NCBI RefSeq assembly: GCF_001748225.1 | Contig: NZ_BDFE01000009.1 | Span: 62,001-126,000, forward strand | Length of the DNA: 64,000 nucleotides | Direction: 5' to 3' | Source of the DNA: Desulfoplanes formicivorans | Lineage (GTDB): Bacteria; Desulfobacterota; Desulfovibrionia; Desulfovibrionales; Desulfomicrobiaceae | Shown here: positions 1 to 64,000 of the stretch, piece after piece | Layout of the letters: the number at the start of each line of letters is the position of its first letter | Position numbering within the stretch: the stretch's first letter is position 1 | Notes under the pieces: generated by a model | Databases searched by the model: none | What the model was told of the DNA's origin: nothing | The model's input: the letters and a program-made list of their open reading frames with translations, nothing else | Translations under genes and position numbers: made by a program

Positions 1-1848
1 GAATGGCGGGCCCATGTTTCCAAGTCCGCATCAACCAAGGGTGCGGCAACTGATGCTTTTTTGCTGGCGTACCATTCCGGGCAATTGCTGCCCAAAGTGC
101 ACGCACGGCGCGGGCGGGTCTCACGGCCAACCTTGTACAAGTGGGACAAGGCCTTGCGCGACAACGGCGATGATTACCGTGTGCTATGCGACAAACGCGG
201 GGCATGGCTCAAGGGCGGGAAAAAGGGCCCAGGGCAGATCGGTCCTGAGGCGGAAGCCGTGTTTTTGACCGCATGGCTCAACCCAAACAGGCCCGGGATC
301 GCCCTGGCATACGAGGCAACCAGGGCTGTACTGGAAAAGCGCGGTGTTCCTGTAGCATCCTATGCAAGTTTTCGTCGGTTTGCCAAACGGTTCGATGCCC
401 ATCACCACGACCTGGTTGTGCTTATGCGCGATGGCGAAAAGGCTCTCAAGGACAAGGTTGGGCCTTTTGCCACACGAAACGACAAACTTCTCTCTGTCGG
501 GGACTGCATCTTTGCTGACGGTCATGACCTTAATTTCCAGGTCCTCCACCCGGTTCACGGGCGGCCCGTGCGCATGTGTCTGCTGGTCTGGTTTGATTGG
601 CGGGCCCACTGCCCGGTTGGCTGGGAGATCATGCCTTCTGAATCGACCTTCTGCATCTCATCTGCACTGCGGATGGCGTGTCAGACTCTGGGGAAGTACC
701 CCAAGGTGGCATATATTGATAATGGCCGTGCCTTCACCTCCAAATATTTCCTGGATCACAACGACGAAATTGACGAGCTCAACGGCCTGTATGCCAGGCT
801 TGGAATAGCCGTGCGCAGATCAAAGCCATACGAGGCCAGGACAAAAATTGTGGAGCGGTTCTTCCGTACATTTGACGAGCAGTGCCAGCGGCTTTTGCCA
901 TCATATTGCGGGCACAATATCGACTCCAAGCCAGCATGGAGATCCAGAAACGAAAAATTTCATCAGGCCCGCCACTCCGGGTGGATTCCCAACGTTCGCG
1001 AGGCCGCAGAAATCTTTCGCCTGTATGTTGGCTGGTACGCAAACAGACCGTGCAGATCCCTTGGTAAAGGGATCACGCCCATGCAAATTCTGGAGGCCGG
1101 TCGCGGCCCGGGCATCAGTACGGAAGAGCTGGACCAGCATTTCATGCACACCAAGGTTGTCCATCCGAAACGGTGCAGATTTACGCTGGCCGGTGTCGAT
1201 TACGAGTCCGATGTACTCTACGGGCTCAATCAAAAGATCAAGATCCGGTACCACTGGGCGGACCTGTCCACTGTCAAAATGTTCACCATGGACAACCATC
1301 CCCTGGGCGAGGCCACGCCCGTATCGGCCATCCATCCCCTGGCCAAGGAATTCGGCAACGAACTGGACATGCTCAAGGTTCAGGAGGCCAACAGACTCCA
1401 AGCTCGGCTGAAGCGCGAAACCTTCCGCCAGGCTGACGCCATGGGCCTTGGCCGGGACAGTGAGGCCATCCAGCAATTGCCGTGGGTCAAGCGGGAAAAG
1501 GTGGAGCTGCAAGTTCAGGACATTGTCCCGGAACAGCCCCAGGTGGCGCATGAGGACGAAATCGACCCGGAGCTGATCGCTGCCCAGCAGGCCATTGCAG
1601 CCGAATTGGACGCGGACAAACCCGGGTATGATCGGCCCGCTTTTTTCTCAACTGAATTGGAAAAATACGAGTACCTGTTCAAGATTTCCGAGGTTGAAGG
1701 GATCGAGCTGACCGAGGAAGACCGGGCATGGAAGGAATATTACGAGAAGAGCCGGGAATATGCCGAGGTGGCTGCACCACGGTACAACCAACTCCGGCAG
1801 ACGCTGGTCATGCTGCGTGACCAGGATGGTCACGCGGTAAACATATAA
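1..1848 (+). CDS. MuA-type DDE transposase (5' partial)
   Basis: Catalyses strand transfer of phage DNA into target DNA during integration and replicative transposition. The reading frame is open from base 1, so the N-terminal DNA-binding part is missing from the window; 615 residues remain. The RNase H-like core has the three acidic residues: Asp at nt 517 (in FADGHDL), Asp at nt 718 (in YIDNGRAF) and Glu at nt 853 (in KIVERFF), at residues 173, 240 and 285 of the partial product. A beta-barrel domain follows, then a charged C-terminal tail (about 480-615) where Mu transposase contacts MuB. The muB-like gene starts 10 nt downstream behind a strong AAGGAGG. All three acidic residues are present, so it looks catalytically intact. 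Confidence 0.95.
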   Translation, partial: EWRAHVSKSASTKGAATDAFLLAYHSGQLLPKVHARRGRVSRPTLYKWDKALRDNGDDYRVLCDKRGAWLKGGKKGPGQIGPEAEAVFLTAWLNPNRPGIALAYEATRAVLEKRGVPVASYASFRRFAKRFDAHHHDLVVLMRDGEKALKDKVGPFATRNDKLLSVGDCIFADGHDLNFQVLHPVHGRPVRMCLLVWFDWRAHCPVGWEIMPSESTFCISSALRMACQTLGKYPKVAYIDNGRAFTSKYFLDHNDEIDELNGLYARLGIAVRRSKPYEARTKIVERFFRTFDEQCQRLLPSYCGHNIDSKPAWRSRNEKFHQARHSGWIPNVREAAEIFRLYVGWYANRPCRSLGKGITPMQILEAGRGPGISTEELDQHFMHTKVVHPKRCRFTLAGVDYESDVLYGLNQKIKIRYHWADLSTVKMFTMDNHPLGEATPVSAIHPLAKEFGNELDMLKVQEANRLQARLKRETFRQADAMGLGRDSEAIQQLPWVKREKVELQVQDIVPEQPQVAHEDEIDPELIAAQQAIAAELDADKPGYDRPAFFSTELEKYEYLFKISEVEGIELTEEDRAWKEYYEKSREYAEVAAPRYNQLRQTLVMLRDQDGHAVNI

Positions 1849-1858
1849 GGAGGAAGAC

Positions 1859-2554
1859 GTGAAGCCAGTATTTGTGGAGACGGAAAATGTATCCAGGTTC
1901 CGCAGAGCCATGCGGAACCTGGAAGATACGGAAAAGGGCCAGCCTGGTATTGGCGTTGTGTCCGGCCAGGCTGGCAGAGGCAAAACCTTTGCCGCTGAGA
2001 ACTATCACGCCGAGAACGGCGGCGTGTTCCTGCGCGTATGGCAGGATTGGACTCAAACGGCATTCTTGCAGGCACTCTGCTTTGAAGTCAAGGGCGAGCG
2101 CCCCCACTCTGCGAACCGATGCAAGATAGCCATCATGGAAGCGCTGGAGAGAGACAGACAGACCCTCATTATCGACGAGGCCGACAGGCTCAATGTCAAA
2201 CGCATCGAGGATCTGCGCGACATCCACGACCAGAGCGGCGCCCCCATCGTGCTGATCGGCGAGGCAGGATTGCAGCCCCTGCTGTCATCCAGGCGCCGGA
2301 TATGGTCCCGCGTGACCCAGGAGGTTGTCTTTGGGCCCGTGTCGGAAATGGACGTGCTCAACTATGCGGCCCGGGCTGCCGGGCTGAAGATGAGCCCAGA
2401 AGCGGCCCGCATCCTGAAAAAAAAGTCCGGCGGCGACTTTCGGCTCATCCACACCATGATGATCAAGGTGGAACAGGCGAGCCGTGCCGCCCAGACGCAA
2501 AGCGTGGACGCCGATCTGGTGACCAAAGCAACGGCACGGGGGCGGAAGATATGA
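1859..2554 (+). CDS. MuB-type AAA+ ATPase, target-DNA selector
   Basis: AAA+ ATPase of 231 residues that binds target DNA, recruits and activates the transposase and gives target immunity in Mu-like phages. Walker A is GQAGRGKT (residues 36-43) and Walker B TLIIDEAD (about 102-109). The GTG start at 1859 is chosen because it follows AAGGAGGAAGAC. Compared with Mu MuB (312 aa) it lacks the N-terminal helix-turn-helix extension, as do many MuB homologues in siphovirus-type transposable phages. Its stop overlaps the next gene by 4 nt (ATGA). Confidence 0.93.
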   Translation: MKPVFVETENVSRFRRAMRNLEDTEKGQPGIGVVSGQAGRGKTFAAENYHAENGGVFLRVWQDWTQTAFLQALCFEVKGERPHSANRCKIAIMEALERDRQTLIIDEADRLNVKRIEDLRDIHDQSGAPIVLIGEAGLQPLLSSRRRIWSRVTQEVVFGPVSEMDVLNYAARAAGLKMSPEAARILKKKSGGDFRLIHTMMIKVEQASRAAQTQSVDADLVTKATARGRKI

Positions 2555-3165
2555 CCATCACTGCGGGAATGGACGAACTGCGCGGCGTGCTCATGGGCTT
2601 GTCCGAGGGCGGCAAGCGGGAAGTGAGCCATGCCATGCTGTATGAGGTTTTCGGCCTTGATGACGAGCGGGAAAAGGTGCGCCTGCGCAGGCGCATGCAG
2701 GACATGGTTGGACACGGCGAGGCCGAGCGGGTGTCCCCTGGTGTGTATCGCTACATACCCAAAGCGACCCCGCGCAGGCATGGCGAGTCGTACATTCGTG
2801 TCTGGCGGGCGGTCCGGAGCCACAGGCCAGGATGGTCGTTTCATGACCTGAGCCAGGTGACCCGGGTCTCGTACTCCATGGTCAGGCGTTATTGCGTGTT
2901 TCTTGAAGAAGAGGGGTACATCGAGCGTTACGGCCGGTCCGGAAATACTCTGAAGTACAGGGGAACCATGCGGGCCCGGGAACAGCGGGCCACCCCCTAC
3001 CCACCCATCAAACATGCTGATCCGTTTGAGGCTGAAAAGGCAGCGGCCCTTGGTTTGGTCCGGGTATTTCTGACAATGGACCCCTACTCGGAAAAGGCCC
3101 GGGCCAAGGTGATGGAACATTGTCAAACGCTTGTTGATCGATTTGGGGAGGCATCCAATGGCTGA
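2551..3165 (+). CDS. Early winged-helix-like phage protein
   Basis: A 204-residue protein translationally coupled to the MuB-like gene (ATGA overlap at 2551). Residues about 10-65 and 80-140 each look like a winged helix: the second contains FHDLSQVTRVSYSMVRRYCV followed by a wing. The pattern suggests a DNA-binding regulator or accessory factor of the early transposition operon. The frame is open further upstream (to 2119) but that part lies inside the MuB-like gene, so the ATG at 2551 is preferred. No named family is assigned. Confidence 0.7.
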   Translation: MTITAGMDELRGVLMGLSEGGKREVSHAMLYEVFGLDDEREKVRLRRRMQDMVGHGEAERVSPGVYRYIPKATPRRHGESYIRVWRAVRSHRPGWSFHDLSQVTRVSYSMVRRYCVFLEEEGYIERYGRSGNTLKYRGTMRAREQRATPYPPIKHADPFEAEKAAALGLVRVFLTMDPYSEKARAKVMEHCQTLVDRFGEASNG

Positions 3166-3550
3166 ACAATGGCGAAAAATACCAGGTATGCGCGGGTACC
3201 TGATCAGTGATTTTGGAAGGCTCAAGTCCCCGCGCGGGCGGATGATTACTCCGCGCATCATGCCCAGGACAATCCGGGCAAGATACGATTTTTGCGCAGA
3301 CGGCATACGCAGGTCGTTTTTTGTTGAGAATGTCATGGCCAGGGTATGGCCGGATAAGGACCAGCAGTATGACGAAGACTGGGTGTCTGCTGTCCGGAAA
3401 ATGAACGGCCTGTCATCCGACACCAATGGGAGCACGGTCCGGAGACCGTGGCGGCCCACACCGTGGGACAAGGACCCCTGGGAGTCCATGCACCTTTGGG
3501 AGTCGGAAAGGGATTATTTTAATTTTGCCCAGTATGTGCCTGTAATTTAA
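3158..3550 (+). CDS. NUMOD4 motif protein
   Basis: A 130-residue protein starting at ATG 3158, which overlaps the stop of the preceding gene (ATGGCTGA). The N-terminus (EQWRKIPGMRGYLISDFGRL) matches NUMOD4, a short DNA-binding module usually found beside HNH or GIY-YIG nuclease domains. No HNH Cys/His cluster is visible downstream, so it is either a stand-alone NUMOD4 protein or the remnant of a homing-type endonuclease. It lies in the early region, as expected for a selfish or accessory gene. Confidence 0.75.
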   Translation: MAEQWRKIPGMRGYLISDFGRLKSPRGRMITPRIMPRTIRARYDFCADGIRRSFFVENVMARVWPDKDQQYDEDWVSAVRKMNGLSSDTNGSTVRRPWRPTPWDKDPWESMHLWESERDYFNFAQYVPVI

Positions 3551-3593
3551 TCGTCACGAGTGCCAACACCAACATGACCGTGGAGAATAAAAA

Positions 3594-4025
3594 ATGAAAA
3601 GCGAAGAAGAACAGTTACGCGATGAAGTCAAAAAGCTGTATGCGAAAACTTATCCAAACATCATTATTGCCATGTGGGACGAAATCGAACGGCTTAAAGA
3701 AATCATATCAAAACATGGTGGCATTGAAGAAGCAGTATATAATAATGCAACAGATGCTAAATATGGGCTGAAAATGGATACAAAAATAATAAAAGTCTGT
3801 GATGTGTGTCGCAATACTGAACACAATGTCGTGACTACATGTTTTAAGTGTGGAGATTATTATGACGGACACATAAACGAAGATAATTTTGAAACCATAG
3901 ATATTTGCCAAAGCTGTAGAGACAACATCGAGTGGAAGGCAAGAGATATTGCAACAAGGCTGAATTTAGACATAAAACATGTTAAAGAGACAATTTTTTT
4001 GTATGTAATGCTTGAAGACTTATAG
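3594..4025 (+). CDS. AT-rich cysteine-pair protein, unknown function
   Basis: A 143-residue protein with clearly more A+T than its phage neighbours and codon use to match, which suggests recent acquisition (a moron). After a charged N-terminal helix it has three CxxC pairs (VCDVC, TCFKC, ICQSC, residues about 68-106), probably one or two zinc-binding knuckles. Its start follows GGAGAATAAAA. It sits between the NUMOD4 gene and a small early gene in the operon. No family is recognised. Confidence 0.7.
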   Translation: MKSEEEQLRDEVKKLYAKTYPNIIIAMWDEIERLKEIISKHGGIEEAVYNNATDAKYGLKMDTKIIKVCDVCRNTEHNVVTTCFKCGDYYDGHINEDNFETIDICQSCRDNIEWKARDIATRLNLDIKHVKETIFLYVMLEDL

Positions 4026-4049
4026 CCGTACATATTTTAGGAGGATACA

Positions 4050-4268
4050 ATGGTTAGTCAGGAAATACGATCATGCGCCATCGCCCTGGGTAGCATCATG
4101 CATCAAGTCAGGCCGGAACAGGCTGCAGTGCTCCGTCTTGTAAGACAAAATCTTGCCGTTGCAGCTGACGAGGCAGAGGAAATGGAAGGGTTGTTTCCTG
4201 TCCCCAGGATGGCAGAGTCAATCCCTGGTGACGAAGAAATAACCGAAGAAATGGCAAAAACAGCTTGA
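4050..4268 (+). CDS. Small early phage protein, unknown
   Basis: A 72-residue acidic protein preceded by AGGAGGATACA. It contains a predicted helix (EIRSCAIALGSIMHQVRPEQ) and an acidic C-terminus. It lies 9 nt before gam behind a second AGGAGG, so it is well embedded in the early operon. No family recognised. Confidence 0.6.
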   Translation: MVSQEIRSCAIALGSIMHQVRPEQAAVLRLVRQNLAVAADEAEEMEGLFPVPRMAESIPGDEEITEEMAKTA

Positions 4269-4277
4269 GGAGGAAAC

Positions 4278-4793
4278 ATGGCGAGACAGAAACCAAAAAA
4301 TCTCTACCCGGTGAAAGATCTGGCAGCTGCCAACAAGGCCCTGGCCGAGATTGCCGAACTGAAGAGGTCCATCAAAGCCCGGGAATCGGCAATGAATGAT
4401 GAGATTGATCGGCTGAAGGCGGAGACAGAGGCGGCGGTTGCTCCATTGCAAGCCAAGATGGCCAGCCTGGAAAACGGCCTGCTGGCATTTGCCGAGTTCA
4501 ACAAGGACGAACTGTTCGTGGATAAACGGTCAAAAGACCTGGACTTTGGCTGCATCGGGTACCGCAGGTCCAAAGAGATCAAGCCAATGCCCAAGAAGAC
4601 CCTGGCCATGGTGCTGGGCAAGCTCAAGGAACTGGGATTTACCGAGGCCATCCGGGTCAAGGAATCTGTGAACAAGGACGAACTCTCCCAGTGGTCTGAC
4701 GAAAAGCTGGCCCTGGTGCATGCCAGGCGGGTTGAGAAAGACACGTTCTGGTATGAAATTGCCGAACAGGAGATCAAAGGGAGGGTGGCATAA
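4278..4793 (+). CDS. gam: Gam-like host-nuclease inhibitor
   Basis: Member of the Mu Gam family (171 aa, about the size of Mu Gam), which binds double-stranded DNA ends and shields them from RecBCD-type exonucleases; it is related to Ku. Evidence: a long N-terminal coiled coil (residues 15-75) followed by the conserved block LDFGCIGYRRSKEI and the C-terminal region rich in KL.ELGF and KESVNKDEL. It starts after GAGGAGGAAAC. It is the expected early gene between MuB and Mor in Mu-like genomes. Confidence 0.92.
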   Translation: MARQKPKNLYPVKDLAAANKALAEIAELKRSIKARESAMNDEIDRLKAETEAAVAPLQAKMASLENGLLAFAEFNKDELFVDKRSKDLDFGCIGYRRSKEIKPMPKKTLAMVLGKLKELGFTEAIRVKESVNKDELSQWSDEKLALVHARRVEKDTFWYEIAEQEIKGRVA

Positions 4794-4934
4794 ATGGCAC
4801 TGACAGACCAAGAAATAGAGGTCCTTGGCCGGTTCCTGGAGTTATACGGAGAGGCGTGGATCGAATATGCATTCATGGCCGGTATGACTGTTAAAGATGC
4901 AGAGGAAACGCTGAAGAAGTTGCAGGATAGGTAA
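4794..4934 (+). CDS. 46-residue phage microprotein
   Basis: Starts at the ATG immediately following the Gam stop (TAAATG), so it is translationally coupled, and encodes 46 residues. The sequence is helical and amphipathic (LGRFLELYGEAWIEYAFMAG; ...AEETLKKLQDR). No family is recognised; position and coupling are the only support. Confidence 0.55.
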   Translation: MALTDQEIEVLGRFLELYGEAWIEYAFMAGMTVKDAEETLKKLQDR

Positions 4935-4941
4935 TGCGAAA

Positions 4942-4980
4942 CCCTGCACCCACTTTGTCTGGTGCAAAGTGGGTGCAGGG
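4942..4980 (+). terminator. Perfect 16-bp stem-loop in the early operon
   Basis: Arms 4942-4957 (CCCTGCACCCACTTTG) and 4965-4980 are perfectly complementary around a 7-nt loop. No T-run follows, so this is not a classical intrinsic terminator. It may be a processing site, an attenuator or an mRNA-stabilising element in the longest gene-free stretch of the early region (4935-5040). Confidence 0.6.
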
Positions 4981-5040
4981 TCATCCGGGGGCGGCGCCCC
5001 GGGTCTGACGAGCAGCCTACGGAAAAGGAGGATAAATGCT

Positions 5041-5310
5041 ATGCAGAAAGAAGCTGCTGGGCTGGTGGGTAGTCGATGGGATCTACTGCGAGGCAACCAG
5101 GTTGTTGACCATGGAGCAGAAATCAACAGACCCCCATGCGACCAGGTTGATCGAAAATTCTGCGAACGGCACTGCTGCTGCTGGCACGGCACCTGGTGCA
5201 CGTGCGAATGCTTCCACGCAGCAGGGACCGACGGTGTGCACAGGTGCGCCTGGACGTATGACGACATCCGCAAGCGGGCGATGCAGGACGAGATGGAGGC
5301 GCGGGGATGA
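5041..5310 (+). CDS. Cysteine-rich small phage protein
   Basis: An 89-residue protein whose C-terminus (AWTYDDIRKRAMQDEMEARG) looks genuine and whose stop overlaps the next start by 4 nt. The middle is dense in Cys and His (HCCCWHGTWCTCECFH), suggesting a metal-binding knuckle. The AGGAGG at 5024-5036 is equally well placed for an ATG at 5036 in another frame, which stays open for 104 codons (to 5350), so the exact start is uncertain. Confidence 0.55.
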   Translation: MQKEAAGLVGSRWDLLRGNQVVDHGAEINRPPCDQVDRKFCERHCCCWHGTWCTCECFHAAGTDGVHRCAWTYDDIRKRAMQDEMEARG

Positions 5311-5873
5311 AAGCAACATGCCCTCACTGCGGAACATACGGACCGGTTGAATTGTTTTTGGCCGATGCTGACGCCAAGGCTGCCGTCACTATAGTGGACG
5401 CCATGCCCGGGGAGTTGCCCAGGTTGATATGGTCGTATCTTGGCCTGTTTCGGAAACCCGGATCGCCCCGGGCCATGACCTGGTCCCGGGCCCTGCGCAT
5501 TATCCGTCAGCTGGACGGGTACATCCGGGACAAAACAGTGCAATGGAAAGGCGGCCGGATTATTGATAATCGCCCGGAATACTGGGCGGAAGGCATCAAG
5601 GCCGTGATGGAACGGGACGCCCAGGGGAAGCTGAAGAGGCCCATGGATGGACACAACTACCTGCGAGCCATCGCCTACGAGATTGCCGAGTGCAATTTTG
5701 AAGTCGCCCACAAGAAAAAAGAAGATGCCCTGCGGTATTCGCCAACAGACGGGAGAAGGGTTGTCAGCGCGGACGAGCAGGCAAGGATTGAGGAGCAGGA
5801 GTTGGAGGCAAATCGTCAGCGGGCCATGGCCCACCTGGCAAAAATAAAAGAACGTTTTGGATCGAGATCATGA
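5307..5873 (+). CDS. Early phage protein with N-terminal zinc knuckle
   Basis: A 188-residue protein starting with a CPHCGTYGP zinc-ribbon half, then a mostly helical domain (MTWSRALRIIRQLDGYIRDK) and a highly charged C-terminal helix (residues 150-188). It is coupled to the gene before it by ATGA. The pattern is frequent in early regions of Mu-like prophages of this group; no function is assigned. Confidence 0.65.
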   Translation: MKATCPHCGTYGPVELFLADADAKAAVTIVDAMPGELPRLIWSYLGLFRKPGSPRAMTWSRALRIIRQLDGYIRDKTVQWKGGRIIDNRPEYWAEGIKAVMERDAQGKLKRPMDGHNYLRAIAYEIAECNFEVAHKKKEDALRYSPTDGRRVVSADEQARIEEQELEANRQRAMAHLAKIKERFGSRS

Positions 5874-5900
5874 ACCAAATAACATACAAGGAGAACTGGT

Positions 5901-6224
5901 ATGGAAAAACAAAAAATGGACAGTATTTACAAAGAAGCACTTTGTACTTGGGGCGTCGAAGCACAGTTGGCCATGGTCGCCGAAGAAGCCACGGAATTGG
6001 CTACAGCTGCACTGCATGTGCTCAGGAACAGGCCAGCACTCGAACAGCTGGCAGAAGAAGCTGCGGATATGGAAATTATGCTATCCCAGTTGCGTCTCAT
6101 GATCGGAGGGAAACGGATTGACGGGAAGAAAGCCATAAAACTGGAACGATTGCGGAAGACGCTGAACGAGGTCAATAATGTTTTCCTGGACAACGAAGAA
6201 GACGTGAAACGGATTGCCGGTTGA
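5901..6224 (+). CDS. MazG-like nucleotide pyrophosphohydrolase
   Basis: A 107-residue all-helical protein with the metal-binding pattern of MazG-type NTP pyrophosphatases: AEEATELATAAL (EExxE) and, after a short insertion, EEAADMEIMLSQL (ExxD). Such phage enzymes hydrolyse (d)NTPs or lower ppGpp signalling in infected cells. The start at 5901 follows AAGGAGAACTGGT. The length fits single-domain phage versions. Confidence 0.75.
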   Translation: MEKQKMDSIYKEALCTWGVEAQLAMVAEEATELATAALHVLRNRPALEQLAEEAADMEIMLSQLRLMIGGKRIDGKKAIKLERLRKTLNEVNNVFLDNEEDVKRIAG

Positions 6225-6289
6225 TATTTGACACCCTGCCCCCAAACAGGGCGGGGAAATCAAGGATCAATTGGTTAGGAGTGTGTACT

Positions 6290-6436
6290 GTGAAGAAAAA
6301 AAGAACTGAATATCATAAGCGTTGCTGTTCATGTGGTCGATTTGTCAATCGAGAACGCTGGACCAGGAAAGGTGATCCGCGTTCTGCTCGACCGCTGTGT
6401 GAATCGTGTTCGAGAGATTGCGACATGTGGGAATAG
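6290..6436 (+). CDS. Short zinc-finger-like protein
   Basis: GTG start at 6290 is preferred (preceded by TTAGGAG); 48 residues. Two CxxC pairs (RCCSCGRF and LCESCSRDC) around a basic loop suggest a zinc ribbon. The frame is open upstream to 6221 without a good ribosome site. It precedes gemA by 9 nt, with AGGAGG in its 3' end. Function unknown. Confidence 0.55.
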   Translation: MKKKRTEYHKRCCSCGRFVNRERWTRKGDPRSARPLCESCSRDCDMWE

Positions 6437-6445
6437 GAGGAAACA

Positions 6446-6850
6446 ATGACCAGGAGGAACATGCTTGCGAAGATTCATATTGCCAAGAAGGATCTTGGGT
6501 TGTCGGATGATGCGTACAGAGCCATACTGGCCGAGGTGGGCGGGGCCGAGTCTGCCGGTGATCTGGATTCGTACGGATTGACCAGGGTGGTGGCTCATAT
6601 GCGGAAGCTTGGGTTTGAGCCCAGGCGGTCGAAGCAGAACGGTGCACTGCCTGCCGACAAGGCAAGTCAAATCAAGCGCATCTGGGCCCAATGCTACTCT
6701 CTTGGGCGGCCTGTGCCCGAGTACGCAGACGGCCTTGCACGCAAGATGTGGGGTGTGGACAGGGTTGTCTGGTGCAGTCATGACCAGTTGCAGTCCATGA
6801 CAGCCGCATTGGCCTACCAGCAGCGTCGCGAAGGGGCTGAAACACGATGA
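6446..6850 (+). CDS. GemA-family regulator (DUF1018, Mu gp16-like)
   Basis: A 134-residue DUF1018 protein. In Mu, GemA/gp16 affects host gene expression and DNA supercoiling. Recognisable blocks: MLAKIHIAKKDLGLSDDAYR near the N-terminus, then SQIKRIWAQCYSLG and WGVDRVVWCSHDQLQSMTA in the C-terminal half. It overlaps the next gene by ATGA and sits two genes before the Mor-like activator, as in other Mu-like genomes. Confidence 0.92.
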   Translation: MTRRNMLAKIHIAKKDLGLSDDAYRAILAEVGGAESAGDLDSYGLTRVVAHMRKLGFEPRRSKQNGALPADKASQIKRIWAQCYSLGRPVPEYADGLARKMWGVDRVVWCSHDQLQSMTAALAYQQRREGAETR

Positions 6851-7176
6851 GTCTCAGGGATGAAATCGTTGCCCGGTATGGGTCGGTGTACAAGTTCTGG
6901 AAGTCCCATGCCGATGAGTTGCCCAGCAAGGGAGTTGTGTATCAGGTGGCTGGCGGGAATTATGCCGGGGACCAGGCCGGGCATGAACGAAAGATGAGGG
7001 CGATCATGGACGGACGCAAGGCCCCCACGGAGAACGTGGATAAAATTTACGAGGCCATCCGGAACGTGGCCTGCACCAGGTGCCCTGATCGCCAGTCCCC
7101 AGGCCCCCGGTGTGCGGGATGTTTGGAGCTGTTCCGCATGCAGGCCCAGGCTGTGTCTGACACGCTTAAAAGATAA
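6847..7176 (+). CDS. Mu-like early protein, unknown
   Basis: A 109-residue protein coupled to gemA. The N-terminus (YGSVYKFWKSHADELPSKGVVYQVAGG) resembles a helix-turn-helix, and the C-terminus has two Cys pairs (CTRCPDR, CAGCLEL), probably a zinc site. Placement between gemA and mor is typical of Mu-like prophages. No specific function can be read. Confidence 0.65.
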   Translation: MSLRDEIVARYGSVYKFWKSHADELPSKGVVYQVAGGNYAGDQAGHERKMRAIMDGRKAPTENVDKIYEAIRNVACTRCPDRQSPGPRCAGCLELFRMQAQAVSDTLKR

Positions 7177-7190
7177 CTGATGGTGACCTC

Positions 7191-7457
7191 ATGATCCCTG
7201 AAATATACCAGGAAATCGAGGCGGTGACGGACCGCGAAACTGCCAAGCGCATTGCCGAGCTGTTCCAGGGATGCCAGGTGTACTTCCCCATCTGGGACAG
7301 GACAGAAAAGCAGCGGAAACGGGACATGGCCATCTATCGGGACAGGATGGCCGGAATCGGCATCCAGGAGCTGGCAAAAAAGTATGGCCTTACAGAACGG
7401 CGCATCAGGGCGATCCTTAACGATGCTGCACCCAAACAGCGCCGCCTGCCGATTTGA
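7191..7457 (+). CDS. Mor-family middle transcription activator
   Basis: An 88-residue Mor/C-family protein. Mor dimers activate the middle promoter of Mu by binding upstream of the -35 region. The family pattern is visible: an N-terminal dimerisation helix (residues 1-40) then a C-terminal helix-turn-helix, GIGIQELAKKYGLTERRIRAIL. It is shorter than Mu Mor (129 aa), as are many prophage homologues. It is the last gene before the change from early to lysis/late genes. Confidence 0.9.
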   Translation: MIPEIYQEIEAVTDRETAKRIAELFQGCQVYFPIWDRTEKQRKRDMAIYRDRMAGIGIQELAKKYGLTERRIRAILNDAAPKQRRLPI

Positions 7458-7534
7458 TTGCCTGATTTTGATTTTTGCCTTGCACGAGCGTAAGGCAGTG
7501 GATATTGGTCATCGAAAAAAGGAGGTTTGGTAAA

Positions 7535-7948
7535 ATGAAAAGGTTGTTTTTTTTGTTTTTTGGTGCAGTGTTGCTGGCGGCTTGTTCGAGTCCATATGTT
7601 GGGAAAAGGGTGCTGATTAACTCCTCTCCTATCAGTGACAGCTCGTTGCCGTACAGCATGCAAGATTATAGCATTTACGGTGTGTTTAATACTGTCTTGT
7701 CAAAGAACGGTGAAGAATATTGCATCGATGGAACCGTAGACTGGACGCATGACGAAAAGTGTCACCACATTCATAACAGCAGGATTATTTTCTTTCTGGT
7801 AAAGGGAGAGACAGTTGTCGACACCGTAACCTGTACCCTTTCCGGTCGAACGACAGATACACTTCGATACCATCGGACGTTTACGACAGACGTTTCTTTT
7901 GACGGCTTGGCCTTAGGGAAATGGTCGTTTATGTATCGACCAGAATAG
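7535..7948 (+). CDS. Phage-encoded lipoprotein (moron candidate)
   Basis: A 137-residue protein starting after AAAGGAGGTTTGGTAAA. The signal peptide ends in a lipobox (LLAACSS; Cys about residue 17), so the mature protein is predicted to be a membrane-anchored lipoprotein. The rest is beta-rich, with no recognised family. It is more AT-rich than its neighbours and stands alone between the Mor gene and a terminator. Surface lipoproteins at this position in prophages are often lysogenic-conversion or superinfection-exclusion factors; that role is inference. Confidence 0.75.
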   Translation: MKRLFFLFFGAVLLAACSSPYVGKRVLINSSPISDSSLPYSMQDYSIYGVFNTVLSKNGEEYCIDGTVDWTHDEKCHHIHNSRIIFFLVKGETVVDTVTCTLSGRTTDTLRYHRTFTTDVSFDGLALGKWSFMYRPE

Positions 7949-7970
7949 CAGGTACAATATTGCCGAAACG

Positions 7971-8004
7971 AACCCCGCTCTCAGTGTATGATGGCGGGGT
8001 TTTC
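7971..8004 (+). terminator. Intrinsic terminator after the lipoprotein gene
   Basis: Stem AACCCCGC (7971-7978) pairs with GCGGGGTT (7994-8001) and is followed by a short T-run. It separates the lipoprotein gene from the lysis/late block. Confidence 0.7.
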
Positions 8005-8077
8005 TCGTTTTTCCTGCAAAAAATCCCTGAATCCGCTTCATTTCCCCAGTTCCTGTCTGACGGCTAAACCTGGCCGC

Positions 8078-8512
8078 ATGTACAGACCATCCCATTTCTC
8101 CCTACACGAGCTTGTGCCTCATGACCTGCTTGACAGGCATGGGGCACGGCTCTGGATTTGTTTTGATGCCCGCATATTACGCGCCGCAGACAGGCTGCGC
8201 GATGAGTTTGGACCCATGATCGTAAACGACTGGTATTATGGCGGGACAAATCAGTACAGAGGGTTTCGGCCTGCAGGATGTAATGTCGGCGCTGAACTGT
8301 CCCAGCACCGTTATGGACGGGCCTTGGACCTGATACCAGTTCGGGCCCCGGCAGAGACTGTCAGACAGACCATCCTCGAAGATCTTGATATTGTGCGTGA
8401 TGATGATGGGACGTTCCTGGTTACAGCCATGGAGGCAGACGTTTCCTGGGTGCACATAGACTGCCGCAATCATGATGTGGCGCGATATGGCATCAAACTG
8501 TTTTCAGCATAA
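8078..8512 (+). CDS. Endolysin, peptidase M15-like
   Basis: A 144-residue M15-type D,D- or L,D-peptidase that would cut peptidoglycan cross-bridges at lysis. Zinc-site motifs of the family are visible: SQHRYGRALDL (HxxGxAxD) and WVHIDC near the C-terminus. The ATG at 8078 (MYRPSHFSLHELV) gives the typical N-terminus; the frame is open upstream to 7988 but that part runs through the terminator. The protein has no signal peptide, so it needs a holin, and small membrane proteins follow. Confidence 0.88.
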   Translation: MYRPSHFSLHELVPHDLLDRHGARLWICFDARILRAADRLRDEFGPMIVNDWYYGGTNQYRGFRPAGCNVGAELSQHRYGRALDLIPVRAPAETVRQTILEDLDIVRDDDGTFLVTAMEADVSWVHIDCRNHDVARYGIKLFSA

Positions 8513-8523
8513 CGGAGGAAGTC

Positions 8524-9123
8524 GTGGATATAATCAATTGGATCATAGAAAACTGGGTTGGCATCCTGACTGCGGCAACGTCTGTTGTGACCGCTGCCAG
8601 CCTGATCACCAAGCTGACAGACACCCCTGCTGACGATGCATTCGTTGCCAAGGTGTACAAGGTTATTGAAGCGCTGGCACTGGTTACAGGAAAGGCCAAG
8701 CAGCAGCCCGGGGAAACATCCGCAACATCGACCACCAAGACATCTGTCCTTTTCCTGCCGATGCTTTTCAGCGTCGTGATGCTCGTCAGTATCGCTTGCG
8801 GTTGCTCGGCAAACATGACGCCCAGGGAGCGAGCGCAGTCAACAGGGTATGAGGTCGGGCAGGCATATCAAGAGCTGTACGCCAACTATGTTGCCACCGA
8901 AGAACGATTGCAGGCGGCAGGAGAGACAATGCCAGCAGAGCTGGCCAAGTCCATGGATGCCCTCAAACGAGCAATCATCGCATACAACGACATGGTCATT
9001 GTATGGGCCGGGACCAATGCAATAGACACGCCCGAGGGCCTCGACTCCCTGGGTGCTGATATTGCGCAACTCATATCGGACATCAGCACAACGTTGATGT
9101 CTCTGTCTCTACAGGGGGAATGA
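8524..9123 (+). CDS. Holin-like membrane protein with internal lipobox-like segment
   Basis: A 199-residue protein, GTG start at 8524 after GGAGGAAGTC. Residues about 8-28 are a membrane segment; after a linker a second hydrophobic stretch (about 76-96) ends in VSIACGCSAN, which looks like a lipoprotein signal. A long helical region follows (100-199). It may be a holin-like protein, or a fusion of a holin part with a spanin-like lipoprotein. It lies directly after the endolysin gene, in the lysis cassette. Confidence 0.55.
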   Translation: MDIINWIIENWVGILTAATSVVTAASLITKLTDTPADDAFVAKVYKVIEALALVTGKAKQQPGETSATSTTKTSVLFLPMLFSVVMLVSIACGCSANMTPRERAQSTGYEVGQAYQELYANYVATEERLQAAGETMPAELAKSMDALKRAIIAYNDMVIVWAGTNAIDTPEGLDSLGADIAQLISDISTTLMSLSLQGE

Positions 9124-9124
9124 C

Positions 9125-9319
9125 ATGGCCATATCACCTGCTACTGTTGACCTGATTGTCGCCTTGATCCCTACAGCAACACGCCTTGCAGGTCAGGTTG
9201 TAGATGCAGCCACCAAGCTGGCTGACGAGGGATACGAGGTCCCGGGAATCGAAGATCTGCGCAAAACCAACGAGGCCTTGAGACAACTGCCGGATCTCGC
9301 GCCACAAACGGAGGAATAA
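9125..9319 (+). CDS. Small lysis-region protein
   Basis: A 64-residue protein one base after the previous stop (TGACATG). It has a moderately hydrophobic N-terminal helix (PATVDLIVALIPTATRLAG) and an acidic tail. It is packed inside the lysis cassette; function unknown. Confidence 0.55.
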   Translation: MAISPATVDLIVALIPTATRLAGQVVDAATKLADEGYEVPGIEDLRKTNEALRQLPDLAPQTEE

Positions 9320-9690
9320 TGGACGCATCAACAGCAGCTGCCATGGGGGCGCTGGCTCAAATTGTCGGGGCATTAGGCCCATGGGGAATAGGTATCCTTG
9401 TGCTTGGGCTGCCGCTTGTTATGCCCTTTGTGGTCATATTTTTATCCGCAACCTCGTCCAGAAGACAGGCCGATCTGCTTGAGACATATCGTGCCGATAC
9501 AACGCGAATCCTTGAAGAATACGGCAAGTCCGTTGATGCAATATCTACGTATTACAAGAACAACGTCCTGCTGGTCGAGGGATACGAGCGGGTGTGCAGG
9601 GATCTCCACTCCGTAGTGGTCCTGAATACCCAGACCATGCAGCGACTGTGTGACAAGATCGACGCGATGCAGTCCAGGAGGGTGGCATGA
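9319..9690 (+). CDS. Membrane-anchored helical lysis protein, spanin- or holin-like
   Basis: A 123-residue protein overlapping its neighbours by 1 and 4 nt. One strong membrane segment (ILVLGLPLVMPFVVIFL, residues about 25-43) is followed by a long helical, coiled-coil-like region (45-123). N-in topology with a helical periplasmic domain is what inner-membrane spanins look like, but a holin role is equally possible. Confidence 0.55.
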   Translation: MDASTAAAMGALAQIVGALGPWGIGILVLGLPLVMPFVVIFLSATSSRRQADLLETYRADTTRILEEYGKSVDAISTYYKNNVLLVEGYERVCRDLHSVVVLNTQTMQRLCDKIDAMQSRRVA

Positions 9691-9932
9691 ACAGTGAGCG
9701 GGCAAAATACCTAGGTAGAAAAGCCGAGCTGGAAACCGACGTAAAGCGAATGGAGATCCGGGCAACCGGCATGATTGAGACCATCCGGTCAAATCTTGAT
9801 CCAACGGCTGACCTGAAAGATCTTGATATTGAGGCGGTGGCTGTTACCGCTGTTGAACTGTCTGATCTGCACCTGAAGTATCTGGCCGACCTGAAGCGAC
9901 TGGCCAAGGTCAAGGACATCCTGGGGGAATAA
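9687..9932 (+). CDS. Small helical protein before the terminase genes
   Basis: An 81-residue helical protein (RAKYLGRKAELETDVKRMEI...), coupled at both ends (ATGA start, 1-nt overlap at stop). Mu-like phages have a small gene at this position (Mu gp26-like region) just before gp27; homology cannot be shown by eye. Confidence 0.55.
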   Translation: MNSERAKYLGRKAELETDVKRMEIRATGMIETIRSNLDPTADLKDLDIEAVAVTAVELSDLHLKYLADLKRLAKVKDILGE

Positions 9933-10525
9933 TGGGCTGGGAGCACGATCCGGAAACAGTATGGCGAGCGCAGGAGCTCTACTGCGTTGACCGTCTGTCG
10001 TATGCCCAGGTCTCCGAGATGACCGGGATCGCTGCGAGCACGCTCAAGCGCTGGTCTGAAAAGTACCGGTGGCGTGAGAAGCGGGAAGAAATCGCCATGG
10101 CCGAATCCGAGATCCGGGCAGATTTCGTCAAAGCCCGGTCCAGGATGCTCAAAAAGCTGATTGCCGACCAGGGTGCGCAAGACGCTTTTGCCGTGTCTGC
10201 TTTGGAGAACCTGGCCCTGGCCAGGGAGAAGGCGGCCCGGGAAGGACGGGCAGTCAATGCCGCCAAGGCACCGGTGCGGGAGATCAAAACAACTGAGGAT
10301 GCTGTGGAAGCATTGAGCGAAGCCGTATCCACAAAGCTGAACATGATGTTGAGTGACCCGGGGCAAGTCGATTTCAAATCAATCAAAGAATTGCGTCAGG
10401 CCATGGAGATGATCTCCCAGATGCGGGCGCAGACAAACGCAGACGGGCGGGAATCTGCCCGGGCCAAGGGGCTCTCTGTTGAGAGTGCGAACGCGTTCAG
10501 GAAGCAAATTTTAGGGATTCAATGA
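9932..10525 (+). CDS. DUF1804 protein (Mu gp27-like), small-terminase role
   Basis: A 197-residue protein with an N-terminal helix-turn-helix (LSYAQVSEMTGIAASTLKRW, residues about 23-42) followed by a helical region. In Mu-like phages gp27/DUF1804 lies just before the large terminase and is thought to be the DNA-recognition subunit for headful packaging. The stop overlaps the TerL start by ATGA. Confidence 0.88.
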   Translation: MGWEHDPETVWRAQELYCVDRLSYAQVSEMTGIAASTLKRWSEKYRWREKREEIAMAESEIRADFVKARSRMLKKLIADQGAQDAFAVSALENLALAREKAAREGRAVNAAKAPVREIKTTEDAVEALSEAVSTKLNMMLSDPGQVDFKSIKELRQAMEMISQMRAQTNADGRESARAKGLSVESANAFRKQILGIQ

Positions 10526-12036
10526 ACAGCATGTTGACCATACGCGATCTCGACCGGGCACCTGCGGTTCTGCTGCCATACCAGCAGAAGTGGGTTGCCG
10601 ATAAATCCGAGGTCAAGATCGCTGAGAAATCCCGCCGGATCGGCATAACCTGGGCCGAGGCGTCTGATGACGTGCTTGTAGCGGCCACCGAAGGCCGGGA
10701 CGGTATGGACGTGCTGTACATCGGCTACAATCAGGAGATGACCCGGGAGTACATCCAGACATGCGCATGGTGGGCCAAGCAGTTCGCCAAAGCGTGTTCG
10801 GACATCGATGAATTCGTGTTCAAGGACAAGACAGATGACGGGGACAAGGACATTGCGGCATTTCGCATATCGTTCGCGTCCGGGCATCAGATTGTTGCCC
10901 TGAGCTCCCGCCCGACAAACCTCCGCGGCCGTCAAGGCCGTGTTGTCATCGATGAGGCCGCATTCCATGAGGACCTTGCAGGGCTCATGAAGGCGGCCCT
11001 GGCCCTGCTTATGTGGGGCGGTCAGGTGGTGGTCATATCTACCCATTTTGGTGACTCCAACTATTTCAATCAGCTGATCGAGGACTGCCGGGCCGGACGG
11101 CTGCCATACTCCGTGCATCGGTATGACTTTGATGAAGCTCTGGAGGATGGGCTGTATGCTCGAATTTGCCTGGTACGCGGTGAAGAGTGGTCTGCTGAAA
11201 AGGAAGCTGATTGGCGCAATAAGATCATTGCTTCGTATGGAGACGACGCCGACGAAGAACTCTTCTGCATACCGTCACAGGGCGGCGGTGCGTACCTGCT
11301 CCGTTCGACCATCGAGGCATGTTGGAAGCCAGAGATACCCGTCATCCGCTGGGAACCACCGTCCAAAGACTTTGTGGACTGGCGCGATGATCAGAGATTT
11401 CGAGAGGTATTGGACTGGTGCATGGCGGAGCTGGACCATGTGCTTGCGAGCCTTCCGCAGAGACCCTCATATTTCGGAGAAGACTTTGGACGAGACGTTG
11501 ACCTGACCGTGATCTGGCCCTTGCAATCCATGCCCGGGGCAACCTTTGCAACGCCCTTCCTCCTTGAGCTCCGTGACTGCCCTTTTACCCAGCAGGAGCA
11601 GATCCTTTTCCATGTCTGCGACCGGCTGCCCATGCTTGCCGGTGGTGCGCTGGATAAGGGCGGAAACGGAGCTTTTTTGGCTGAGCGTGGCCGCCAGAGG
11701 TATGGCGCTGATCGCATTGAGCAGGTCAGCTTTCATGATTCCTGGCTCCTGGAAAACTGGCCCCCGGCCAAGGCCATGCTGGAGGATCGCACCGTTTCCA
11801 TCCCAAGGGATGATGATGTGATGGACGACCTGCGGGCCGTGCAAAAGGTGAAGGGAGTCCCGAAGATCCCCGCCAGCACTAGGACAAAGGCCGGTGATGG
11901 CGGCAAGCGACATGGTGACGCGGCCATCGCCTATGTGCTGGCCGTGTATGCCAGCAGGCATTTTGAGTATTCCGGGCCGTTTGAGGCGCTGACGGCGGGT
12001 ATCAATCACAGCAAACAGCTGCTGCGGGGTTATTGA
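10522..12036 (+). CDS. Large terminase subunit (Mu gp28-like)
   Basis: ATPase-nuclease motor that packages phage DNA into the prohead. 504 residues. The N-terminal ATPase has an adenine/Q-type segment (LLPYQQKWVADKS), Walker A-like KSRRIGITWA (about 36-45) and Walker B VVIDEAAFHE (about 141-150), then coupling motif VVISTHFGD. The C-terminal RNase H-type nuclease includes YFGEDFGRDVDLTVIW and a late Asp in RHGDAAIAYVLA. Length and order (DUF1804-TerL-DUF935) match the Mu family. Confidence 0.94.
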   Translation: MNSMLTIRDLDRAPAVLLPYQQKWVADKSEVKIAEKSRRIGITWAEASDDVLVAATEGRDGMDVLYIGYNQEMTREYIQTCAWWAKQFAKACSDIDEFVFKDKTDDGDKDIAAFRISFASGHQIVALSSRPTNLRGRQGRVVIDEAAFHEDLAGLMKAALALLMWGGQVVVISTHFGDSNYFNQLIEDCRAGRLPYSVHRYDFDEALEDGLYARICLVRGEEWSAEKEADWRNKIIASYGDDADEELFCIPSQGGGAYLLRSTIEACWKPEIPVIRWEPPSKDFVDWRDDQRFREVLDWCMAELDHVLASLPQRPSYFGEDFGRDVDLTVIWPLQSMPGATFATPFLLELRDCPFTQQEQILFHVCDRLPMLAGGALDKGGNGAFLAERGRQRYGADRIEQVSFHDSWLLENWPPAKAMLEDRTVSIPRDDDVMDDLRAVQKVKGVPKIPASTRTKAGDGGKRHGDAAIAYVLAVYASRHFEYSGPFEALTAGINHSKQLLRGY

Positions 12037-13562
12037 TGAGCGGAATTTGGGTATCTCCAACGCAATTCATGGATGTTGATGATCTGAAGAAATCAGATCT
12101 CGGCAGCGAGATGTACACATACCTGTCGGCTACAGGGTTTGATCCTGCATCCTGGCTGGGGACCATGCCCGACCCGGACCCCGTTCTGGAAAAGATGCCC
12201 AACGCCGGAATGGATGCCCTGCGGGCCGTGCTGGCTGATCACAAGGTTACTGCATCCGTACAGTCCAGGAAGCTGATCACCCTGAAAAAACAGGACTGGG
12301 TGCTGGAGCCGGGTCACGCAGAAGGCGAGGAGCCAACAGACGATGCGGTTCGGCTGCGGGACATGCTGTCCAGAGATCTTGAGCGGGTTGATCTCTACAA
12401 CCTGTTCTCAGAGATCCTTGATGCACCGCTTTTTGGATATACGGTTGTGGAGCTTGTGTGGTCGCCAGGAAACCGATCCATGTCCCTGTCCAAGATGATC
12501 CCAAGGCCCCCGGAATGGTTTGGATGGGGGTCTGATAACAAGCTCAAATTTATCGATGTCTCAGCCGTTGGTGTGGATGTTGATCCGCGCAAAGCCGTTG
12601 CCGTGCGCCATTTTCCTGCATCATGGAACCCGTATGGGCTGCGCCTTCTGTCGCGGTGCCTGTGGCCCGTGGCCATAAAAAAAGGCGGCATCAGATTTTG
12701 GACAACGCTTTGCGAAAAGTTCGGCATGCCGTGGGTCATCGGCAGGGCCAGGAACGGAGCGCAGCGGCCAGAGCGGCAGGAGATCTTGCGCCAGCTCAGC
12801 AATATGGTCCAGGACGCTGTGGCCGTGGTCACAGCGGGTACGGAAGTGCAGGTCGAGACCACCGGCGGCAAAGCAAGCGGATCACTGCATGCCGACTTGG
12901 TCAAGTACATGGACAATGCCATCGCTATGGTCATCATGGGCCAGACCCTGACGGCGGACATTGGGTCATCAGGGTCCAAGGCTGCGGCCGAGACGCACAG
13001 AAAGCTGCTTTCCGACTATGCGGCAGCAGACGAGGTGCTGATCTGTACGTTCATGGAAAATCTGGCCTGGGTGTACGGGCAAGTGAACGCCCCTGGCGTA
13101 CCTACCCCGACCTTCCGCTTCCGCGAGCCAGAAGACTATGACGCCCAGGCAGACCTGGACAAGAAGCTGTCGACCACTGGCGTTCGGTTTACCAAGGCCC
13201 ACTATGTGCGCAGATACAACCTGGCCGAGGATGAGTTTGATATCGCAACAGATGGCGCAGCTCAGGACATCGATCATGCCCAGGGCAAAGGCAGCTACAC
13301 GGCTGAACAACAGGCGCTTGAGGACATGGCAGACCAGGGACGTGACCGGGCAGCGAAAATTTTTGATCGGAAAGTGATGTCGCGCATCAAGGCAATCGTC
13401 CAGGAATCAGGGTCATACGACGAGGTACAGGAGCGCCTGGCAAAAGAGCTTGAAAAAGGCTTTGCCGGGGCAGATCTCGAAGACCTGCTGCAGCAAGCCA
13501 TGGTCGCCGCTGATCTGTGGGGACGGTTCCAGGTGAATCAAGAGGTTAAGGACGATGGATGA
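12036..13562 (+). CDS. Portal protein, DUF935 (Mu gp29-like)
   Basis: Dodecameric portal at the capsid vertex through which DNA is packaged and tails attach. 508 residues from ATG 12036 (TGATG overlap with TerL). DUF935 features: VTASVQSRKLITLKKQDWVL in the N-terminal part, a wing with LFGYTVVELVW, and a long C-terminal helical region. The following small gene overlaps its 3' end. Confidence 0.93.
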   Translation: MSGIWVSPTQFMDVDDLKKSDLGSEMYTYLSATGFDPASWLGTMPDPDPVLEKMPNAGMDALRAVLADHKVTASVQSRKLITLKKQDWVLEPGHAEGEEPTDDAVRLRDMLSRDLERVDLYNLFSEILDAPLFGYTVVELVWSPGNRSMSLSKMIPRPPEWFGWGSDNKLKFIDVSAVGVDVDPRKAVAVRHFPASWNPYGLRLLSRCLWPVAIKKGGIRFWTTLCEKFGMPWVIGRARNGAQRPERQEILRQLSNMVQDAVAVVTAGTEVQVETTGGKASGSLHADLVKYMDNAIAMVIMGQTLTADIGSSGSKAAAETHRKLLSDYAAADEVLICTFMENLAWVYGQVNAPGVPTPTFRFREPEDYDAQADLDKKLSTTGVRFTKAHYVRRYNLAEDEFDIATDGAAQDIDHAQGKGSYTAEQQALEDMADQGRDRAAKIFDRKVMSRIKAIVQESGSYDEVQERLAKELEKGFAGADLEDLLQQAMVAADLWGRFQVNQEVKDDG

Positions 13563-13767
13563 GGTTGATATTGCCAACGACTATCTGCGGCGATCCATGC
13601 GCGAATGGGAAGAGTCGCGGAAGCATGCCGTGTATATCGCTTCCGAAAACATGTGTGGCAGGGTCAGGTGCGTTGATTGCGGGTGCTTCATTCCCCTGGC
13701 CCGCAGGCAAGCCATTCCTGGGTGTGTTCGGTGCGTAGATTGCCAGCAAGAGTACGACAAGGGGTAA
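13555..13767 (+). CDS. DksA/TraR-family zinc-finger protein
   Basis: A 70-residue protein with an N-terminal helix and a four-cysteine zinc finger (CVDCGCFIP ... GCVRCVDCQ), as in TraR and phage DksA-like proteins that bind the RNA polymerase secondary channel and mimic DksA/ppGpp. It overlaps the portal gene by 8 nt. Being inside the late operon, it could bias host transcription during morphogenesis. Confidence 0.85.
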   Translation: MDEVDIANDYLRRSMREWEESRKHAVYIASENMCGRVRCVDCGCFIPLARRQAIPGCVRCVDCQQEYDKG

Positions 13768-13830
13768 AACGCTCGAAAATCGTTTGTAAGGCCTTGAATG
13801 CTATTTTTGGGGTAATAGTGCCGGTGAAGC

Positions 13831-13859
13831 GTATTATACTAGTATAATACTAGTATTAT
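13831..13859. promoter_or_regulatory. Overlapping AT-rich palindromes upstream of the MuF gene
   Basis: A perfect 20-bp palindrome, GTATTATACTAGTATAATAC (13831-13850), overlaps a second 16-bp palindrome centred on the next CTAG (13844-13859). They lie in the only sizable gap of the late region (13768-13874), just before the MuF start. They could be an operator for a dimeric regulator or a transcript hairpin; TATACT/TATAAT-like hexamers inside it would also work as -10 elements. Confidence 0.6.
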
Positions 13860-13874
13860 GGAGCAAAAAACAGC

Positions 13875-14618
13875 ATGCCAGTCGAATTGAAACCGCTGCC
13901 CATGGACGAGGCAAAAGAATACTGGGTCACCAAGGTGCAAATGACTGCCAGCGAGTTTTACGCCCTGGCAGACGTTTGGAAGGCCCGTGCATTTACCGTG
14001 TCTGGCATTGCTGAAGCCGATGTCCTGGCCATGATCTTTGAATCCATTACCAAGGCCCTGGACGATGGGACCAGCTTTGAAGACTGGAAGGCATCACTGT
14101 CTGACGTGTGGGAGAACCAGGGGTGGACCGGGGTCAAGGCGTGGCGTGTTGACAATATCTTCCGGACCAACATCCAGACTGCCTATGCAACGGGGCGGTA
14201 CAAGCAGATGGTCGCCGTCAGGGAATCCAGGCCGTACTGGCAATACTCGGCTGTCAACGACTCCCGCACACGTCCGACACATGCGGCCCTGCACGGCAAA
14301 GTTTATCCGGCAGACAGCGAGTTTTGGGACACATTCTATCCGCCAAACGGGTTCCGTTGCCGATGCTCGGTGAAGACGTTGTCTGAACGGCAGGTCGAAC
14401 AGCGAGGGATTGAAGTGGGCCACGGCAATGGCCTTGGAGAGCTGATTGAGCCCGTGGACCCTGTGACTGGCGACAAGATGCCAGCCAGGCCGCTTATGCC
14501 GGACAAAGGCTTTGAAACCAATTGCGGGAAAGATGGCTGGGAACCGGACTTGAGCAAATACCCGGCCAATCTGCGCCAGCCCTTGGAACAACGTCTAGCA
14601 GCGAGGAAACAGTCATGA
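13875..14618 (+). CDS. Minor head protein, MuF/SPP1 gp7 family
   Basis: A 247-residue MuF-domain protein involved in capsid morphogenesis and DNA delivery. The family core is clear: FRTNIQTAYATGRYKQM, YWQYSAVNDSRTRPTHAALHG and FYPPNGFRCRCSVKTLSER in the second half. It overlaps the protease/scaffold gene (ATGA). Confidence 0.92.
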   Translation: MPVELKPLPMDEAKEYWVTKVQMTASEFYALADVWKARAFTVSGIAEADVLAMIFESITKALDDGTSFEDWKASLSDVWENQGWTGVKAWRVDNIFRTNIQTAYATGRYKQMVAVRESRPYWQYSAVNDSRTRPTHAALHGKVYPADSEFWDTFYPPNGFRCRCSVKTLSERQVEQRGIEVGHGNGLGELIEPVDPVTGDKMPARPLMPDKGFETNCGKDGWEPDLSKYPANLRQPLEQRLAARKQS

Positions 14619-15415
14619 CATGGACACCTATCTTCCGCGCGGGGACCCACACCGATTCCCGTGGACGGACAAAGACATGGACGGTGGAGGACCTGGACAA
14701 GGCCATTGAATCGTATGACCCGAGCAAGCGAGAAGCCCCATTGGTCATTGGGCATCCCAAGGATAATGCTCCAGCATACGGCTGGATCGATAAGCTCAAG
14801 CGAGCCGGAGATGTGCTGTTGGCCAGTTTCAAGCAGGTGCCGGACGAACTGAAAAAGGCGGTTGCTGCCGGGCGCTACAAACACAAGAGCGTCAGCTTTT
14901 ATCCGGACGGGCGTATCCGGCATGTGGGGTTACTGGGGGCTGCCCAGCCAGCTGTTGAAGGCTTGGGAGAAGTCAGTTTCAGCGATGAGGGCGATTATTT
15001 TGAATACTCAAAACAGGAGGATGCAGGAGTGACCATAGAGGAACTGCAGAAAAAACTGGAAGCGGAAAAGGCGGCCCGGGAAGCTGCTGAAGCCAAAGCG
15101 GAAAAGCTGGCTGCAGATGTTGCCCAGGCCCAGGCGGCCAAGGAGCGTGAGGCCAGAGAGGCCAGGATCGCCAAGCTGGTTGAATCGGGCAAGGTCATGC
15201 CAGCGGAAAAGGACAAGGTGCTTGCCTTTGCCGAGCATCTTGGATCTGGGTCGGAAAATGAAGAGATCTGCTTTTCCGAGTCCGAGGGCAAGAAGAGCCT
15301 GGAAGATCATTTCTGGGCATTCCTTGAGTCCCACAAGGGGCACGGTCTGTTTGACGAGTTTAAGGAGCCCACAGCGGCCCCGGCTGAAGATGTCGATCTG
15401 ACAGACAAAGTATAA
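14615..15415 (+). CDS. Prohead protease/scaffold (Mu gpI-like)
   Basis: A 266-residue protein. The first 130 residues are the Mu I-type protease domain (TPIFRAGTHTDSRGRTKTWT, VIGHPKDNAPAYGWI, YKHKSVSFYPDGRIRHVGLL); the rest is a long charged coiled coil (about 140-190) and an acidic tail, as expected for a scaffold made as protease fusion. The start at 14615 overlaps the MuF stop. Processing of itself and possibly the head proteins is the family role. Confidence 0.88.
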   Translation: MTWTPIFRAGTHTDSRGRTKTWTVEDLDKAIESYDPSKREAPLVIGHPKDNAPAYGWIDKLKRAGDVLLASFKQVPDELKKAVAAGRYKHKSVSFYPDGRIRHVGLLGAAQPAVEGLGEVSFSDEGDYFEYSKQEDAGVTIEELQKKLEAEKAAREAAEAKAEKLAADVAQAQAAKEREAREARIAKLVESGKVMPAEKDKVLAFAEHLGSGSENEEICFSESEGKKSLEDHFWAFLESHKGHGLFDEFKEPTAAPAEDVDLTDKV

Positions 15416-15430
15416 CCACAGGAGGAACCC

Positions 15431-15796
15431 ATGACCATTACATCGAAAATCGCAATATTGTCTTACAACGACACCCGGGCGCGTGGCTCTGCGCATCCCC
15501 CGGTTATCGTGTCGGGAACATTTGCTGCCGATGACGGCACATATCCCACGGGGCTTCTGCTCGCCCGAGCTGCTGACGGATCGTATGCCCCGTATGATCC
15601 GACCGGAGACGCCCCGCTGAATGCTGTTGTTGGTGTGCTTGATGCTGAAATCGACACATCCAACTCCACGGTCGGCCTGGTGGTCATCCACGGATCTGTC
15701 ATCAGAACGACCCTCAAGGTTGGTGCTACGGATAGTGAATCGCCGACCGAAAGCCAGCTTGATGCCCTGCGCGACGCAGGAATCTTTGCCGAATAA
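15431..15796 (+). CDS. Head decoration-like protein
   Basis: A 121-residue protein between scaffold and capsid, preceded by AGGAGGAACCC. The composition is beta-rich (VVGVLDAEIDTSNSTVGLVVIHG) and resembles lambda gpD-like decoration proteins that stabilise capsids after expansion. The assignment rests mainly on position and size. Confidence 0.7.
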   Translation: MTITSKIAILSYNDTRARGSAHPPVIVSGTFAADDGTYPTGLLLARAADGSYAPYDPTGDAPLNAVVGVLDAEIDTSNSTVGLVVIHGSVIRTTLKVGATDSESPTESQLDALRDAGIFAE

Positions 15797-15817
15797 CCAG
15801 AAAAAACGAGGTGAAGC

Positions 15818-16798
15818 ATGCTTAATCTTACATCGCTGTTCAGCCGGGATGCCATCATCCAGAACCTGAAATCCCTGCCTCCCATCCACACCACGATCAT
15901 CGACGAGATATTCGCTGATCGGCCCAATCTGGGATCGCCGGTGGTTGGGTCGGACATGGTGAGCGCAGTTGTCCGCGAGCTCCCTGTTGTGTTGCGTGGC
16001 GCCCCATCCGTGCCCGCAACCACTGAATCCGGTGCCGTGACCTTTTATGAACCCCTGCCCATCCGGCCCAACAAAATGGTCACTGGGGCAGATCTGAACA
16101 ATCTCAAGGTATTGGGTCGTGGTGGTCAGCAGGCGTGGTCGCGGGAGAAGACAGACTATCTCCGCAAGGCCTGCCGGAAGACTGCCGAGGCCATGGGTGC
16201 CATGGCCCTGACCGGTAAGATCCAGTGGCCTGTTGCCCTTGAGTCCGGGAGTTTTGAAACCTGGGAAGTCGATTTCGGTTCCCCCCTGTCGTACATCCCG
16301 TCGACGAAAATCAGTGCGACCGGTGCAAAGCTCAAGGATGTATTCACCATCCTGTCCGACATGGCCGAGCTGATCGAAGAGGAAGGGTTTGGCGGATCAT
16401 TTGTCACCTATGCGGGCAAAACAGCCTACTCCCACCTTGTCGGCATTGCCGAAAACACAACCACCACGGCCAAGGTCAAGGTGTCCATTTCGGAAAACGT
16501 GATCAATGTTGGCGGGTACGAGGTCAAGCGCATGGCCGAGAAGTATCGCAATCCTTCCAATGGAAATATGACGGCCAAGGTCGGGGACCATCAGTTTGTC
16601 ATGGTGGCCAAGGACGGCGGGCACAAGATGCCCTACTGCGCCATTGATGATCTGGACGGCAAGCTGCAGGCCATGCCCTTCTTCATCAAGCCCATCCCCA
16701 TGAAAGATCCCTCTGGGGTGAAGCTGGTGGCAGAAAGCAAGCCGTTCCCCATTGTCAACACATCCGCAATCTGCACGGCAACGGTATCTGAGGCGTAG
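15818..16798 (+). CDS. Major capsid protein (capsid E-like fold)
   Basis: A 326-residue protein in the expected slot after the decoration protein. The N-terminus (SLFSRDAIIQNLKSLPPI), the central MALTGKIQWPVALESG-type region and the C-terminal FFIKPIPMKDPSGVKLVAES match phage major capsid protein E-type proteins with HK97-like fold. It is not Mu gpT in sequence style, which supports a mosaic head module. Confidence 0.88.
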   Translation: MLNLTSLFSRDAIIQNLKSLPPIHTTIIDEIFADRPNLGSPVVGSDMVSAVVRELPVVLRGAPSVPATTESGAVTFYEPLPIRPNKMVTGADLNNLKVLGRGGQQAWSREKTDYLRKACRKTAEAMGAMALTGKIQWPVALESGSFETWEVDFGSPLSYIPSTKISATGAKLKDVFTILSDMAELIEEEGFGGSFVTYAGKTAYSHLVGIAENTTTTAKVKVSISENVINVGGYEVKRMAEKYRNPSNGNMTAKVGDHQFVMVAKDGGHKMPYCAIDDLDGKLQAMPFFIKPIPMKDPSGVKLVAESKPFPIVNTSAICTATVSEA

Positions 16799-16800
16799 CC

Positions 16801-17244
16801 ATGTATTCTGCGATCGAAGACCTGAAAAAGCTGTTGTCTGAATCCGAGTTGCTCGACCTGGCAGATGATGCCGGGTCGGGCAGCTTGGAAGATGAAACCG
16901 TCCAGGCCGTGCTCGAAGAAGCCATTGATGCAGCGGACAGAGAGATCGACGCGTATGTCGGCACGGTGCAAACGGTGCCCCTGGCCGATCCGGTCCCTGG
17001 CCTTATCGCCAACATATCGGCCAAGCTGGCTGTGCACCACCTGTATTTGCGCCGCCCCGGAGTTGCCGAGCCTGATTCCTGGCAGCGGGAACACTCCAGG
17101 TGCTCCAAGCTGCTGGAGTCAATTGTTTCCGGGAAGATCGTTATCGGGCCGCAGGAGGGCAGCGAATCCGAACCTGACATCGACGAAGTGCTGGTTGATG
17201 CTCCCCGTCCCATTTTCCCCCGTGGTCGATGGAGGGGCTTCTGA
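16801..17244 (+). CDS. DUF1320 head-tail joining protein (gp36-like)
   Basis: A 147-residue DUF1320 protein, two nt after the capsid gene. The family pattern is seen in AIDAADREIDAYVGTVQTVP followed by ISAKLAVHHLYLRRP. In Mu-like phages gp36 lies between head and tail genes and is taken as a connector component. Its stop overlaps the next start (TGATG). Confidence 0.88.
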   Translation: MYSAIEDLKKLLSESELLDLADDAGSGSLEDETVQAVLEEAIDAADREIDAYVGTVQTVPLADPVPGLIANISAKLAVHHLYLRRPGVAEPDSWQREHSRCSKLLESIVSGKIVIGPQEGSESEPDIDEVLVDAPRPIFPRGRWRGF

Positions 17245-17741
17245 TGCCTGGCGTCAGCATTGATGTGGATACGTCCCAGGTGCAGGCCATGCTCGGCGAG
17301 CTGCTTGCCAAGATGGGGGATCTTACCCCTGTCATGCGGGAGATCGGGGAGATCGTTGTCACCCAGTCCGCCGAAGCATTTGAGCAAGGCGGGCTTCCTG
17401 GTCACAAATGGCCGGAGTCGGCACGGGTCAAGGCGTCTGGCGGGCAGACACTGGTGGACACAGCCAGGCTCAGAAACTCCATTACGGCCAGGGCGTCGGG
17501 TAACAAGGTCGAGACGGGGACGAATGTTGTGTATGCGGCCATCCATCAGTTTGGTGGCAAAACAAAACCGAGGACAATCCGGCCCAGGACGAAGAAAGCC
17601 CTGGTCTGGCCCGGTGCGTCCCATCCGGTCACGTCTGTCCGGCATCCCGGGTCAAAGATCCCGGCAAGGCCATTTCTGCCGGACGAAGACTCACTGGATT
17701 GGAATGAAATCAGCAATGCGTTGACGAGGTATCTGGTATGA
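17244..17741 (+). CDS. Phage virion morphogenesis protein (Mu gpG-like)
   Basis: A 165-residue protein of the phage tail completion/virion morphogenesis family. Recognisable parts are EIVVTQSAEAFEQGG, WPESARVKASGG...LVDTARLRNSI and the YAAIHQFGG segment with a C-terminal PARPFL motif. The ATG at 17244 overlaps the previous stop. Likely a head-tail or neck factor. Confidence 0.9.
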   Translation: MPGVSIDVDTSQVQAMLGELLAKMGDLTPVMREIGEIVVTQSAEAFEQGGLPGHKWPESARVKASGGQTLVDTARLRNSITARASGNKVETGTNVVYAAIHQFGGKTKPRTIRPRTKKALVWPGASHPVTSVRHPGSKIPARPFLPDEDSLDWNEISNALTRYLV

Positions 17742-18166
17742 CAACCCGCTCGGCCACAGAAGACCAGATCATTGATCTGCTTAAATCGGCCCTCCCGGAG
17801 TCGGTCCGGATTGGCTCCCTGCCCTTGGGAATGGATGACCGCAAAGCCATGGACGTGCGCTCGGCAGCGTGCTGGGTGGTCTATGCGGGCGGTCCTGCCA
17901 AGCAAAACCAAGCAGCAGGCTCGCTGGTGCAGGCACAGACGTGGTCTTGGTCCGTGCTGATATTGGCCAAAAAATACAGGTCCAGTCACGCGGCAGCCAC
18001 AGCGGCTCTGGAGCTGTTGGACAAGGTTGAGGACGCCCTGGTCGGCCAAGAGATTGCTGCCGGGCAGATAGTCAAGACAAGAGACTCCATCCTGCGTGTA
18101 CCAGACGGGTCCGGTGTCATCGGATACGAAGCCGTATTCTCTATCCAAACGTATTTGAGAAAATAG
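17738..18166 (+). CDS. DUF1834 protein (gp37-like), tail terminator role
   Basis: A 142-residue DUF1834 protein coupled by ATGA to the gpG-like gene. Members sit directly before the tail tube (or sheath) gene in Mu-like phages and are probable tail-terminator proteins. The alternation of beta strands (SWSVLILAKKY) and helices fits. Confidence 0.85.
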   Translation: MTTRSATEDQIIDLLKSALPESVRIGSLPLGMDDRKAMDVRSAACWVVYAGGPAKQNQAAGSLVQAQTWSWSVLILAKKYRSSHAAATAALELLDKVEDALVGQEIAAGQIVKTRDSILRVPDGSGVIGYEAVFSIQTYLRK

Positions 18167-18175
18167 GAGTATATC

Positions 18176-19129
18176 ATGCCTAAATTAACCAGACGCCGGG
18201 TTGTCCTGGCAAAGACTGAAGCGACATACGGGGTCGATGCATCGCCTGATCCGGCAACAGATGCTTTTATTTGCAACGTCTCGTCAAACATCACGCCTTC
18301 TGGTGAAGAGGTTACCAGGGATTATGTACGTGACGTTTTGAGTCCGATCGGGTCTGTCGTGACGACAAAAACTGTTGCTCTAACGATACAAACTGAACTC
18401 AAGGGCGGCGGCATGGAGGATACGGACATACTGCCGCCTGAATATGAGCCGCTGCTTCTGGCATGTGGCATGAAAAAATCAGGCGACGCGGCAACAGGCT
18501 GGGTTTATCAGCCAGAGTCCGACCCTGCCAAACACGACAGCTGCACAATATACTACTATCAAGACGGCCTCCTTCACAAGGCTATTGGCTGTCGCGGGTC
18601 GTTTAAGATCGATGCTTCTGTCAGCGCTTTGGGAACAATCGAGTTTTCAATGACAGGTCTGTGGGTCGATCCTGTGGACGAGGCTATGCCATCACCGGTT
18701 ATTGCGGATATTGTACCCCCGATCGTTGCGGGCCTCGGGCTTACTGTTGGCGGGTACTCGCCTGTATGTAACGCCCTTTCGTTTGACCTTGGGGTATCAA
18801 CGAGCCAGCGCAAAGATATCAATTCTTCCACTGGAGTGACTGGTATCGAGATCCAGTCCAGGACGCCGACTGGATCAATTGACCCGGAGGCCGTTACCTT
18901 GGCCGAGTTCAACCCGTGGACCGCCTGGTCTGGATCGACCAAAGCAGCCATTTCTGCAACCGTAGGATCAGACATCGGCAACCGGATCAGCATATCAATC
19001 CCCAAGGCTCAGTACGGGGTCCCAGCTTACGGAGACCGGGATGGAATACTGACGTACTCACTCGCGTTCACCGCAACAATCGACGATGCCGGGACCGGGG
19101 ATGATGAAGTTGTGCTGACATACGCGTAA
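18176..19129 (+). CDS. Major tail tube protein (non-contractile tail)
   Basis: A 317-residue beta-rich protein directly before the tail chaperones and the tape measure. The N-terminus (RRRVVLAKTEATYGVDASPD) is typical of siphovirus-type tube proteins of Mu-like prophages. No sheath gene accompanies it. The C-terminus carries repeats of beta strands (YSLAFTATIDDAGTGDDEVV). It has its own ribosome site (AGGAGTATATC). Confidence 0.85.
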   Translation: MPKLTRRRVVLAKTEATYGVDASPDPATDAFICNVSSNITPSGEEVTRDYVRDVLSPIGSVVTTKTVALTIQTELKGGGMEDTDILPPEYEPLLLACGMKKSGDAATGWVYQPESDPAKHDSCTIYYYQDGLLHKAIGCRGSFKIDASVSALGTIEFSMTGLWVDPVDEAMPSPVIADIVPPIVAGLGLTVGGYSPVCNALSFDLGVSTSQRKDINSSTGVTGIEIQSRTPTGSIDPEAVTLAEFNPWTAWSGSTKAAISATVGSDIGNRISISIPKAQYGVPAYGDRDGILTYSLAFTATIDDAGTGDDEVVLTYA

Positions 19130-19170
19130 AACAAGGGCGGCGTGTGCCGCCATCAATCAAGGAGATACAC

Positions 19171-19575
19171 GTGGCAAGACGACTTGGAGGCAAGTGCAGC
19201 CTGAAGATTGAAGATAATATATCCGGTGACAGTGTAACCATGTACTACACGCTGCCAACGAATAAACAGCGGCTGGCGTATCAGAACGCATCTGTTGAGC
19301 GGAGTGGCGGGCGACTCATCAACCGGACAATCGAGGCGCGGCAGAAATACGGGCTGGAGATCTTGGTCGGCGTCAGGGCCGGAGACCTGGAAGTTGAGCA
19401 GGACGGGAAATGGGTTCCCCTGGTAACTGATCCAAACCAGCCTGGGTACCGCGAAGACTGGAAAGATATTGTGCTGGAGCAGGCGTCTGACCTGGTCGAG
19501 CTGCTTGCCGCCCAGGTGTTTGATGTGTCTGCCAGGGTTGCCCGCGACCAGGGCGAGGACGCAGAAAAAAACTGA
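19171..19575 (+). CDS. Tail assembly chaperone, short form (G)
   Basis: A 134-residue protein; GTG at 19171 chosen after AAGGAGATACAC, although the frame is open from 19144. In long-tailed phages this first chaperone binds the tape measure protein during tail assembly. It ends in GAA AAA AAC TGA, a canonical slippery site followed at once by the stop; a fraction of ribosomes should shift to -1 and make the extended GT form (to 19856). Confidence 0.85.
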   Translation: MARRLGGKCSLKIEDNISGDSVTMYYTLPTNKQRLAYQNASVERSGGRLINRTIEARQKYGLEILVGVRAGDLEVEQDGKWVPLVTDPNQPGYREDWKDIVLEQASDLVELLAAQVFDVSARVARDQGEDAEKN

Positions 19576-19622
19576 CGGAAGATCTGAAGGCTATTCGGGC
19601 CGGGCTCTGCACCCCGGCCCGA
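19566..19622 (+). promoter_or_regulatory. Programmed -1 ribosomal frameshift site
   Basis: The heptamer A AAA AAC (19566-19572) is in the correct phase for tandem -1 slippage, and the zero-frame stop TGA is the next codon (19573-19575). A perfect 10-bp GC-rich stem, TCGGGCCGGG (19595-19604) with its complement (19613-19622), lies 22 nt downstream. The -1 frame then stays open for 94 codons without any Met codon. Confidence 0.9.
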
Positions 19623-19856
19623 CAGGAGCAGTGCCGGAAAGACAATGGCGGATGGCTTGCTGCCATCTGTAAGGGCTGCAAGTCAAAGAGGCCTGAAGAT
19701 CTTCATCCATACACGCACAAGTTGTTACGTATAAAGGCCTTGCAAGACGGCGGGTATCCGCTGGAGCGCGATGATTTAACACTGGAAGAATGGCAGGATC
19801 TGGGACGGATCAGATATGAACTCGAACACCGTAAAGATCACCCTGCAGGTCGATGA
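19572..19856 (+). CDS. Tail assembly chaperone extension (T part of GT fusion)
   Basis: A 94-codon open frame in the -1 phase, entered at CTG 19572 through the slippery heptamer; the full GT fusion from 19171 would be 228 residues. The frame has no ATG codon and no ribosome site, so translation by frameshift is the simplest reading. The T part contains two Cys pairs (GLCTP...QCRKDN, ICKGCKS) and a charged C-terminus, LTLEEWQDLGRIRYELEHRK. It overlaps the tape measure start by 41 nt. The layout G, GT, tape measure matches lambda-type tails. Confidence 0.85.
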   Translation: MTEDLKAIRAGLCTPARQEQCRKDNGGWLAAICKGCKSKRPEDLHPYTHKLLRIKALQDGGYPLERDDLTLEEWQDLGRIRYELEHRKDHPAGR

Positions 19857-22800
19857 CAAAGGGTCTGTCAAGGTCAAGTCCATGGGTAAGGCCCTGGACT
19901 CAATGGGCCAGGACGCGACCAGGGCGGGGTCATCTGCCAGCAAGTCCATGGCTAGCCTGAATAGCCAAATCGGCAGGACGACCAAAGGCGCCGAGCTGAT
20001 GGCCAAGGCCATGAAAGGGGCAATGGCCTATTTTTCGGTCAGGGCGCTGGCTGCGTTTGAAACATCCATTGCCAGCGTGGGCATGAGCTTTGAGCACACC
20101 ATGAAGACCGTGCAGGGTGTGAGCCGGGCTACAGATGAGCAGTACAAAGCACTGACTGCTGCGGCCCGAGAAATGGGCGAAACAACGGAGTGGTCTGCCA
20201 CACAGGCAGCCGAGGCGTTGAAGTACATGTCCATGGCCGGGTTCACCGTTGAACAGTCCATCGCTGCCCTGCCCGGCGTGTTGGACCTGGCTACAGCCGG
20301 GAACCTTGACCTGGGCCGTGCATCGGACATCGTGACCGACAGCCTTACAGCCATGGGCCTTGGGGTTGAGGATCTCGCGCACTTCAGCGACGTGCTTATT
20401 GCGACAACGACCAGGTCAAATACGAACATCGAGATGATGGGGGAATCGCTTAAGTACGCTGCCCCTATTGCTCATAGCATGGGCTATGAGATTGAGCAGG
20501 TATCTGCCCTGCTTGGCACGCTGGCAAACGCGGGTATTAAAGCGTCGGACGCCGGTACGGATCTGCGGCAGGCCATGCTGCGCAACAGCAAGGCTGCTGC
20601 AGAGCTCGGAACAAGAAGCGACGATCTGATCGGCACAATCAAGGCCGCAAGAGATGCAAACTGGGATGCCACCAAGGTTCAGGAAGAGTGGGGTATTATC
20701 GCATCAAAATCTGTCCTGGTTTTGATGGAGCAGATTGATCAGTACGAAAAACTGTACGGACAGCTGCAAAATGTAGATGGAGCAACATCTGCTCTTGCCG
20801 GGTCCATGCGTGACGACACGCTCGGCGCGTGGAAGGAATTCAAGTCTGTTGTTGAGTCCGTAAGGTTGGACATTTTTGAGAGACAGTCGAACGGAGTAAA
20901 GACAGCACTTAGGTTTTTATCTGGAGAGATCAGGGAGAATAAAGATTCTATTGTGTCATTTGGTGAAGCCATTGTTGACACCATGGAAGCATCCACATGG
21001 GCTGTGGAGACACTGGCGCTTTCAGTTAATGGACTTGGAGGAGCGTTTGACGCATTTAAGCTCGGTATTGCAGAGGCAGAAGAATTCTTGCTCGATCTAT
21101 ACACATCTATACCAACATGGATGCTGCCGGAAAGCATGGAGCTCTCTGCGGTAACAATTGACGCGCTGCGCGAAACCATCAGGCAGACAAAAGAAGAAGC
21201 AACAAAGGACATAATCGACACAAGCACTACAATTGAAGGCCTCCACGGAAAGTTCGAGAGCCTGAGGGACGCCCTGCGCGATACAGGAGACACAGGCAAG
21301 CAAAGCATGGCCAACATAGAAAAGGCCGCCAAGTCAACCGCAAAGAGTGTAGATTCAGCAATAAAGAGTGTCGCCAAGGCGGATAGCTCGTACATAAAAA
21401 GCTCTAACGATATATACAAAAAAGGCCTCCAGCGCCGTGGAGATCTGTTGACAAAATGGGAGAAGTCCCAGCTCGATTCCCAGGAGGACCTGGTCAAAGA
21501 ATTTGAGGAGCTCACCGGCGACCAGTACGAATTCGAGAGGCAGGCTATCCGCGAAAAAGCCAGGCTCTACGATGATGCCGGGGCGGACAAGGTTAAGGTC
21601 GCGGAGTGGGCCAGAAAGGAAATCGAAAAAGTAAACAAGCGGGAGGTTGATGACGCTGAGGATGCGTTCCGGCTCAAAGCGTTGGCTGGAGACGATTTTT
21701 TTGATGGTCTGAAGGCTGGATATGACGACAACCTCGGGTACGCAAGGACATGGGGAGAAACAGGGTACGACATTGTCAGCGATTTTTTCCGATCGTCCCG
21801 TGGCGCCGCGTCTGATCTTCTGTTTGACGCGATCAAGGGAGACATGGATTCACTCGGTAGCTACTGGGAGTCTTTCTGGGACTCCATGCTGAGAAGCATG
21901 ACTGACTATGTAACCCAGATGGCAACAGAGTGGGCAACATCGAATCTCATCTCCTGGGGTGCATCATTTGCCGATTCTCTTCTGACATTCCATACCGGGA
22001 CTACAGGCATCAAGCAGGATGAATTGCTGGCCATCCTACAGCAGGGGGAAATGGTCATCCCGGCAAAACAGGCTGAAACGATAAGGCAGGCGATTGATAA
22101 CGGCGGCATGTCTGCGGATGGATATTTTGATGCGGTGTCAAATGCCGTCAGCATCGGAACCAGGGCGTCTGGCTATGTTGCGGGGTCGTGGGACAGTCCG
22201 GATATTGCCGGCCATGCCATTGGGGCCCTGCAATCGTCTGTTCTGGGTGGTGTCGCAGCAGGCATCAATAATTTCTCCGCAGTATCTAACATGGGCAAGG
22301 CATTGCAAAATGCCGGATATGACATTTCTTCCTCAGCGATCAAGGATGCGGCGTTTGATCAGGCGGTGTCGGGATTCGTCTCGGCTGCAATTCCTGGGTT
22401 TGCTGGAACGTTTATGGGTAATCTAACATCTGATGTTCTAGGCGTATCCGATTATGCAACCGCCGGAAAGATCGTTGGATACGGTTTGTCTGTTCTGTCT
22501 GGTGTTAACATCCCTGGAGCAATGATTGCCGCGTTGTCACCTGTAACCGCGCTGGCCATATCGAGCATTGCTGATGCCATGGACCTGCGATCAGACGAAA
22601 CGCTCAAGGATGCGCTTGAGGATAAATATGGCCATATTACAGGGCGCAGGGCGTATGCTGCTGCACAGGACAAACTCTCCGAGATAGGAGCAAAGATATC
22701 CGAATACGGATCTCTAGCTGCGTACGGGTTTGACCCAGAGAATGCGACCTCCATTGTCGGATACCAGCCGTTCGGTGTCGGCGAAGTGTCGCTCAACTTG

Positions 22801-23436
22801 GAAACAGGACGGATATCAGACTCTCTCGGACGCGTTGCTGTTGGGCCGTACGGTTCTTTTGTTGATGTCGGATCTCTCGCCGAAGCTGCAGGGCTTGTCG
22901 GCGGAGGCCTTGGAGATGCACTTGGGGATATCTCAGGGTCTCTTGATTCTCTTGGAAGTCTTGGAATTGACACGGATTCGCTGTCAAAAGCGTGGGCAGA
23001 TGCAGCCCTTGAAGCCGCAAAGGAGGCTGGATGGGGGAGCGGGTCTGGTAGCGGAGGGTACGGACCGTCAGGAGGCCTTGGAAGCTCTGGCGGCTTTGGC
23101 CCGTCAGACGCTGCCGGTGGCGGCCCGTCGAGCGGTGGCAGCACGTCGAGCACAGGCGGAAACTCAGGATATGGCCGGTACGCTGGTGGCCCAGTCTCCC
23201 CGGGATATATGTACGAGATCAACGAGCGCGGCCAGGAATTGTTCATGCCCGGGGTTGATGGCCGGATCATGACTGCCGACGAGACCAAGGCCATGCTGAC
23301 CACGCTGAAGCAGATAGCGGCTGGCGGTGGATCAGATATGGCGGCAGCTCTGTATGCCATTGCAAAGTATTGCCAAAAATCAATGAAGATCCTTGATAGG
23401 TGGGATCACATCGGGATGCCGGAGGTGCGTGCATGA
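19816..23436 (+). CDS. Tail tape measure protein
   Basis: Determines tail length and helps DNA entry. 1206 residues. The TP901-type core is clear at residues 95-260 (EMGETTEWSATQAAEALKYM, LDLATAGNLDLGRASDIVTD, LLGTLANAGIKASDAGTDLR). Long helical regions (490-620) follow, then a C-terminal half rich in Gly/Ser, with a low-complexity stretch at about 1075-1130 and a terminal GGPVSPGYMYEINERGQELF motif common at ends of tape measures. Its stop overlaps the next start by ATGA. Confidence 0.95.
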   Translation: MNSNTVKITLQVDDKGSVKVKSMGKALDSMGQDATRAGSSASKSMASLNSQIGRTTKGAELMAKAMKGAMAYFSVRALAAFETSIASVGMSFEHTMKTVQGVSRATDEQYKALTAAAREMGETTEWSATQAAEALKYMSMAGFTVEQSIAALPGVLDLATAGNLDLGRASDIVTDSLTAMGLGVEDLAHFSDVLIATTTRSNTNIEMMGESLKYAAPIAHSMGYEIEQVSALLGTLANAGIKASDAGTDLRQAMLRNSKAAAELGTRSDDLIGTIKAARDANWDATKVQEEWGIIASKSVLVLMEQIDQYEKLYGQLQNVDGATSALAGSMRDDTLGAWKEFKSVVESVRLDIFERQSNGVKTALRFLSGEIRENKDSIVSFGEAIVDTMEASTWAVETLALSVNGLGGAFDAFKLGIAEAEEFLLDLYTSIPTWMLPESMELSAVTIDALRETIRQTKEEATKDIIDTSTTIEGLHGKFESLRDALRDTGDTGKQSMANIEKAAKSTAKSVDSAIKSVAKADSSYIKSSNDIYKKGLQRRGDLLTKWEKSQLDSQEDLVKEFEELTGDQYEFERQAIREKARLYDDAGADKVKVAEWARKEIEKVNKREVDDAEDAFRLKALAGDDFFDGLKAGYDDNLGYARTWGETGYDIVSDFFRSSRGAASDLLFDAIKGDMDSLGSYWESFWDSMLRSMTDYVTQMATEWATSNLISWGASFADSLLTFHTGTTGIKQDELLAILQQGEMVIPAKQAETIRQAIDNGGMSADGYFDAVSNAVSIGTRASGYVAGSWDSPDIAGHAIGALQSSVLGGVAAGINNFSAVSNMGKALQNAGYDISSSAIKDAAFDQAVSGFVSAAIPGFAGTFMGNLTSDVLGVSDYATAGKIVGYGLSVLSGVNIPGAMIAALSPVTALAISSIADAMDLRSDETLKDALEDKYGHITGRRAYAAAQDKLSEIGAKISEYGSLAAYGFDPENATSIVGYQPFGVGEVSLNLETGRISDSLGRVAVGPYGSFVDVGSLAEAAGLVGGGLGDALGDISGSLDSLGSLGIDTDSLSKAWADAALEAAKEAGWGSGSGSGGYGPSGGLGSSGGFGPSDAAGGGPSSGGSTSSTGGNSGYGRYAGGPVSPGYMYEINERGQELFMPGVDGRIMTADETKAMLTTLKQIAAGGGSDMAAALYAIAKYCQKSMKILDRWDHIGMPEVRA

Positions 23437-24584
23437 GGGTCATCGAGCCGATAGATATCGAATTGATAGACAGCAATGTCACGCAGTCAGGGCTTTCTGA
23501 ATGGGATGCCGAAACAATATATGCAGCCGGGCAGCGCGTTGTTGTATCCTACGAAGAGGACGGAGAGACGCCGAGGGTGGCTGAAGAATACACATCACTA
23601 AGGTCTGACAATGTCGGATTTTATCCTCCGGACAGCAGCGGTGACGGCCAGGACGGGGTCAAGATATCTGTCGGCGACTCTGAAGATGTGTCATCCTTTA
23701 CCATCGGCGAGACGGTCGGGACATCCCTGGCATCTGGTACATGCTCGTTCATCGACGGGACAACAGGCGGGTATATGATTTTGTCAGGCGTGTCCGGAGA
23801 TTTCGATTCAGGGGACACGATCTCCGGGAATGACTCCGGGGCGTCGGCAACCATATCAAGCGTATCGTCTACGACCATTGCCGCAGCATGGGAGCGTGTG
23901 GGCGCAACGAATCGCTGGAAGATGTTTGACGCCTATGTCAATTCGCAGACCGTGGCGGACGACATAGACGTGACCATAGGGTTTGGTAGGTGCGACACGC
24001 TTGTCTTGCTTGATGTCCAGGCAACTGACGTGGAGATTGAGGTTGTCAACGACTCGACCGGAGAGGTTGTGTTTTCCGAGGCGTTCGACATGCGTCTGGA
24101 TCAATCCGCATCATGGGCAGATTATTTCTTTGCCCCGGCAGAGTATAAGACGTCGCTTATCGTATCGACACCGCTCTACTACAACGCTTCCGCCCGTATC
24201 CGGATAACCAACGGAGATGACGAGGCAATGTGCGGCCATGTTGTTGCCGGCCGCGCTCAATACATTGCCGCATCGCAATGGTCGCCGACTGCGGGCATCA
24301 CCGATTACTCGTCAGCCGAGACGGACACCGACGGCGTGACATCGCTTGAGCAAGGGCCCTGGTCAAAAGAACTGTCAGTTGACCTGCTCGTGCCAACAGC
24401 ATCTGTAAGCAATCTGCAGCGGAGGCTTGCGTCGTATCGCGGCAAGCCGTGCGTGTGGGATTGCAACAACGACTCCACGGACCATGATGCCCTGATTGTG
24501 TACGGCTATTTTTCGGACTTTTCCATTGTTATTGCCGGGCCAACGACATCCAGCTGCTCGCTGACAATACAGGGCCTAATATAA
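23433..24584 (+). CDS. Distal tail protein
   Basis: A 383-residue beta-rich protein directly after the tape measure (ATGA). An N-terminal part (residues 1-150) contains tandem beta segments rich in Gly, Ser, Asp; the C-terminal part (about 160-383) has WKMFDAYVNSQTVADDIDV and LVLLDVQATDVEIEV, like distal/tip proteins of Mu-like siphoviruses. The precise role (tail tip or hub) is inferred from order. Confidence 0.7.
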   Translation: MRVIEPIDIELIDSNVTQSGLSEWDAETIYAAGQRVVVSYEEDGETPRVAEEYTSLRSDNVGFYPPDSSGDGQDGVKISVGDSEDVSSFTIGETVGTSLASGTCSFIDGTTGGYMILSGVSGDFDSGDTISGNDSGASATISSVSSTTIAAAWERVGATNRWKMFDAYVNSQTVADDIDVTIGFGRCDTLVLLDVQATDVEIEVVNDSTGEVVFSEAFDMRLDQSASWADYFFAPAEYKTSLIVSTPLYYNASARIRITNGDDEAMCGHVVAGRAQYIAASQWSPTAGITDYSSAETDTDGVTSLEQGPWSKELSVDLLVPTASVSNLQRRLASYRGKPCVWDCNNDSTDHDALIVYGYFSDFSIVIAGPTTSSCSLTIQGLI

Positions 24585-24593
24585 GGAGGACCC

Positions 24594-25418
24594 ATGACTC
24601 TATCAAAAATATCCAGCTTGCCGGTAGCGCCTACGCGGCAGGACATGGACAGTTTTGACCAGCGCGCCGACGCTTTTTTGACCGCACTGGTCACCATGCA
24701 GGAAGAGCTTGACGCGTGGGTGGACGAGTTCAATGCCGAGGGGTCAACCTACAACGACAAGTTCACAAACCGCGATTCGCGCCTGGGATCTCTCGAAGAA
24801 GAGATTTCTACTGCCAGGGGCGGGTCAGACGATCTCGCGGACAGACTCGATGCAATGTCCGATCGCATATCCAATCTTATCGTCATGCAGCAGGAGATCT
24901 CGCTTGGCAATATACGTGTCAGCCGTTCAAGACGTCCTACACCGGATGATGATGGATACCTTGTTGGGACGTATTGGGTCTATCCAGGTGAAGACGATTT
25001 CTGGATGTGCGTTAGAGCCGAGGTGTCACAGTACGCCAGGTGGCGGAGATCCAATGGCGATCTTGTGCGCAGGCTCGATGCACCGAGCGTGTCCGGGGAT
25101 GCGTCCATTGATACGTTTGGCGAGCTGACGCTGTCGCTCAACGGGATAGATGGCGAGGCGACAGAGATCCGGTGGTACGCGACCGGAAGCCCGACCGTGG
25201 TGTCCGGCGCGATGGCCGGAACGCTGAACAACACAATCACGCTGTCGTGGGATACTGCCGGGGCCTACGAGGTGCGGGCAAAGGTTATTGGTGACGGTGA
25301 TCTGCTGTATGACAGCCTGTACAGCGATGCGCTTCATGTTGTGTGTGGGCCGTCGATTTACTGCGGATGTGGAATCTATTGCGGAGACGGAAGCTATCCA
25401 GGAATGATGCTTGAATAA
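24594..25418 (+). CDS. Tail tip/fibre-associated protein
   Basis: A 274-residue protein, strong ribosome site AAGGAGGACCC. A helical N-terminal half (residues 15-110, coiled coil) is followed by a DDDGYLVGTYWVYPGEDDFW segment, then an Ig-like beta domain (about 150-250), and a Cys-rich end (CGPSIYCGCGIYCGDGS). It probably takes part in the tail tip or fibre attachment. Confidence 0.6.
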   Translation: MTLSKISSLPVAPTRQDMDSFDQRADAFLTALVTMQEELDAWVDEFNAEGSTYNDKFTNRDSRLGSLEEEISTARGGSDDLADRLDAMSDRISNLIVMQQEISLGNIRVSRSRRPTPDDDGYLVGTYWVYPGEDDFWMCVRAEVSQYARWRRSNGDLVRRLDAPSVSGDASIDTFGELTLSLNGIDGEATEIRWYATGSPTVVSGAMAGTLNNTITLSWDTAGAYEVRAKVIGDGDLLYDSLYSDALHVVCGPSIYCGCGIYCGDGSYPGMMLE

Positions 25419-25428
25419 CGGAGGTAGT

Positions 25429-25764
25429 ATGAGAGGCATACCGAAACGATTTGGGACTGCTCGTGATGTGGAAATATGCGTATCCATGGCAGAGGAAGGA
25501 GATCTGCCCAAAAACGGCGTGATCAAAAAATTGCAGGCAATGTTGGCCACCGGCAAGGTGTACCAGAGGGACAAGGTTTTAGAGTCGATCGATGATGCAG
25601 ATGGCCCCGAGCCTGAATACAGGGTCATGGAAACAGAAGGACAGGACGGCAATACAGAGATCGTGCAATACAGGCTCGAAGACAACCCTGCATCTGCGTA
25701 CGCCAGAATCGGTTTGGACGCAGAAACGATCAGGCAATACATTGACCGACTGGGAGGAGAATAA
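25429..25764 (+). CDS. Small protein before the variable tail protein
   Basis: A 111-residue protein; ATG 25429 follows CGGAGGTAGT. It overlaps the variable-protein start by 1 nt (TAATG). It is acidic and helical with no membrane segment; it does not have the four-helix, basic character of the DGR accessory protein Avd and lies upstream, not downstream, of the variable gene. It may be a tail fibre assembly factor; function unknown. Confidence 0.6.
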   Translation: MRGIPKRFGTARDVEICVSMAEEGDLPKNGVIKKLQAMLATGKVYQRDKVLESIDDADGPEPEYRVMETEGQDGNTEIVQYRLEDNPASAYARIGLDAETIRQYIDRLGGE

Positions 25765-26786
25765 TGAGAAGACAATGGCGAAACGAGGATAGCGCCGAGA
25801 CGAAAATTCTGGCGGAGACCCTTTCCCTGGCCCAGACCCTGCGAGGCATGCAGGGCGTGCCCATTCTCACGGTAAACGATGACGGGGACGGTGTTGTCAT
25901 CAACGCCGAAACCGTGGTCCCCATGATATCTGGCGACGCCCATACCAGCTTTGTGCTGGAAGAAGGCCTTGAGATTAAAGATCTTGACATCGGATCGCTG
26001 ACTCTCGGACAGAACTATGGCGTGTATGTGTGCGACGACGGATCAAAATACGGCGAGGCCGTCATATCTGCAAACACAACAGCCCCGGACGGGTATACGG
26101 CGACAAATTCAATCAAGATCGGAGGGTTCCACTACGGTCGTGTCAGGACGTATGACCAGAGGTTCGACAAAACAGCTACGCTGGACGTACAGGTTGTCCC
26201 AAACTCTGTATGGGATCTGATATGTCGCCCGGCATGCCTTGACCCGGCAGGAATGGCCAAGGTCGGCGGCGTTTGGGTCGATATCTATCTCAATTCTGAA
26301 GACGGGACTCAGTGGCCGGAAACCATCCCGCAGTCTGTGTATGGAGCCGTTCCGCTCACAGGGACAGAAGGATATTCCTATTTTGACTATGCCCAACTTG
26401 CTGCAAATGCCGGCAAGCGTCTTCCGACATACCAGGAGTTCCTTGCGTACGCATACGGGGTGCCAGCAGGAAACACCGGGGCGTCAGGCCGGGTGAACAC
26501 GGGCAGTCAGGACTGGATGGTCAGCTGCGCGAACATCGACCAGCCGAGCGGGAATGTATACCAGTTGACCGGGAATCTTGGTTTCGGCGGAGGATCATCG
26601 TGGGCGTCACACGACGAGGGAGTTGACAGCGCATACGACCATGGCGATTTATACGGAAGTGTGTACCAGCTCAGAGTCGGCGGCGACTGGGGCGACCCTG
26701 CCGGGGCCCGCTGCGCGCTCGCGTACAGCACGGTGTGGAACGTGGACGGGAACGTGGGCCTGCGCTGCGTCAGCGATCCACTGTAA
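25764..26786 (+). CDS. Diversity-generating retroelement variable protein (C-type lectin fold tail protein)
   Basis: A 340-residue tail protein, probably the receptor-binding tip. The N-terminal 150 residues are a fibre/attachment domain; residues about 155-340 are an FGE-sulfatase/C-type-lectin domain (GKRLPTYQEFLAYAYGVPAG, NVYQLTGNLGFGGGSSWASH). The end is the classic variable-region frame of DGR targets: YQLRVGGDWGDPAGARCALAY ... NVDGNVGLRCVS, where the family has GG.W..GARC...Y....N....GFR. The codons of the last 40 residues are unusually GC-rich with few A, as expected if adenine positions have been mutagenised. A truncated DGR reverse transcriptase follows at once. Confidence 0.88.
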   Translation: MRRQWRNEDSAETKILAETLSLAQTLRGMQGVPILTVNDDGDGVVINAETVVPMISGDAHTSFVLEEGLEIKDLDIGSLTLGQNYGVYVCDDGSKYGEAVISANTTAPDGYTATNSIKIGGFHYGRVRTYDQRFDKTATLDVQVVPNSVWDLICRPACLDPAGMAKVGGVWVDIYLNSEDGTQWPETIPQSVYGAVPLTGTEGYSYFDYAQLAANAGKRLPTYQEFLAYAYGVPAGNTGASGRVNTGSQDWMVSCANIDQPSGNVYQLTGNLGFGGGSSWASHDEGVDSAYDHGDLYGSVYQLRVGGDWGDPAGARCALAYSTVWNVDGNVGLRCVSDPL

Positions 26787-27323
26787 ACTGTAATCTGGAC
26801 ACCTGTTGGTGCACTGACGTCGCAAGTTATCGCCAATGTTTATCTGGACAGGCTTGACCACTTTGTAAAGGACGCCCTCGGCGTCAAGCGATATGTCAGA
26901 TATATGGACGATACCGTGATTGTTTCCAACGACAAGGCGGGGTTGAGGCAAACGCTTGAGCGCATCAAAGAGTATCTCGCTGCAGACCTGTCCCTGCGCC
27001 TCAACCCAAAAACAAGGATATACCCAGCATCACAAGGTGTTGATTTTTGCGGATACCGCATCTGGAAAACCCACATCCTTCCCAGGAAGCGGACCGTCAA
27101 GAAGACAAGGCGCAGGATGAAGGGTTTCGTGCATAGATATGCAAACGGGACGATATCTGCGGAGACGATCAGGCAAAGCCTGTCGAGCTGGCTCGGATAC
27201 ATGAAGCACTGCAATGGATACAGAACGACAATAGGAGAGCTCAAGCGCATTAGCCAGGAGTGCAGGCGATGCGGTGTCAATTTTGGCGAACTGTTTTGGT
27301 GGTTGCGAGATAAAACCGGATGA
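26787..27323 (+). pseudogene. DGR-type reverse transcriptase, 5' half deleted
   Basis: Reading from just after the variable-protein stop, 178 residues are clearly the C-terminal half of a DGR (Brt-type) reverse transcriptase: TPVGALTSQVIANVYLDRLD (26799-26858), then the catalytic YMDD box at 26901-26912, and a basic thumb/C-terminal region (FCGYRIWKTHILPRKRTVKK). The finger and first half of the palm, with the first catalytic Asp, plus the template repeat and any avd gene, are absent. It has no start codon near the 5' end except an ATG inside YMDD. The fragment is therefore a remnant, and the retroelement should be inactive on its own. Confidence 0.9.
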
Positions 27324-27340
27324 CTGTGGTGGATGATTTT

Positions 27341-27421
27341 CACACAAAACGAGATTTTGAGAGGCCGCAAATTTTTCTCGTTTTATGTGCAAATTTTTCT
27401 CGTTTTACGTGACCCCTTACA
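27341..27421. mobile_element. Right end of the prophage with MuA-type binding repeats
   Basis: Two contiguous 22-bp repeats, 27367-27388 and 27389-27410, differ by one base; each contains TTTTTCTCGTTTTAYGT (Mu end-site consensus in complement has RYRCGAAAA). A third, inverted related copy lies at about 27341-27361. In Mu the R1 and R2 sites are likewise adjacent 22-bp units near the end. The element would end with ACCCCTTACA at 27421. The flanking 5-bp duplication cannot be tested because the left end is outside. Confidence 0.8.
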
Positions 27422-27652
27422 TCTGTTTTGCACGGATCGTCTGTCAGTCTGATCCTTTCTTGGACTTGCTGTTCATGACTTGCCAGGAATGTTCGCATTA
27501 TCCGCAAAAGCCTTTAGAAATCTGGAGGCTGCTCATGAATGGGCTGCCTCATTCGTGGCCAGGATAATGCGATGCATCTTTATTGTGTGTGGGCTTTGGT
27601 TGGTGGCTCTGAAGGGTCGTCACCAGGGAGTGGCGGGTAGCTATCGGGTGGA
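27422..27652. other. Host sequence between prophage end and repeat copy 1
   Basis: No convincing gene. Short frames on both strands look like chance or debris; the minus strand shows interrupted peptide-like stretches (ATNEAAHS, KAFADNANIPGKS) that may be relics of an older gene. Confidence 0.4.
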
Positions 27653-27825
27653 ACGGCATCTCCCCTATCTGGCTTTCCGGAAAATCGGCTCGAGCGTTGG
27701 TCTGGAAAGATCTGAAACAGGTCTGTTGTGGGCGAGGGGAACTCTACCCCAAATCCACAAACAATCACCTGAAAAGAACGTTGCATGGGCGTCAAGAAAA
27801 GCGACAACTTCTTTGACACTTACCG
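27653..27825 (-). repeat. Dispersed repeat, copy 1
   Basis: Reading the minus strand, this segment aligns over about 150 nt with 37015-37170 on the plus strand. Shared blocks include TTTTC.GGTG.TTGTTT.TGG, ACAACAGA and CCAGATAGGGG. In one frame both encode V.VK.VV....DAT.FSG.CLW. The two copies are in inverted orientation 9.4 kb apart. Confidence 0.75.
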
Positions 27826-27832
27826 TCGCCAT
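27665..27832 (-). CDS. Putative last-cassette ORF inside the dispersed repeat
   Basis: A 55-residue frame whose ATG (27832) lies inside the attC core (GTTATGGC) and which covers repeat copy 1. The peptide MATVSVKEVVAFLDAHATFF... is similar to a frame in the second repeat copy. It may be a small cassette gene or only a frame through a non-coding repeat; no function is known. Confidence 0.35.
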   Translation of the reverse strand: MATVSVKEVVAFLDAHATFFSGDCLWIWGRVPLAHNRPVSDLSRPTLEPIFRKAR

Positions 27833-27990
27833 AACGGCCCGCGGATGAGCGAGCGGTGGCCGCGGGGGCAAGTTTGCTTGAACAAGCGGATGGTATGTGC
27901 GGGCCGTTATTGCCGGCGCGAAGCGTCCGACAACAACGCCTCAAGAACCGGCGGCGTTTACGCCATCCGAGTTGCTTGACTTGTTAGGCT
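27828..27990 (-). repeat. attC-like recombination site A
   Basis: On the minus strand the site runs from GCCTAAC (27983-27989) to GTTATGGC (27828-27835), 163 nt, with internal inverted repeats (GGCGTAAACGCC; CGGACGCTTCGCGCCGG). It follows the small membrane-protein cassette, whose reading frame ends inside it, as is typical of integron cassettes. Confidence 0.75.
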
Positions 27991-28459
27991 CTAGTTGTTC
28001 CAGCTTTTCATCGATTTCTCTTATTCTATCGGCAGGCGGAATGCTTTTATCTACTTCCTGGACTACAGCAAGCCCCTTGAACATGTGATAAAGGCAACCA
28101 ACAAACCCCACCACCCCTAAAACTGGAATTATTGAACCAAAACTTAACCCTAGTGCGAGCCAAATGAGCCCCTTAAAGAGTGAGCGTAAACTTTTATATA
28201 TAATCCCTGTCGCGATATAGTTTGCAACTTGCACATTATTCTCATGATGGGCTTTGAGGCCAACGTATTTATCCCGTAGGTCTCTTAAATAGTTTATTTC
28301 GTTTTCTGTAGACCGTTGAGAAATAACTTTTCCGGATAAAGCCGAAATCCTCTGACCAATCACAAGCACCAGCCAAAACAATCCTGAACCCAAAGCGCCT
28401 TGAATTATCAATGGCCATTCCAGTATTGTGTTTATAAGTTCAGTCACTTGATACTCCAT
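27941..28459 (-). CDS. Integron-cassette membrane protein, unknown
   Basis: A 172-residue protein starting at ATG 28459, only 6 nt after the attC core GTTAGGT, the usual cassette geometry. Predicted membrane segments are at about 18-35 (IIQGALGSGLFWLVLVIG) and a pair at about 94-125 (LFKGLIWLALGLSFGSII, LGVVGFVGCLYHMF), with a charged helical section in between (RSTENEINYLRDLRDKYVGL). The C-terminus reads into the attC site. No family recognised. It lies next to a membrane-anchored nuclease-like cassette, so a shared defence-type role is possible but unproven. Confidence 0.75.
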   Translation of the reverse strand: MEYQVTELINTILEWPLIIQGALGSGLFWLVLVIGQRISALSGKVISQRSTENEINYLRDLRDKYVGLKAHHENNVQVANYIATGIIYKSLRSLFKGLIWLALGLSFGSIIPVLGVVGFVGCLYHMFKGLAVVQEVDKSIPPADRIREIDEKLEQLEPNKSSNSDGVNAAGS

Positions 28460-28465
28460 TTTGTA

Positions 28466-28538
28466 ACCTAACGGCCCGCTTTGCGGCAATTTTGGAGCGC
28501 AGCGGAAAAGTTGTCCGACAGCACGTCTTGTTAGGGGC
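28466..28538 (-). repeat. attC recombination site B (short, canonical)
   Basis: 73 nt with the standard design on the minus strand: CCCTAAC core overlapping the stop codon of the preceding gene (28530-28538), a folded-strand stem with GTCGGACAACTTTT and TTGCCGCAAAGCGGGC segments, and the GTTAGGT core (28466-28472). Recombination is expected between G and TT of the last core. Confidence 0.88.
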
Positions 28539-29397
28539 GGTATTGATACTCATTCTTTAAATCATCCAGCGTGACAACATGAAGTTTTACGTTCACATTG
28601 TATCTATCAAGATAACGCGATAAACGTTCTTTTACTCTACTTGCATTTACCTCTGGGTTGTCTACGACTGCCATAAAGTGAATTACTAATTCTTTTGAGT
28701 CTATGCATTTTAGTTGGCTCGCAATTAACTCAGATTCAAGTAAAACCCTATCTAGTCTCAAAGGGTTTACATGCTTATTTCTGAACAACTTGACCTCTAC
28801 TGCGTGAATTTTGTTTTTGTCTATTGCCAGACCGTCAAATATTACTTTGCGTCTGCTAGGGGTTTCAAATCGTACGTCAGTTTTAAATTCGAGCCCCATG
28901 TCTTTAGACAGTTTCATGATCGAAAGCTTTTCTGCTAAGGAGACATTAGCCATCAAAGATGCGTGACGCTCTGAATTTAATACAGAACTTGCTGAATGTT
29001 TGGACGAAGCAGACTTGCTTGAAGTTTCTTGAGGTTCAGTGTCGTCACCAGATGTCCCGGGTGCATTCTCGTCAGTTGAGGATGAATCTTCGGCTTCCTC
29101 AACCTCTTCTCTGAGCTTTTTTTCTTTCTCTTCAGTTGTAGCCTTACCAAATGACTTTAGAAAATTATCTTCATTTTTGTAGTCAGATGGGGCGTATAAA
29201 ACTTTATGGTTAAAATTTAATGTTAAGAAGAATATGCCGACTAGAAAAACAGGGAACAGCATTAGAAACCAAATATAGATACCTTGATTTTCAGACTCTA
29301 TAAAGGGCAATACTGTTGTGCCACTGATTTCTGCAATTGCAGCAAATATTGCAATTACCGTCAGAGGGTTTTTAATGTGTCCAATTTTCTCTACCAA
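28531..29397 (-). CDS. Membrane-anchored PD-(D/E)XK nuclease-like cassette protein
   Basis: A 288-residue protein. Two membrane segments at about 11-33 and 40-60 (NPLTVIAIFAAIAEISGTTV; IYIWFLMLFPVFLVGIFFL) put the rest in the cytosol. A Ser/Glu/Asp-rich linker (85-140) leads to a C-terminal nuclease-like domain (about 150-260) with VIFDGLAIDKNKIHAVEVKL, the D-x(n)-ExK signature of PD-(D/E)XK endonucleases and NERD-like domains. The stop codon lies within the attC core. It starts 24 nt after an attC core (GTTAGGGGC). Membrane-linked nucleases occur as effectors in phage defence; this role here is inference. Confidence 0.8.
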   Translation of the reverse strand: MVEKIGHIKNPLTVIAIFAAIAEISGTTVLPFIESENQGIYIWFLMLFPVFLVGIFFLTLNFNHKVLYAPSDYKNEDNFLKSFGKATTEEKEKKLREEVEEAEDSSSTDENAPGTSGDDTEPQETSSKSASSKHSASSVLNSERHASLMANVSLAEKLSIMKLSKDMGLEFKTDVRFETPSRRKVIFDGLAIDKNKIHAVEVKLFRNKHVNPLRLDRVLLESELIASQLKCIDSKELVIHFMAVVDNPEVNASRVKERLSRYLDRYNVNVKLHVVTLDDLKNEYQYRP

Positions 29398-29416
29398 CTC
29401 GTTTTCCTTTAGGATT

Positions 29417-29579
29417 GGCCCCTAACGGCCCGCGGTTGAATGGTGGCCGCAGGGACAAGTTTACTTGGACCTGTGGATATCCGCTCGATTCGCTTGTTGT
29501 GAGGCTCTTTGCGCCGAGCAACAACGCTAAGCTCACCTGCCGAAGTGCAACGAGGTCAGGTGAAGCAATTTGTTAGCTA
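29417..29579 (-). repeat. attC-like recombination site C
   Basis: About 163 nt between AGCTAAC (29572-29578) and GTTAGGGGC (29417-29426) on the minus strand. It holds two stem units: CACCTGACCTCG/GGCAGGTG near the gene side and the shared long module CCAAGTAAACTTG...GCGGCCACC...CCGCGGGCCGTTA also found in sites A and D. Confidence 0.78.
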
Positions 29580-29581
29580 GA

Positions 29582-29824
29582 TTATTTTATTAATTCTTTT
29601 GCTTTTGAGGCCAATCCAACCCATTTTGCACATGAATCAAATATACTTTCACTTTCCTCTTTTGTTAAAAGAGTCTGTAGAGCAAACAACATTGTTGATA
29701 CAAAAATTAATAAATCACCTGGAGTTGAATTATTATTGACTTCTAATAGAATAGATACTGGTTCGTTTTTTGAACATTTTTTAATGTAGAATAGAAATCC
29801 CGGTCCTCTGGACCGGGTCAGAGT
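29582..29824 (-). pseudogene. Short start-less cassette ORF
   Basis: An open frame of 80 codons without an ATG near its 5' end (the first in-frame Met comes after about 48 codons). The peptide has a convincing protein-like run, SILLEVNNNSTPGDLLIF and LLTKEESESIFDSCAKWVGL, ending just before the attC core. It may start at CTG 29821, be a 5'-truncated gene, or be frameshifted. A perfect 8-bp hairpin (CCCGGTCC, 29799-29817) lies at its beginning. Confidence 0.5.
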
Positions 29825-29857
29825 TTAATCTAAAACTTCCATCCTGCCATCCATGTC

Positions 29858-30084
29858 ATCTAACGGCCCGCGGATGAGCGGTGGCCGCGGGGCAAGTTTA
29901 CTTGGATCTGCGGACATCCGCTCGATCCGCTTGTTGTAAGGCTCTTTGCGTCGAGCAACAAGCGGATGGTATCCGTGGGCCGTTGTTGCCGGCGCGAAGC
30001 GTCCGGCAACAACGCCCACATCACAGGAGGCAAAAGCTGAGCGAAGCGGTGCTTTTGACTTCCTGTGCATGTGTTTGTTAGCTC
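29858..30084 (-). repeat. attC-like site D, apparently two sites fused
   Basis: On the minus strand from GAGCTAAC (30077-30084, containing the stop of the ATPase gene) to GTTAGAT (29858-29864), 227 nt, much longer than usual. It reads as a 75-nt attC (stem CACAGGA/TCCTGTG around CGCTTCGC) directly joined to a second long unit identical in type to sites A and C. The most likely origin is loss of the gene between two sites. Confidence 0.75.
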
Positions 30085-31352
30085 GTTTCCTTAAAGATTG
30101 ATGGCCGTGCATTCAAGTAAGCAACAAACAGAGAATCTTTAAATCGATAGTAACGCTCTCTTATTTTAACAATTTCTGCACCGTAATCGTCTGTTACCAG
30201 ATGTCCCACAAATTGACTTGGATTATCGACACCGTTGTCAATAGCTTTTTTATATGCTTCTGCTGTATGTATCTCTAGCTCGCCAGCCTGTACTTCAGCT
30301 AGAGCCTTCAATACAACTTCCCTTTGCCTTGAGGATGCAACTGCTTTTTTATATCGTCCCTCTAAAACAGGGTCTGTTCCTGATTCCGCGATTTCTGCGA
30401 GAGTATGCTCTATATCGGTTGCAGAAATGTATGTATCTCCATTTCTATAGGCCATTCTCAATGCGTACTTTCCAATGAGGTGGACCATATAAGGGTGACC
30501 CTGAGCTAGGTTGATTACTTTATTAGTAGCATTGTCATCAAATCTAATAAAGTCATTAATGCTCGCTTCTGCTCCCCGAATAATTTCTTTCAGCTCATCG
30601 TTATCCATTGCAGGCAAATGAATAATTCCACCAGCAAAAAGCCTGTCCGATGATGCATGTTCTTTCATTAATTCTTGAATATCGTGAGCCACACCAACGA
30701 TACAAAATTTAACGCCTGGTACATTTGTTGCCAGTGCTTTTAAAAAAGATGCAAACCCAGTCTTGTTTTGTATCTGATCGAATTCATCGATAACAAAAAG
30801 CAGTCCATTCTTGGCCATTTTTTGTTCAATTATGGCGCTAACGACGTTTGTAAAAACAGTCTCTACATCGTGATCTGGTTGGGACGTTTTTACTGCTGTT
30901 TCAGTAGCCTTTTCCCCGCCTAAAGATGTAATCCCTATATTGAATTTGGGCTGATACTTTTCTAGAGATTTTCTAGCCTTGGGAATATCGTAAGACCAAT
31001 CTGATAAGCAATCTTTATTGGTAAGTAGCTTTTCCAATAGTTCTTGGTGCGTAGAAATACTTTTTCCACACGCAAAGTATATTGGCAAGAAATCCAGCTT
31101 TTCATCAACATCGAGGCCAACTTTAGCTAGCAGCTCATTGTTACCAGTCGATATGTTTATGACCTGTCGTGAAAGCGACGACTTTCCGATTCCTCGATTC
31201 CCTATAATCGCGATATTTGTTCCTTCAGAAATCAAAGCGTAGTAGCAATCTTCAACTGGCCTTGTTCTACCTGCAAATCTATCGGCATCGGTTATTTCTT
31301 TTGCAGGAAAGAACGCGTTCTCAACTTGTGTAATTGTTGGTTTGCTTGCCAT
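30078..31352 (-). CDS. Orc1/Cdc6-like AAA+ ATPase, first integron cassette
   Basis: A 424-residue protein; ATG 31352 chosen because CAAGG stands 7 nt upstream (in-frame ATGs also at 31373 and 31406). Residues about 25-60 contain FAGRTRPVEDCYYALISEGT followed by Walker A IGNRGIGKSS; Walker B is LLFVIDEFDQ (about 190-199) and a sensor region follows (KFCIVGVAHDIQEL). A lid domain and a C-terminal winged-helix-like part (about 330-424) give the Orc/Cdc6 or STAND-type plan. Such stand-alone ATPases are frequent in integrons and defence islands; function is not known. The stop codon overlaps the attC core. Confidence 0.82.
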   Translation of the reverse strand: MASKPTITQVENAFFPAKEITDADRFAGRTRPVEDCYYALISEGTNIAIIGNRGIGKSSLSRQVINISTGNNELLAKVGLDVDEKLDFLPIYFACGKSISTHQELLEKLLTNKDCLSDWSYDIPKARKSLEKYQPKFNIGITSLGGEKATETAVKTSQPDHDVETVFTNVVSAIIEQKMAKNGLLFVIDEFDQIQNKTGFASFLKALATNVPGVKFCIVGVAHDIQELMKEHASSDRLFAGGIIHLPAMDNDELKEIIRGAEASINDFIRFDDNATNKVINLAQGHPYMVHLIGKYALRMAYRNGDTYISATDIEHTLAEIAESGTDPVLEGRYKKAVASSRQREVVLKALAEVQAGELEIHTAEAYKKAIDNGVDNPSQFVGHLVTDDYGAEIVKIRERYYRFKDSLFVAYLNARPSIFKETS

Positions 31353-31397
31353 GTTTTTGCCTTGATAGTTCATTTTATTGAATTTACACTCTCGTAG

Positions 31398-31442
31398 AGC
31401 TAACAAGTTATTATGTGGTTTCCTGCTAACTCCAGGAAACCC
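31398..31442 (-). other. Probable attI region of the integron
   Basis: Between the first cassette and the integrase gene. On the minus strand a GTTAGCTC core (31398-31405) marks the cassette boundary, and a hairpin GGTTTCCTG / CAGGAAACC (31418-31442) carries a second GTTAG in its loop. Position, two cores and divergence from intI fit attI. A TTGACA at 31450-31455 could be the -35 of the integrase promoter. Confidence 0.6.
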
Positions 31443-31540
31443 TGCCCGTTGACAAAAATTTAAGATTGGATGTTAGTAGTTCCTAATCTGATAACTTTGA
31501 ATTTGGCATGTTATCGAGATCTTTTTAGCGATCAAAGGCT

Positions 31541-32024
31541 ATGATTAACATCCCAAACGATTTTCGAGACAATTTTGAGAAATGCCTGGCTCAAGAGTCC
31601 ATCCCAGAGGGGGTGAGGCATTTCTACCGTAATGGCTGAGGTATTATTTTGATTTTTGTCATAAGTATCAGCATGACCTATCAGACCGGACAACCTTAAC
31701 GCTCTTTATAGGAAAGCTTGCTGCGAAACATCAATTGATCTGGTAGCCAAGCTGCTATATGGTTGCGAGCTCGGGCTCTTCGAATGCCAGAAACTGCGGG
31801 TGCAGGATATCAACTTTGACGCTATGGTCCTCACTGTCCATAACGGCAAGGGCAAGAAGGACCGCGCGCCCCCTCTGCCTGAGACAATCCTTCCTGATCT
31901 CAATGATCAACTCCGAACCGTGGTCCACCTATACCCATACCTTCAAGAGCACGACCCAAAAAGAGAAAGAGTCCTCTGGATTTTTGATTCCGGAGCGGTC
32001 TTCGGTTGCAGGAACGATCAGTGA
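31541..32024 (+). pseudogene. intI: Integron integrase (IntI-type tyrosine recombinase), degenerate
   Basis: The frame starts at ATG 31541 (INIPNDFRDNFEKCLAQESI) and runs to a stop at 31637; one base lost near 31630 restores the frame to give WLRYYFDFCHKYQHDLSDRT, an IntI-type N-terminal SAM-like domain. After about 60 residues the sequence jumps near 31735 to the catalytic domain: DLVAKLLYGCEL, LRVQDINFDAMVLTVHNGKGKKDRA and LPETILPDLNDQL. About 100 residues in between and the C-terminal catalytic His, Arg, His and Tyr are missing, and the first catalytic Arg in LLYGCGLR is Gly here. It diverges from the cassette array, as in all integrons. It cannot be active. Confidence 0.87.
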
Positions 32025-32483
32025 GCCCCCGGCTTATGGTAATAGTCGTATCCTTCTGTGCGATTGGTCATGTATGGACTGATCATGGAATGTGCTGCCT
32101 GGAAGATATCCCGCCTGGTTTTCTGATGCTTTTTAGCTGTATAACAAACAATATTTGGTCAGGCATTATCTTGCACTGAATTGGCCTATATCGTCACCAT
32201 TATGTATGACACAAGGGGCCGTCTCGATTTTTTTTGATTTTTTTGAAGGTTCTTCGACGTGTTGTGTGGAATTCATGTAGCAATCAGGGTCTGCATCAGA
32301 GCCGCAACTCAGGGTCCGGGCTCATGTGCCGTGCTCGGGGCATGAGCACTCGGGGGAGGGGCACAGCACTTTGTGCTTCAACGGATTATTGTCAGAGCCA
32401 GAAAATGGCAGGGAGGAACAGAAGGCAGGGAAAACCCCCTTTCTCCTGTTCCTCCTCCCATGGCAGGACATACGATACACATA
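32025..32483. other. Gene-free region between intI remnant and usp
   Basis: No convincing gene. It contains T-runs at 32229-32250 and, near its right end, a hairpin (GGAGGAACAG at 32412-32421 with CTGTTCCTCC at 32446-32455) placed downstream of the leftward usp gene, which may be its terminator. Confidence 0.5.
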
Positions 32484-33458
32484 TCATCTGGTAAGTTTGA
32501 CCGGGGGGGTGAACCCGGGAGGCTTGATGGCCAGGACCGAACATGTGAGCTGGTCAAGAATGGCCTCTGCGGTATTGCCCATGATCAGTCCCGATATGCC
32601 GGTACGTGCGGCCGTTCCCATGACGACCAGATCCGCTCTCAACCCTTTTGCCAGAGGAGGAATCACCTTTTTTGGCGCTCCCTCAGGCAGATGAAAGACT
32701 GGTGCGAGGTAGTCGTATGCCTCACTGCCGACCCACTCCCGAAGTTGTCCGGCCAGCCGGTCGAGTTCCTGTCTATGGCGATCATGCTCCCTTTCAATGT
32801 AATGGCCCAGTCCTTCCGACGACGTGCTTCCCCGGGACAGGATGGTCTTTCCACCAAGGGCTTCCCAGGCATGGACAATGTGCAGGGAGGCGAAGTTTGC
32901 CAGAGCCAGAGAGGCGGCCAGTTCCAGAATTTCGCGGTTAAGATCGTTTTCTGCAGAACCGGAAGCTGCCGGAGGGAAATCCACGGCCGCCAGGATGCAG
33001 TTGTTGTTCTGTTTTGCCGTCGGTTTGATGAGCCAGACCGGACAAGGGCATTTGCGCAGAAGGTGCAGGTCGTCGCTGCCGAAAAGCCTGCGCGTCCAGC
33101 CCGGATTCTCTGCAGGTTTGATCAGCAGATCATGCCCGGTCTGCACAACAGCCTGAATCGCTTCAAGATATGGTTTGCCAACCAGAACTTTCAGACGAAC
33201 GTGCAGACGTTCACTAAAGGGCCGGATCATGGCTTCCAGTTTTTTGCGACGATGGGACTCCACTGGAGTCGACAGACTTTCGGCCATGGGTCCTCCTGCT
33301 GGCAGGTCCATGCCGGCCATCATCCCCTGGGGGGGGATGACATCCATAACAGTCATATCGGCCAGATTATTTTCCGCCAATGAGACAGCCTGGGCCAGAG
33401 CCGAAGCCTGGTTCACCGTTGTTTCGGTTACGTAGAGAATGTTTTTAAATCGTTTCAT
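32484..33458 (-). CDS. Tandem universal stress protein
   Basis: A 324-residue protein made of two UspA domains (about 1-145 and 150-310). The second ends with the ATP-binding pattern VVMGTAARTGISGLIMGNTA (G-2x-G-9x-G-S/T), so it should bind ATP. The ATG at 33458 is preferred (GAGGG upstream). It is the second gene of an operon with the CPA2 antiporter (22-nt gap), a pairing known from stress- or pH-response loci where Usp regulates the transporter. Confidence 0.92.
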   Translation of the reverse strand: MKRFKNILYVTETTVNQASALAQAVSLAENNLADMTVMDVIPPQGMMAGMDLPAGGPMAESLSTPVESHRRKKLEAMIRPFSERLHVRLKVLVGKPYLEAIQAVVQTGHDLLIKPAENPGWTRRLFGSDDLHLLRKCPCPVWLIKPTAKQNNNCILAAVDFPPAASGSAENDLNREILELAASLALANFASLHIVHAWEALGGKTILSRGSTSSEGLGHYIEREHDRHRQELDRLAGQLREWVGSEAYDYLAPVFHLPEGAPKKVIPPLAKGLRADLVVMGTAARTGISGLIMGNTAEAILDQLTCSVLAIKPPGFTPPVKLTR

Positions 33459-33480
33459 GGATACCCTCACGCCATGTATT

Positions 33481-35634
33481 TTAAAGAGGGGCGAGATTTT
33501 TGAGCTCGTTGATGGCCCCGGCCTTGCCGATGACGATCAGGCAATCCCCGCCGTACACTTTTTCGCCAGGGTTGATCGTGGTGATCTGCTCATCCCCTCT
33601 GCGTATGCCGATGAGCGTTGCATTGAATTGCTGACGGAAGTGAAGTTCGGCCAGCGACCTGCCTGAAAGATCAGAATGTTTTGAAACCATGATTTCGGCG
33701 ATTTCAAAGGGGTCTTTCTCTTCCGTGTCTTTCAGGGGTTTGAGTTGATTCAGCATATTTTCCGCCTCCTTCAGACCATCCGGATGGCCTATGAGGAGCA
33801 AACGATCTGAAGGGAAAATTCTGAATTCCGGTGTGGGTTCATAAAAAATGCGCCCCCCGCGACTGGCTGCCAGAATGGATATGCCGGAAGCGGACAAAGG
33901 CAGTTCCTTGATGGCCTTTCCGGCAGCCAGCGCATCGGACCGAATACGCAGCTCAAGGAACGAGACCGGCCAGTCAACATGCTCCGGCAGAAAATCCATG
34001 GCATAGGTCAATGCGTCGGCAGCCTGTTCTGTTGCGTCCTTAAAAGGCTGAAATATCAGGTTGGCACCGGCCCTTTCAAAGGTAGCGGCCTCCTGGCTGT
34101 TTCTTGCTGTTAACGCCACTTTTCCTGCATAGTTATTCTTTTTGAGGTTATGGATGAGCGCCAGGTTCATCTCTTGGGAACGAACAGCGCTGATGACCCA
34201 TCGCGCTTTTTTCAGGGGTAAATGTTCATGCATTTCCGGGTCAGCCATATCCCCGTAAAAAACAGGCACACCTTTTTTTCGCCATTTTTCCAGAGTGTTA
34301 GGATCAAAGTCGACCCCCACAATGACATTTTTCCGTCGTAAAAAATTTTCCATCAGCCCGCTGCCATAATTGCCCAGCCCCACTAAAATGACGTCAACAT
34401 CCTTCAGTTCGGTAAACGTATCTATGGCCGCTTCCCGATAAGGATTTTGTCTTTCAAAGATCTTCAATGGGGAGGAAAGTACACGGTACAGGGGGTAGGA
34501 ATAAAGTATCATGTAGGTGGACAGAAAGATGGTGACCACGCCAACAAGGGTGATCAGCCCCACTGTCTCTTCGGTAATGTGGCCGAGACTCAGCCCCAGG
34601 GCAGCCACAATCAGGGAAAATTCACTGATCTGGGCCACGGTAAGACCGGCGAGAAACGCGGTGCGACGCCGGTATCCCATGATTCCCATGATAATCAAAA
34701 CAATGAGTGGGTTGCCCAAAAGTACAAAGATGGAAAAGATCAGTGAAGCACCCAATTGCGAGCCCACCATGGACCAGTTCAGCTGTGCGCCAAGATTAAT
34801 GAAGAAAAATAAAAGGAGGAAGTCCCGAAGGCTGGTGAGCCGCGCTCCAATGGAATCTCTGAAGGTCGTGGAAGCCAGAGAGACACCTGCCAGAAATGCC
34901 CCGACCTCCTTGCTGAACCCCAGCAGCTCACTGCCTGCTCCGAGAAGGACCGCCCAGGTAATGGCAAAGAGAGTCAGCAGTTCCAGTGAATGTGCCAGCC
35001 ACCGGGTCAGGTAGGGAATGACGTACTTCATCAGCAGGGCAACTGTGCCCAACAGCCACACCCCTTTTAAGCCGACCATAAGAAACAAGAGATATCCCGT
35101 ATCCTCTCCGCTGACAGATGCCCCTGCCGTGGTCAATCCGACCAGAGCCAGAATGGCTGCAATATCCTGAACAATGAGAAATCCAAGAGCGATCTGTCCA
35201 TGCAGGGAATCGATCTCTTTTTTGTCCGACAGGAGTTTGACGATGATAATCGTGCTTGAAAATGTAAGCGATACGGAGACATAGGCTGCACTGAGAAAGG
35301 ACATGCCCATGGCCGCGGCCAAAAGAAATCCGATCAGCGAGGTGAATACGATCTGTCCCAGGCCGGTTGCCAGGGCGACGGGACCGGTGGTCCGGATCAG
35401 CTTCAGATCAAGTTTGAGGCCGACAATAAACAGTAAGAGAGCTATCCCGATATGGGCCAAAAGTTCGATCTGTTCATGGCTTTGAATAATGCCCAGAAAC
35501 GAGGGGCCGGCTAAAATACCTGTTGCCAGGAACATGATGATCAATGGTTGCCGCAATTTTTGTCCGATGATCCCGGTCAACGTTGCCAGGCCAAGTATTG
35601 CAGCGATTTCCACAAATACATTTTCAGCAATCAT
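33481..35634 (-). CDS. CPA2 (KefB-type) cation/H+ antiporter with RCK domains
   Basis: A 717-residue protein (ATG 35634; a second ATG in frame at 35673). Residues about 5-390 hold some 12 membrane segments of the Na+/H+ exchanger fold. A TrkA-N/RCK domain follows (about 420-540, VDVILVGLGNYGSGLMENFL being a Rossmann nucleotide-binding loop), then TrkA-C domains (about 570-640 and 650-717). It resembles KefB/KefC/YbaL transporters that exchange K+ or Na+ for protons under nucleotide or thiol control. Followed by the Usp gene in the same operon. Confidence 0.93.
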   Translation of the reverse strand: MIAENVFVEIAAILGLATLTGIIGQKLRQPLIIMFLATGILAGPSFLGIIQSHEQIELLAHIGIALLLFIVGLKLDLKLIRTTGPVALATGLGQIVFTSLIGFLLAAAMGMSFLSAAYVSVSLTFSSTIIIVKLLSDKKEIDSLHGQIALGFLIVQDIAAILALVGLTTAGASVSGEDTGYLLFLMVGLKGVWLLGTVALLMKYVIPYLTRWLAHSLELLTLFAITWAVLLGAGSELLGFSKEVGAFLAGVSLASTTFRDSIGARLTSLRDFLLLFFFINLGAQLNWSMVGSQLGASLIFSIFVLLGNPLIVLIIMGIMGYRRRTAFLAGLTVAQISEFSLIVAALGLSLGHITEETVGLITLVGVVTIFLSTYMILYSYPLYRVLSSPLKIFERQNPYREAAIDTFTELKDVDVILVGLGNYGSGLMENFLRRKNVIVGVDFDPNTLEKWRKKGVPVFYGDMADPEMHEHLPLKKARWVISAVRSQEMNLALIHNLKKNNYAGKVALTARNSQEAATFERAGANLIFQPFKDATEQAADALTYAMDFLPEHVDWPVSFLELRIRSDALAAGKAIKELPLSASGISILAASRGGRIFYEPTPEFRIFPSDRLLLIGHPDGLKEAENMLNQLKPLKDTEEKDPFEIAEIMVSKHSDLSGRSLAELHFRQQFNATLIGIRRGDEQITTINPGEKVYGGDCLIVIGKAGAINELKNLAPL

Positions 35635-36221
35635 TCTTTGCAATTCTCCCGTCTGCTTATATACTTTTGCCATGATACATCTGATTGTTACTCCGATAAG
35701 CTATGAAGTGTTTGGTATATGTTTCGTTTTGCAAAAAAAATAATTTTTTACACATCTATTTTCCTTCCTTTTGCCTGTATTTCATGCGGTGACTGCCAAG
35801 GTCATCCTGTCAGTATGTCATCAACTAGCTCTACGTCATATTTCATATCTTCATTTTTTATATTTTTCAATACCGAACATGAAAAACTTGTTCCCTTCAT
35901 GTCCAAACCGTTAAAAAAAATCGTTACATGCTGTACCTCATTGTTTTTGCTTGACGTATGGATGCTTTTTTCAATCCGGGTACCCGTCCGGGAACTATGT
36001 CTCATATGGACATGTAACGCTTAACAGTTTGGACTTTCATGTTGTTTTACGTTATTTCCGGATAATTTTTTGAGAAAATGTCCGTTCAAAACGGAAAATA
36101 CATCTTTTTGAAATAAAAATAGCATATTTTCAGGAAGATAGCACTGGAACATTTGTTGCCTTTTAAGAATAGTATGGTCCACCCTCATGAACTGTTCATC
36201 TTTAATCAGGAGAAGGCAGCT
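35635..36221. other. AT-rich intergenic region
   Basis: Region between two divergent genes; it should hold the promoters of both. Short frames (for example 35719-36024, +) have no ribosome site and composition like non-coding DNA. No named element recognised. Confidence 0.5.
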
Positions 36222-36932
36222 ATGAAATTTTTTTACGAACTCCTTGTTATTCTCGGTTCCGTCCTTTTTTGTTCGGTTACATATGCATCCAACTGGGTAA
36301 CATATGATCAGATCTGGGTTTTTGATGACGCACTATGCGCGAGTCCTGGAGTATATTTTACATTGGAAGAGGAAAATTCAGCATTTGCTGATTTTAACTC
36401 TTTTGGGGTTTTTCAGTCAGATGGATCGCAATTTTATGGGGTTGAAGTGTTTTCAGGAAGTGATGGGGTAGGAACTGAAAAAGTGTTTGGAACTCCTGAA
36501 CTTGCCAGAATAGACCGATGGGGTGCGTTTGGGTTTTATATTGATACTCCGAACGGATTGTTTACAAATACAAATATAGAACTCGACTTGGTTCCGGATC
36601 ATTATACGTTTGATTTTATGCAAACTTACTATACGGAAACAGATGAACCTCTTTATCATCTCGATGATCCATATGATGACCCGGATTATCACAACCCTTA
36701 TAAGCATTACTACACTTTATATTTTGAAGATACTGCGCCAGAAGGTAGATATGATTTTGACGATATGGTTGTTCGTGTGAGCGGTATGCTTCCAATGATC
36801 CATGGCCCTCACCAGCCAGAGTATCCTGAGATATCTGATCCCGGCAATTATCCCACATCCCCGACACCTCTCCCCGGTGCCGCATTTCTTCTGTTGGCCG
36901 GATTACCTTTTATTTTTAAAAAAAGAGGATGA
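36222..36932 (+). CDS. Secreted protein with PEP-CTERM-like sorting tail
   Basis: A 236-residue protein, ATG 36222 behind AGGAGAAGGCAGCT. It has a signal peptide (residues 1-22) and a C-terminal tripartite tail: TPTPLPGAAFLLLAGLPFIF then KKRG, i.e. a P-L-P-G motif, membrane segment and basic end, like VPxxP/PEP-CTERM targets of exosortases. The body is acidic and beta-rich with a HYY- and D/P-rich part (residues 145-200). It is probably exported and anchored or processed; role unknown. No exosortase gene is in the window. Confidence 0.7.
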   Translation: MKFFYELLVILGSVLFCSVTYASNWVTYDQIWVFDDALCASPGVYFTLEEENSAFADFNSFGVFQSDGSQFYGVEVFSGSDGVGTEKVFGTPELARIDRWGAFGFYIDTPNGLFTNTNIELDLVPDHYTFDFMQTYYTETDEPLYHLDDPYDDPDYHNPYKHYYTLYFEDTAPEGRYDFDDMVVRVSGMLPMIHGPHQPEYPEISDPGNYPTSPTPLPGAAFLLLAGLPFIFKKRG

Positions 36933-37014
36933 TGCTTTGCCTGGTTAAGACTAGCATTTCAGGTTTTACAGATAGATATGCTGCTGCACAAAGGAAGCAT
37001 GCGGGGTGCGATGC

Positions 37015-37170
37015 GGTAATGGTTAAAGACGTTGTTGTTTTGCGGGGCAACGATGCTACGTGTTTTTCTGGTGGTTGTTTATGGTCCTCGGGGTTGTGTT
37101 TTGCTTCATCGACAACAGATCGGTTTGAGGAACCCTCGGATCGGTTTCCCCGGGCAACCAGATAGGGGTC
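37015..37170 (+). repeat. Dispersed repeat, copy 2
   Basis: Aligns with 27653-27825 (minus strand). A short frame covers it (36929-37165) but has no convincing start; both copies probably belong to a dispersed, partly degenerate element. Confidence 0.72.
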
Positions 37171-37290
37171 CTGCTCCATATGTGGGACTGCCTGTTTTTG
37201 GGGTAAATCTGGGAGGATTCGTGCAAATCCATGCGCAAGTATGCAAAGGAACGAGGGCTCTTATCCAAAAATCAGGATAGGTAGCACGAA

Positions 37291-37334
37291 CGGGCATATT
37301 CTTCCGCATTTTGCATTGCGAAAGAATATGTCCG
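37291..37334. terminator. Strong 18-bp stem-loop
   Basis: Arms 37291-37308 and 37317-37334 pair at 17 of 18 positions (one G-U, one C-A mismatch) around an 8-nt loop. It lies between the sorted-protein gene and the DUF302 gene and has no T-run; possible terminator or leader element. Confidence 0.5.
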
Positions 37335-37454
37335 TGTAATGCGGAAGAAGATCAGGAATATACCGGATGCAATGCCGGTGTGGGCGGGGGCTTCAAGCTG
37401 GCCGGTGTTATGGGGCCGTCTGAGCATATTCACTGTTAGATAAAGGAGAAAGCA

Positions 37455-37907
37455 ATGAAAAAAATGATTATGACAACGTGTTTGATATTGTTTTTTGCAA
37501 TGTATGCACAGGCAGCAGATGGTGTGATCAATGTTCAGAGCGCATCCAATGTCAAGGAAACGGCAGATAGAATGGAAAATATTTTGAAAGAAAAGGGTAT
37601 GACTGTATTCAATCGAATACAGCATTCAGAAGGCGCGAATACAGTCGGCATCAAACTTCGGGATACTGAGCTCATACTCTTTGGTAATCCAAAGGTTGGC
37701 AGTCCTCTTATCAAATGTCAGCAAAGTGTTGCCATTGATTTGCCTCAAAAAGCATTAATCTGGGAAGATGACAACGGGCATGTCTGGATATCCTATAATG
37801 ATCCAAAATATTTGGCACAAAGACATGTTATTGTTGGCTGTGAAGACGTTCTTTTAAAAATAGAAAAAGCGCTGTCTGGCATAGCAAATGCTGCTGCAAT
37901 GAAATAA
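37455..37907 (+). CDS. Exported DUF302 protein
   Basis: A 150-residue protein starting after AAAGGAGAAAGCA, with a signal peptide (residues 1-20, ending AQAAD) and a DUF302 domain (about 25-145): TADRMENILKEKGMTVFNRI, then TELILFGNPKVGSPLIKCQQ and a WISYNDPKYLAQRH segment. DUF302 proteins are periplasmic or soluble small alpha/beta proteins of uncertain role, sometimes linked to redox or sulfur metabolism. Confidence 0.9.
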   Translation: MKKMIMTTCLILFFAMYAQAADGVINVQSASNVKETADRMENILKEKGMTVFNRIQHSEGANTVGIKLRDTELILFGNPKVGSPLIKCQQSVAIDLPQKALIWEDDNGHVWISYNDPKYLAQRHVIVGCEDVLLKIEKALSGIANAAAMK

Positions 37908-38038
37908 ATTGTCACATGGTTATTTGTGTTGTTAGATGAATATTGAAATGCAAATTAAAAAAATAAAAGAAGTTTTAAGTAATTGCTGAAAAAATATTAT
38001 ATGATGATATGTGTTTAAGAATGGTGTTTTTGTTGAAT

Positions 38039-38087
38039 TATAACAATCATGAACTTGTGCACTAGGCATAAGTTTATGATTGTTATA
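38039..38087. repeat. Large inverted repeat, 22-bp arms
   Basis: Left arm 38039-38060 (TATAACAATCATGAACTTGT GC) and right arm 38066-38087 match at 20 of 22 positions around the loop ACTAG. No T-run follows. It may fold as an RNA hairpin, end the DUF302 transcript, or be an operator-like site. Confidence 0.7.
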
Positions 38088-38493
38088 GCATTGTACCTCG
38101 TTTTATATTTATCCCTTCCTTGAGGTAATCTGGATGCACGCGGCATTGAGTAGCGTTGTTCAATCACGCCGTCGGCTTGATTATCCCCCCCCCTGTCAAC
38201 TCGTTAGCCGTATCCTTCGAATCCCAAGTCTGTGAACCTGATCCTCTCCTTGATTTTCCAAAAGTAGCGCCGACTGGTGCACAAGTCATCTACCTGGGTA
38301 TGTGTTGATTTTGTTTCGGCTTACGAGCCTCCTTGGGCAGCCTCTTGGCGCTGGAGCCAGGCATCCTGGCATGAGAGGCACTTTTCCCACTTGGCAGGAA
38401 CTCTCCCTTTATGGCGAAAATGGACGGCATTGAAATAACATTTTGAATTTAAATGATTTTGTGAAAAAATAGGGATTAGCATTGAAATGGTCA

Positions 38494-38510
38494 TTCCTGC
38501 GTTGCAGGAA
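38494..38510. promoter_or_regulatory. Palindrome TTCCTGC-GTT-GCAGGAA, candidate activator site
   Basis: A perfect 7-bp inverted repeat with a 3-nt spacer, 72 bp upstream of the -24 element, in the range expected for an NtrC-type enhancer. A half site GCAGGAA recurs at 38394-38400, and another palindrome, GCCAGG-CAT-CCTGGC, at 38356-38370. Confidence 0.5.
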
Positions 38511-38581
38511 AACCGCATCAGCAAAAAAATCATCACAGCAAATAAGATTAATAAATTTATATAGTTATGATATGAGAAATT

Positions 38582-38597
38582 TGGCACATGGGTTGCT
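38582..38597 (+). promoter_or_regulatory. Sigma-54 (-24/-12) promoter
   Basis: TGGCAC-ATGGG-TTGCT is a full match to the sigma-54 consensus TGGCAC-N5-TTGCW, with GG and GC 10 nt apart. It points toward the DUF1097/binding-protein genes starting about 185 nt downstream. A sigma-54 activator gene lies just beyond them. Confidence 0.8.
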
Positions 38598-38780
38598 AGA
38601 TGAAAAAATGAACATCGGGAAAAGTCACACCATTTTCAAACAAACTGAATGGAAAAGGAGGAATTGTGTAAGACCTCATGATAATACCCACATCTGCGTC
38701 ATGACTTTTTGCAAACATCCAAACCGTACAACATGTGATCCATCACCATCTTTGCTTTAACCATGAAAGGAGACCAAACC

Positions 38781-39227
38781 ATGAATTATCATATCGCAGT
38801 AGCATTGACATCGTGCGTTCTTGCTGGAGTATTCGGACAATTTTCCGCAGATTGGGGTATGCTCGGGTGGATCGGGTTTGCCTCGTGGGCCGCTTTTTTT
38901 GCAGCTGGAGGGGGGATCAAGGGAGCACAGAAAACCGTTGTCACCAACCTGTTTGGCGTCGCCATCGGATGTGCCGTTGTCTATATTGCTTCTGTTACGG
39001 GTATGAGCAATCCCATGCTTCTGCCGTTGATGGGTGGTGTTTTTATTATGTGTGCTGCAGGGTACTTTTCATTTCTTTCATTTGTTCCGGGTTCATTTAT
39101 CGGATGTGCTGCCTACCTGGGTTCGGGTGCCCTGGCTCTTGAGTCCATTGCATCCCTACTCGTGGGGATCATTTTGGGATTTATTGCAGAACGCGGTGCC
39201 TTGATGCTCGCCAAGGGAAAAAAATAA
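38781..39227 (+). CDS. DUF1097 inner-membrane protein
   Basis: A 148-residue protein with about five membrane segments (IAVALTSCVLAGVFGQF, LGWIGFASWAAFFAAGG, VVTNLFGVAIGCAVVYIA and two more) typical of DUF1097 (YcdZ-like) proteins. Start at 38781 is behind AAAGGAGACCAAACC; an upstream in-frame ATG (38763) lacks a site. Function is unknown; it may be a small channel or transporter. It is the first gene after the sigma-54 promoter and precedes the periplasmic binding protein by about 45 nt. Confidence 0.88.
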   Translation: MNYHIAVALTSCVLAGVFGQFSADWGMLGWIGFASWAAFFAAGGGIKGAQKTVVTNLFGVAIGCAVVYIASVTGMSNPMLLPLMGGVFIMCAAGYFSFLSFVPGSFIGCAAYLGSGALALESIASLLVGIILGFIAERGALMLAKGKK

Positions 39228-39273
39228 AGTCTCAGAACCCATTACCAACCATAACAACGTGAGAGATATGATC

Positions 39274-40611
39274 ATGAATCGTGTATATGTACAAAAAACT
39301 TTGCTACTTCTTGCCATAATTTTATTTACGGCAGTGGGAAGCGTACAGGCCAAGGAATATCAATTGGCAGGCATGTTTTCTCTGAGCTACGCCAATGGTC
39401 TTAAGGCTGATTGGGGAAACTATGCATTGCAATGTGCTCAATTTGCCATTGAAGACGTTAATAATTCTGGCATTTTGGGGGATGATAAGCTCGCGATGAA
39501 AGAAGAAAACATCTCCAATTATCGATGCAGAATACAGGGAAGCGATGTTATTGCCGAAAAATTGTTCAAGAAAAAAAACATCATAGCAATGGTTGGTGCA
39601 GACTGCTCTGGTCCTGCCGTTAAAATTGCCAAAGTCGGAGCAAAATATAAAATACCGACTATTTCATACGGATCAAATGCGGAAAGCTTGAGCTCTGTTG
39701 AAAATTTTCCCTATTTTATTCGCGTGGTCTCTCCTAGTTCGGTTATCGATACGAGCCTGATTCGGACGGCACAACATTTTGGGGCAAAGACAATCAGTAT
39801 TTTTCATACAACCGATGCCTGGGGCATGGGTGGTATGGAATCTGCTGCAGCTGAAGCCAAAAAGCTGGGGCTCAAGGCTGACATATGCGGATACCCGAGA
39901 AATACAAATTTCTACAAGGTGTTTACCTGGTTGAGTCGAAAAAAGGCGATGGGGATCAAGCACTTTGCCATCATCATGCCTGTCCCTGACACGTACACCG
40001 TATATATGGCTGCAAAATCTCTGGGCATGACAAAATCGGGCTATTATTTTTATTCATCTGAAATGCTGTCTGCGGATAACCCTCCCAAGGGAATCTATGC
40101 GGCCATTGGGAGCTTTGCCCCCAAAGCCAAGATGCCTGAAGGCAAAAAAATTGACCAGTTGCGAGAGAAGCTTAGCAAGGTTGAAGGCAAAATAATTGAT
40201 GCCAACGATGTCACGTTCTACTGGGGCGTCATGGGGTATGATAATATCTGGGCCGTTGCCCATGCCATCAAACTGGCTAAGGATGACGGGGTTACCAATA
40301 TCACCGGCGAAAAACTCATGCCCTATCTCCGCAAGATCAATTACGAAGGACTGAGCGGAAAAATTTCAATTCGTCCTGGTACCAATGACCGCGCGGCCAT
40401 GGACCTGAACATCATGAATCTTCGCGGGTATGCCGATCCGGAAAATGGTTATTTCAATCACTGGTTGCGAAAAATATTCGCACCCAAATCTCTGAACATT
40501 GTTTATGAACCTATAGGCGTTCTCGACAGTACCAACGATACGCTGTCCATTGATATCAACAAGGTCATTTTGACGGGTGGGGGCAAGCCCTGTGCATCGT
40601 GCCTCAAATAG
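39274..40611 (+). CDS. Periplasmic ligand-binding protein (LivK/ANF-receptor type), orphan
   Basis: A 445-residue exported binding protein of the type I fold used for branched-chain amino acids, amides or urea. ATG 39274 is preferred (GTGAGAG upstream; GTG 39259 and ATG 39268 also in frame). The signal peptide covers residues 1-26 (ending VQAKEYQ). The two-lobed domain includes IIAMVGADCSGPAVKIAKVG and VVSPSSVIDTSLIRTAQHFG. A C-terminal GGGKPCASCLK with CxxC is unusual. No ABC permease or ATPase is nearby, so it may serve a sensor or an unlinked transporter; a kinase/regulator pair lies next to it. Confidence 0.88.
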   Translation: MNRVYVQKTLLLLAIILFTAVGSVQAKEYQLAGMFSLSYANGLKADWGNYALQCAQFAIEDVNNSGILGDDKLAMKEENISNYRCRIQGSDVIAEKLFKKKNIIAMVGADCSGPAVKIAKVGAKYKIPTISYGSNAESLSSVENFPYFIRVVSPSSVIDTSLIRTAQHFGAKTISIFHTTDAWGMGGMESAAAEAKKLGLKADICGYPRNTNFYKVFTWLSRKKAMGIKHFAIIMPVPDTYTVYMAAKSLGMTKSGYYFYSSEMLSADNPPKGIYAAIGSFAPKAKMPEGKKIDQLREKLSKVEGKIIDANDVTFYWGVMGYDNIWAVAHAIKLAKDDGVTNITGEKLMPYLRKINYEGLSGKISIRPGTNDRAAMDLNIMNLRGYADPENGYFNHWLRKIFAPKSLNIVYEPIGVLDSTNDTLSIDINKVILTGGGKPCASCLK

Positions 40612-40647
40612 AAAACCGATCAAAACATTTATTATTCACAACAACGC

Positions 40648-40680
40648 AAAAGGCTGTTTCTTTTCAAGAAACAGCCTTTT
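40648..40680. terminator. Bidirectional intrinsic terminator
   Basis: A perfect 15-bp stem, AAAAGGCTGTTTCTT (40648-40662) with its complement (40666-40680), with A-run before and T-run after, placed between the convergent binding-protein and response-regulator genes. Confidence 0.9.
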
Positions 40681-40720
40681 GTCATGGACATTCATGCATT
40701 GTATATATTGTCAATATATT

Positions 40721-42160
40721 TCATGAAAGATATTTTTTCATAAGCGCATAGCAACGAGATTTTGAAAGCCCACTTAAATGCATCATGTATTGAATATTTT
40801 TGTTCGCAAGACTGGATAGTTGATGCATATAGTTTTTTTCAGCTTGATATAAAACATTCTTTCTGTACTCGGCAAATTCGGGGAAGTTGTTTTTTTGTAA
40901 TAAGTTTCTATCAGCACAAGAACGATTACTCGTTGTCTTGTGTCTCATTGTGATGTTTTTGACGAACTTCTGTTTTACTCCATGGACGCGTATCTTTCCA
41001 GGTAAATGATGTACAGAAAGGGGGTCTGAAGATCTGGATGCGGAGAGTGCGTACTCGATGGCATGCATCAATTCTCTGACATTACCTGGCCAGGGGTAAC
41101 TGGTTAACGCCTGCATAAAGACCGGGGTGCATGATCGCAAAGGCTGCCTGTAAAAATCACAAAACCGTTCGATGAAAAAAGCAACCAGCTCTTCTATATC
41201 CTCTTTCCTTTGCCTCAGCGGAACAAGTTCCAGAATGCAGGTCTGCAATCTGAAATAAAGATCTTTTCGAAACTTTCCATCTTCCACCATCTGCAGCAGA
41301 TTTCTGTTGGTCGCCGCAATAAGTCGAAAATCACACGCAATTTCTCGGGTACTTCCCACCAGACGATATGTTTTTTCCTGGAGAACCCGCAAAAATATTT
41401 TTTGAACATCAAGGGGCAACTCCCCAATCTCGTCAAAAAACAAGGTCCCCTGCTCGGCTTCGGCTACAAGGCCGCGTTGGGGCACATCTGCGCTGGTAAA
41501 CGCTCCCTTGACATGTCCAAAAAGAATACTCTGAGCCAGGGAATCCGGCAGACTTGCGCAGTCCACGGTAACAAAAGGGGATGATTTTCGGGCACTGTTG
41601 TCATGGATGGTGCGTGCAAAAAGCTCTTTACCTGTTCCGGTTTCTCCAAGAATCAGCACATTGGAATCAACGCGGGCATATTGCTCTGCCAGGGCCAGGG
41701 ATCGCATAAAAGGAGCGCTCGAACCGCACAGACGGTCCCGGGAAAAACGTTTTCCTTGAGGTCCGGGAGATCCATGGCTGTCATGAGTCGTAGATTCCCA
41801 CAAGGAAAGGGCCTGATCCAAGGTTGCGATGACCTCTTCCATGGGTGCGTGTTTTGAAATATAGTCATACGCCCCGGATGCAAGGGCTCTGCTCACATCA
41901 TCTTCGGTACCCAGACCCGTTATGATAATGATTTCAGGATGTCCCGGGCTTTGCGAAAAATTACCAATGGCATCCATCCCATTACCATCCGGCAATCCTA
42001 TGTCCAATAAAACCACGGAAAAAGAGTACACCTGCGCATGTGCAAAACCTTCCTCAAGGGTGCATGCAGAAATAACATCATGGCCATGATTTTCTATGAT
42101 GCGCTTTAGAGCGTATTGTACGCTCAGGTCATCATCTACAATAAGTATTTTATGTGTCAT
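40721..42160 (-). CDS. NtrC-family sigma-54-dependent response regulator
   Basis: A 479-residue activator. Receiver domain (1-120) with phosphoacceptor Asp in [14 protein letters not shown]+ domain (about 145-380) with Walker A GETGTGKE, a GAFTSA loop (variant of GAFTGA that contacts sigma-54) and [11 protein letters not shown]-terminal Fis-type helix-turn-helix ([20 protein letters not shown]). It is cotranscribed with the kinase gene (7-nt gap). The perfect sigma-54 promoter upstream of DUF1097 is its obvious target. Confidence 0.95.
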
Positions 42161-42167
42161 CCTTTAT

Positions 42168-44039
42168 TTACTCTGCGATTGGAATATACAATTGAAAGCA
42201 CGTTCCTGCGTTCATACTGTTTTTAACGGTAATTTTTCCGGAAATCGAATCAATGATATTGTGAACGATAAACAATCCAAGACCTTTGCCCCCTTTGTCT
42301 TTTTTGGTGGTAAAATAAGGGTCAAAGATGCGCTCCACATGATCGCCGGGGATGCCTTTCCCTGTATCAGTGACCGAAATGACGATTTCCTTTAGTTTGC
42401 AATCTTCATGCACACAAACAGATAGCCGGCCATGCCCATCCATCGCCTGGACGGCATTGACGCAAAGATTTTGTACAATCTGGTGGATTTCGCCGGGATC
42501 AAGCAGCACCTTTGCATCACCGATGTTGTTTTCATAATTGAATTCAACAGTTTTTGGGATTTGTGAATTCAAAACGTGCATGGACTCGTCCATGGCCTTT
42601 TTCAGTGGAAGAGGTGCTTTGGTGTAGATATTTCCTTTTTTGGAAATTTTCCGGATAAGATCTATTGCCCGTTGTATGCTGATATCTATCTGATGCAAAT
42701 CTTCATACGCACGGCTTTCCGAAGAAATTTCTTGTTGTGCCAACCGCGAGCATGTTGAAATACTGCCAAGCACCCCGTTCAGATCGTGGGCTATACCAAG
42801 TGAAAACGTACCCAATGCCTCCATTTTTTTGGCCTGCTGCAACTTTTCCCGTGCTTCTGCCTCCTTGTTCTTTACGTCTATTTCCATGGTGAGCACTTTT
42901 TTCTCTCGTTTCTTTTGTCGCAAAGCCACGATTAACATTGTGATAATAATCGAAAAAAATACTACAACTACAAAGATCAGGGCTAATGTTGCACGATATT
43001 TTTCAAAAAACGAAAGGGGCTTGTTGATTACAACCGCGGTGGGGGGGAGTATGTCCTCGGGGATGGAAAACAAAGTGAGCATTTCATAATCAAAATAAAC
43101 ACGTTCTTCGGGAACGAAAACAGGAGGAACATTGTCTGCCGATCCCTGCTGGATGATCTGTACGGCAAGTCGAGCAGCCGTACTTCCATGCTTAAAGGGG
43201 TCAAGGTCCATCCCGGCAACAACACCATTGCCCACGGGATTGCTCCACAGACTGTATACTGGCAACTGGGTTGTTTCAAAAACAATGGATTTGGTTTTTC
43301 GGTGGGAAAATTCTTCAAAAGGGGAGGAGTAGTAACTTGTATCAATAATAAATGTATTATTATCAAGTTGTCGAAGTTTATCAACCAATTCATTTATGTT
43401 GTCTGTACGAATATAGACAAATTTTCTTTGTGGGTAAAATTTTTCAATGTTTTGAATTTGATTGGAAAAAAATATGGAAACTTCAGAATAGTCTGAAACA
43501 ATGCAAATGTGCTTGATGTTTGGATGCAGTTTTATACCAATATCTATTATTGTTTCAGGATTTCTGTGGTCAATCGTTGCTGAAGCGTTGCCCATATCAA
43601 TCAAATTTTTTTTAAGATCGTTTCTCGCATAACAAAATAAAAATGGAACATCTGGAAAAAGTTTTCTTCCCAATGAGCCAACGATGGAGTCATCGCTGCT
43701 TATAATCAGATCAATTTTGATATTTCGATATTTTTCTTTATATAATTTTTTTAAAATAGAAAAAATAGCATCTCTTGAGCGTGGATCTTTTCTTCGTACA
43801 TCAAGCACTTCCTCATAAAAATCCAAAGGAATTTCCAATGAATCAAAATGTTTCATGATTTGTTTTTTTATTATATTATTCCAATAATATTGAGAGCTGA
43901 AATTGCTTATATAGAGTATGCTTACTTTTCTTTTTAGGGGATGAGGATTTTTTGCCAAAGCCGTCGACGACAAGCACAAACAAGAGCCAAGGACAATCAA
44001 ACTCACCCAATCTGTTCTTATCATCTTGCCTATTTTCAT
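42168..44039 (-). CDS. Histidine kinase with periplasmic ABC-substrate-binding sensor domain
   Basis: A 623-residue kinase. Signal/membrane segment at 7-29; a periplasmic domain (about 35-325) of the ABC_sub_bind type (KVSILYISNFSSQYYWNNII, LFPDVPFLFCYARNDLKKNL); a second membrane segment (about 348-370, LALIFVVVVFFSIIITMLIV); coiled coil; then the phospho-acceptor His in GIAHDLNGVLGSI, N box NLCVNAVQAM, and G boxes DTGKGIP and GGKGLGL. It should sense a small molecule, directly or with the neighbouring orphan binding protein, and phosphorylate the NtrC-type regulator. Confidence 0.94.
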   Translation of the reverse strand: MKIGKMIRTDWVSLIVLGSCLCLSSTALAKNPHPLKRKVSILYISNFSSQYYWNNIIKKQIMKHFDSLEIPLDFYEEVLDVRRKDPRSRDAIFSILKKLYKEKYRNIKIDLIISSDDSIVGSLGRKLFPDVPFLFCYARNDLKKNLIDMGNASATIDHRNPETIIDIGIKLHPNIKHICIVSDYSEVSIFFSNQIQNIEKFYPQRKFVYIRTDNINELVDKLRQLDNNTFIIDTSYYSSPFEEFSHRKTKSIVFETTQLPVYSLWSNPVGNGVVAGMDLDPFKHGSTAARLAVQIIQQGSADNVPPVFVPEERVYFDYEMLTLFSIPEDILPPTAVVINKPLSFFEKYRATLALIFVVVVFFSIIITMLIVALRQKKREKKVLTMEIDVKNKEAEAREKLQQAKKMEALGTFSLGIAHDLNGVLGSISTCSRLAQQEISSESRAYEDLHQIDISIQRAIDLIRKISKKGNIYTKAPLPLKKAMDESMHVLNSQIPKTVEFNYENNIGDAKVLLDPGEIHQIVQNLCVNAVQAMDGHGRLSVCVHEDCKLKEIVISVTDTGKGIPGDHVERIFDPYFTTKKDKGGKGLGLFIVHNIIDSISGKITVKNSMNAGTCFQLYIPIAE

Positions 44040-44422
44040 ACAGATTCACCTGATTAATTTGTGTGGCACAGAAAAAGTCAGAACGCCAACATGCAGCTAC
44101 ATGGTACCCTTGAGTCTTGAATCCTGTCATCAAATAATTTATTGAATAAATTCAATATGTTTGGTCGTTATGCATTGGCAAAAACGAAAATGTTTCCGTG
44201 ATGATCAAGAGCATGACACTGGAAATAAGAGCGTGGTCATGTACACTAGGGGCAGCTTGCGTGGTTGGGTTCTGCTCCTGGTTCTTGTTGCCGGTTTGAC
44301 CGGCATGGAGTATTCCTCAAGGCGTACGGTAACAACATGGCCGGGGACGGATTCACAAACAAGATTGCCGCAGGCGTTTGTCCTGGCGCTTTGGGCAACA
44401 AGCAGGGTGCACAGCATATCCC
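44040..44422. other. Intergenic region between divergent kinase and thiL
   Basis: Likely carries promoters for both directions. One frame (44239-44454, +) begins with a hydrophobic peptide (WVLLLVLVAGLTGM) but lacks a ribosome site and overlaps thiL; it is not called. Confidence 0.5.
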
Positions 44423-45388
44423 ATGAACGATGCTTTCATTCACAGCGAAGATGATTTTCTTGCCCTGATAAACAGGTATTTTCCCAACGAGCATAAAGAG
44501 TTGTCCATTGCCAGAGGGGATGACTGCGCGGTTTTTGCCTGCCCGCCATCCTTGTGCGTGACCACGGATCTTTTTGTGGAAGATGTGCATTTCAGGACGT
44601 CCTATTTTGCTCCGGCGGATATCGGGCACAAGGCCCTGGCCGTGAATGTGAGCGATCTGGCCGCTATGGGAGCGGTCCCTCTGGGGTTCAGTCTTGCGTT
44701 GGTGGCGCCGCGAGGGGTTCCTGTCTCGTTTTGGGAGCCTTTTTTGCAAGGAATGGCCCATCTGGCCGCAACCCATGATCTTGTCCTGACGGGCGGGGAT
44801 CTCAGTGATGGAGACAAGATTACCGTGGGTATCACGGTCTGGGGAGCTCCGGGGCAAAGGGTGCTTGCCCGGGGCCGGACGCGTATCGGGGATGTCCTTT
44901 TTGTCATTGGCAGGGTCGGTATGGCCCGGGTTGGCCTTGGTGTTCTGGAGGCCGGGCAGGACCTGGATGCGTTTCCCGCGTGTATCCGTCAGCATGTGCA
45001 TCCTGAACCCCTGGTGGAGCAGGGACGACTCCTGGCAGCATTGCCGGGGGTACGCGGAGCCATGGACATCTCCGACGGTCTGGAGCAGGATGTTCCCAGA
45101 TTGTTGGCCCCGGGACAGGGGGCAACAATGTTCATGGACCCTTCGGTGATCCATCCGGAGGTTACAATGTATTGTGCCAGACACCACTTGAACCAGGCAC
45201 GGTTTTGTCTTAGGGGTGGTGAGGACTACGCTTTGCTTGGGGCGGTCGAACCGGAATATTTCGAGATTGTTCGAGAACGGATTCCTGAGGCTTGGAAGCT
45301 CGGGATTGTCACTGCAAACGGATTTTCTCTTGATGGGACGGGGATTCGGTTGCAGGGATTCGATCATTTCTCCCATGAGCAACCATAG
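44423..45388 (+). CDS. thiL: Thiamine-monophosphate kinase ThiL
   Basis: Phosphorylates thiamine monophosphate to the cofactor thiamine diphosphate (last step of the pathway), using ATP. 321 residues, the normal ThiL length. Conserved parts: ARGDDCAVF, VTTDLFVEDVHF, GHKALAVNVSDLAAMGAVPL and, in the second half, MDISDGLEQDVPRL and LRGGEDYALLGAV. ATG 44423 gives the usual short N-terminus. Confidence 0.95.
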   Translation: MNDAFIHSEDDFLALINRYFPNEHKELSIARGDDCAVFACPPSLCVTTDLFVEDVHFRTSYFAPADIGHKALAVNVSDLAAMGAVPLGFSLALVAPRGVPVSFWEPFLQGMAHLAATHDLVLTGGDLSDGDKITVGITVWGAPGQRVLARGRTRIGDVLFVIGRVGMARVGLGVLEAGQDLDAFPACIRQHVHPEPLVEQGRLLAALPGVRGAMDISDGLEQDVPRLLAPGQGATMFMDPSVIHPEVTMYCARHHLNQARFCLRGGEDYALLGAVEPEYFEIVRERIPEAWKLGIVTANGFSLDGTGIRLQGFDHFSHEQP

Positions 45389-45406
45389 CCAAAGGGTAGG
45401 GGTATT

Positions 45407-46255
45407 ATGAACGTCACGTTTTTCGGCCAGTTTCTCCTGGATCAGGGATTGATCAGCCAGAAGCAGCTCAACGAGGCCATTTCCTTTCAGCGAGAAAACA
45501 ACGCCCTGCTCGGTTCCCTTGCGTTGGAAAAGGGGCTGCTGACCAGGGAGCAGGTTCTCGAAATCATGCGGGAACAACAACTGCGTTATGAAAAATTCGG
45601 TGAGATCGCCATAAGAAAACAATATCTAACAGAGGAGCAAGTCAGGGAGCTCCTGAATATCCAGGGCAAAAACCATGTTTTTCTTGGTGAGGCCCTGACC
45701 CGACGCAACTATCTGAGCATCCGTGAGCTCAATCGTCAGCTTGATCGTTTTGATCAGGACATGCGCCAGAAGGAGGCCTCCATCCAATCGGTTCTGCAGG
45801 GGCTGGATGATCAGGGTATTTTTGTGTGTGCCTACGAGATGATCAGAAAATACCTGTATCGATTGGGCTATGCAACGCATGTTTGTGAAATCAGTCATGC
45901 CCTGCCATCCCAAGCATTTGATCATGTGGTTTTCCTGTCCCAGAAGGATTCTCAGCGGGTCCATTGGATGGGCGTGTACCTGCCGGATGTGCTGGCCTAC
46001 CAGATCGCCTACGGCAAGCAGCCCACAACCACCATTCCGTCCAGGGAATCCTTTCAGAAGGAAGTTGCTAGGCTGCTGGGCAATCTCAACGTGATCATTG
46101 GCGAGGAAATGCACCGCAAGGGAGTTGCACTGCAGATGGGTGAGGTTCGTGTCCAGCCGCCTGAGGATGTTCCCTCATGGACCTGTCTGCATATTGAAAC
46201 CCTCATTGAAACTTATGCTGTGGTTCTGGGGACGGCTCCTGTCGGGGCCTTGTGA
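45407..46255 (+). CDS. MshEN/GspE-N-like protein with unknown C-terminal domain
   Basis: A 282-residue protein 18 nt after thiL. Residues 1-115 hold repeated helical units (GQFLLDQGLISQKQLNEAIS, LGSLALEKGLLTREQVLEIM, IAIRKQYLTEEQVRELLNI, LGEALTRRNYLSIRELNRQL) of the GspE-N/MshEN type, which in some proteins binds cyclic di-GMP. Key Arg of the c-di-GMP motif is not obvious, so binding is uncertain. Residues 130-282 form an alpha/beta domain resembling CheX/CheC-like proteins. A role in a signalling pathway is plausible but not shown. Confidence 0.6.
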   Translation: MNVTFFGQFLLDQGLISQKQLNEAISFQRENNALLGSLALEKGLLTREQVLEIMREQQLRYEKFGEIAIRKQYLTEEQVRELLNIQGKNHVFLGEALTRRNYLSIRELNRQLDRFDQDMRQKEASIQSVLQGLDDQGIFVCAYEMIRKYLYRLGYATHVCEISHALPSQAFDHVVFLSQKDSQRVHWMGVYLPDVLAYQIAYGKQPTTTIPSRESFQKEVARLLGNLNVIIGEEMHRKGVALQMGEVRVQPPEDVPSWTCLHIETLIETYAVVLGTAPVGAL

Positions 46256-46308
46256 GGCGACAGGTTTGCCCTGACCCCTCATGCACGATTGTTTTACGCT
46301 GTGTCCAG

Positions 46309-46336
46309 AAAGGCCGGGATTGTCATCCCGGCCTTT
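46309..46336 (+). terminator. Intrinsic terminator
   Basis: Perfect 12-bp stem AAAGGCCGGGAT with TGTC loop (46309-46336), followed by a short pyrimidine tract; it closes the thiL operon. Confidence 0.8.
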
Positions 46337-46497
46337 CCTGTTGGCGTGCTCCGCCGACCTTGCCCATCGATCCTGTCTCGTCTATTCATACGGCCTTGCG
46401 GTGGTGGGTGGTCACCATCCAAGGATGATCCATTTCTGGAAGTCGGAGCGCTTGGCACCCCTTGCCTGCCGACTTTGCATTTCATGACGGAATCTGC

Positions 46498-48636
46498 ATG
46501 CTTATTGATTACGAAAAAGAACTCAATCCAGCCCAATATGAGGCTGTTCTCACAACCGAAGGTCCTTTGCTGGTCATTGCCGGGGCCGGAAGCGGCAAGA
46601 CCCGGACCATTGTCTACCGTCTGGCCTATCTTGTGGAACAGGGCATTCCGCCCGCTTCCATCTTGCTTTTGACCTTTACGCGCAAGGCCTCCCAGGAAAT
46701 GCTCGGCCGGGCCGGCGAACTGCTGGGCATGGGCATGAACGCGGTACGCGGTGGGACTTTTCACAGCTTTGCCTTTTTCCTGCTTCGCAAATACGCCCAC
46801 CTGCTGGGCTATGAAAACGGGTTTACCGTACTTGATCGCAGCGATGCTGAAGGGCTTATCAAGCAGGCCAAGGAGGAACTGGACATTGCCAAGGGAGATC
46901 GGAGCTTTCCCAAAAAATCCACCGTGATCAGCCTGTTGAGTCAGGCGCGCAACAAGGAAATGGATTTGGGGGACATCCTGCGCCAGGATGCCGGTCACCT
47001 GGATGGGTATCGGGAAGACATCCTCCGTCTGGAAAAACGGTATAAGGAACTCAAGACGCAATATCAGGTTGTTGACTATGATGACCTGCTCTTTGTGCTG
47101 GAAAAACTGCTGATCTCCCATCCCGAGGTCCTGGAGCAGGAGCGCGCGGCCTATCAGTATATCATGGTGGACGAGTATCAGGATACCAACCGGGTCCAGG
47201 CCCGGCTGGTCAAGCTCTTTGCAGGCAATACGGGCAATGTCATGGCCGTGGGCGACGACGCTCAGTCGATTTATGCTTTCAGGGGGGCCAACATCCAGAA
47301 CATTCTTGATTTTCCGGATGTTTTCCCTGGCACCCGGGTGATCAAGCTGGAACAGAATTACCGATCGGTCCAGCCCATTCTCTCCCTGACCAACGCCATT
47401 CTGGCCGGTTCCCAGCAAAAGTATACCAAAAAGCTTTTTTCCCAAAAGGAGTCCACGCGCCTTCCTGAAGTGGTCAAGCCCTTGAGTGATTCCACCGAGG
47501 CCAGGCTGGTTGTGGCCAAGATTCTGGAGCTGGAAAAAGAGTTTCCCCTGCACGAAATAGCGGTGCTGTTCAGGGCGGGCTATCATTCCTATGCCCTGGA
47601 AGTGGAATTGAACAAGATGGGCATCAAGTTCCAGAAATACGGAGGCATCAAGTTTTCGGATGCCGCGCATATCAAGGATGCTCTGGCCTTTATCAAGCTG
47701 GTTGCCAATCCCCTTGACCTGCCTGCGTTTCGGCGGGCCTTTTCCGGGATCAAGGGGGTGGGACCCAAGACCTGTGAGCGGCTGTTTCATGCCCTTGGGG
47801 CAGGGGATCGGGATACCATTGACAAGGCGTGCAGGAAAAACGCGGCCATACGAACGGTCATGGATCTTCTTGACAGCCTGCGTGAGTCATCGCCAACGCC
47901 CCTGTCGGCTTTGGAAGCCGTGTATGAATATTACAAGCCCCTGGTGGAGCATCGGTTTCCCGATGACTATCCCCGCAGAATCTCCGGCCTTGACGAGCTG
48001 GCCCAGATCGCTTCGCCATACAAGGATATCGAGACCTTTCTGGCGGATCTGACCCTGGAGAATCCTGATCAGCTTGGAAGCAGCAACATGAGCCAGGATC
48101 AGCTCATCCTTTCTACGGTCCATTCGGCCAAGGGGTTGGAATGGTCGGCCGTTATCCTCATCAATCTGGTGGAGGAGCGCTTTCCGTCCAGGCATGCCAT
48201 GAACTCGGCCGAGGAATTCGAGGAAGAACGCCGGTTGCTGTATGTGGCCTGTACACGGGCCAGGGAGTATCTGGGACTGTTTGTTCCAAGCGCCCTGTAC
48301 AACCGGTATTATCAAAGCAACGATCCGGCCATGCCCTGTCCCTTTTTGCAGGATATTCCGTCCCATCTGTTTACCGAATTCAAGGAGACCTATGGCGGCA
48401 GGACCGTCGGGGTTGGCGCAGGCCAGAAGACATCTGCTCCTGCGTTTTCCGGTACCTCTCCCTTATCATCGTCCCCTTCTGTCTCGTCGGCCACAACGCC
48501 CACAACCTGTCGGCACAAAATTTTTGGCCAGGGCAAGATTGTGGAACGGATCGATCCTGACAAGTACAAGATTAATTTTCCGGGATTTGGTCTCAAGGTG
48601 ATTGTTCGGGATTATGTGGAACTGCTGGATGAATGA
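46498..48636 (+). CDS. UvrD/Rep-family superfamily 1 DNA helicase
   Basis: A 712-residue 3'-5' DNA helicase with all SF1A motifs: Walker A AGAGSGKT (28-35), Walker B VDEYQDTN, motif III GDDAQSIYAFRGA, motif IV LEQNYRS, motif V STVHSAKGLEW, motif VI YVACTRARE. The C-terminal tail ends with HKIFGQGKIVERIDPDKYKI, a Tudor-like RNA-polymerase-binding part as in UvrD/PcrA. Starts at ATG 46498. Role in repair or replication restart. Confidence 0.95.
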   Translation: MLIDYEKELNPAQYEAVLTTEGPLLVIAGAGSGKTRTIVYRLAYLVEQGIPPASILLLTFTRKASQEMLGRAGELLGMGMNAVRGGTFHSFAFFLLRKYAHLLGYENGFTVLDRSDAEGLIKQAKEELDIAKGDRSFPKKSTVISLLSQARNKEMDLGDILRQDAGHLDGYREDILRLEKRYKELKTQYQVVDYDDLLFVLEKLLISHPEVLEQERAAYQYIMVDEYQDTNRVQARLVKLFAGNTGNVMAVGDDAQSIYAFRGANIQNILDFPDVFPGTRVIKLEQNYRSVQPILSLTNAILAGSQQKYTKKLFSQKESTRLPEVVKPLSDSTEARLVVAKILELEKEFPLHEIAVLFRAGYHSYALEVELNKMGIKFQKYGGIKFSDAAHIKDALAFIKLVANPLDLPAFRRAFSGIKGVGPKTCERLFHALGAGDRDTIDKACRKNAAIRTVMDLLDSLRESSPTPLSALEAVYEYYKPLVEHRFPDDYPRRISGLDELAQIASPYKDIETFLADLTLENPDQLGSSNMSQDQLILSTVHSAKGLEWSAVILINLVEERFPSRHAMNSAEEFEEERRLLYVACTRAREYLGLFVPSALYNRYYQSNDPAMPCPFLQDIPSHLFTEFKETYGGRTVGVGAGQKTSAPAFSGTSPLSSSPSVSSATTPTTCRHKIFGQGKIVERIDPDKYKINFPGFGLKVIVRDYVELLDE

Positions 48637-48664
48637 CGGCAGCGTATCGTGGTTGATCTGCATC

Positions 48665-48698
48665 AAAAAAAGGATACCCCAAGGGGCATCCTTTTTTT
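48665..48698 (+). terminator. Intrinsic terminator after the helicase gene
   Basis: AAAAAAAGGATACCCC (48665-48680) pairs with 48683-48698 with one mismatch and ends in seven T. Confidence 0.88.
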
Positions 48699-48802
48699 GT
48701 GCATTGGTGCAGAGCATGGAAAGGTTGCATGATGACGCGATGTTTTGTTAAACACTCATATCACACCCATGATATTGCCTGGGGCGTATCAGGACCGCGC
48801 GT

Positions 48803-49072
48803 TTATCTTTTGCATTCCTGTCCGCCTTCACAATAGTTCTTGACGAACTGGCCAAGCTGGACACCAACATAGACGCATTGTACATTATTCATGCAGTTTT
48901 CTACGTCCTGTTCTTCCATATGGGTCTCCAGTGTGTGGTCGCCCTTGCGAAAGGTGGCGATCCATGCTCGTTTGTCCTTGTCGAAGCGCACCTTGAGTCC
49001 CAGGCAGTACGCATCAATTTCCGGATGGATTTCCTTGAGTTTTGCGGTCAGTTTTTCGGCCGTGATGTCCAT
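48803..49072 (-). CDS. Small conserved hypothetical protein
   Basis: An 89-residue soluble protein starting after AAGGAGGAACTC on the minus strand. Five Cys residues are present, including a C-terminal CEGGQECKR. Predicted alpha/beta (ITAEKLTAKLKEIHPEIDAY ... RAWIATFRKGDHTLETHMEE). No family recognised; the strong ribosome site and codon use support it as a gene. Confidence 0.7.
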   Translation of the reverse strand: MDITAEKLTAKLKEIHPEIDAYCLGLKVRFDKDKRAWIATFRKGDHTLETHMEEQDVENCMNNVQCVYVGVQLGQFVKNYCEGGQECKR

Positions 49073-49204
49073 GAGTTCCTCCTTGGTGGATGGTCGTATG
49101 GGGAAAGATGATTGCAGGCGGTTTGTGTATCACGGTAGAGGATATTTGCCGTAGGCAATCGGGAAACGTAGACTATTTGATCCCAGAAACAGGCGAGCGT
49201 GTCA

Positions 49205-50809
49205 ATGCGTGAAACGGAAGAAACAGCGAAAATGGATCATCCTGGGGAGTTTTCCTTGCATCGCGATTTTCTGCTGCATTTTATCCCCTTGGTCGTCATA
49301 TCCGTTGTGACGGTGATCGTGGGGCTGGAGGCGCAGAAATACCTGCGGACCGAAAGAATCAAGATCCGTGCAGTCAATGTGGTCGCGCAGCAACAACGGG
49401 TCATCCAGACAGATCTGGCCGCCCATGCGTCCGATGCCCTGCTGGTGGGGGATATCATCCGCTCGGGACAGGTGGTGGCGTCGGACCGGCATTCGCGCCA
49501 ACGGTTGTTTGAAAGATTTCTTGTCAGCCTGAGCCGGGTCAAGCAGGTGTATGACCAGGTCCGTTTTCTGGATGCCACAGGCAGGGAGGTTGTGCGCATC
49601 AATGTCGAACAGGGGCGCCCGTATGCGGTTGAGCAGCAATACCTGCAGAACAAGGGCACAAGACCGTATTTTATCAAGGCATTGCAGGCGGCATCCGGAG
49701 ATGTGATTATTTCACGTTTTGATCTGAACATGGAGCACGGTCGGGTGGAGCGCCCCCTCAAACCGGTGCTCAGGTTTTCCACGCCAGTGGATGATCATGA
49801 CGGTCACCGGTTGGGTGTGGTTGTTCTTAATTATTGTGGGGAAAAACTCATCGAGACCATCAAACGCGTTGGGGAGTCGGGTGATGGTGACTCCTATCTC
49901 ATCAACAGCAACGGGTTCTGGCTCATAGGGCCGACGCTGGAGGAAGAATGGGGGTTCATGCCCGGGAGGGAGCATAGCGGGCATATACGCGAGCGATTTC
50001 CGGAACTCTGGGAACTCATCCGTCAGCAGGACCATGGTCAGGTTGTGCTGGGAGACAATCTGTTCACCTTTACGACCATGACGCCCACCCGGCATTTCCA
50101 GGGGCAGAACAGTGCCGTGTATCCCCACCTGGAGGAGACGGAATCCTGGGTGCTCATTTCCAGGGTGCCCATGGATGTCATGAGCATTGAATATTTTCTG
50201 ATCGGTGTTCCCCTGGGTGTATTGACCTTTATCGGGCTGGGCATTGTTGCCTGGCTGTGGTCATCGGCCCGGTACCGGGAGCACCTGGCAACCGCCAGGC
50301 TCATGGTCATGGCCACCCGGGACGGCCTGACCAATCTGTATAATCGTACCCATTTCGTCCATTGCGCTGACAGGGAGATCCAGCGGGCCATCAGGTATAA
50401 AAGGCCTTTGGCATTGTTGCTCTTTGATATCGATCATTTCAAGAAGATCAATGACACCTATGGGCATGACCGGGGCGACGAGGTCTTGCGGATGCTGGGC
50501 AGGCATCTGCTGGCAATCTGCCGGGAGCAGGACGTGCCCGGTCGCGTGGGCGGAGAAGAGTTTGCCGTGCTTTTGCCCGAGACGGATCACGAGCAGGCAA
50601 TGGCTGTTGCCGAACGATTGCGTCAAGCCGTGGAAAAGATCGAGGTCAGTGTTGACGAGAAGACCATGATCCGGTTCACCATCAGCGTGGGCGTGGTTTC
50701 CCTGGACAGGGAACTTCCGGACAGGGATTTTCAGACCCTGTTCAACTTGGCTGACTCCCGCATGTACCAGGCCAAAAAGGGGGGAAGAAATCGGGTTGTG
50801 GCCGGGTAA
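49205..50809 (+). CDS. Diguanylate cyclase with periplasmic dCache sensor
   Basis: Makes cyclic di-GMP from two GTP. 534 residues (ATG 49205; GTG 49199 also in frame). N-terminal membrane segment (about 18-40), a large periplasmic Cache-like domain (about 45-335), second membrane segment (about 340-362) and a GGDEF domain (about 375-530) with an intact GGEEF active site (VGGEEFAVLLPET). The RxxD inhibitory site is not seen before GGEEF, so product inhibition by that route seems absent. Confidence 0.93.
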   Translation: MRETEETAKMDHPGEFSLHRDFLLHFIPLVVISVVTVIVGLEAQKYLRTERIKIRAVNVVAQQQRVIQTDLAAHASDALLVGDIIRSGQVVASDRHSRQRLFERFLVSLSRVKQVYDQVRFLDATGREVVRINVEQGRPYAVEQQYLQNKGTRPYFIKALQAASGDVIISRFDLNMEHGRVERPLKPVLRFSTPVDDHDGHRLGVVVLNYCGEKLIETIKRVGESGDGDSYLINSNGFWLIGPTLEEEWGFMPGREHSGHIRERFPELWELIRQQDHGQVVLGDNLFTFTTMTPTRHFQGQNSAVYPHLEETESWVLISRVPMDVMSIEYFLIGVPLGVLTFIGLGIVAWLWSSARYREHLATARLMVMATRDGLTNLYNRTHFVHCADREIQRAIRYKRPLALLLFDIDHFKKINDTYGHDRGDEVLRMLGRHLLAICREQDVPGRVGGEEFAVLLPETDHEQAMAVAERLRQAVEKIEVSVDEKTMIRFTISVGVVSLDRELPDRDFQTLFNLADSRMYQAKKGGRNRVVAG

Positions 50810-50818
50810 GCCAGGGGA

Positions 50819-51295
50819 TTATGGGGAAACATGGATTGTTTTGCCCGGGCAGATGAACGATATGCCCAGAGAGGAGCGGGTGCTGATCATCAGGGATTGG
50901 ATGATGGGCTCGTTGACCGGCTGGTCGGATTCCCAGGTGACAATGAAATTGGCGCCGGCACCTCCTGTTTTGTCCTGTTCGGGAACCGTGTAATCGGCCG
51001 ATCCCAGGGGAGGAAGGATCAGGTTTTTCCCCACATGGCGTTTTATCAGCTTGCCATGGCTGTCATGGTAGTCGGCCTGGACAATGCGTATGGACCCCTG
51101 GAGATCGGTGTTGCGAATGCTCAGGATGGCCATAAGCTCGAAGGGACGGGCCTTGGGGCCGTGGTAGATGTTCGAATAGATGGGGACGTAGACGGTGCCG
51201 CCGGTGACCAGTGCGTCCTCTGCCCGGGCAGGGGAACTCGTGATGCAAAGGGTCAGGCAGCACAGGAAAAGTGATCGAAACAAGACGTTGAGCAT
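50819..51295 (-). CDS. Exported DUF3124 protein
   Basis: A 158-residue protein (ATG 51295) with a signal peptide (residues about 1-24, ending SSPARAED) and a DUF3124 beta-sandwich: VYVPIYSNIYHGPKARPFEL followed by LSIRNTD and GSADYTVPEQDKTGG. Function unknown. It follows creA in a two-gene operon (about 30 nt gap). Confidence 0.88.
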   Translation of the reverse strand: MLNVLFRSLFLCCLTLCITSSPARAEDALVTGGTVYVPIYSNIYHGPKARPFELMAILSIRNTDLQGSIRIVQADYHDSHGKLIKRHVGKNLILPPLGSADYTVPEQDKTGGAGANFIVTWESDQPVNEPIIQSLMISTRSSLGISFICPGKTIHVSP

Positions 51296-51326
51296 GGCAG
51301 GATCCTTGGTGCAAAGGTGAAGCAGG

Positions 51327-51800
51327 CTATTCCCATTCCCGGTTGCGGATGGTGACACAGGAGATGGAATTCTTGGGCGAGCCATCAATGAGCTTGTCGC
51401 TATAGGTCAGGTAGACAAGCACGTTGCGTTTTTGGTCATAGAACCGCACGACCTGCATGGTCTTGAACAGGATGGAAGTCCTTTTTCTGAACACCTTGCG
51501 CCCTTTGTGGCCGTTGTTGCGGATTTTCTCCGGGAGAACGATCTTTCCCGTCTGTCTGCACGCAAGGGACGCATCCGAGGTGTCTTCGGCAATCCCCATG
51601 GCGCCGGATACACCTCCTTTCTTGGCCCTGCTCAGATAGCAGGTCACACCGGCAACCTCCGGATCGTCAAAGGATTCCACTACGATCTTGTCATCAGGGC
51701 CAAGGAACTTGAAGGCTGTGTCCACTGAACCGATCTGTTCGGCCAGGGCGATGGAGGTTGCGGCCAGGGCAACGGCAAGGAGGATCAGAATGTTTTTCAT
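51327..51800 (-). CDS. creA: CreA family exported protein
   Basis: A 157-residue protein with a signal peptide (1-20, LAEQIG) and the CreA domain: [40 protein letters not shown] and a C-terminal [20 protein letters not shown]. CreA proteins are periplasmic with unknown biochemical role. First gene of the leftward creA-DUF3124 operon. Confidence 0.93.
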
Positions 51801-51897
51801 GAGTAGTCGTCAGTGTTGAAAGGAGATTGCATAGGTACAAGGCATATCCCTTACAAACCTGATGGGTCAACATGTTCGTTGCAAACGGACGCTTTTG

Positions 51898-51938
51898 AAG
51901 AGGAGGCATGCGCGAAAAAGGCATGCCTCCTCTTTTTT
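51898..51938 (+). terminator. Intrinsic terminator/attenuator upstream of the DUF523 gene
   Basis: AAGAGGAGGCATGC (51898-51911) pairs with 51921-51934 and is followed by a T-run on the plus strand. As no plus-strand gene ends just before it, it may terminate a short leader or small RNA starting in 51801-51890. Confidence 0.75.
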
Positions 51939-52014
51939 GTCCGAACCCATGGCATTTTTCGCGCAAACCGGGTAATGGTCGTGGTATGGCAAAAAGGTGT
52001 GGATGGAGGATTCC

Positions 52015-52968
52015 ATGGGCAAAACCATTCGGGTCGGAGTGAGTGCGTGTCTCCTGGGGGAGCCTGTACGCTATGACGGATCGCACAAGCGCAGTCGTCT
52101 GCTGACCGATATTCTGGCTCCCTATCTGGAGTATGTTCCGGTATGTCCCGAGGTCGGGTGCGGTATGCCCGTTCCCCGGGAAGCCCTGCGATTGACGGGC
52201 AACAACCCGAACATGCCCCGGCTGGAGACCAGAACCACGCACATTGATTACACCGAGCAGATGCAACGCTGGGGAAACAGGGAGCTGGAACGGCTGGCAA
52301 CCCTTGACCTGTGCGGATTCATTTTCACGCCCAAGTCTCCATCTTCGGGCATGGAGCGGGTCAAAGTCTATAACGACAAGGGGGTTCCCGTTGCCAAGGG
52401 GGTGGGCATATTTGCCCGCATGTTCATGGACCGTTTTCCCTTGCTGCCGGTGGAGGACAGTGGCCGGCTGTACGATCCCGGACTCAGGGAGAATTTCATC
52501 CGCAGGCTGTTTGTCATGAAACGGTGGCGGTCCATGCTGGAGGCGGGCAAAACCACGGGTAACCTGGTGGCCTTTCATACCCGGCACAAGTACATGATTA
52601 TGTCCCAGCATCTCAGGGGATACAAGGACATGGGCCGATTGGTGGCCCGAGGCAGCGAGCTGGAAACCGACGTCCTGTTTGACAGCTATTTCGCCATGCT
52701 GACCAAAGCCTTGAGCCTTAAGACAACGGTGAACAAGAACGTCAATGTCCTCATGCACCTTATGGGATATTTCAAACGGGACCTCTTGCCGGATGCAAAA
52801 CAGGAACTGCTGGAAATCATCGCCCGGTACCAAAGCGGTCATGTGCCCCTGATTGTTCCGATCACCATGGTCAATCATTATGTTCGTCTGTACAGGCAGA
52901 AGTATCTGGAGGAACAATGGTATCTCCATCCCCATCCCGTGGAACTCCAACTGCTCAATCATGTATGA
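52015..52968 (+). CDS. DUF523-DUF1722 fusion protein (TudS/YbgA-like)
   Basis: A 317-residue two-domain protein. Residues 1-150 are DUF523, the fold of the thiouracil desulfidase TudS, where three Cys hold a [4Fe-4S] cluster; residues about 195-310 are DUF1722 (YbgA). Present here: SACLLG and VCPEVGCG; but the third site, normally KSPSCG, reads KSPSSG. This Cys-to-Ser change would remove a cluster ligand. ATG 52015 has GGAGG 5 nt upstream. The gene precedes the SDR fusion and photolyase, a known genomic association of ybgA-type genes with phr. Confidence 0.9.
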   Translation: MGKTIRVGVSACLLGEPVRYDGSHKRSRLLTDILAPYLEYVPVCPEVGCGMPVPREALRLTGNNPNMPRLETRTTHIDYTEQMQRWGNRELERLATLDLCGFIFTPKSPSSGMERVKVYNDKGVPVAKGVGIFARMFMDRFPLLPVEDSGRLYDPGLRENFIRRLFVMKRWRSMLEAGKTTGNLVAFHTRHKYMIMSQHLRGYKDMGRLVARGSELETDVLFDSYFAMLTKALSLKTTVNKNVNVLMHLMGYFKRDLLPDAKQELLEIIARYQSGHVPLIVPITMVNHYVRLYRQKYLEEQWYLHPHPVELQLLNHV

Positions 52969-53140
52969 ATGTTTCTGCCCGGCACATGAACAACAACGGC
53001 AATGTTCAGACAAAACGAAGAACAGGTGGTCATCCCCGGTATTTCCAACGCAGACATGCGCCCACAATCCGTTCCGGTTCAACGTTGCGTCTTGTAAACA
53101 AGCCATCTGAATGGGTACCCTTCTTCATACAGGAGATTTC

Positions 53141-55171
53141 GTGAACACCACGCACAAAACCGTCCTTGTCCTTGGCGCGACCGGGTATGTGGGAGGTCGT
53201 CTCGTCCCCTTGCTGCTGGACAAGGGATACCATGTCCGGGCCGGAGCCCGTTCGGCTTCCAAACTGGCTTGCCGTCCCTACGCACGCCATCCCCATCTTG
53301 AAATCGTTCCCGTGGATGTCCTGGATCAAAAAGCCCTTGATTCGGCTCTGGCCGGATGCCAGGCGGCCTTTTATCTGGTGCATGCCATGCAGTCGGGCGT
53401 CAGGAATTTTTCCGAAATCGATCGCCAGGCTGCCCAGAACATGACGGCGGCCTCGTCCAAGGCTGGTCTTGAACAGATTATTTATCTGGGGGGGCTGGGG
53501 ATACAGGGCAAGGACCTGAGCGAGCATCTTGCCTCGCGCATGGAAGTGGGAGAGGTCCTCATGCAGGGGGATGTACCCGTGACCTGGCTGCGAGCGGCCA
53601 TGATTCTGGGAGCGGGGAGCGCGTCTTTCGAGATTCTCAGGTATCTTGTTGATCGGCTGCCCATCATGCTCACCCCCAAATGGGTCAGGAACCGGTGCCA
53701 GCCCATCGCCATCAGCAATGTGCTCGGCTATCTCACGGGATGTCTGGAGGAGCCGGCCACTTTGGGGCAGGTTTTTGATATTGGTGGGCGGGACATTCTT
53801 TCCTACGAGGAGCTTTTTCAGATCTACGCCAGAGAGGCGGGGCTCAAACCACGGATCGTTATTTCGGTGCCCGTGCTTTCCCCGAGGCTGAGTTCCCATT
53901 GGATCAGCCTTGTCACTCCCCTTCCGGCGAATATTGCCAGGCCTTTGGCCGAGGGACTCAGAAACGAGGTGGTGTGTGCGGATATGCGCATCGCCGAGCT
54001 CATTCCCCAGAAACTGCTGTCCTGTCAGGAGGCCATTGCCCGTATTCTTCAGCGGGTCCGGCAGCAGACCGTGGATACCTTCTGGAGTGATGCCGGTGTG
54101 GTGCATACGCCCGAATGGGTGACCTGCGGTGACAAGGAATATGCCGAAGGGACCGTGCTGTCATGCAACTATGCCACCGTGCTGCAGGCACGTCCTGCCG
54201 AGGTCTGGGAGACCATCCGGACCATCGGGGGGCAGCGGGGGTGGTACTATGGCAATGCCCTCTGGAAGTTGCGCGGTTTTGTGGACAAACTCATGGGCGG
54301 GGTCGGCCTTCGCCGGGGCCGGCGTGATCCCCGGCATATTCGGGTGGGAGACGCCCTGGATTTCTGGCGGGTTCTGGATGTGCGGAAGAGCCACAAGCTG
54401 ACCCTTCTGGCAGAGATGAAGGTCCCTGGCGAAGCCCTGCTCGAGTTCACTCTTACCGCCCAGGAGGGAGGGCGGACCGAACTTGTGCAAAGCGCACGCT
54501 TTCTTCCCCGGGGACTGTGGGGAATCGTGTACTGGTATCTGCTCGCCCCGTTTCACGTCCTGATCTTCAAGGGGATGCTTCGCGGGATTTCCCGCCACAT
54601 CCTTTGTCCGGTGATCAGACCGCCAGCCAGGGTGATCGCCAAACCGTCCTGTGTTGTGCGCGAACCGCTGGACGAAGAGATTCGGCCCTGCATCGTGCTC
54701 ACCGAGGACCCCTTGTGGCGCACGACCCTGCGAACCTTTTTGGCGGAACAGAAGAGCATGGTCCTGGCCACCCAGTCGGAAGCAGGCCCCTACTGCAGCC
54801 TGATGGTCTTTGCCGTGACTCCTGATCTGACGAACATCGCGCTGGCCACTCCCAGATCGACCCGCAAGTACGAAAACATGATCGCCCATCCCGTGGTTTC
54901 CCTGTTGGCAGATAACCGGGAGAATGGGGATGACGATCCCCACGGGGCCATGGCCGTGACCGTTCTTGGGACCGCAACCGAGCTTGCCGGTAGTCCGGCG
55001 GACTCCATGAAACGGCTGCTTATGCAGGCGCATCCCCGGCTGAAGGATTTTTTGAACGATGCGGATACAGCCGTGTTTGCCGTGAGCGTATCCCGGTATA
55101 TCGTTGTCGAGGAGTTTCAGGATGTTCAGGAAATATTTGTCCGTCAGCTCAATGACCAGGAGCGTGCATGA
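53141..55171 (+). CDS. SDR - SRPBCC(DUF2867) - PNPOx-like fusion protein
   Basis: A 676-residue fusion; GTG 53141 chosen after CAGGAGATTTC. Residues 1-310 form an NAD(P)-binding extended SDR (VLVLGATGYVGGRLVPLLLD with GxxGxxG). Residues about 320-490 are the DUF2867/SRPBCC domain (GTVLSCNYATVLQARPAEVW ... FWRVLDVRKSHKLTLLAEMK). Residues about 530-676 are a pyridoxamine-phosphate-oxidase-like flavin domain (AEQKSMVLATQSEAGPYCSL). SDR-DUF2867 proteins are common, with the third domain added here. It overlaps the photolyase gene by 4 nt, so a role in the same photobiology or membrane/redox stress cluster is likely; substrate unknown. Confidence 0.85.
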   Translation: MNTTHKTVLVLGATGYVGGRLVPLLLDKGYHVRAGARSASKLACRPYARHPHLEIVPVDVLDQKALDSALAGCQAAFYLVHAMQSGVRNFSEIDRQAAQNMTAASSKAGLEQIIYLGGLGIQGKDLSEHLASRMEVGEVLMQGDVPVTWLRAAMILGAGSASFEILRYLVDRLPIMLTPKWVRNRCQPIAISNVLGYLTGCLEEPATLGQVFDIGGRDILSYEELFQIYAREAGLKPRIVISVPVLSPRLSSHWISLVTPLPANIARPLAEGLRNEVVCADMRIAELIPQKLLSCQEAIARILQRVRQQTVDTFWSDAGVVHTPEWVTCGDKEYAEGTVLSCNYATVLQARPAEVWETIRTIGGQRGWYYGNALWKLRGFVDKLMGGVGLRRGRRDPRHIRVGDALDFWRVLDVRKSHKLTLLAEMKVPGEALLEFTLTAQEGGRTELVQSARFLPRGLWGIVYWYLLAPFHVLIFKGMLRGISRHILCPVIRPPARVIAKPSCVVREPLDEEIRPCIVLTEDPLWRTTLRTFLAEQKSMVLATQSEAGPYCSLMVFAVTPDLTNIALATPRSTRKYENMIAHPVVSLLADNRENGDDDPHGAMAVTVLGTATELAGSPADSMKRLLMQAHPRLKDFLNDADTAVFAVSVSRYIVVEEFQDVQEIFVRQLNDQERA

Positions 55172-56517
55172 TGGCAGCTGTGCATCCGGACCGCATCCGC
55201 AGGTTGAACCAGGCTGTGCAGGGCGCAGGCCCGGTGGTCTACTGGATGAGCCGGGACCAGCGGGTGGATGACAATTGGGCCTTGATTCATGCGGCAGACA
55301 TGGCCCGGCAGGCGCGGGTCCCCCTGCATATTCTCTTCTGTCTGACTGGCTCTTTTGGAGAGGCATGCATCCGCCAGTATGATTTCATGATGCAGGGACT
55401 TGTGGAGACATGGGCGCGGGCACGGGAGAGGGGGCTTTGCCTGAGGATTCGACCGGGACATCCTCCTGATGTGGTTCGGTCGTTTGCCAGAGCGTGCAAT
55501 GCCGGGCTTGTTGTCACGGATTTCGATCCCCTGCGCATCAAGCAGGAATGGAAACGGGAACTGCTGCAGCATCTCGATATTCCGGTGCACGAGGTGGATG
55601 CGCATAACATCGTGCCTGTCTGGCGGGTTTCGGACAAGCAGGAATACGCAGCCAGAACCATTCGTCCCAGAATCCAGCGTTTGCTGGCCGAATTTCTGGA
55701 GCCATTCCCCGTATGGGAAGCATTGCCGGAACAGGACATACCCTGCGTTGAGCCCGATGGGGAAGATCTCATGGCCGGTCTTGAGGTGGACCGTACGGTT
55801 CTGCCCGTTGCCGGAATCACGCCCGGTTATACAGGGGGCATGGACCGGATGCACGCTTTCATGGCCCACGGCCTGGACCGCTACGACCGGGCCAGCAGGG
55901 ACCCCAATGCCAACGGGCTTTCAAGGCTTTCACCCTGGCTTCACTTCGGTCAGATCGCGGCCCAGCGCGTGGTCCTGGAAGCGGTGGCGTCACCGCGTAC
56001 CCAAGGGCAGCAGGCCTTTCTGGAGCAAATCATCATCCGGCGGGAGCTGGCGGACAATTACTGCCTGCACAATCCGCACTACGATTCCCTTGAGGGAATA
56101 CCCGCCTGGGGCCGGGCCACCCTGGACAAGCACCGCCACGATGTCCGTGAATATGTGTACAGCACGGACGCCCTGGAAAAAGCCGCAACCCATGATTCCT
56201 TGTGGAATGCGGCCCAGCAGGAGATGAGGCGAACAGGTATCATGCACGGATACATGCGCATGTACTGGGCCAAGAAAATCCTTGAGTGGTCGAAAACACC
56301 CGAGGATGCCCTTGCCACGGCCATCCGTCTCAACGACCGGTACGGACTTGATGGCCGGGATCCCAACGGCTACGTGGGCGTGCTCTGGTCCATGGGCGGA
56401 CTGCACGACCGGCCATGGAAGGAACGGCCGGTGTTCGGCACGGTCAGGTTCATGAGCGCGGACGGCTGCAAGCGGAAATTTGATGTGCACGAATATATCG
56501 GGAACAACTCACCCTAG
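55168..56517 (+). CDS. phr: Class II CPD photolyase
   Basis: Light-driven repair of cyclobutane pyrimidine dimers using FADH-. 449 residues, usual for class II. N-terminal antenna domain starts PVVYWMSRDQRVDDNWALIH; the C-terminal FAD domain has the class II signatures LSPWLHFGQI, EQIIIRRELADNYC, YMRMYWAKKILEWS and YVGVLWSMGGLHDRPWKERP. ATGATG start overlaps the fusion gene stop, so translation is coupled. Confidence 0.96.
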   Translation: MMAAVHPDRIRRLNQAVQGAGPVVYWMSRDQRVDDNWALIHAADMARQARVPLHILFCLTGSFGEACIRQYDFMMQGLVETWARARERGLCLRIRPGHPPDVVRSFARACNAGLVVTDFDPLRIKQEWKRELLQHLDIPVHEVDAHNIVPVWRVSDKQEYAARTIRPRIQRLLAEFLEPFPVWEALPEQDIPCVEPDGEDLMAGLEVDRTVLPVAGITPGYTGGMDRMHAFMAHGLDRYDRASRDPNANGLSRLSPWLHFGQIAAQRVVLEAVASPRTQGQQAFLEQIIIRRELADNYCLHNPHYDSLEGIPAWGRATLDKHRHDVREYVYSTDALEKAATHDSLWNAAQQEMRRTGIMHGYMRMYWAKKILEWSKTPEDALATAIRLNDRYGLDGRDPNGYVGVLWSMGGLHDRPWKERPVFGTVRFMSADGCKRKFDVHEYIGNNSP

Positions 56518-56768
56518 AAAGCGTGGGCAGTGGCAACGAGTCCATGCCATCTGCCCGGAATGGGGTGGTCAGGGAAAACGTGTCTGCCTGCGAAATGGTG
56601 AACGCGTTGGGTGCGGGGTCCTGCACGAGGATGCGGTGATGCGTGGATCAACCGCAGAAGATGATTCGCAGGGTGTATGCGTACAGGGTTTCTTCTGAAA
56701 AGAAGATATGCCATGGAAGGTATGAAAGGTGTTCCTGTTGGTGACGTTCTGGTAACCCGGAGGCAGCT

Positions 56769-57011
56769 ATGCGATGCAATGTCGGAAAGAGCGAACGGAT
56801 CATTCGTGTGTTCATTGGCCTGTCCCTGCTTGGCCTGGGGGCGGTTTTCGATTCCTGGTGGGGGGCTGTGGGGATCATCCCGCTGCTGACCGCGGCCATC
56901 GGCTGGTGTCCCCTGAGTTCCCTATTGGGATTTTCCACGTGCCGTGATGACAAGGAACTCATTCCTGATTCGGCCACCAAGGATACCAAAAAACCCCTGA
57001 GAATGCGATAA
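56769..57011 (+). CDS. DUF2892 membrane protein (YgaP-like)
   Basis: An 80-residue protein with the DUF2892 pattern: MRCNVGKSERIIRVFIGLSL then two membrane segments (LSLLGLGAVFDSWWGAVGII and PLLTAAIGWCPLSSLLG) and a short cytosolic tail. Members include the membrane part of rhodanese YgaP; here the domain stands alone. Upstream 56518-56768 holds no gene. Confidence 0.9.
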   Translation: MRCNVGKSERIIRVFIGLSLLGLGAVFDSWWGAVGIIPLLTAAIGWCPLSSLLGFSTCRDDKELIPDSATKDTKKPLRMR

Positions 57012-57185
57012 CGGGAGAGGACAACCCGTTGCTCGCCACCAGGCCGGACATCTCTCTGGAGGTTGCCGGTCTGGTGGGGCGTGTCATTGCATAACTGGCC
57101 GCAATGGTCTGACACTGCCACATAACCAGGCAGTATCTGGTTTCAAGAATATCTCAAACCTGGTACCCCGCATCACCATTCGTTT

Positions 57186-60100
57186 TCAATAATCCCGCTT
57201 CCAATAAATCCCCGCCTTGCCGGTGGAATCCGTGCCCACCTCTGTTTCCACGCCAATATTGGGGGTCAGTTCCATTTCCGCAGATACGGCGTCCTCATCC
57301 GAGGTCAGTCCCTTTTCCAGTTCCACATAGATGGAGTCGGTCAGATATTTGCCAACGCCGACCTGCATTTCTCCGTCACTATTCTCCGAGCCCACCTTGA
57401 TGGTGTCCACACCGAGCAGCGAACGGATGAATCCCATGAGATTGGAGCCGCTTTGTTTCCTGTTTCCGGTCAGGTTGCGTGTCGTGTTGGCCAGCTGGAG
57501 GGCCTGCATGGGGTTGAGTTGGGCTGCCGAGGACCCGAACAGGAGCAGGGCCAGGATTTCGTCTTCCGGCAGGCTGGGGGAGGCCTCCATGAGCAGGTCC
57601 GGTTTCTGGGCAGTTCCCTGAACCTTGACCTGGACGTCAGTGGATTTGATGCTGGCCGTTGTGATGATGTTTAAAACGGGGTTGGGCGGGTATGCGCCAT
57701 CAAATTGTATGTTTCCTGTTGTCAGGTTCAGATCCCGCCCGGCAAAGGCCAGGGAACCGCGGACGGATGTCAGGGTGCCGCTGATGGCAGGGGCTGCTGT
57801 TTTCCCGGTGACCTTGAGTGCACCTTTCCATTCGGACTCCAGTCCCCGGCCGCGCACGAACATGCGACCGGGAATGGTCACGGCCATGTCCAGATTGATG
57901 TCTGCAGGGGGTGATGCCTGCGCCTCGGGCACCACCTGATGTTCGGGTTGCACATGGATTTCCCGAACGGCCACCGGGACAAGACTGGGATCCGGGTTGC
58001 GGGAAATATCCAGATCGGCCCTGGGGATGGTCACGTTGCCACGGAGCCATGTTTCGCTGGCATTTCCGTGGGCCTTGCAGGTTCCATCCACCCATGCCGT
58101 CAGCGTGTCGGTGGCCAGCAGCCGGGTGCCATGCAGGCTGGTCGAGATCTCATAGGACAGGGGATTTTGTAACGGGATGGTCAGGCTGCCCTGGGCCTCC
58201 AGGCGGCCTGTTTCCCCGTCTGTGGCGGAACATGATTCCAGGATGATCTGGTCGGTGTTCAGACGGATCAGGGCCTGGAGCTGTTCGACAAGCGTACCGG
58301 TGCGGACATACTCGATCCGCCCCTTGTCCAGACGCAGGGTTCCGGAGAGCCTGGGGGCGTTCATGGTTCCGGTTGCTGCCGCATCCAGATCCAGATTGCC
58401 CGCCATCTCAAGATCGGCAGGGGCGAGGATATCGCCGAGTGTTGCCAGGTCAATTTTCCCCTGCGCCGTGACCTTTAGTGGATCGGTCTTGGACATCAGG
58501 GCCTTGAAAGGACGTAGGCCAAGGGCGAAGGGCAGGTCGGCGGCAATACGCAGGGGGGGAGATCCCAGCCCCGACAGGGAGGCCGTGGCTTCCAGACGGT
58601 CCCGGGTGGTATGGGCATTGATGCGCAGGGTTCCCGCCAGGGCATCATCATCTTGGGACGGGCGTTCCGCCAGATGGTCGATCAGCACAGTGGTTTGCAC
58701 GTTGGGGTATTCAAGAGGCCCTTCAAGGGAGGCCTGGGCCGTCAGGTTGCCCGCAGGCAACGGAACGGGGGCGAGGCGTTGCAGGGAGGCCAGGGGGAAA
58801 TCCTTGAGATCCAAGGATGCATGGATCTGCTGCGCATCCTGATGCATCCTTGCGTGAAGTGTGCCGTTTCCAAGAGTCAGGGTGGTGGGGTCCAGTTGCA
58901 GGGTGGTGTTGCTGCCGGAAAGTTCGGTGGGGGCGACAAGACGGATCGGTATCCTGTCCCAGGCTCCCTCCAGGGTGTTCAGGCGCAGGGATCTGCCCTG
59001 GTGATCTGATCGGGTCTGGCCTTCAAGAGCCAGTTGCATTCGGGCCGGTCTGGTCCCCTCGACTTCCATGGCGAGATGAACGCCTGTGCCTTCACGGGCT
59101 GTGCGGAACAGGGTCTTTTCCAGATGCAGATTTCCGGCAGCAATGTTGTCAATGGTCAGTTCCAGATCGGGCTGGTCGGGTCGATCCATGTCCAGATGCA
59201 GCCGGTTCAGGTTGGCACCGGCAATGGTGAGGGTCTGGCCGTATGCCAGATCGTGTGCCCATCCGGAAAGGCTCAGCCGTCGGGTATCACTGGTACCTGT
59301 GTAGCTCCCTGTCATGTCCAGGGATCCCTTCACGGGTTGCTGCAGCAATGTTCCCACGGGTTCCAGCGAGGAGGCCGCCATATGACCGCGAACCGTTGTT
59401 AACGGTTTGTTGGACGGCATATCCACCAGAAAGGTGCCCTTGAGCCCCAGTCCCTGCAACTTGCCGTGAGGGATGGCCACGCCTGTTGTCAGGTTCAGGT
59501 CTCCGCTCAGGTCCAAAGGCCCGGAAACGGTTTGCATGCGCGCGGCCCAGGTTCCTGCGGGGGCCGTGTTCAGATTGTTCAGTGTGGCGTTGGCGGCAAT
59601 CCGTGTCAGGGGAAAGGTCGAGGTCGGTGTTGTGACCGGGAGAGCCGACACGGCACACGAAAGGCGGTCAGAATTTCCGGCAAGTTCTGATGTCAGGTCC
59701 ATGGCCCTGAGATGGGCCGGGTCCAGTCCCAAAGGTGCCGTCTGGAGGGTTCCTTTCACATTGGCCTGGTACGCCTGCCTGTCCGGCCACACGGTGCCAT
59801 TGCCGGCCGCTTGAACATGGGTGGCGTTCAGGGTCAGTGAGGTGAGGGTGATGACATGGGGGTTGATTGTTGTTGCAAGCTGCAGGGTACTGGAAGGGCC
59901 AAGAAGGGCATGCAGCCAATCCGGTCCCCGGGTGAATCGGCCGCACCGCATGGCAAGTTGCCCTGTTCCCTGGCGGTTCACTACATTGCCCTGGACCTGG
60001 CCGGAAAGGGTCATTGATTCGGGCACCGGACCCAGGTCTGGAGTCAGGAGGGTGCCCAAGGTGGCATTGCCGGAAAATGCGGCCGATACGGTGCCGGATT

Positions 60101-61529
60101 CAGGGGTAAAGGAACCGGATCCTTGCATCTGAAGCGGACCGGTTGTCTGCAGGCGTACCTGAACCTGTTTGCCACCCAGGGCGTCAAACATGGTCCTGAT
60201 GTCTACCGGGCCACTGTGCAGGATATCAGGCAGGATAATGTCGGCCAGGGACACATGCAAAGTTGCCGCATAGGTTGTCCCGGTGTCCGGAGACGGTTGG
60301 GCATGCAGGCTGATGCGTGGGTTTTCCATGCGGATCTGGTCGGATTCCAGCAATCCGGCCGTCACGGAACACCATAGGGTCGGGCTGGTCAGGGGGCCCT
60401 TGATGGAGCCGGTGAGAGGCGCGAGTTTGCGGATCCCCATTCCCAGGAAGACGCCCAGCCGGTTGGGGTCATTGTGGCGCAGTTCAAAGGAGGTGTCCGT
60501 GTTGTTTTGGTCAAGGCGCACCCTGCTGGTGCCGGACAGGGTCATCCATGTACCTGCAAGCGCAAAATCCGTGGTGAGTTCCTGCCCAAGCCGGTCTGTG
60601 GATGCCTGCAAATCCACCCCGATCTGTTCACCTATGGTGTCGGCAAGGTCTGCCAGCTGACCGTGCTGTTCCAGGAGAACCGTGCCCTTGAGGCTCCCGT
60701 TGTGTTGGGACCATTGTCCGCGCATCTGGACCGTTCCCATTGTATCGGCCTTGGCCGTGAGGGTCCCCTGATAGGCGCGGGCCTGACCCGATCCCTGGAA
60801 ATGGATCGTAATGGGAAGGGGATCGGCATACCCGGCAAGAAAGGCGGTTGTCAGCCCTGCTGGATCGTCATACCTGCCCGAGCATTGCAGGGAATCGTCA
60901 TCCAGCAGGGCTGAGAAATCAAGTTGCGGGGTTGTCTGGTCAAGGGGATGCAGGTGGACCTGAATCCTGCCGGGCCCGGTAAAGGAGGTCAGCTCGGCAG
61001 ATCCCTCAAGGGTCAGAAGGGGGACGGACCCGGGGATGTCGGTTCCAAGTCCCAGGCGTGCAATGCCCAGCTTGTTGATGGTCAATGCCGGAAACCACCA
61101 TGGGGTTTGCAGGGAAAACCGGGTTGATGGGGTCGGGCTGGTCGTTTCTGTTGCTTCGGGCCAGCGGGCAAGGTCCATACGTGCAGCCTGGACAGAAAGG
61201 ATGTGCAGCTTCTTGTGGAACAGGCGTACCGGTTCCCATTGGCATCCCAGGTCGTTGATGGTCAGCCAGGTCCCGTTGGCATCGGCCAGGGAGCATTGTT
61301 CCACCCCAAAGCGTCCCCACAGATTGCCATGCAACCCGGAGATGCGTGTTGTGGACTGAAACCGGTTCACGCCGTGTTCCAGTAGTTTCAGGCCAGGCTG
61401 GGTGGTCAGCGCACCAAGCAGAACAAGGCCGATGACAACGACCAGAACCAGGCCACTGCCGCCCAGCAGGATCATGGGACGAAGGATTGATGAAAAACGA
61501 TTTTTTTTCATAAAATCCGTGCTGTTCAA
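57186..61529 (-). CDS. tamB: TamB, translocation and assembly module inner-membrane subunit
   Basis: A 1447-residue protein. N-terminal membrane anchor at about 17-40; a long beta-taco body of repeated strands (about 60-1100) that bridges the periplasm for lipid transport; and the C-terminal DUF490/TamB domain (about 1110-1447), ending in ...GVETEVGTDSTGKAGIYWKRDY. It works with TamA in outer-membrane biogenesis. TTG at 61529 has AGGA 5 nt upstream; ATG 61511 is an alternative. It follows tamA by 11 nt. Confidence 0.94.
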   Translation of the reverse strand: MNSTDFMKKNRFSSILRPMILLGGSGLVLVVVIGLVLLGALTTQPGLKLLEHGVNRFQSTTRISGLHGNLWGRFGVEQCSLADANGTWLTINDLGCQWEPVRLFHKKLHILSVQAARMDLARWPEATETTSPTPSTRFSLQTPWWFPALTINKLGIARLGLGTDIPGSVPLLTLEGSAELTSFTGPGRIQVHLHPLDQTTPQLDFSALLDDDSLQCSGRYDDPAGLTTAFLAGYADPLPITIHFQGSGQARAYQGTLTAKADTMGTVQMRGQWSQHNGSLKGTVLLEQHGQLADLADTIGEQIGVDLQASTDRLGQELTTDFALAGTWMTLSGTSRVRLDQNNTDTSFELRHNDPNRLGVFLGMGIRKLAPLTGSIKGPLTSPTLWCSVTAGLLESDQIRMENPRISLHAQPSPDTGTTYAATLHVSLADIILPDILHSGPVDIRTMFDALGGKQVQVRLQTTGPLQMQGSGSFTPESGTVSAAFSGNATLGTLLTPDLGPVPESMTLSGQVQGNVVNRQGTGQLAMRCGRFTRGPDWLHALLGPSSTLQLATTINPHVITLTSLTLNATHVQAAGNGTVWPDRQAYQANVKGTLQTAPLGLDPAHLRAMDLTSELAGNSDRLSCAVSALPVTTPTSTFPLTRIAANATLNNLNTAPAGTWAARMQTVSGPLDLSGDLNLTTGVAIPHGKLQGLGLKGTFLVDMPSNKPLTTVRGHMAASSLEPVGTLLQQPVKGSLDMTGSYTGTSDTRRLSLSGWAHDLAYGQTLTIAGANLNRLHLDMDRPDQPDLELTIDNIAAGNLHLEKTLFRTAREGTGVHLAMEVEGTRPARMQLALEGQTRSDHQGRSLRLNTLEGAWDRIPIRLVAPTELSGSNTTLQLDPTTLTLGNGTLHARMHQDAQQIHASLDLKDFPLASLQRLAPVPLPAGNLTAQASLEGPLEYPNVQTTVLIDHLAERPSQDDDALAGTLRINAHTTRDRLEATASLSGLGSPPLRIAADLPFALGLRPFKALMSKTDPLKVTAQGKIDLATLGDILAPADLEMAGNLDLDAAATGTMNAPRLSGTLRLDKGRIEYVRTGTLVEQLQALIRLNTDQIILESCSATDGETGRLEAQGSLTIPLQNPLSYEISTSLHGTRLLATDTLTAWVDGTCKAHGNASETWLRGNVTIPRADLDISRNPDPSLVPVAVREIHVQPEHQVVPEAQASPPADINLDMAVTIPGRMFVRGRGLESEWKGALKVTGKTAAPAISGTLTSVRGSLAFAGRDLNLTTGNIQFDGAYPPNPVLNIITTASIKSTDVQVKVQGTAQKPDLLMEASPSLPEDEILALLLFGSSAAQLNPMQALQLANTTRNLTGNRKQSGSNLMGFIRSLLGVDTIKVGSENSDGEMQVGVGKYLTDSIYVELEKGLTSDEDAVSAEMELTPNIGVETEVGTDSTGKAGIYWKRDY

Positions 61530-61540
61530 GCCAATCCTAT

Positions 61541-63322
61541 TCAGAATGCCTGTCCTATGCTGATATAGATTTGAAAGGCGTCGTCAATGGAATTGCGTTT
61601 GTTGAGGGGAAACGCGGCATCCAGACGGAGGGGGCCGATGGGGGTAAAGTAGCGCAGTCCCGCGCCCGCGCCCCAGAAAAGATCGGTCAGATCATCGGGG
61701 ACGGCATCGGGAAAGGCTCGACCGCCATCCAGGAAGACAACTCCGCCCAGGGTTTTGGTAAATGTGGCCCGCAGTTCCGCAGCGCATTCGAGTTTGGACA
61801 ACCCGCCTGTTGGGTCGTTGTCATCATCCAGATCCCCGGCTTTCTGGTAGGCGTATCCCCGTACAGAACCACCCCCACCAGCATAGAAACGTTCGTTGGC
61901 CGGGATATCCTGCAAACCTGTTCCCCCCAGGACTCCCAGCGCGCCGCGCAAGGCCAGGGTCAGTTTCCTGGAGGGGAGCAAGGGGAGATAGACGCTTCCC
62001 TGCACGCGGGATTTCACAAAGAAGATGTTTTCTCCCAGAAGATCCAGGTAGGGAGCTGTTTCTCCCTTGAGGGTCCATCCCGAGGTCGGATCAAGCATGG
62101 GCGCGGCTTTGACGGCATCCGCAAAAACAGGAACGGAAATCAGCCCATAGGTCTTTTTGTCCCCCTCGCTGTCATCAACCGTGTTGAGCCGATAGCGCAC
62201 CCCGCCTCCGGTACGCAGCCACGGGGTCTGCCTGCGTTCCAGCATCATGCCTGTGGTGATGGATTTGCTTGTGTAGGCATCTGTATATTCCCTGGCAAGG
62301 GCCCCTTCAGTGGTCATCTGCCAGGGCCCGAAAAATGCGGGAAACATCAGTCTGACATCGGCTCCCTGGGTGATATCGTTGATCTGTCCCCTTGTTCGCA
62401 GCAATTCCCCGTCGTGAAAAAGGTTACGGTGTTCCCAGGAAAACGTGGCTCCAGGACCCGTGTCCGTAGCGTACTCGAGACCTGCCTTGACCGTTCGCGG
62501 AACCCGTTCCTGCACGACAATGCTCATGGGCAGGGATCCACTGGCCTGGGGAGTATCTGCGTGTTCAATGCGTACGGTCCCGAACAGACCACTTTTGAGC
62601 AGCTTCATCCTGGTGGTGTCCTGGGCCGTGGCGTTGAAGGTTTCCCCCTCCTGCCAGGCAATGGTGCGGTGCACGAACTCCGGATTCACCTGGTCCAGCC
62701 CGGTAATGGTTACAGGGCCAAAGGTGCATGCCGGCCCCGGATCGATTTTCCAGAGGATGTTCACCTGGTTGAGGGCATGGTCGACAACCACATCCCGTGA
62801 GGTGCTGCGGGCAAAGGGATGGCCATGGTTGCCAAGCATGTCGAGCAGGATGTCCTCCCCCTTGCGTATGGCTGCTGCGGTTGCCGGTGTGCCCGGTGCC
62901 AGGCCTATAATCTGGGGAGACAGGGGGACGTTGTCGGGGACCCCTTCCAGGGTGACGGTGCCCATGCGAAACAGGGGGCCCGGCGTGATGTTCAGACTCA
63001 CCCTTGCAGGGGAGATGTTCGTATCCACGTCCGTGGAGATCTGGATTTTGTAGTAGCCCAGGGACTGCAGGATGGAACGAATGGTGGGAAGATCATCAGC
63101 CACCCGTTTGCGCAGCAACGCCCGCGTGCGGGGCGGCCTGTCCTCGCGGGCAAAGGTGTCCGCCTGCAACAGGATGGCCTGTTGGGCTTCGTCCGATGGC
63201 GCTCCTTCCAGGGTGGCCGTGTAGGGGACGGCCCGGTTCTGGGCCGCTGCCTGATGCGGCTGCATGAGAATGCAGACCAGGACCGTCCCCAAAAAAGGCA
63301 CGATGATTTTGACAAGCTGCAT
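61541..63322 (-). CDS. tamA: TamA, Omp85-family outer-membrane protein
   Basis: A 593-residue outer-membrane protein. ATG 63322 gives a signal peptide (1-28, ending HQAAAQ). Three POTRA domains (about 35-270; RSILQSLGYYKIQISTDV, PGPLFRMGTVTLEGVPDN, TFGPVTITGLDQVNPEFVHR) precede a 16-strand Omp85 barrel with the conserved GGGGSVRGYAYQ (RGY) motif, ending in a terminal beta strand (...DDAFQIYISIGQAF) with the aromatic final residue of the barrel signal. Forms the TAM complex with TamB. Confidence 0.95.
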   Translation of the reverse strand: MQLVKIIVPFLGTVLVCILMQPHQAAAQNRAVPYTATLEGAPSDEAQQAILLQADTFAREDRPPRTRALLRKRVADDLPTIRSILQSLGYYKIQISTDVDTNISPARVSLNITPGPLFRMGTVTLEGVPDNVPLSPQIIGLAPGTPATAAAIRKGEDILLDMLGNHGHPFARSTSRDVVVDHALNQVNILWKIDPGPACTFGPVTITGLDQVNPEFVHRTIAWQEGETFNATAQDTTRMKLLKSGLFGTVRIEHADTPQASGSLPMSIVVQERVPRTVKAGLEYATDTGPGATFSWEHRNLFHDGELLRTRGQINDITQGADVRLMFPAFFGPWQMTTEGALAREYTDAYTSKSITTGMMLERRQTPWLRTGGGVRYRLNTVDDSEGDKKTYGLISVPVFADAVKAAPMLDPTSGWTLKGETAPYLDLLGENIFFVKSRVQGSVYLPLLPSRKLTLALRGALGVLGGTGLQDIPANERFYAGGGGSVRGYAYQKAGDLDDDNDPTGGLSKLECAAELRATFTKTLGGVVFLDGGRAFPDAVPDDLTDLFWGAGAGLRYFTPIGPLRLDAAFPLNKRNSIDDAFQIYISIGQAF

Positions 63323-63588
63323 GGTTTTCGTGAGCAAAGATGTCCTGTTGTTCTGCTGGTTGGGCGATGCCCAGATCCGGTTGCACGGCCTGCCCCCATT
63401 CGTCAATGACCAGGTGGTTCAGGTGGTTTTCTGTGCGGGCATATCCCGTGGGCTCCACCCTTTGTTTTCGTGGGGTAACAGGTGAGAATCGGGTTGGCAG
63501 CGGGCCTTTTCGGCGTTTTTGCTGTTTCCTGCAATCTGCCCTCTTTGTCCCCTTCGGACCATTTGAGGACAACAAGCCTTGTGACCTT

Positions 63589-64000
63589 TTATCCTGTCTG
63601 TTTGTCATACATGGCAAAATAGGCCACCGGCACCACGATGAGGGAGAACGCCGTGGACGCGAACAGCCCGAAGATGAGGGCCCAGGCCAGGCCGGAAAAA
63701 ATGGGGTCCAGGGTGATGGGCCAGGCTCCCAGAGCGGTGGTCAGGGCAGTGAGCACGATGGGGCGCAGACGGATGGCCCCGCTTGTGAGGATGGCTTCCT
63801 TGAGATGCATGCCCTGCCTGACCGCATCCTGGATGAATTCGATGAGCACCAGGGAATTTCTGATAACAATGCCTCCAAGGGCGATCATGCCGATCATGGA
63901 TGTGGCCGTGAAAAAGACCGGATTGGCAAATCCGCCCACGGGATGGGCCATGAGCAGGTTCAACAGCCAGAATCCGGGCATGATGCCAAGGAGGGTCAGG
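63589..64000 (-). CDS. RND efflux pump inner-membrane transporter (C-terminus, partial)
   Basis: The last 137 residues of an AcrB/MexF-like RND transporter; the gene runs off the right edge. Typical final membrane helices and loops: LTLLGIMPGFWLLNLLM, TATSMIGMIALGGIVIRNSL, EAILTSGAIRLRPIVLTALT and FGLFASTAFSLIVVPVAYFA. About 890 residues are outside. No tolC- or membrane-fusion-like gene is seen downstream; the next gene (tamA) is a separate unit. Confidence 0.94.
   Translation of the reverse strand, partial: LTLLGIMPGFWLLNLLMAHPVGGFANPVFFTATSMIGMIALGGIVIRNSLVLIEFIQDAVRQGMHLKEAILTSGAIRLRPIVLTALTTALGAWPITLDPIFSGLAWALIFGLFASTAFSLIVVPVAYFAMYDKQTG

Follow-up and report, generated by a model that had tools for sequence, protein, structure and literature searches.

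The locus described here is very probably a G/GT tail assembly chaperone pair, carried by a Mu-like prophage and dependent on −1 programmed ribosomal frameshifting on the heptamer A AAA AAC for expression of its second member. It lies in a stretch of 64,000 nucleotides of Desulfoplanes formicivorans DNA (hereafter “the window”), and the pair is present in single copy in the genome concerned (3.0 Mb, 26 contigs). A lambda G/GT-like −1 frameshift had been proposed in an initial annotation, and this reading is supported by the position of the genes, conservation of the register and of T, replacement of the heptamer between clades, selection and the structural model of G. The features are listed below by window coordinate and strand, with the basis for each in parentheses.

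18176 to 19129 (+): tail tube protein gene, upstream of G (PF18906 Phage_tube_2, E 3.3e-29).
19159 to 19164 (+): Shine-Dalgarno sequence AAGGAG of G, 6 nt before GTG 19171 (read directly).
19171 to 19575 (+): G, the zero-frame gene, with a GTG start and encoding a 134-aa tail assembly chaperone-like protein (read directly; homologues; fold matches).
19566 to 19572 (+): slippery heptamer A AAA AAC, in phase with G (read directly; relatives).
19573 to 19575 (+): zero-frame stop TGA of G (read directly).
19572 to 19856 (+): T, the −1 frame domain, 94 codons plus TGA (19854 to 19856), with four cysteines (alignment; dN/dS; model).
19816 to 23436 (+): tape measure protein gene (PF10145 PhageMin_Tail, E 8.4e-40; tape-measure PHROGs).

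The initial annotation had described an in-phase A AAA AAC with TGA as the very next zero-frame codon, followed by a 94-codon −1 frame lacking ATG, and all of this was borne out in the window. T begins with CTG 19572, which overlaps the TGA stop of G. It contains two TTG codons and no ATG, and no ATG, GTG or TTG is found in the −1 frame upstream of the middle of T. Gene callers that need one of these three codons near the overlap would miss T. The predicted G-T fusion comprises 228 amino acids (134 + 94), and T shares its final 41 nt with the tape measure gene, whose ATG falls within them. Three hallmarks of G/GT are found together: a gene pair flanked by the genes for the major tail (tube) protein and the tape measure, a second open reading frame (ORF) that overlaps in the −1 frame without a usual start of its own, and an in-phase slippery heptamer close to the 3′ end of G. 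Note that the earlier description of the second frame as lacking methionine holds for the window and not for the family, since two relatives carry ATG in the −1 ORF: L015 at codon 6 of T, and L016 upstream of the slip site, with none in T before the domain tail.

The surrounding prophage is of the Mu-like transposable type, with a Mu transposase, Gam, GemA, a Mu-type portal and F and I proteins. Upstream of the pair lie genes for the Mu-type transposase, Gam, GemA, portal, F-like protein, protease, capsid, tail terminator and tail tube. Two other features of the region were recorded. An Mtd-like gene (mtd_2nd; 25764 to 26786, +) is directly followed by part of a reverse transcriptase (26817 to 27323, +), consisting of the C-terminal half with YMDD and covering RVT_1 profile positions 126–205 only. 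Together these look like a diversity-generating retroelement whose reverse transcriptase has lost its front part; no template copy was found when 26300 to 29600 was searched for direct repeats. Beyond the prophage tail genes, a STAND-type ATPase gene (nSTAND1, E 6.6e-12) occupies 30078 to 31406 on the opposite strand (−).

Relatives were collected from 297 related genomes, of which 9 matched, the window's own included (L003–L013), and from viral contigs (L014–L030), to which further viral contigs were added by alignment search. A phylum-wide search matched 18 of 395 genomes, again counting the window's own. No relative of G or T was found by tblastn against 50,697 phage records, and the query P0002 had no relative in genome_contigs. 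One 6-kb contig carries two G-T copies approximately 2.3 kb apart (L006 and L012, G230:C34; L006 includes unknown bases), perhaps two misassembled prophages.

The same −1 register from G to T was found in 62 of the 66 loci with T, redundant copies counted; in the other four, G is either broken (L043 and L044) or absent (L065 and L067). T is 88% identical to the window in L015 and 86% in L016, and G likewise forms an alignable family of homologues. The two comparisons with the window gave dN/dS values for T of 0.078 (L015) and 0.077 (L016), with a range of 0.077–0.112 among the three closest sequences. The corresponding value for G, close to that for T, was 0.084 in both comparisons; pairs L017/L019 and L018/L024, whose sequences were not codon-aligned, were omitted from the G calculation. 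Of the T substitutions from the window, 23 of 38 and 37 of 59 fall at the third codon position of the −1 frame. By these sequence comparisons, purifying selection acts on T in the −1 frame, at a dN/dS of about 0.08, and conservation of that frame, whose loss across relatives would have counted against the initial annotation, is kept. A frame break caused by sequencing error or decay, with T unexpressed, has no specific support, the nearest to it being the broken G genes of L043 and L044. Given the register common to 62 of 66 loci and the dN/dS of T, this explanation can be given next to no credence.

Junctions were classified after leaving out every locus with a junction identical to an earlier one, together with L044, L065 and L067, for which no G was found in the right register. 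Among the resulting 49 distinct junctions, 28 contain an in-phase X XXZ ZZN heptamer, compared with 4.8 hits expected (38 in-phase heptamers per 6679 codons of family G bodies, applied to 839 junction codons). The 28 are divided among A AAA AAC (6), G GGA AAC or G GGA AAG (8), A AAA AAA (2; L030 and L034), A AAC CCT (3) and C CCT TTN (9). The other 21 have C CCT TCG (6), G GGG GAG (3), a start codon at the G stop (7) or none of these (5), the last with no recognisable frameshift signal. L003, L015, L016, L018 and L024 share the A AAA AAC of the window, at the corresponding position. Cognate two-tRNA re-pairing is impossible on C CCT TCG, the only such sequence at six junctions; it is conserved in L008–L010, L041, L042 and L047, where L013 has C CCT TTG. 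G GGG GAG resembles GGGGGAA, a motif reported to be common in SEA-PHAGES data (PMC10885494, as far as its accessible text goes).

The letters of the heptamer differ between clades and the register does not change. On a tree of T (L030, L047 and L063 omitted) the heptamer classes cluster, requiring 14 changes as opposed to a mean of 32.4 after shuffling, so that the junction classes can be accounted for by a small number of replacements at a single site. Exchange of one heptamer for another of different letters, in register, is predicted by selection for two-tRNA slippage and is not predicted by slippage of the transcript or by a start at CTG. The former would place the fusion in an edited mRNA, by RNA polymerase slippage on the seven consecutive A residues at 19565 to 19571. 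It was rejected on the heptamers of the relatives, many of which have GGGAAAC, GGGAAAG, AAACCCT or CCCTTTN in the equivalent position and no long homopolymer, and it is very unlikely. Reinitiation at CTG 19572 was also rejected: in L016, L017 and L019 the G stop is TAA and the −1 codon is CTA, and the CTG is therefore not conserved.

CTG reinitiation is one form of a broader alternative, in which no fusion is made and T is produced on its own, by translational coupling, from a start within G or at its end. The overlap of CTG 19572 with the TGA stop lends itself to this, as does one clade in which 7 of 10 junctions have an in-frame ATG or GTG where G stops, mostly with a good ribosome-binding site. 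For the window, this alternative is improbable, if somewhat less so than polymerase slippage: besides the change of CTG to CTA, the −1 frame offers none of the usual start codons before the middle of T, and a separate start would leave conservation of the heptamer unexplained. Programmed frameshifting thus remains the preferred reading of the window.

The clade itself (mostly family f12) deserves separate description. X XXZ ZZN is missing from the vicinity of the G stop at all ten of its junctions. At seven, T has an in-frame ATG or GTG no more than 10 nt before that stop, compared with 0 of the 39 other junctions, and in these loci (L051, L054, L056–L059 and L063) the −1 register is the same. 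Most of the T starts follow GGAGG-like ribosome-binding sites. L051 and L061 also have G GGG GAA there, which leaves some ambiguity; L053 and L060 have neither a start codon nor G GGG GAA. Nine of the ten junctions form one group in the T tree (support 99/93), beside the A/G-type clade. Judged from sequence, this clade is most simply read as initiating T separately, and frameshift and separate start appear to be interchangeable within the G-T family. Our broader proposal is tentative, at slightly less than an even chance: a single G-T family in which T would be fused by −1 frameshifting in most clades and separately started, with translational coupling, in another. The covalent GT fusion is held to be central in lambda. 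If the proposal is true, the fusion is dispensable and not obligatory in the G-T family, which then offers a natural experiment on the reasons for which phages retain frameshifting.

Folding of the RNA 3′ of the heptamer gave the following elements, also listed by window coordinate and strand.

19595 to 19604 (+): 5′ arm of a perfect 10-bp stem (folding).
19613 to 19622 (+): 3′ arm of the same stem (folding).
19576 to 19592 (+): 5′ side of an interrupted lower helix, at 19576–78, 19584–86 and 19591–92 (prediction only).
19625 to 19636 (+): 3′ side of the interrupted lower helix, at 19625–26, 19629–31 and 19634–36 (prediction only).

The perfect 10-bp GC stem noted initially at 22 nt from the heptamer is present, with the qualification that it consists of nine G-C pairs and one outer A-U pair; its loop is 8 nt. 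Residues 19573 to 19640 fold at −29.6 kcal/mol (z = −2.17), with 5 of 200 shuffled sequences folding as well, as do 1.5% of codon-resampled controls; downstream RNA structure is a further G/GT hallmark found in the window. In the predicted fold, lower helices pair 19576–78 with 19634–36, 19584–86 with 19629–31 and 19591–92 with 19625–26. These helices are weak and their pairing varies among the closest relatives. If they form, the structure may start 3 nt after the heptamer and not 22 nt, so that the remark that the spacer is longer than typical applies to the inner stem only. Among the three closest sequences, synonymous variation was found at 0 of 5 inner stem codons, compared with 37 of 66 elsewhere (P about 0.016). 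The outer pair of the stem is changed from U-A to C-G in L016 and is a C-A mismatch in L015.

Downstream folding was compared with codon-resampled controls at 27 junctions (L030, with A AAA AAA/AAT, was excluded). P values of 0.05 or less were obtained for 11 of 15 junctions with A AAA AAN or G GGA AAN and for 0 of 12 with A AAC CCT or C CCT TTN. The combined z over all 27 was 4.7, a value that overstates the evidence since the loci are related. An internal Shine-Dalgarno stimulator had no support against the same type of control (combined z 0.96, 27 junctions), and a search of Rfam returned only one chance match, on the opposite strand.

The identity of G was approached through a structural model (pLDDT 85.3, mixed fold). 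Several BFVD matches of this model carry the name tail assembly chaperone, with probabilities of 0.99–1.00 for the three best of those and a best E value among them of 2.1e-3. The best matches among solved structures were 3fgx (Z 7.8), 5ir0, YqbN (3klu, Z 5.0) and the HK97 chaperone (2ob9, Z 4.0); all are below Z 8, a level that a common arrangement alone can give. Foldseek found no PDB match for the G model at E ≤ 0.001. G had no Pfam match, 20 family G members had no credible one, and the single PHROGs match was weak (E 0.081) and of unknown function. No profile match placed either G or T in a catalogued Pfam or PHROGs chaperone family, and neither had a credible sequence match in the PDB. 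Taken together with gene position, the fold matches, each of them weak in score alone, identify G as a probable chaperone. The pair adds a chaperone family without a match in Pfam or PHROGs.

For T the model has four helices (pLDDT 88.5). In 24 aligned T sequences, a set from which L030 was excluded, positions C13, C21, C33, C36, G26, G61, L69, W74, D76 and L77 are invariant. The T homologue of L030 lacks the cysteines and follows a run of A residues. The four conserved cysteines suggest a metal site in this helical domain, which may bind metal; a metal-binding T domain is not described in the accessible parts of PMC5009743 or PMC2628397. T matched nothing in Pfam or PHROGs, and 24 family T members had no credible Pfam match. 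The T model had no Foldseek match in the PDB at E ≤ 0.001 and no VIA match with Z ≥ 2 among 47 chains, which does not show that the fold is new.

In the proposed mechanism, most ribosomes would read G (134 aa) and terminate at TGA 19573. A minority would slip by −1 on A AAA AAC, the two tRNAs re-pairing with AAA AAA, and the pause at the stop codon and the downstream hairpin would aid this slippage. Slipped ribosomes would translate 94 further codons, which would give the fusion of 228 aa. If lambda is a guide, G made in excess would cover the tape measure protein, to which the T portion of the fusion would recruit tail tube subunits. A_AAA_AAC and G_GGA_AAC show low efficiency in E. coli, but IS elements very likely make use of them (PMC4066793, in its accessible text); such motifs suit a low ratio of GT to G.

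A −1 frameshift at such a locus is known: in the accessible portions of the sources it is described as widespread at this gene position in tailed phages (PMC5009743) and proposed for Mu-like siphophages (PMC4378225). The family, the cysteine-bearing T domain and the history of the junction are new, and were not found in print in a limited literature search covering few subscription papers. Heptamer turnover, together with the start-codon clade, allows tests of which elements of the frameshift signal are maintained by selection and of the need for the fusion.

Several known systems can be compared with the pair. The HK97 tail assembly chaperone (2ob9) and YqbN (3klu) show a weak fold likeness to the G model, with sequence identities of 13% and 9%, and their Z scores are too low to prove kinship. 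PaMx73, a D3112-like Mu-like siphophage, is alike in its Mu-like genome, flexible tail, overlapping genes (ORFs 35/36) and putative −1 shift; its slip site is T TTT TTC, 43 codons before the stop, and its second ORF has its own AUG (PMC4378225, accessible text). The Mu/FluMu gp41 tail assembly genes occupy the same position, and frameshifting there is cited to Xu et al.; unlike the shift in the window, that of Mu is −2 (both from the accessible text of PMC2628397). G of the window has no Pfam match and therefore none to a Mu gp41 family. The slippery heptamer of lambda is G GGA AAG. The window differs from lambda gpG/gpGT in its A AAA AAC and in the four conserved cysteines of T, and no sequence relation was detected. 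In organization the two systems are alike, with a chaperone gene before the tape measure gene, a −1 shift near its 3′ end and T in an overlapping frame (PMC5009743, accessible text).

Follow-up and report, generated by a model that had tools for sequence, protein, structure and literature searches.

A Mtd-type target gene and half a reverse transcriptase mark a diversity-generating retroelement probably disabled by one deletion in a Mu-like prophage of Desulfoplanes formicivorans

A diversity-generating retroelement (DGR) in a Mu-like prophage of Desulfoplanes formicivorans was, in all likelihood, disabled by one deletion of approximately 1.2 kb, with its target gene left intact. The window analyzed here, a stretch of 64,000 nucleotides (contig NZ_BDFE01000009.1, positions 62,001 to 126,000), contains an uninterrupted gene for a tail protein followed directly by the 3′ half of a DGR-type reverse transcriptase (RT) gene. 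The genome is known from a 3.0-Mb draft assembly of 26 contigs, estimated to be 100% complete.

Prophage and target gene

As the sequence-only reading had it, the locus lies at the tail of a Mu-like prophage. The prophage is 29.7 kb long, starts 2266 bases before the window, and extends on the forward strand to window position 27421. It is recognized as Mu-like by a MuA-type transposase (phrog_310, E = 7e-93), TG...CA ends, and a 5-bp target-site duplication, TCTGT, located at 27422–27426 and just before the left end. Two 22-bp repeats that resemble transposase-binding sites occupy its right end (27367–27410, +), and the prophage also has genes for terminase, portal, head, and tape measure. 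Among the prophage genes examined, damage was seen only in the DGR, and the prophage otherwise looks whole; no second copy of it was found in the genome.

The prophage also contains a Type II hammerhead ribozyme at 4934–5021 (+) of the window (Rfam RF02276, 57.2 bits), and hammerheads in prophages are already known (PMC3088659). Beside the prophage, in 27832–32024, repeats of TAACGGCCCGC...GTTAGGC separate minus-strand ORFs and resemble the attC sites found in arrays of chromosomal integron cassettes, although folding of one attC-like candidate, at 28455–28545, was not supported beyond that of shuffled sequences. This cassette-like array includes an nSTAND-type NTPase gene (30078–31406, −; PF20703, E = 6.6e-12), possibly a defence gene, and a short tyrosine-recombinase-like piece lies at 31800–32024 (PF00589, E = 0.0027, below the cut-off).

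The target ORF (25764–26786, +) encodes 340 amino acids, has no internal stop, and ends with TAA. Its product matched the second domain of Mtd (PF21916, E = 4.8e-26) in a Pfam profile search, the tail protein family phrog_11262 (E = 1.9e-57) in a PHROG profile search, and the structures of BPP-1 Mtd (1yu0–1yu4 and 2iou, E = 1e-23 to 1e-24). Residues 76–339 correspond to Mtd residues 100–377 (E = 1e-24), and the second domain and the C-type-lectin domain are both covered. The uninterrupted ORF and the Mtd homology bear out the earlier description of an intact C-type-lectin-type target. With its variable region (VR) in place, the gene probably still codes for a tail-tip protein, whose binding of a receptor is predicted from Mtd homology alone. 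Relatives of the protein are present in eight other genomes of the same order, and in other viral contigs the only close relative was the isolate's own record. Directly upstream, a 117-amino acid ORF (25411–25764, +) has relatives by tblastn in the same order as here in L003, L013, L015, L070, and L076, among which L003, L015, and L070 carry intact cassettes.

The reverse transcriptase remnant

Downstream of the target, and in frame with it after its TAA, a frame of 178 codons (26787–27323) is open, with RT homology starting at 26802, at the codon for P of P-V-G-A-L-T-S-Q. The part kept (26802–27323, +) is a pseudogene that includes the SQ box, YMDD, and the C-terminal region, in agreement with the sequence-only reading, which had recognized the second half of a DGR-type RT right behind the target from its GALTSQ and YMDD motifs and its 178 residues. 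It matched RVT_1 only at profile positions 119–205 in the Pfam search and the phage RT family phrog_1423 at positions 286–430 (E = 1.2e-56). The fingers and the first catalytic Asp are missing, and approximately 185 N-terminal residues are gone. An intact target with this RT half right behind it goes far past what chance would yield.

A tree built from 28 RT C-terminal segments, BPP-1 Brt and three group II intron-type RTs among them, places the remnant with the DGR RTs, apart from the group II intron-type RTs, with a support of 100/100; its motif is the DGR-type SQ and not QG. The remnant belongs to the DGR clade. The earlier reading was to fall if the fragment came from a group II intron or another RT lineage, unrelated to the target gene, and the NCBIfam group II maturase model does match it with 67 bits (cut-off 300). 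However, the tree split and the SQ motif rule out a group II intron origin, and the best matches of the remnant are RTs with pairs of template repeat (TR) and VR alongside, which leaves the foreign fragment a practically negligible chance.

The end branch of the remnant in this tree is 0.32, compared with a median of 0.46, and so gives no sign of long decay; without accelerated divergence, the remnant is probably young and its loss event recent. The same lack of acceleration and the open frame could be taken to mean that the C-terminal half was retained in a different role, such as nucleic-acid binding. This is extremely unlikely, as the truncated end has no start codon of its own (the first ATG, at 26904, lies within YMDD) and a recent deletion accounts equally well for the open frame.

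Intact relatives and the variable region

Scans of two collections with the RT remnant yielded 31 loci. Complete cassettes of variable gene, template, and RT, which the sequence-only reading had suggested looking for in related prophages, were found in L003, L012, L015, L018, and L070, with the gene order target–avd–TR–complete RT. Differences between VR and TR in these cassettes fall almost exclusively at A positions of the TR: 12 of 12 in L003, 8 of 8 in L015, 11 of 11 in L018, and 13 of 13 in L070. Relatives of the target gene are therefore linked to TRs with A-specific differences, and the contrary case, that no relative is ever linked to a TR, was the second finding that would have told against the DGR origin.

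By alignment to the TRs of L015 and L018, the VR of the window has the approximate limits 26670–26780 (+). When compared with the L018 TR, 14 of its 26 A positions are changed vs. 13 of 87 other positions, an excess of the A-specific kind that had been predicted, although the own TR is gone and this history is read from TRs of relatives approximately 45% identical in the target protein. The A-biased pattern, seen here against a relative's TR, is what past mutagenic homing would be expected to leave. The earlier proposal that the phage once tuned its receptor-binding tip by mutagenic retrohoming thus gains from the A-biased VR and the A-specific relatives, and the past activity itself stays a plausible reading.

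Deletion scar and missing parts

Between the target stop and the GALTSQ codons, there are 16 nt in the window vs. about 1.2 kb in intact relatives (~1164–1180 nt in L003 and L012). The leader up to CCTGTT, CACTGTAAACTGTAATCTGGACACCTGTT, aligns with the target–avd spacer of relatives, such as CTGAAATCTGTCATCTGAGAATCTGTT in L012, while CCTGTTGGTGCACTGACG aligns with their RT gene, which CCTGTTGGTGCACTGAC also matches by alignment. The spacer-like and RT-like stretches overlap in CCTGTT (26802–26807, +), a junction present in both the RT gene and the post-VR leader and a putative microhomology. What is missing amounts to approximately 1.2 kb, including avd, TR, and the 5′ half of the RT gene. The simplest account of the scar would be a single deletion between short identical sequences, for which we infer the ancestral letters. 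An ancestral Mu-like prophage would have carried a standard DGR composed of the 117-amino acid gene, the Mtd-type target, avd, TR, and RT. One deletion of ~1.2 kb, probably between CCTGTT in the target–avd spacer and its copy at the P-V codons of the RT gene, would then have taken avd, the TR, and the N-terminal half of the RT with the first catalytic Asp. The target and its VR would have survived, with no self-diversification in a genome without RT and template.

Profile searches of the whole 3.0-Mb genome matched the RVT_1/RT family once, at this locus, and detected no second RT. No second VR copy or TR was found in the whole genome, and no A-biased repeat pair was present within window positions 20000–33000. 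An avd query from a relative had no match in the genome, a negative that is weak evidence by itself, and a local search with the same query recovers the L070 avd (E = 3e-34); the 16-nt gap between the target stop and the RT remnant holds no avd. The absence of the RT fingers, first catalytic Asp, avd, and TR, noted earlier from the window, was thus upheld across the genome, and the search there for an intact cassette or a related DGR returned no second RT, VR/TR copy, or avd. Relative to a functional DGR, the locus lacks a complete RT with all catalytic Asp, a TR near-identical to the VR, and avd (which is not universal) and has kept a DGR-clade RT, as a C-terminal half only, and a C-type-lectin target with A-specific VR changes.

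The region is represented by one assembly, and the IMG/VR record L011/L044, identical over the region, probably derives from the same isolate. It could be argued that the isolate has an intact DGR and that the contig joins two distant points, through an assembly artefact or a mixed population: the assembly is a draft of 26 contigs, VR/TR repeats are a known assembly hazard, and L017 resembles such a VR/TR collapse. Against this, the sequences joined are the target–avd spacer and a mid-gene part of the RT, neither of them a VR/TR repeat, and no orphan RT N-terminal half, avd, or TR was found on any other contig, which makes an artefact very unlikely. In L017 (5040–5480), where the RT is intact and avd was not found, the VR runs directly into what follows the TR in related loci; VR/TR recombination or assembly collapse is possible there.

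On the deletion account, the element is almost certainly unable to diversify the target protein by itself, as it lacks RT and template in the genome. With one RT, no TR, and no avd, no resident DGR acting in trans was found. Diversification in trans by the DGR of another phage, co-resident or superinfecting, is given a slender chance: the VR and the array that follows it are intact, the recipient side may still work, and remote targets are served by a distant DGR in Treponema denticola (PMC4891356), but the own genome is without a second RT and a second TR-like sequence. The target may be "frozen on one receptor version," as first proposed, though recombination with a superinfecting relative could still change it.

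A phased CTG array after the variable region

Behind the VR, CTG recurs at 26781, 26788, 26795, and 26803 with a pitch of 7, 7, and 8, forming a phased array (26781–26805, +) that adjoins the left edge of the scar, the deletion starting just after it. The same spacing was first noticed post hoc in relatives, and the array occurs in most of the avd-type targets, among them L003, L012, L015, L070, L087, and loci in the range L096–L175. The hypothesis was set down before 80 new loci were fetched for its test. By a criterion of at least three [ACT]TG at 7–8-nt steps within 48 nt around and after the VR end, the array was found in 54 of 71 non-redundant targets (5.9 in dinucleotide shuffles); it was found in 1/70 sequences upstream of the VR and in 0/71 after the TR, and the TG autocorrelation peaks at lags of 7, 14–15, and 21–22. 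Among the 49 prospective sequences, which are <65% identical to each other and to all earlier ones, 41 had at least three copies vs. 4.1 expected (maximum of 10 in 500 shuffles). There are three to five copies per target, and the copy number peaks at five.

The VR end of BPP-1, TGTGACCACCTGATTCTTG, is in the same phase, and its TR counterpart lacks the middle unit. This phased end lies in the 21-bp IMH element, which has five mismatches to the TR and determines the homing direction (PMC3240598). Given this overlap, the array is a candidate for a general recipient signal, and the chances are a little short of even that it is the general form of the 21-bp IMH segment that gives BPP-1 its TR-to-VR direction. 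The array follows the VR in most avd-type DGRs and was not seen behind TRs, and an RT clade without avd has a weaker form built on CG; the RT or an RT–Avd complex may read the array unit by unit to recognize the recipient. In the RT clade without detected avd (L176–L255 and L072), the TG array was present in 0/51; CG/AC showed a less marked phase of 7 there (sum of 100 vs. 70.6, sd 3.9), exemplified by AATCGGGAATCGTAAAGCGGGGATCGTAAATCG in L072. A site serving the Avd pentamer was considered and rejected: the five-copy peak fits, but a weaker phased array also exists where no avd was detected, and Avd alone is thus an unlikely reader. No hairpin beyond shuffled sequence was found after the VR in the window (z = 0.08); the GC-rich post-VR hairpin is absent here and in the nearest relatives, where the phased array is present instead. 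Among the papers searched, a limited set, none was found to describe such an array.

Comparison with known systems

The closest known system is the BPP-1 DGR (mtd-avd-TR-brt), which shares with this locus the Mtd-type target, the DGR-clade RT, and a VR at the C-terminus of a C-type-lectin domain, and the gene order of which is shared by the intact relatives. Unlike in BPP-1, avd, the TR, and the N-terminal half of the RT are deleted here, and this clade has the CTG array in place of the GC-rich hairpin. In Treponema denticola isolates, the core DGR is partly lost: RT and TR are gone, and target genes survive (PMC4891356). There too, the target gene outlives its diversifying machinery, but those loci are chromosomal with neither RT nor TR found, whereas half an RT is kept here at a readable scar in a Mu-like prophage. 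The RT is also damaged in the Pseudoalteromonas prophage proACA1-A (L095) as compared with phage ACA1, being unannotated and matched in two pieces; in contrast to the present case, the damage there is within the RT only and has left the target, avd, and TR/VR pair in place. Mu-like prophages of Desulfovibrio piger offer a similar setting, but their cassettes, with RT, an Avd-like protein, and an FGE-sulfatase/tail-fibre target, were described as complete (PMC12724379).

Other damaged DGR RTs were also encountered, with frameshifts in L134 and L160, and L129 pairs a full RT with another one that is shortened at the N-terminus. In G004, from the same bacterial family, an orphan Mtd-type gene (L071, 6064–7160) has a GC-rich hairpin with a GACA loop behind its VR; avd and TR were not found, the only RTs in the genome are of the group II type, and a further DGR loss in this family is probable.

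Significance

The remnant is a well-supported case of the already known decay of DGRs and, as such, of modest interest. Its readable scar illustrates how phages drop targeted hypermutation yet keep a tuned tail protein, and it offers a natural fixed-receptor lineage for comparison with diversifying relatives. The part that could matter is the phased array, a motif that most of the DGRs examined have behind the VR and lack behind the TR, for which a role in homing direction, as set by the IMH in BPP-1, would be testable by point changes in laboratory reporters.
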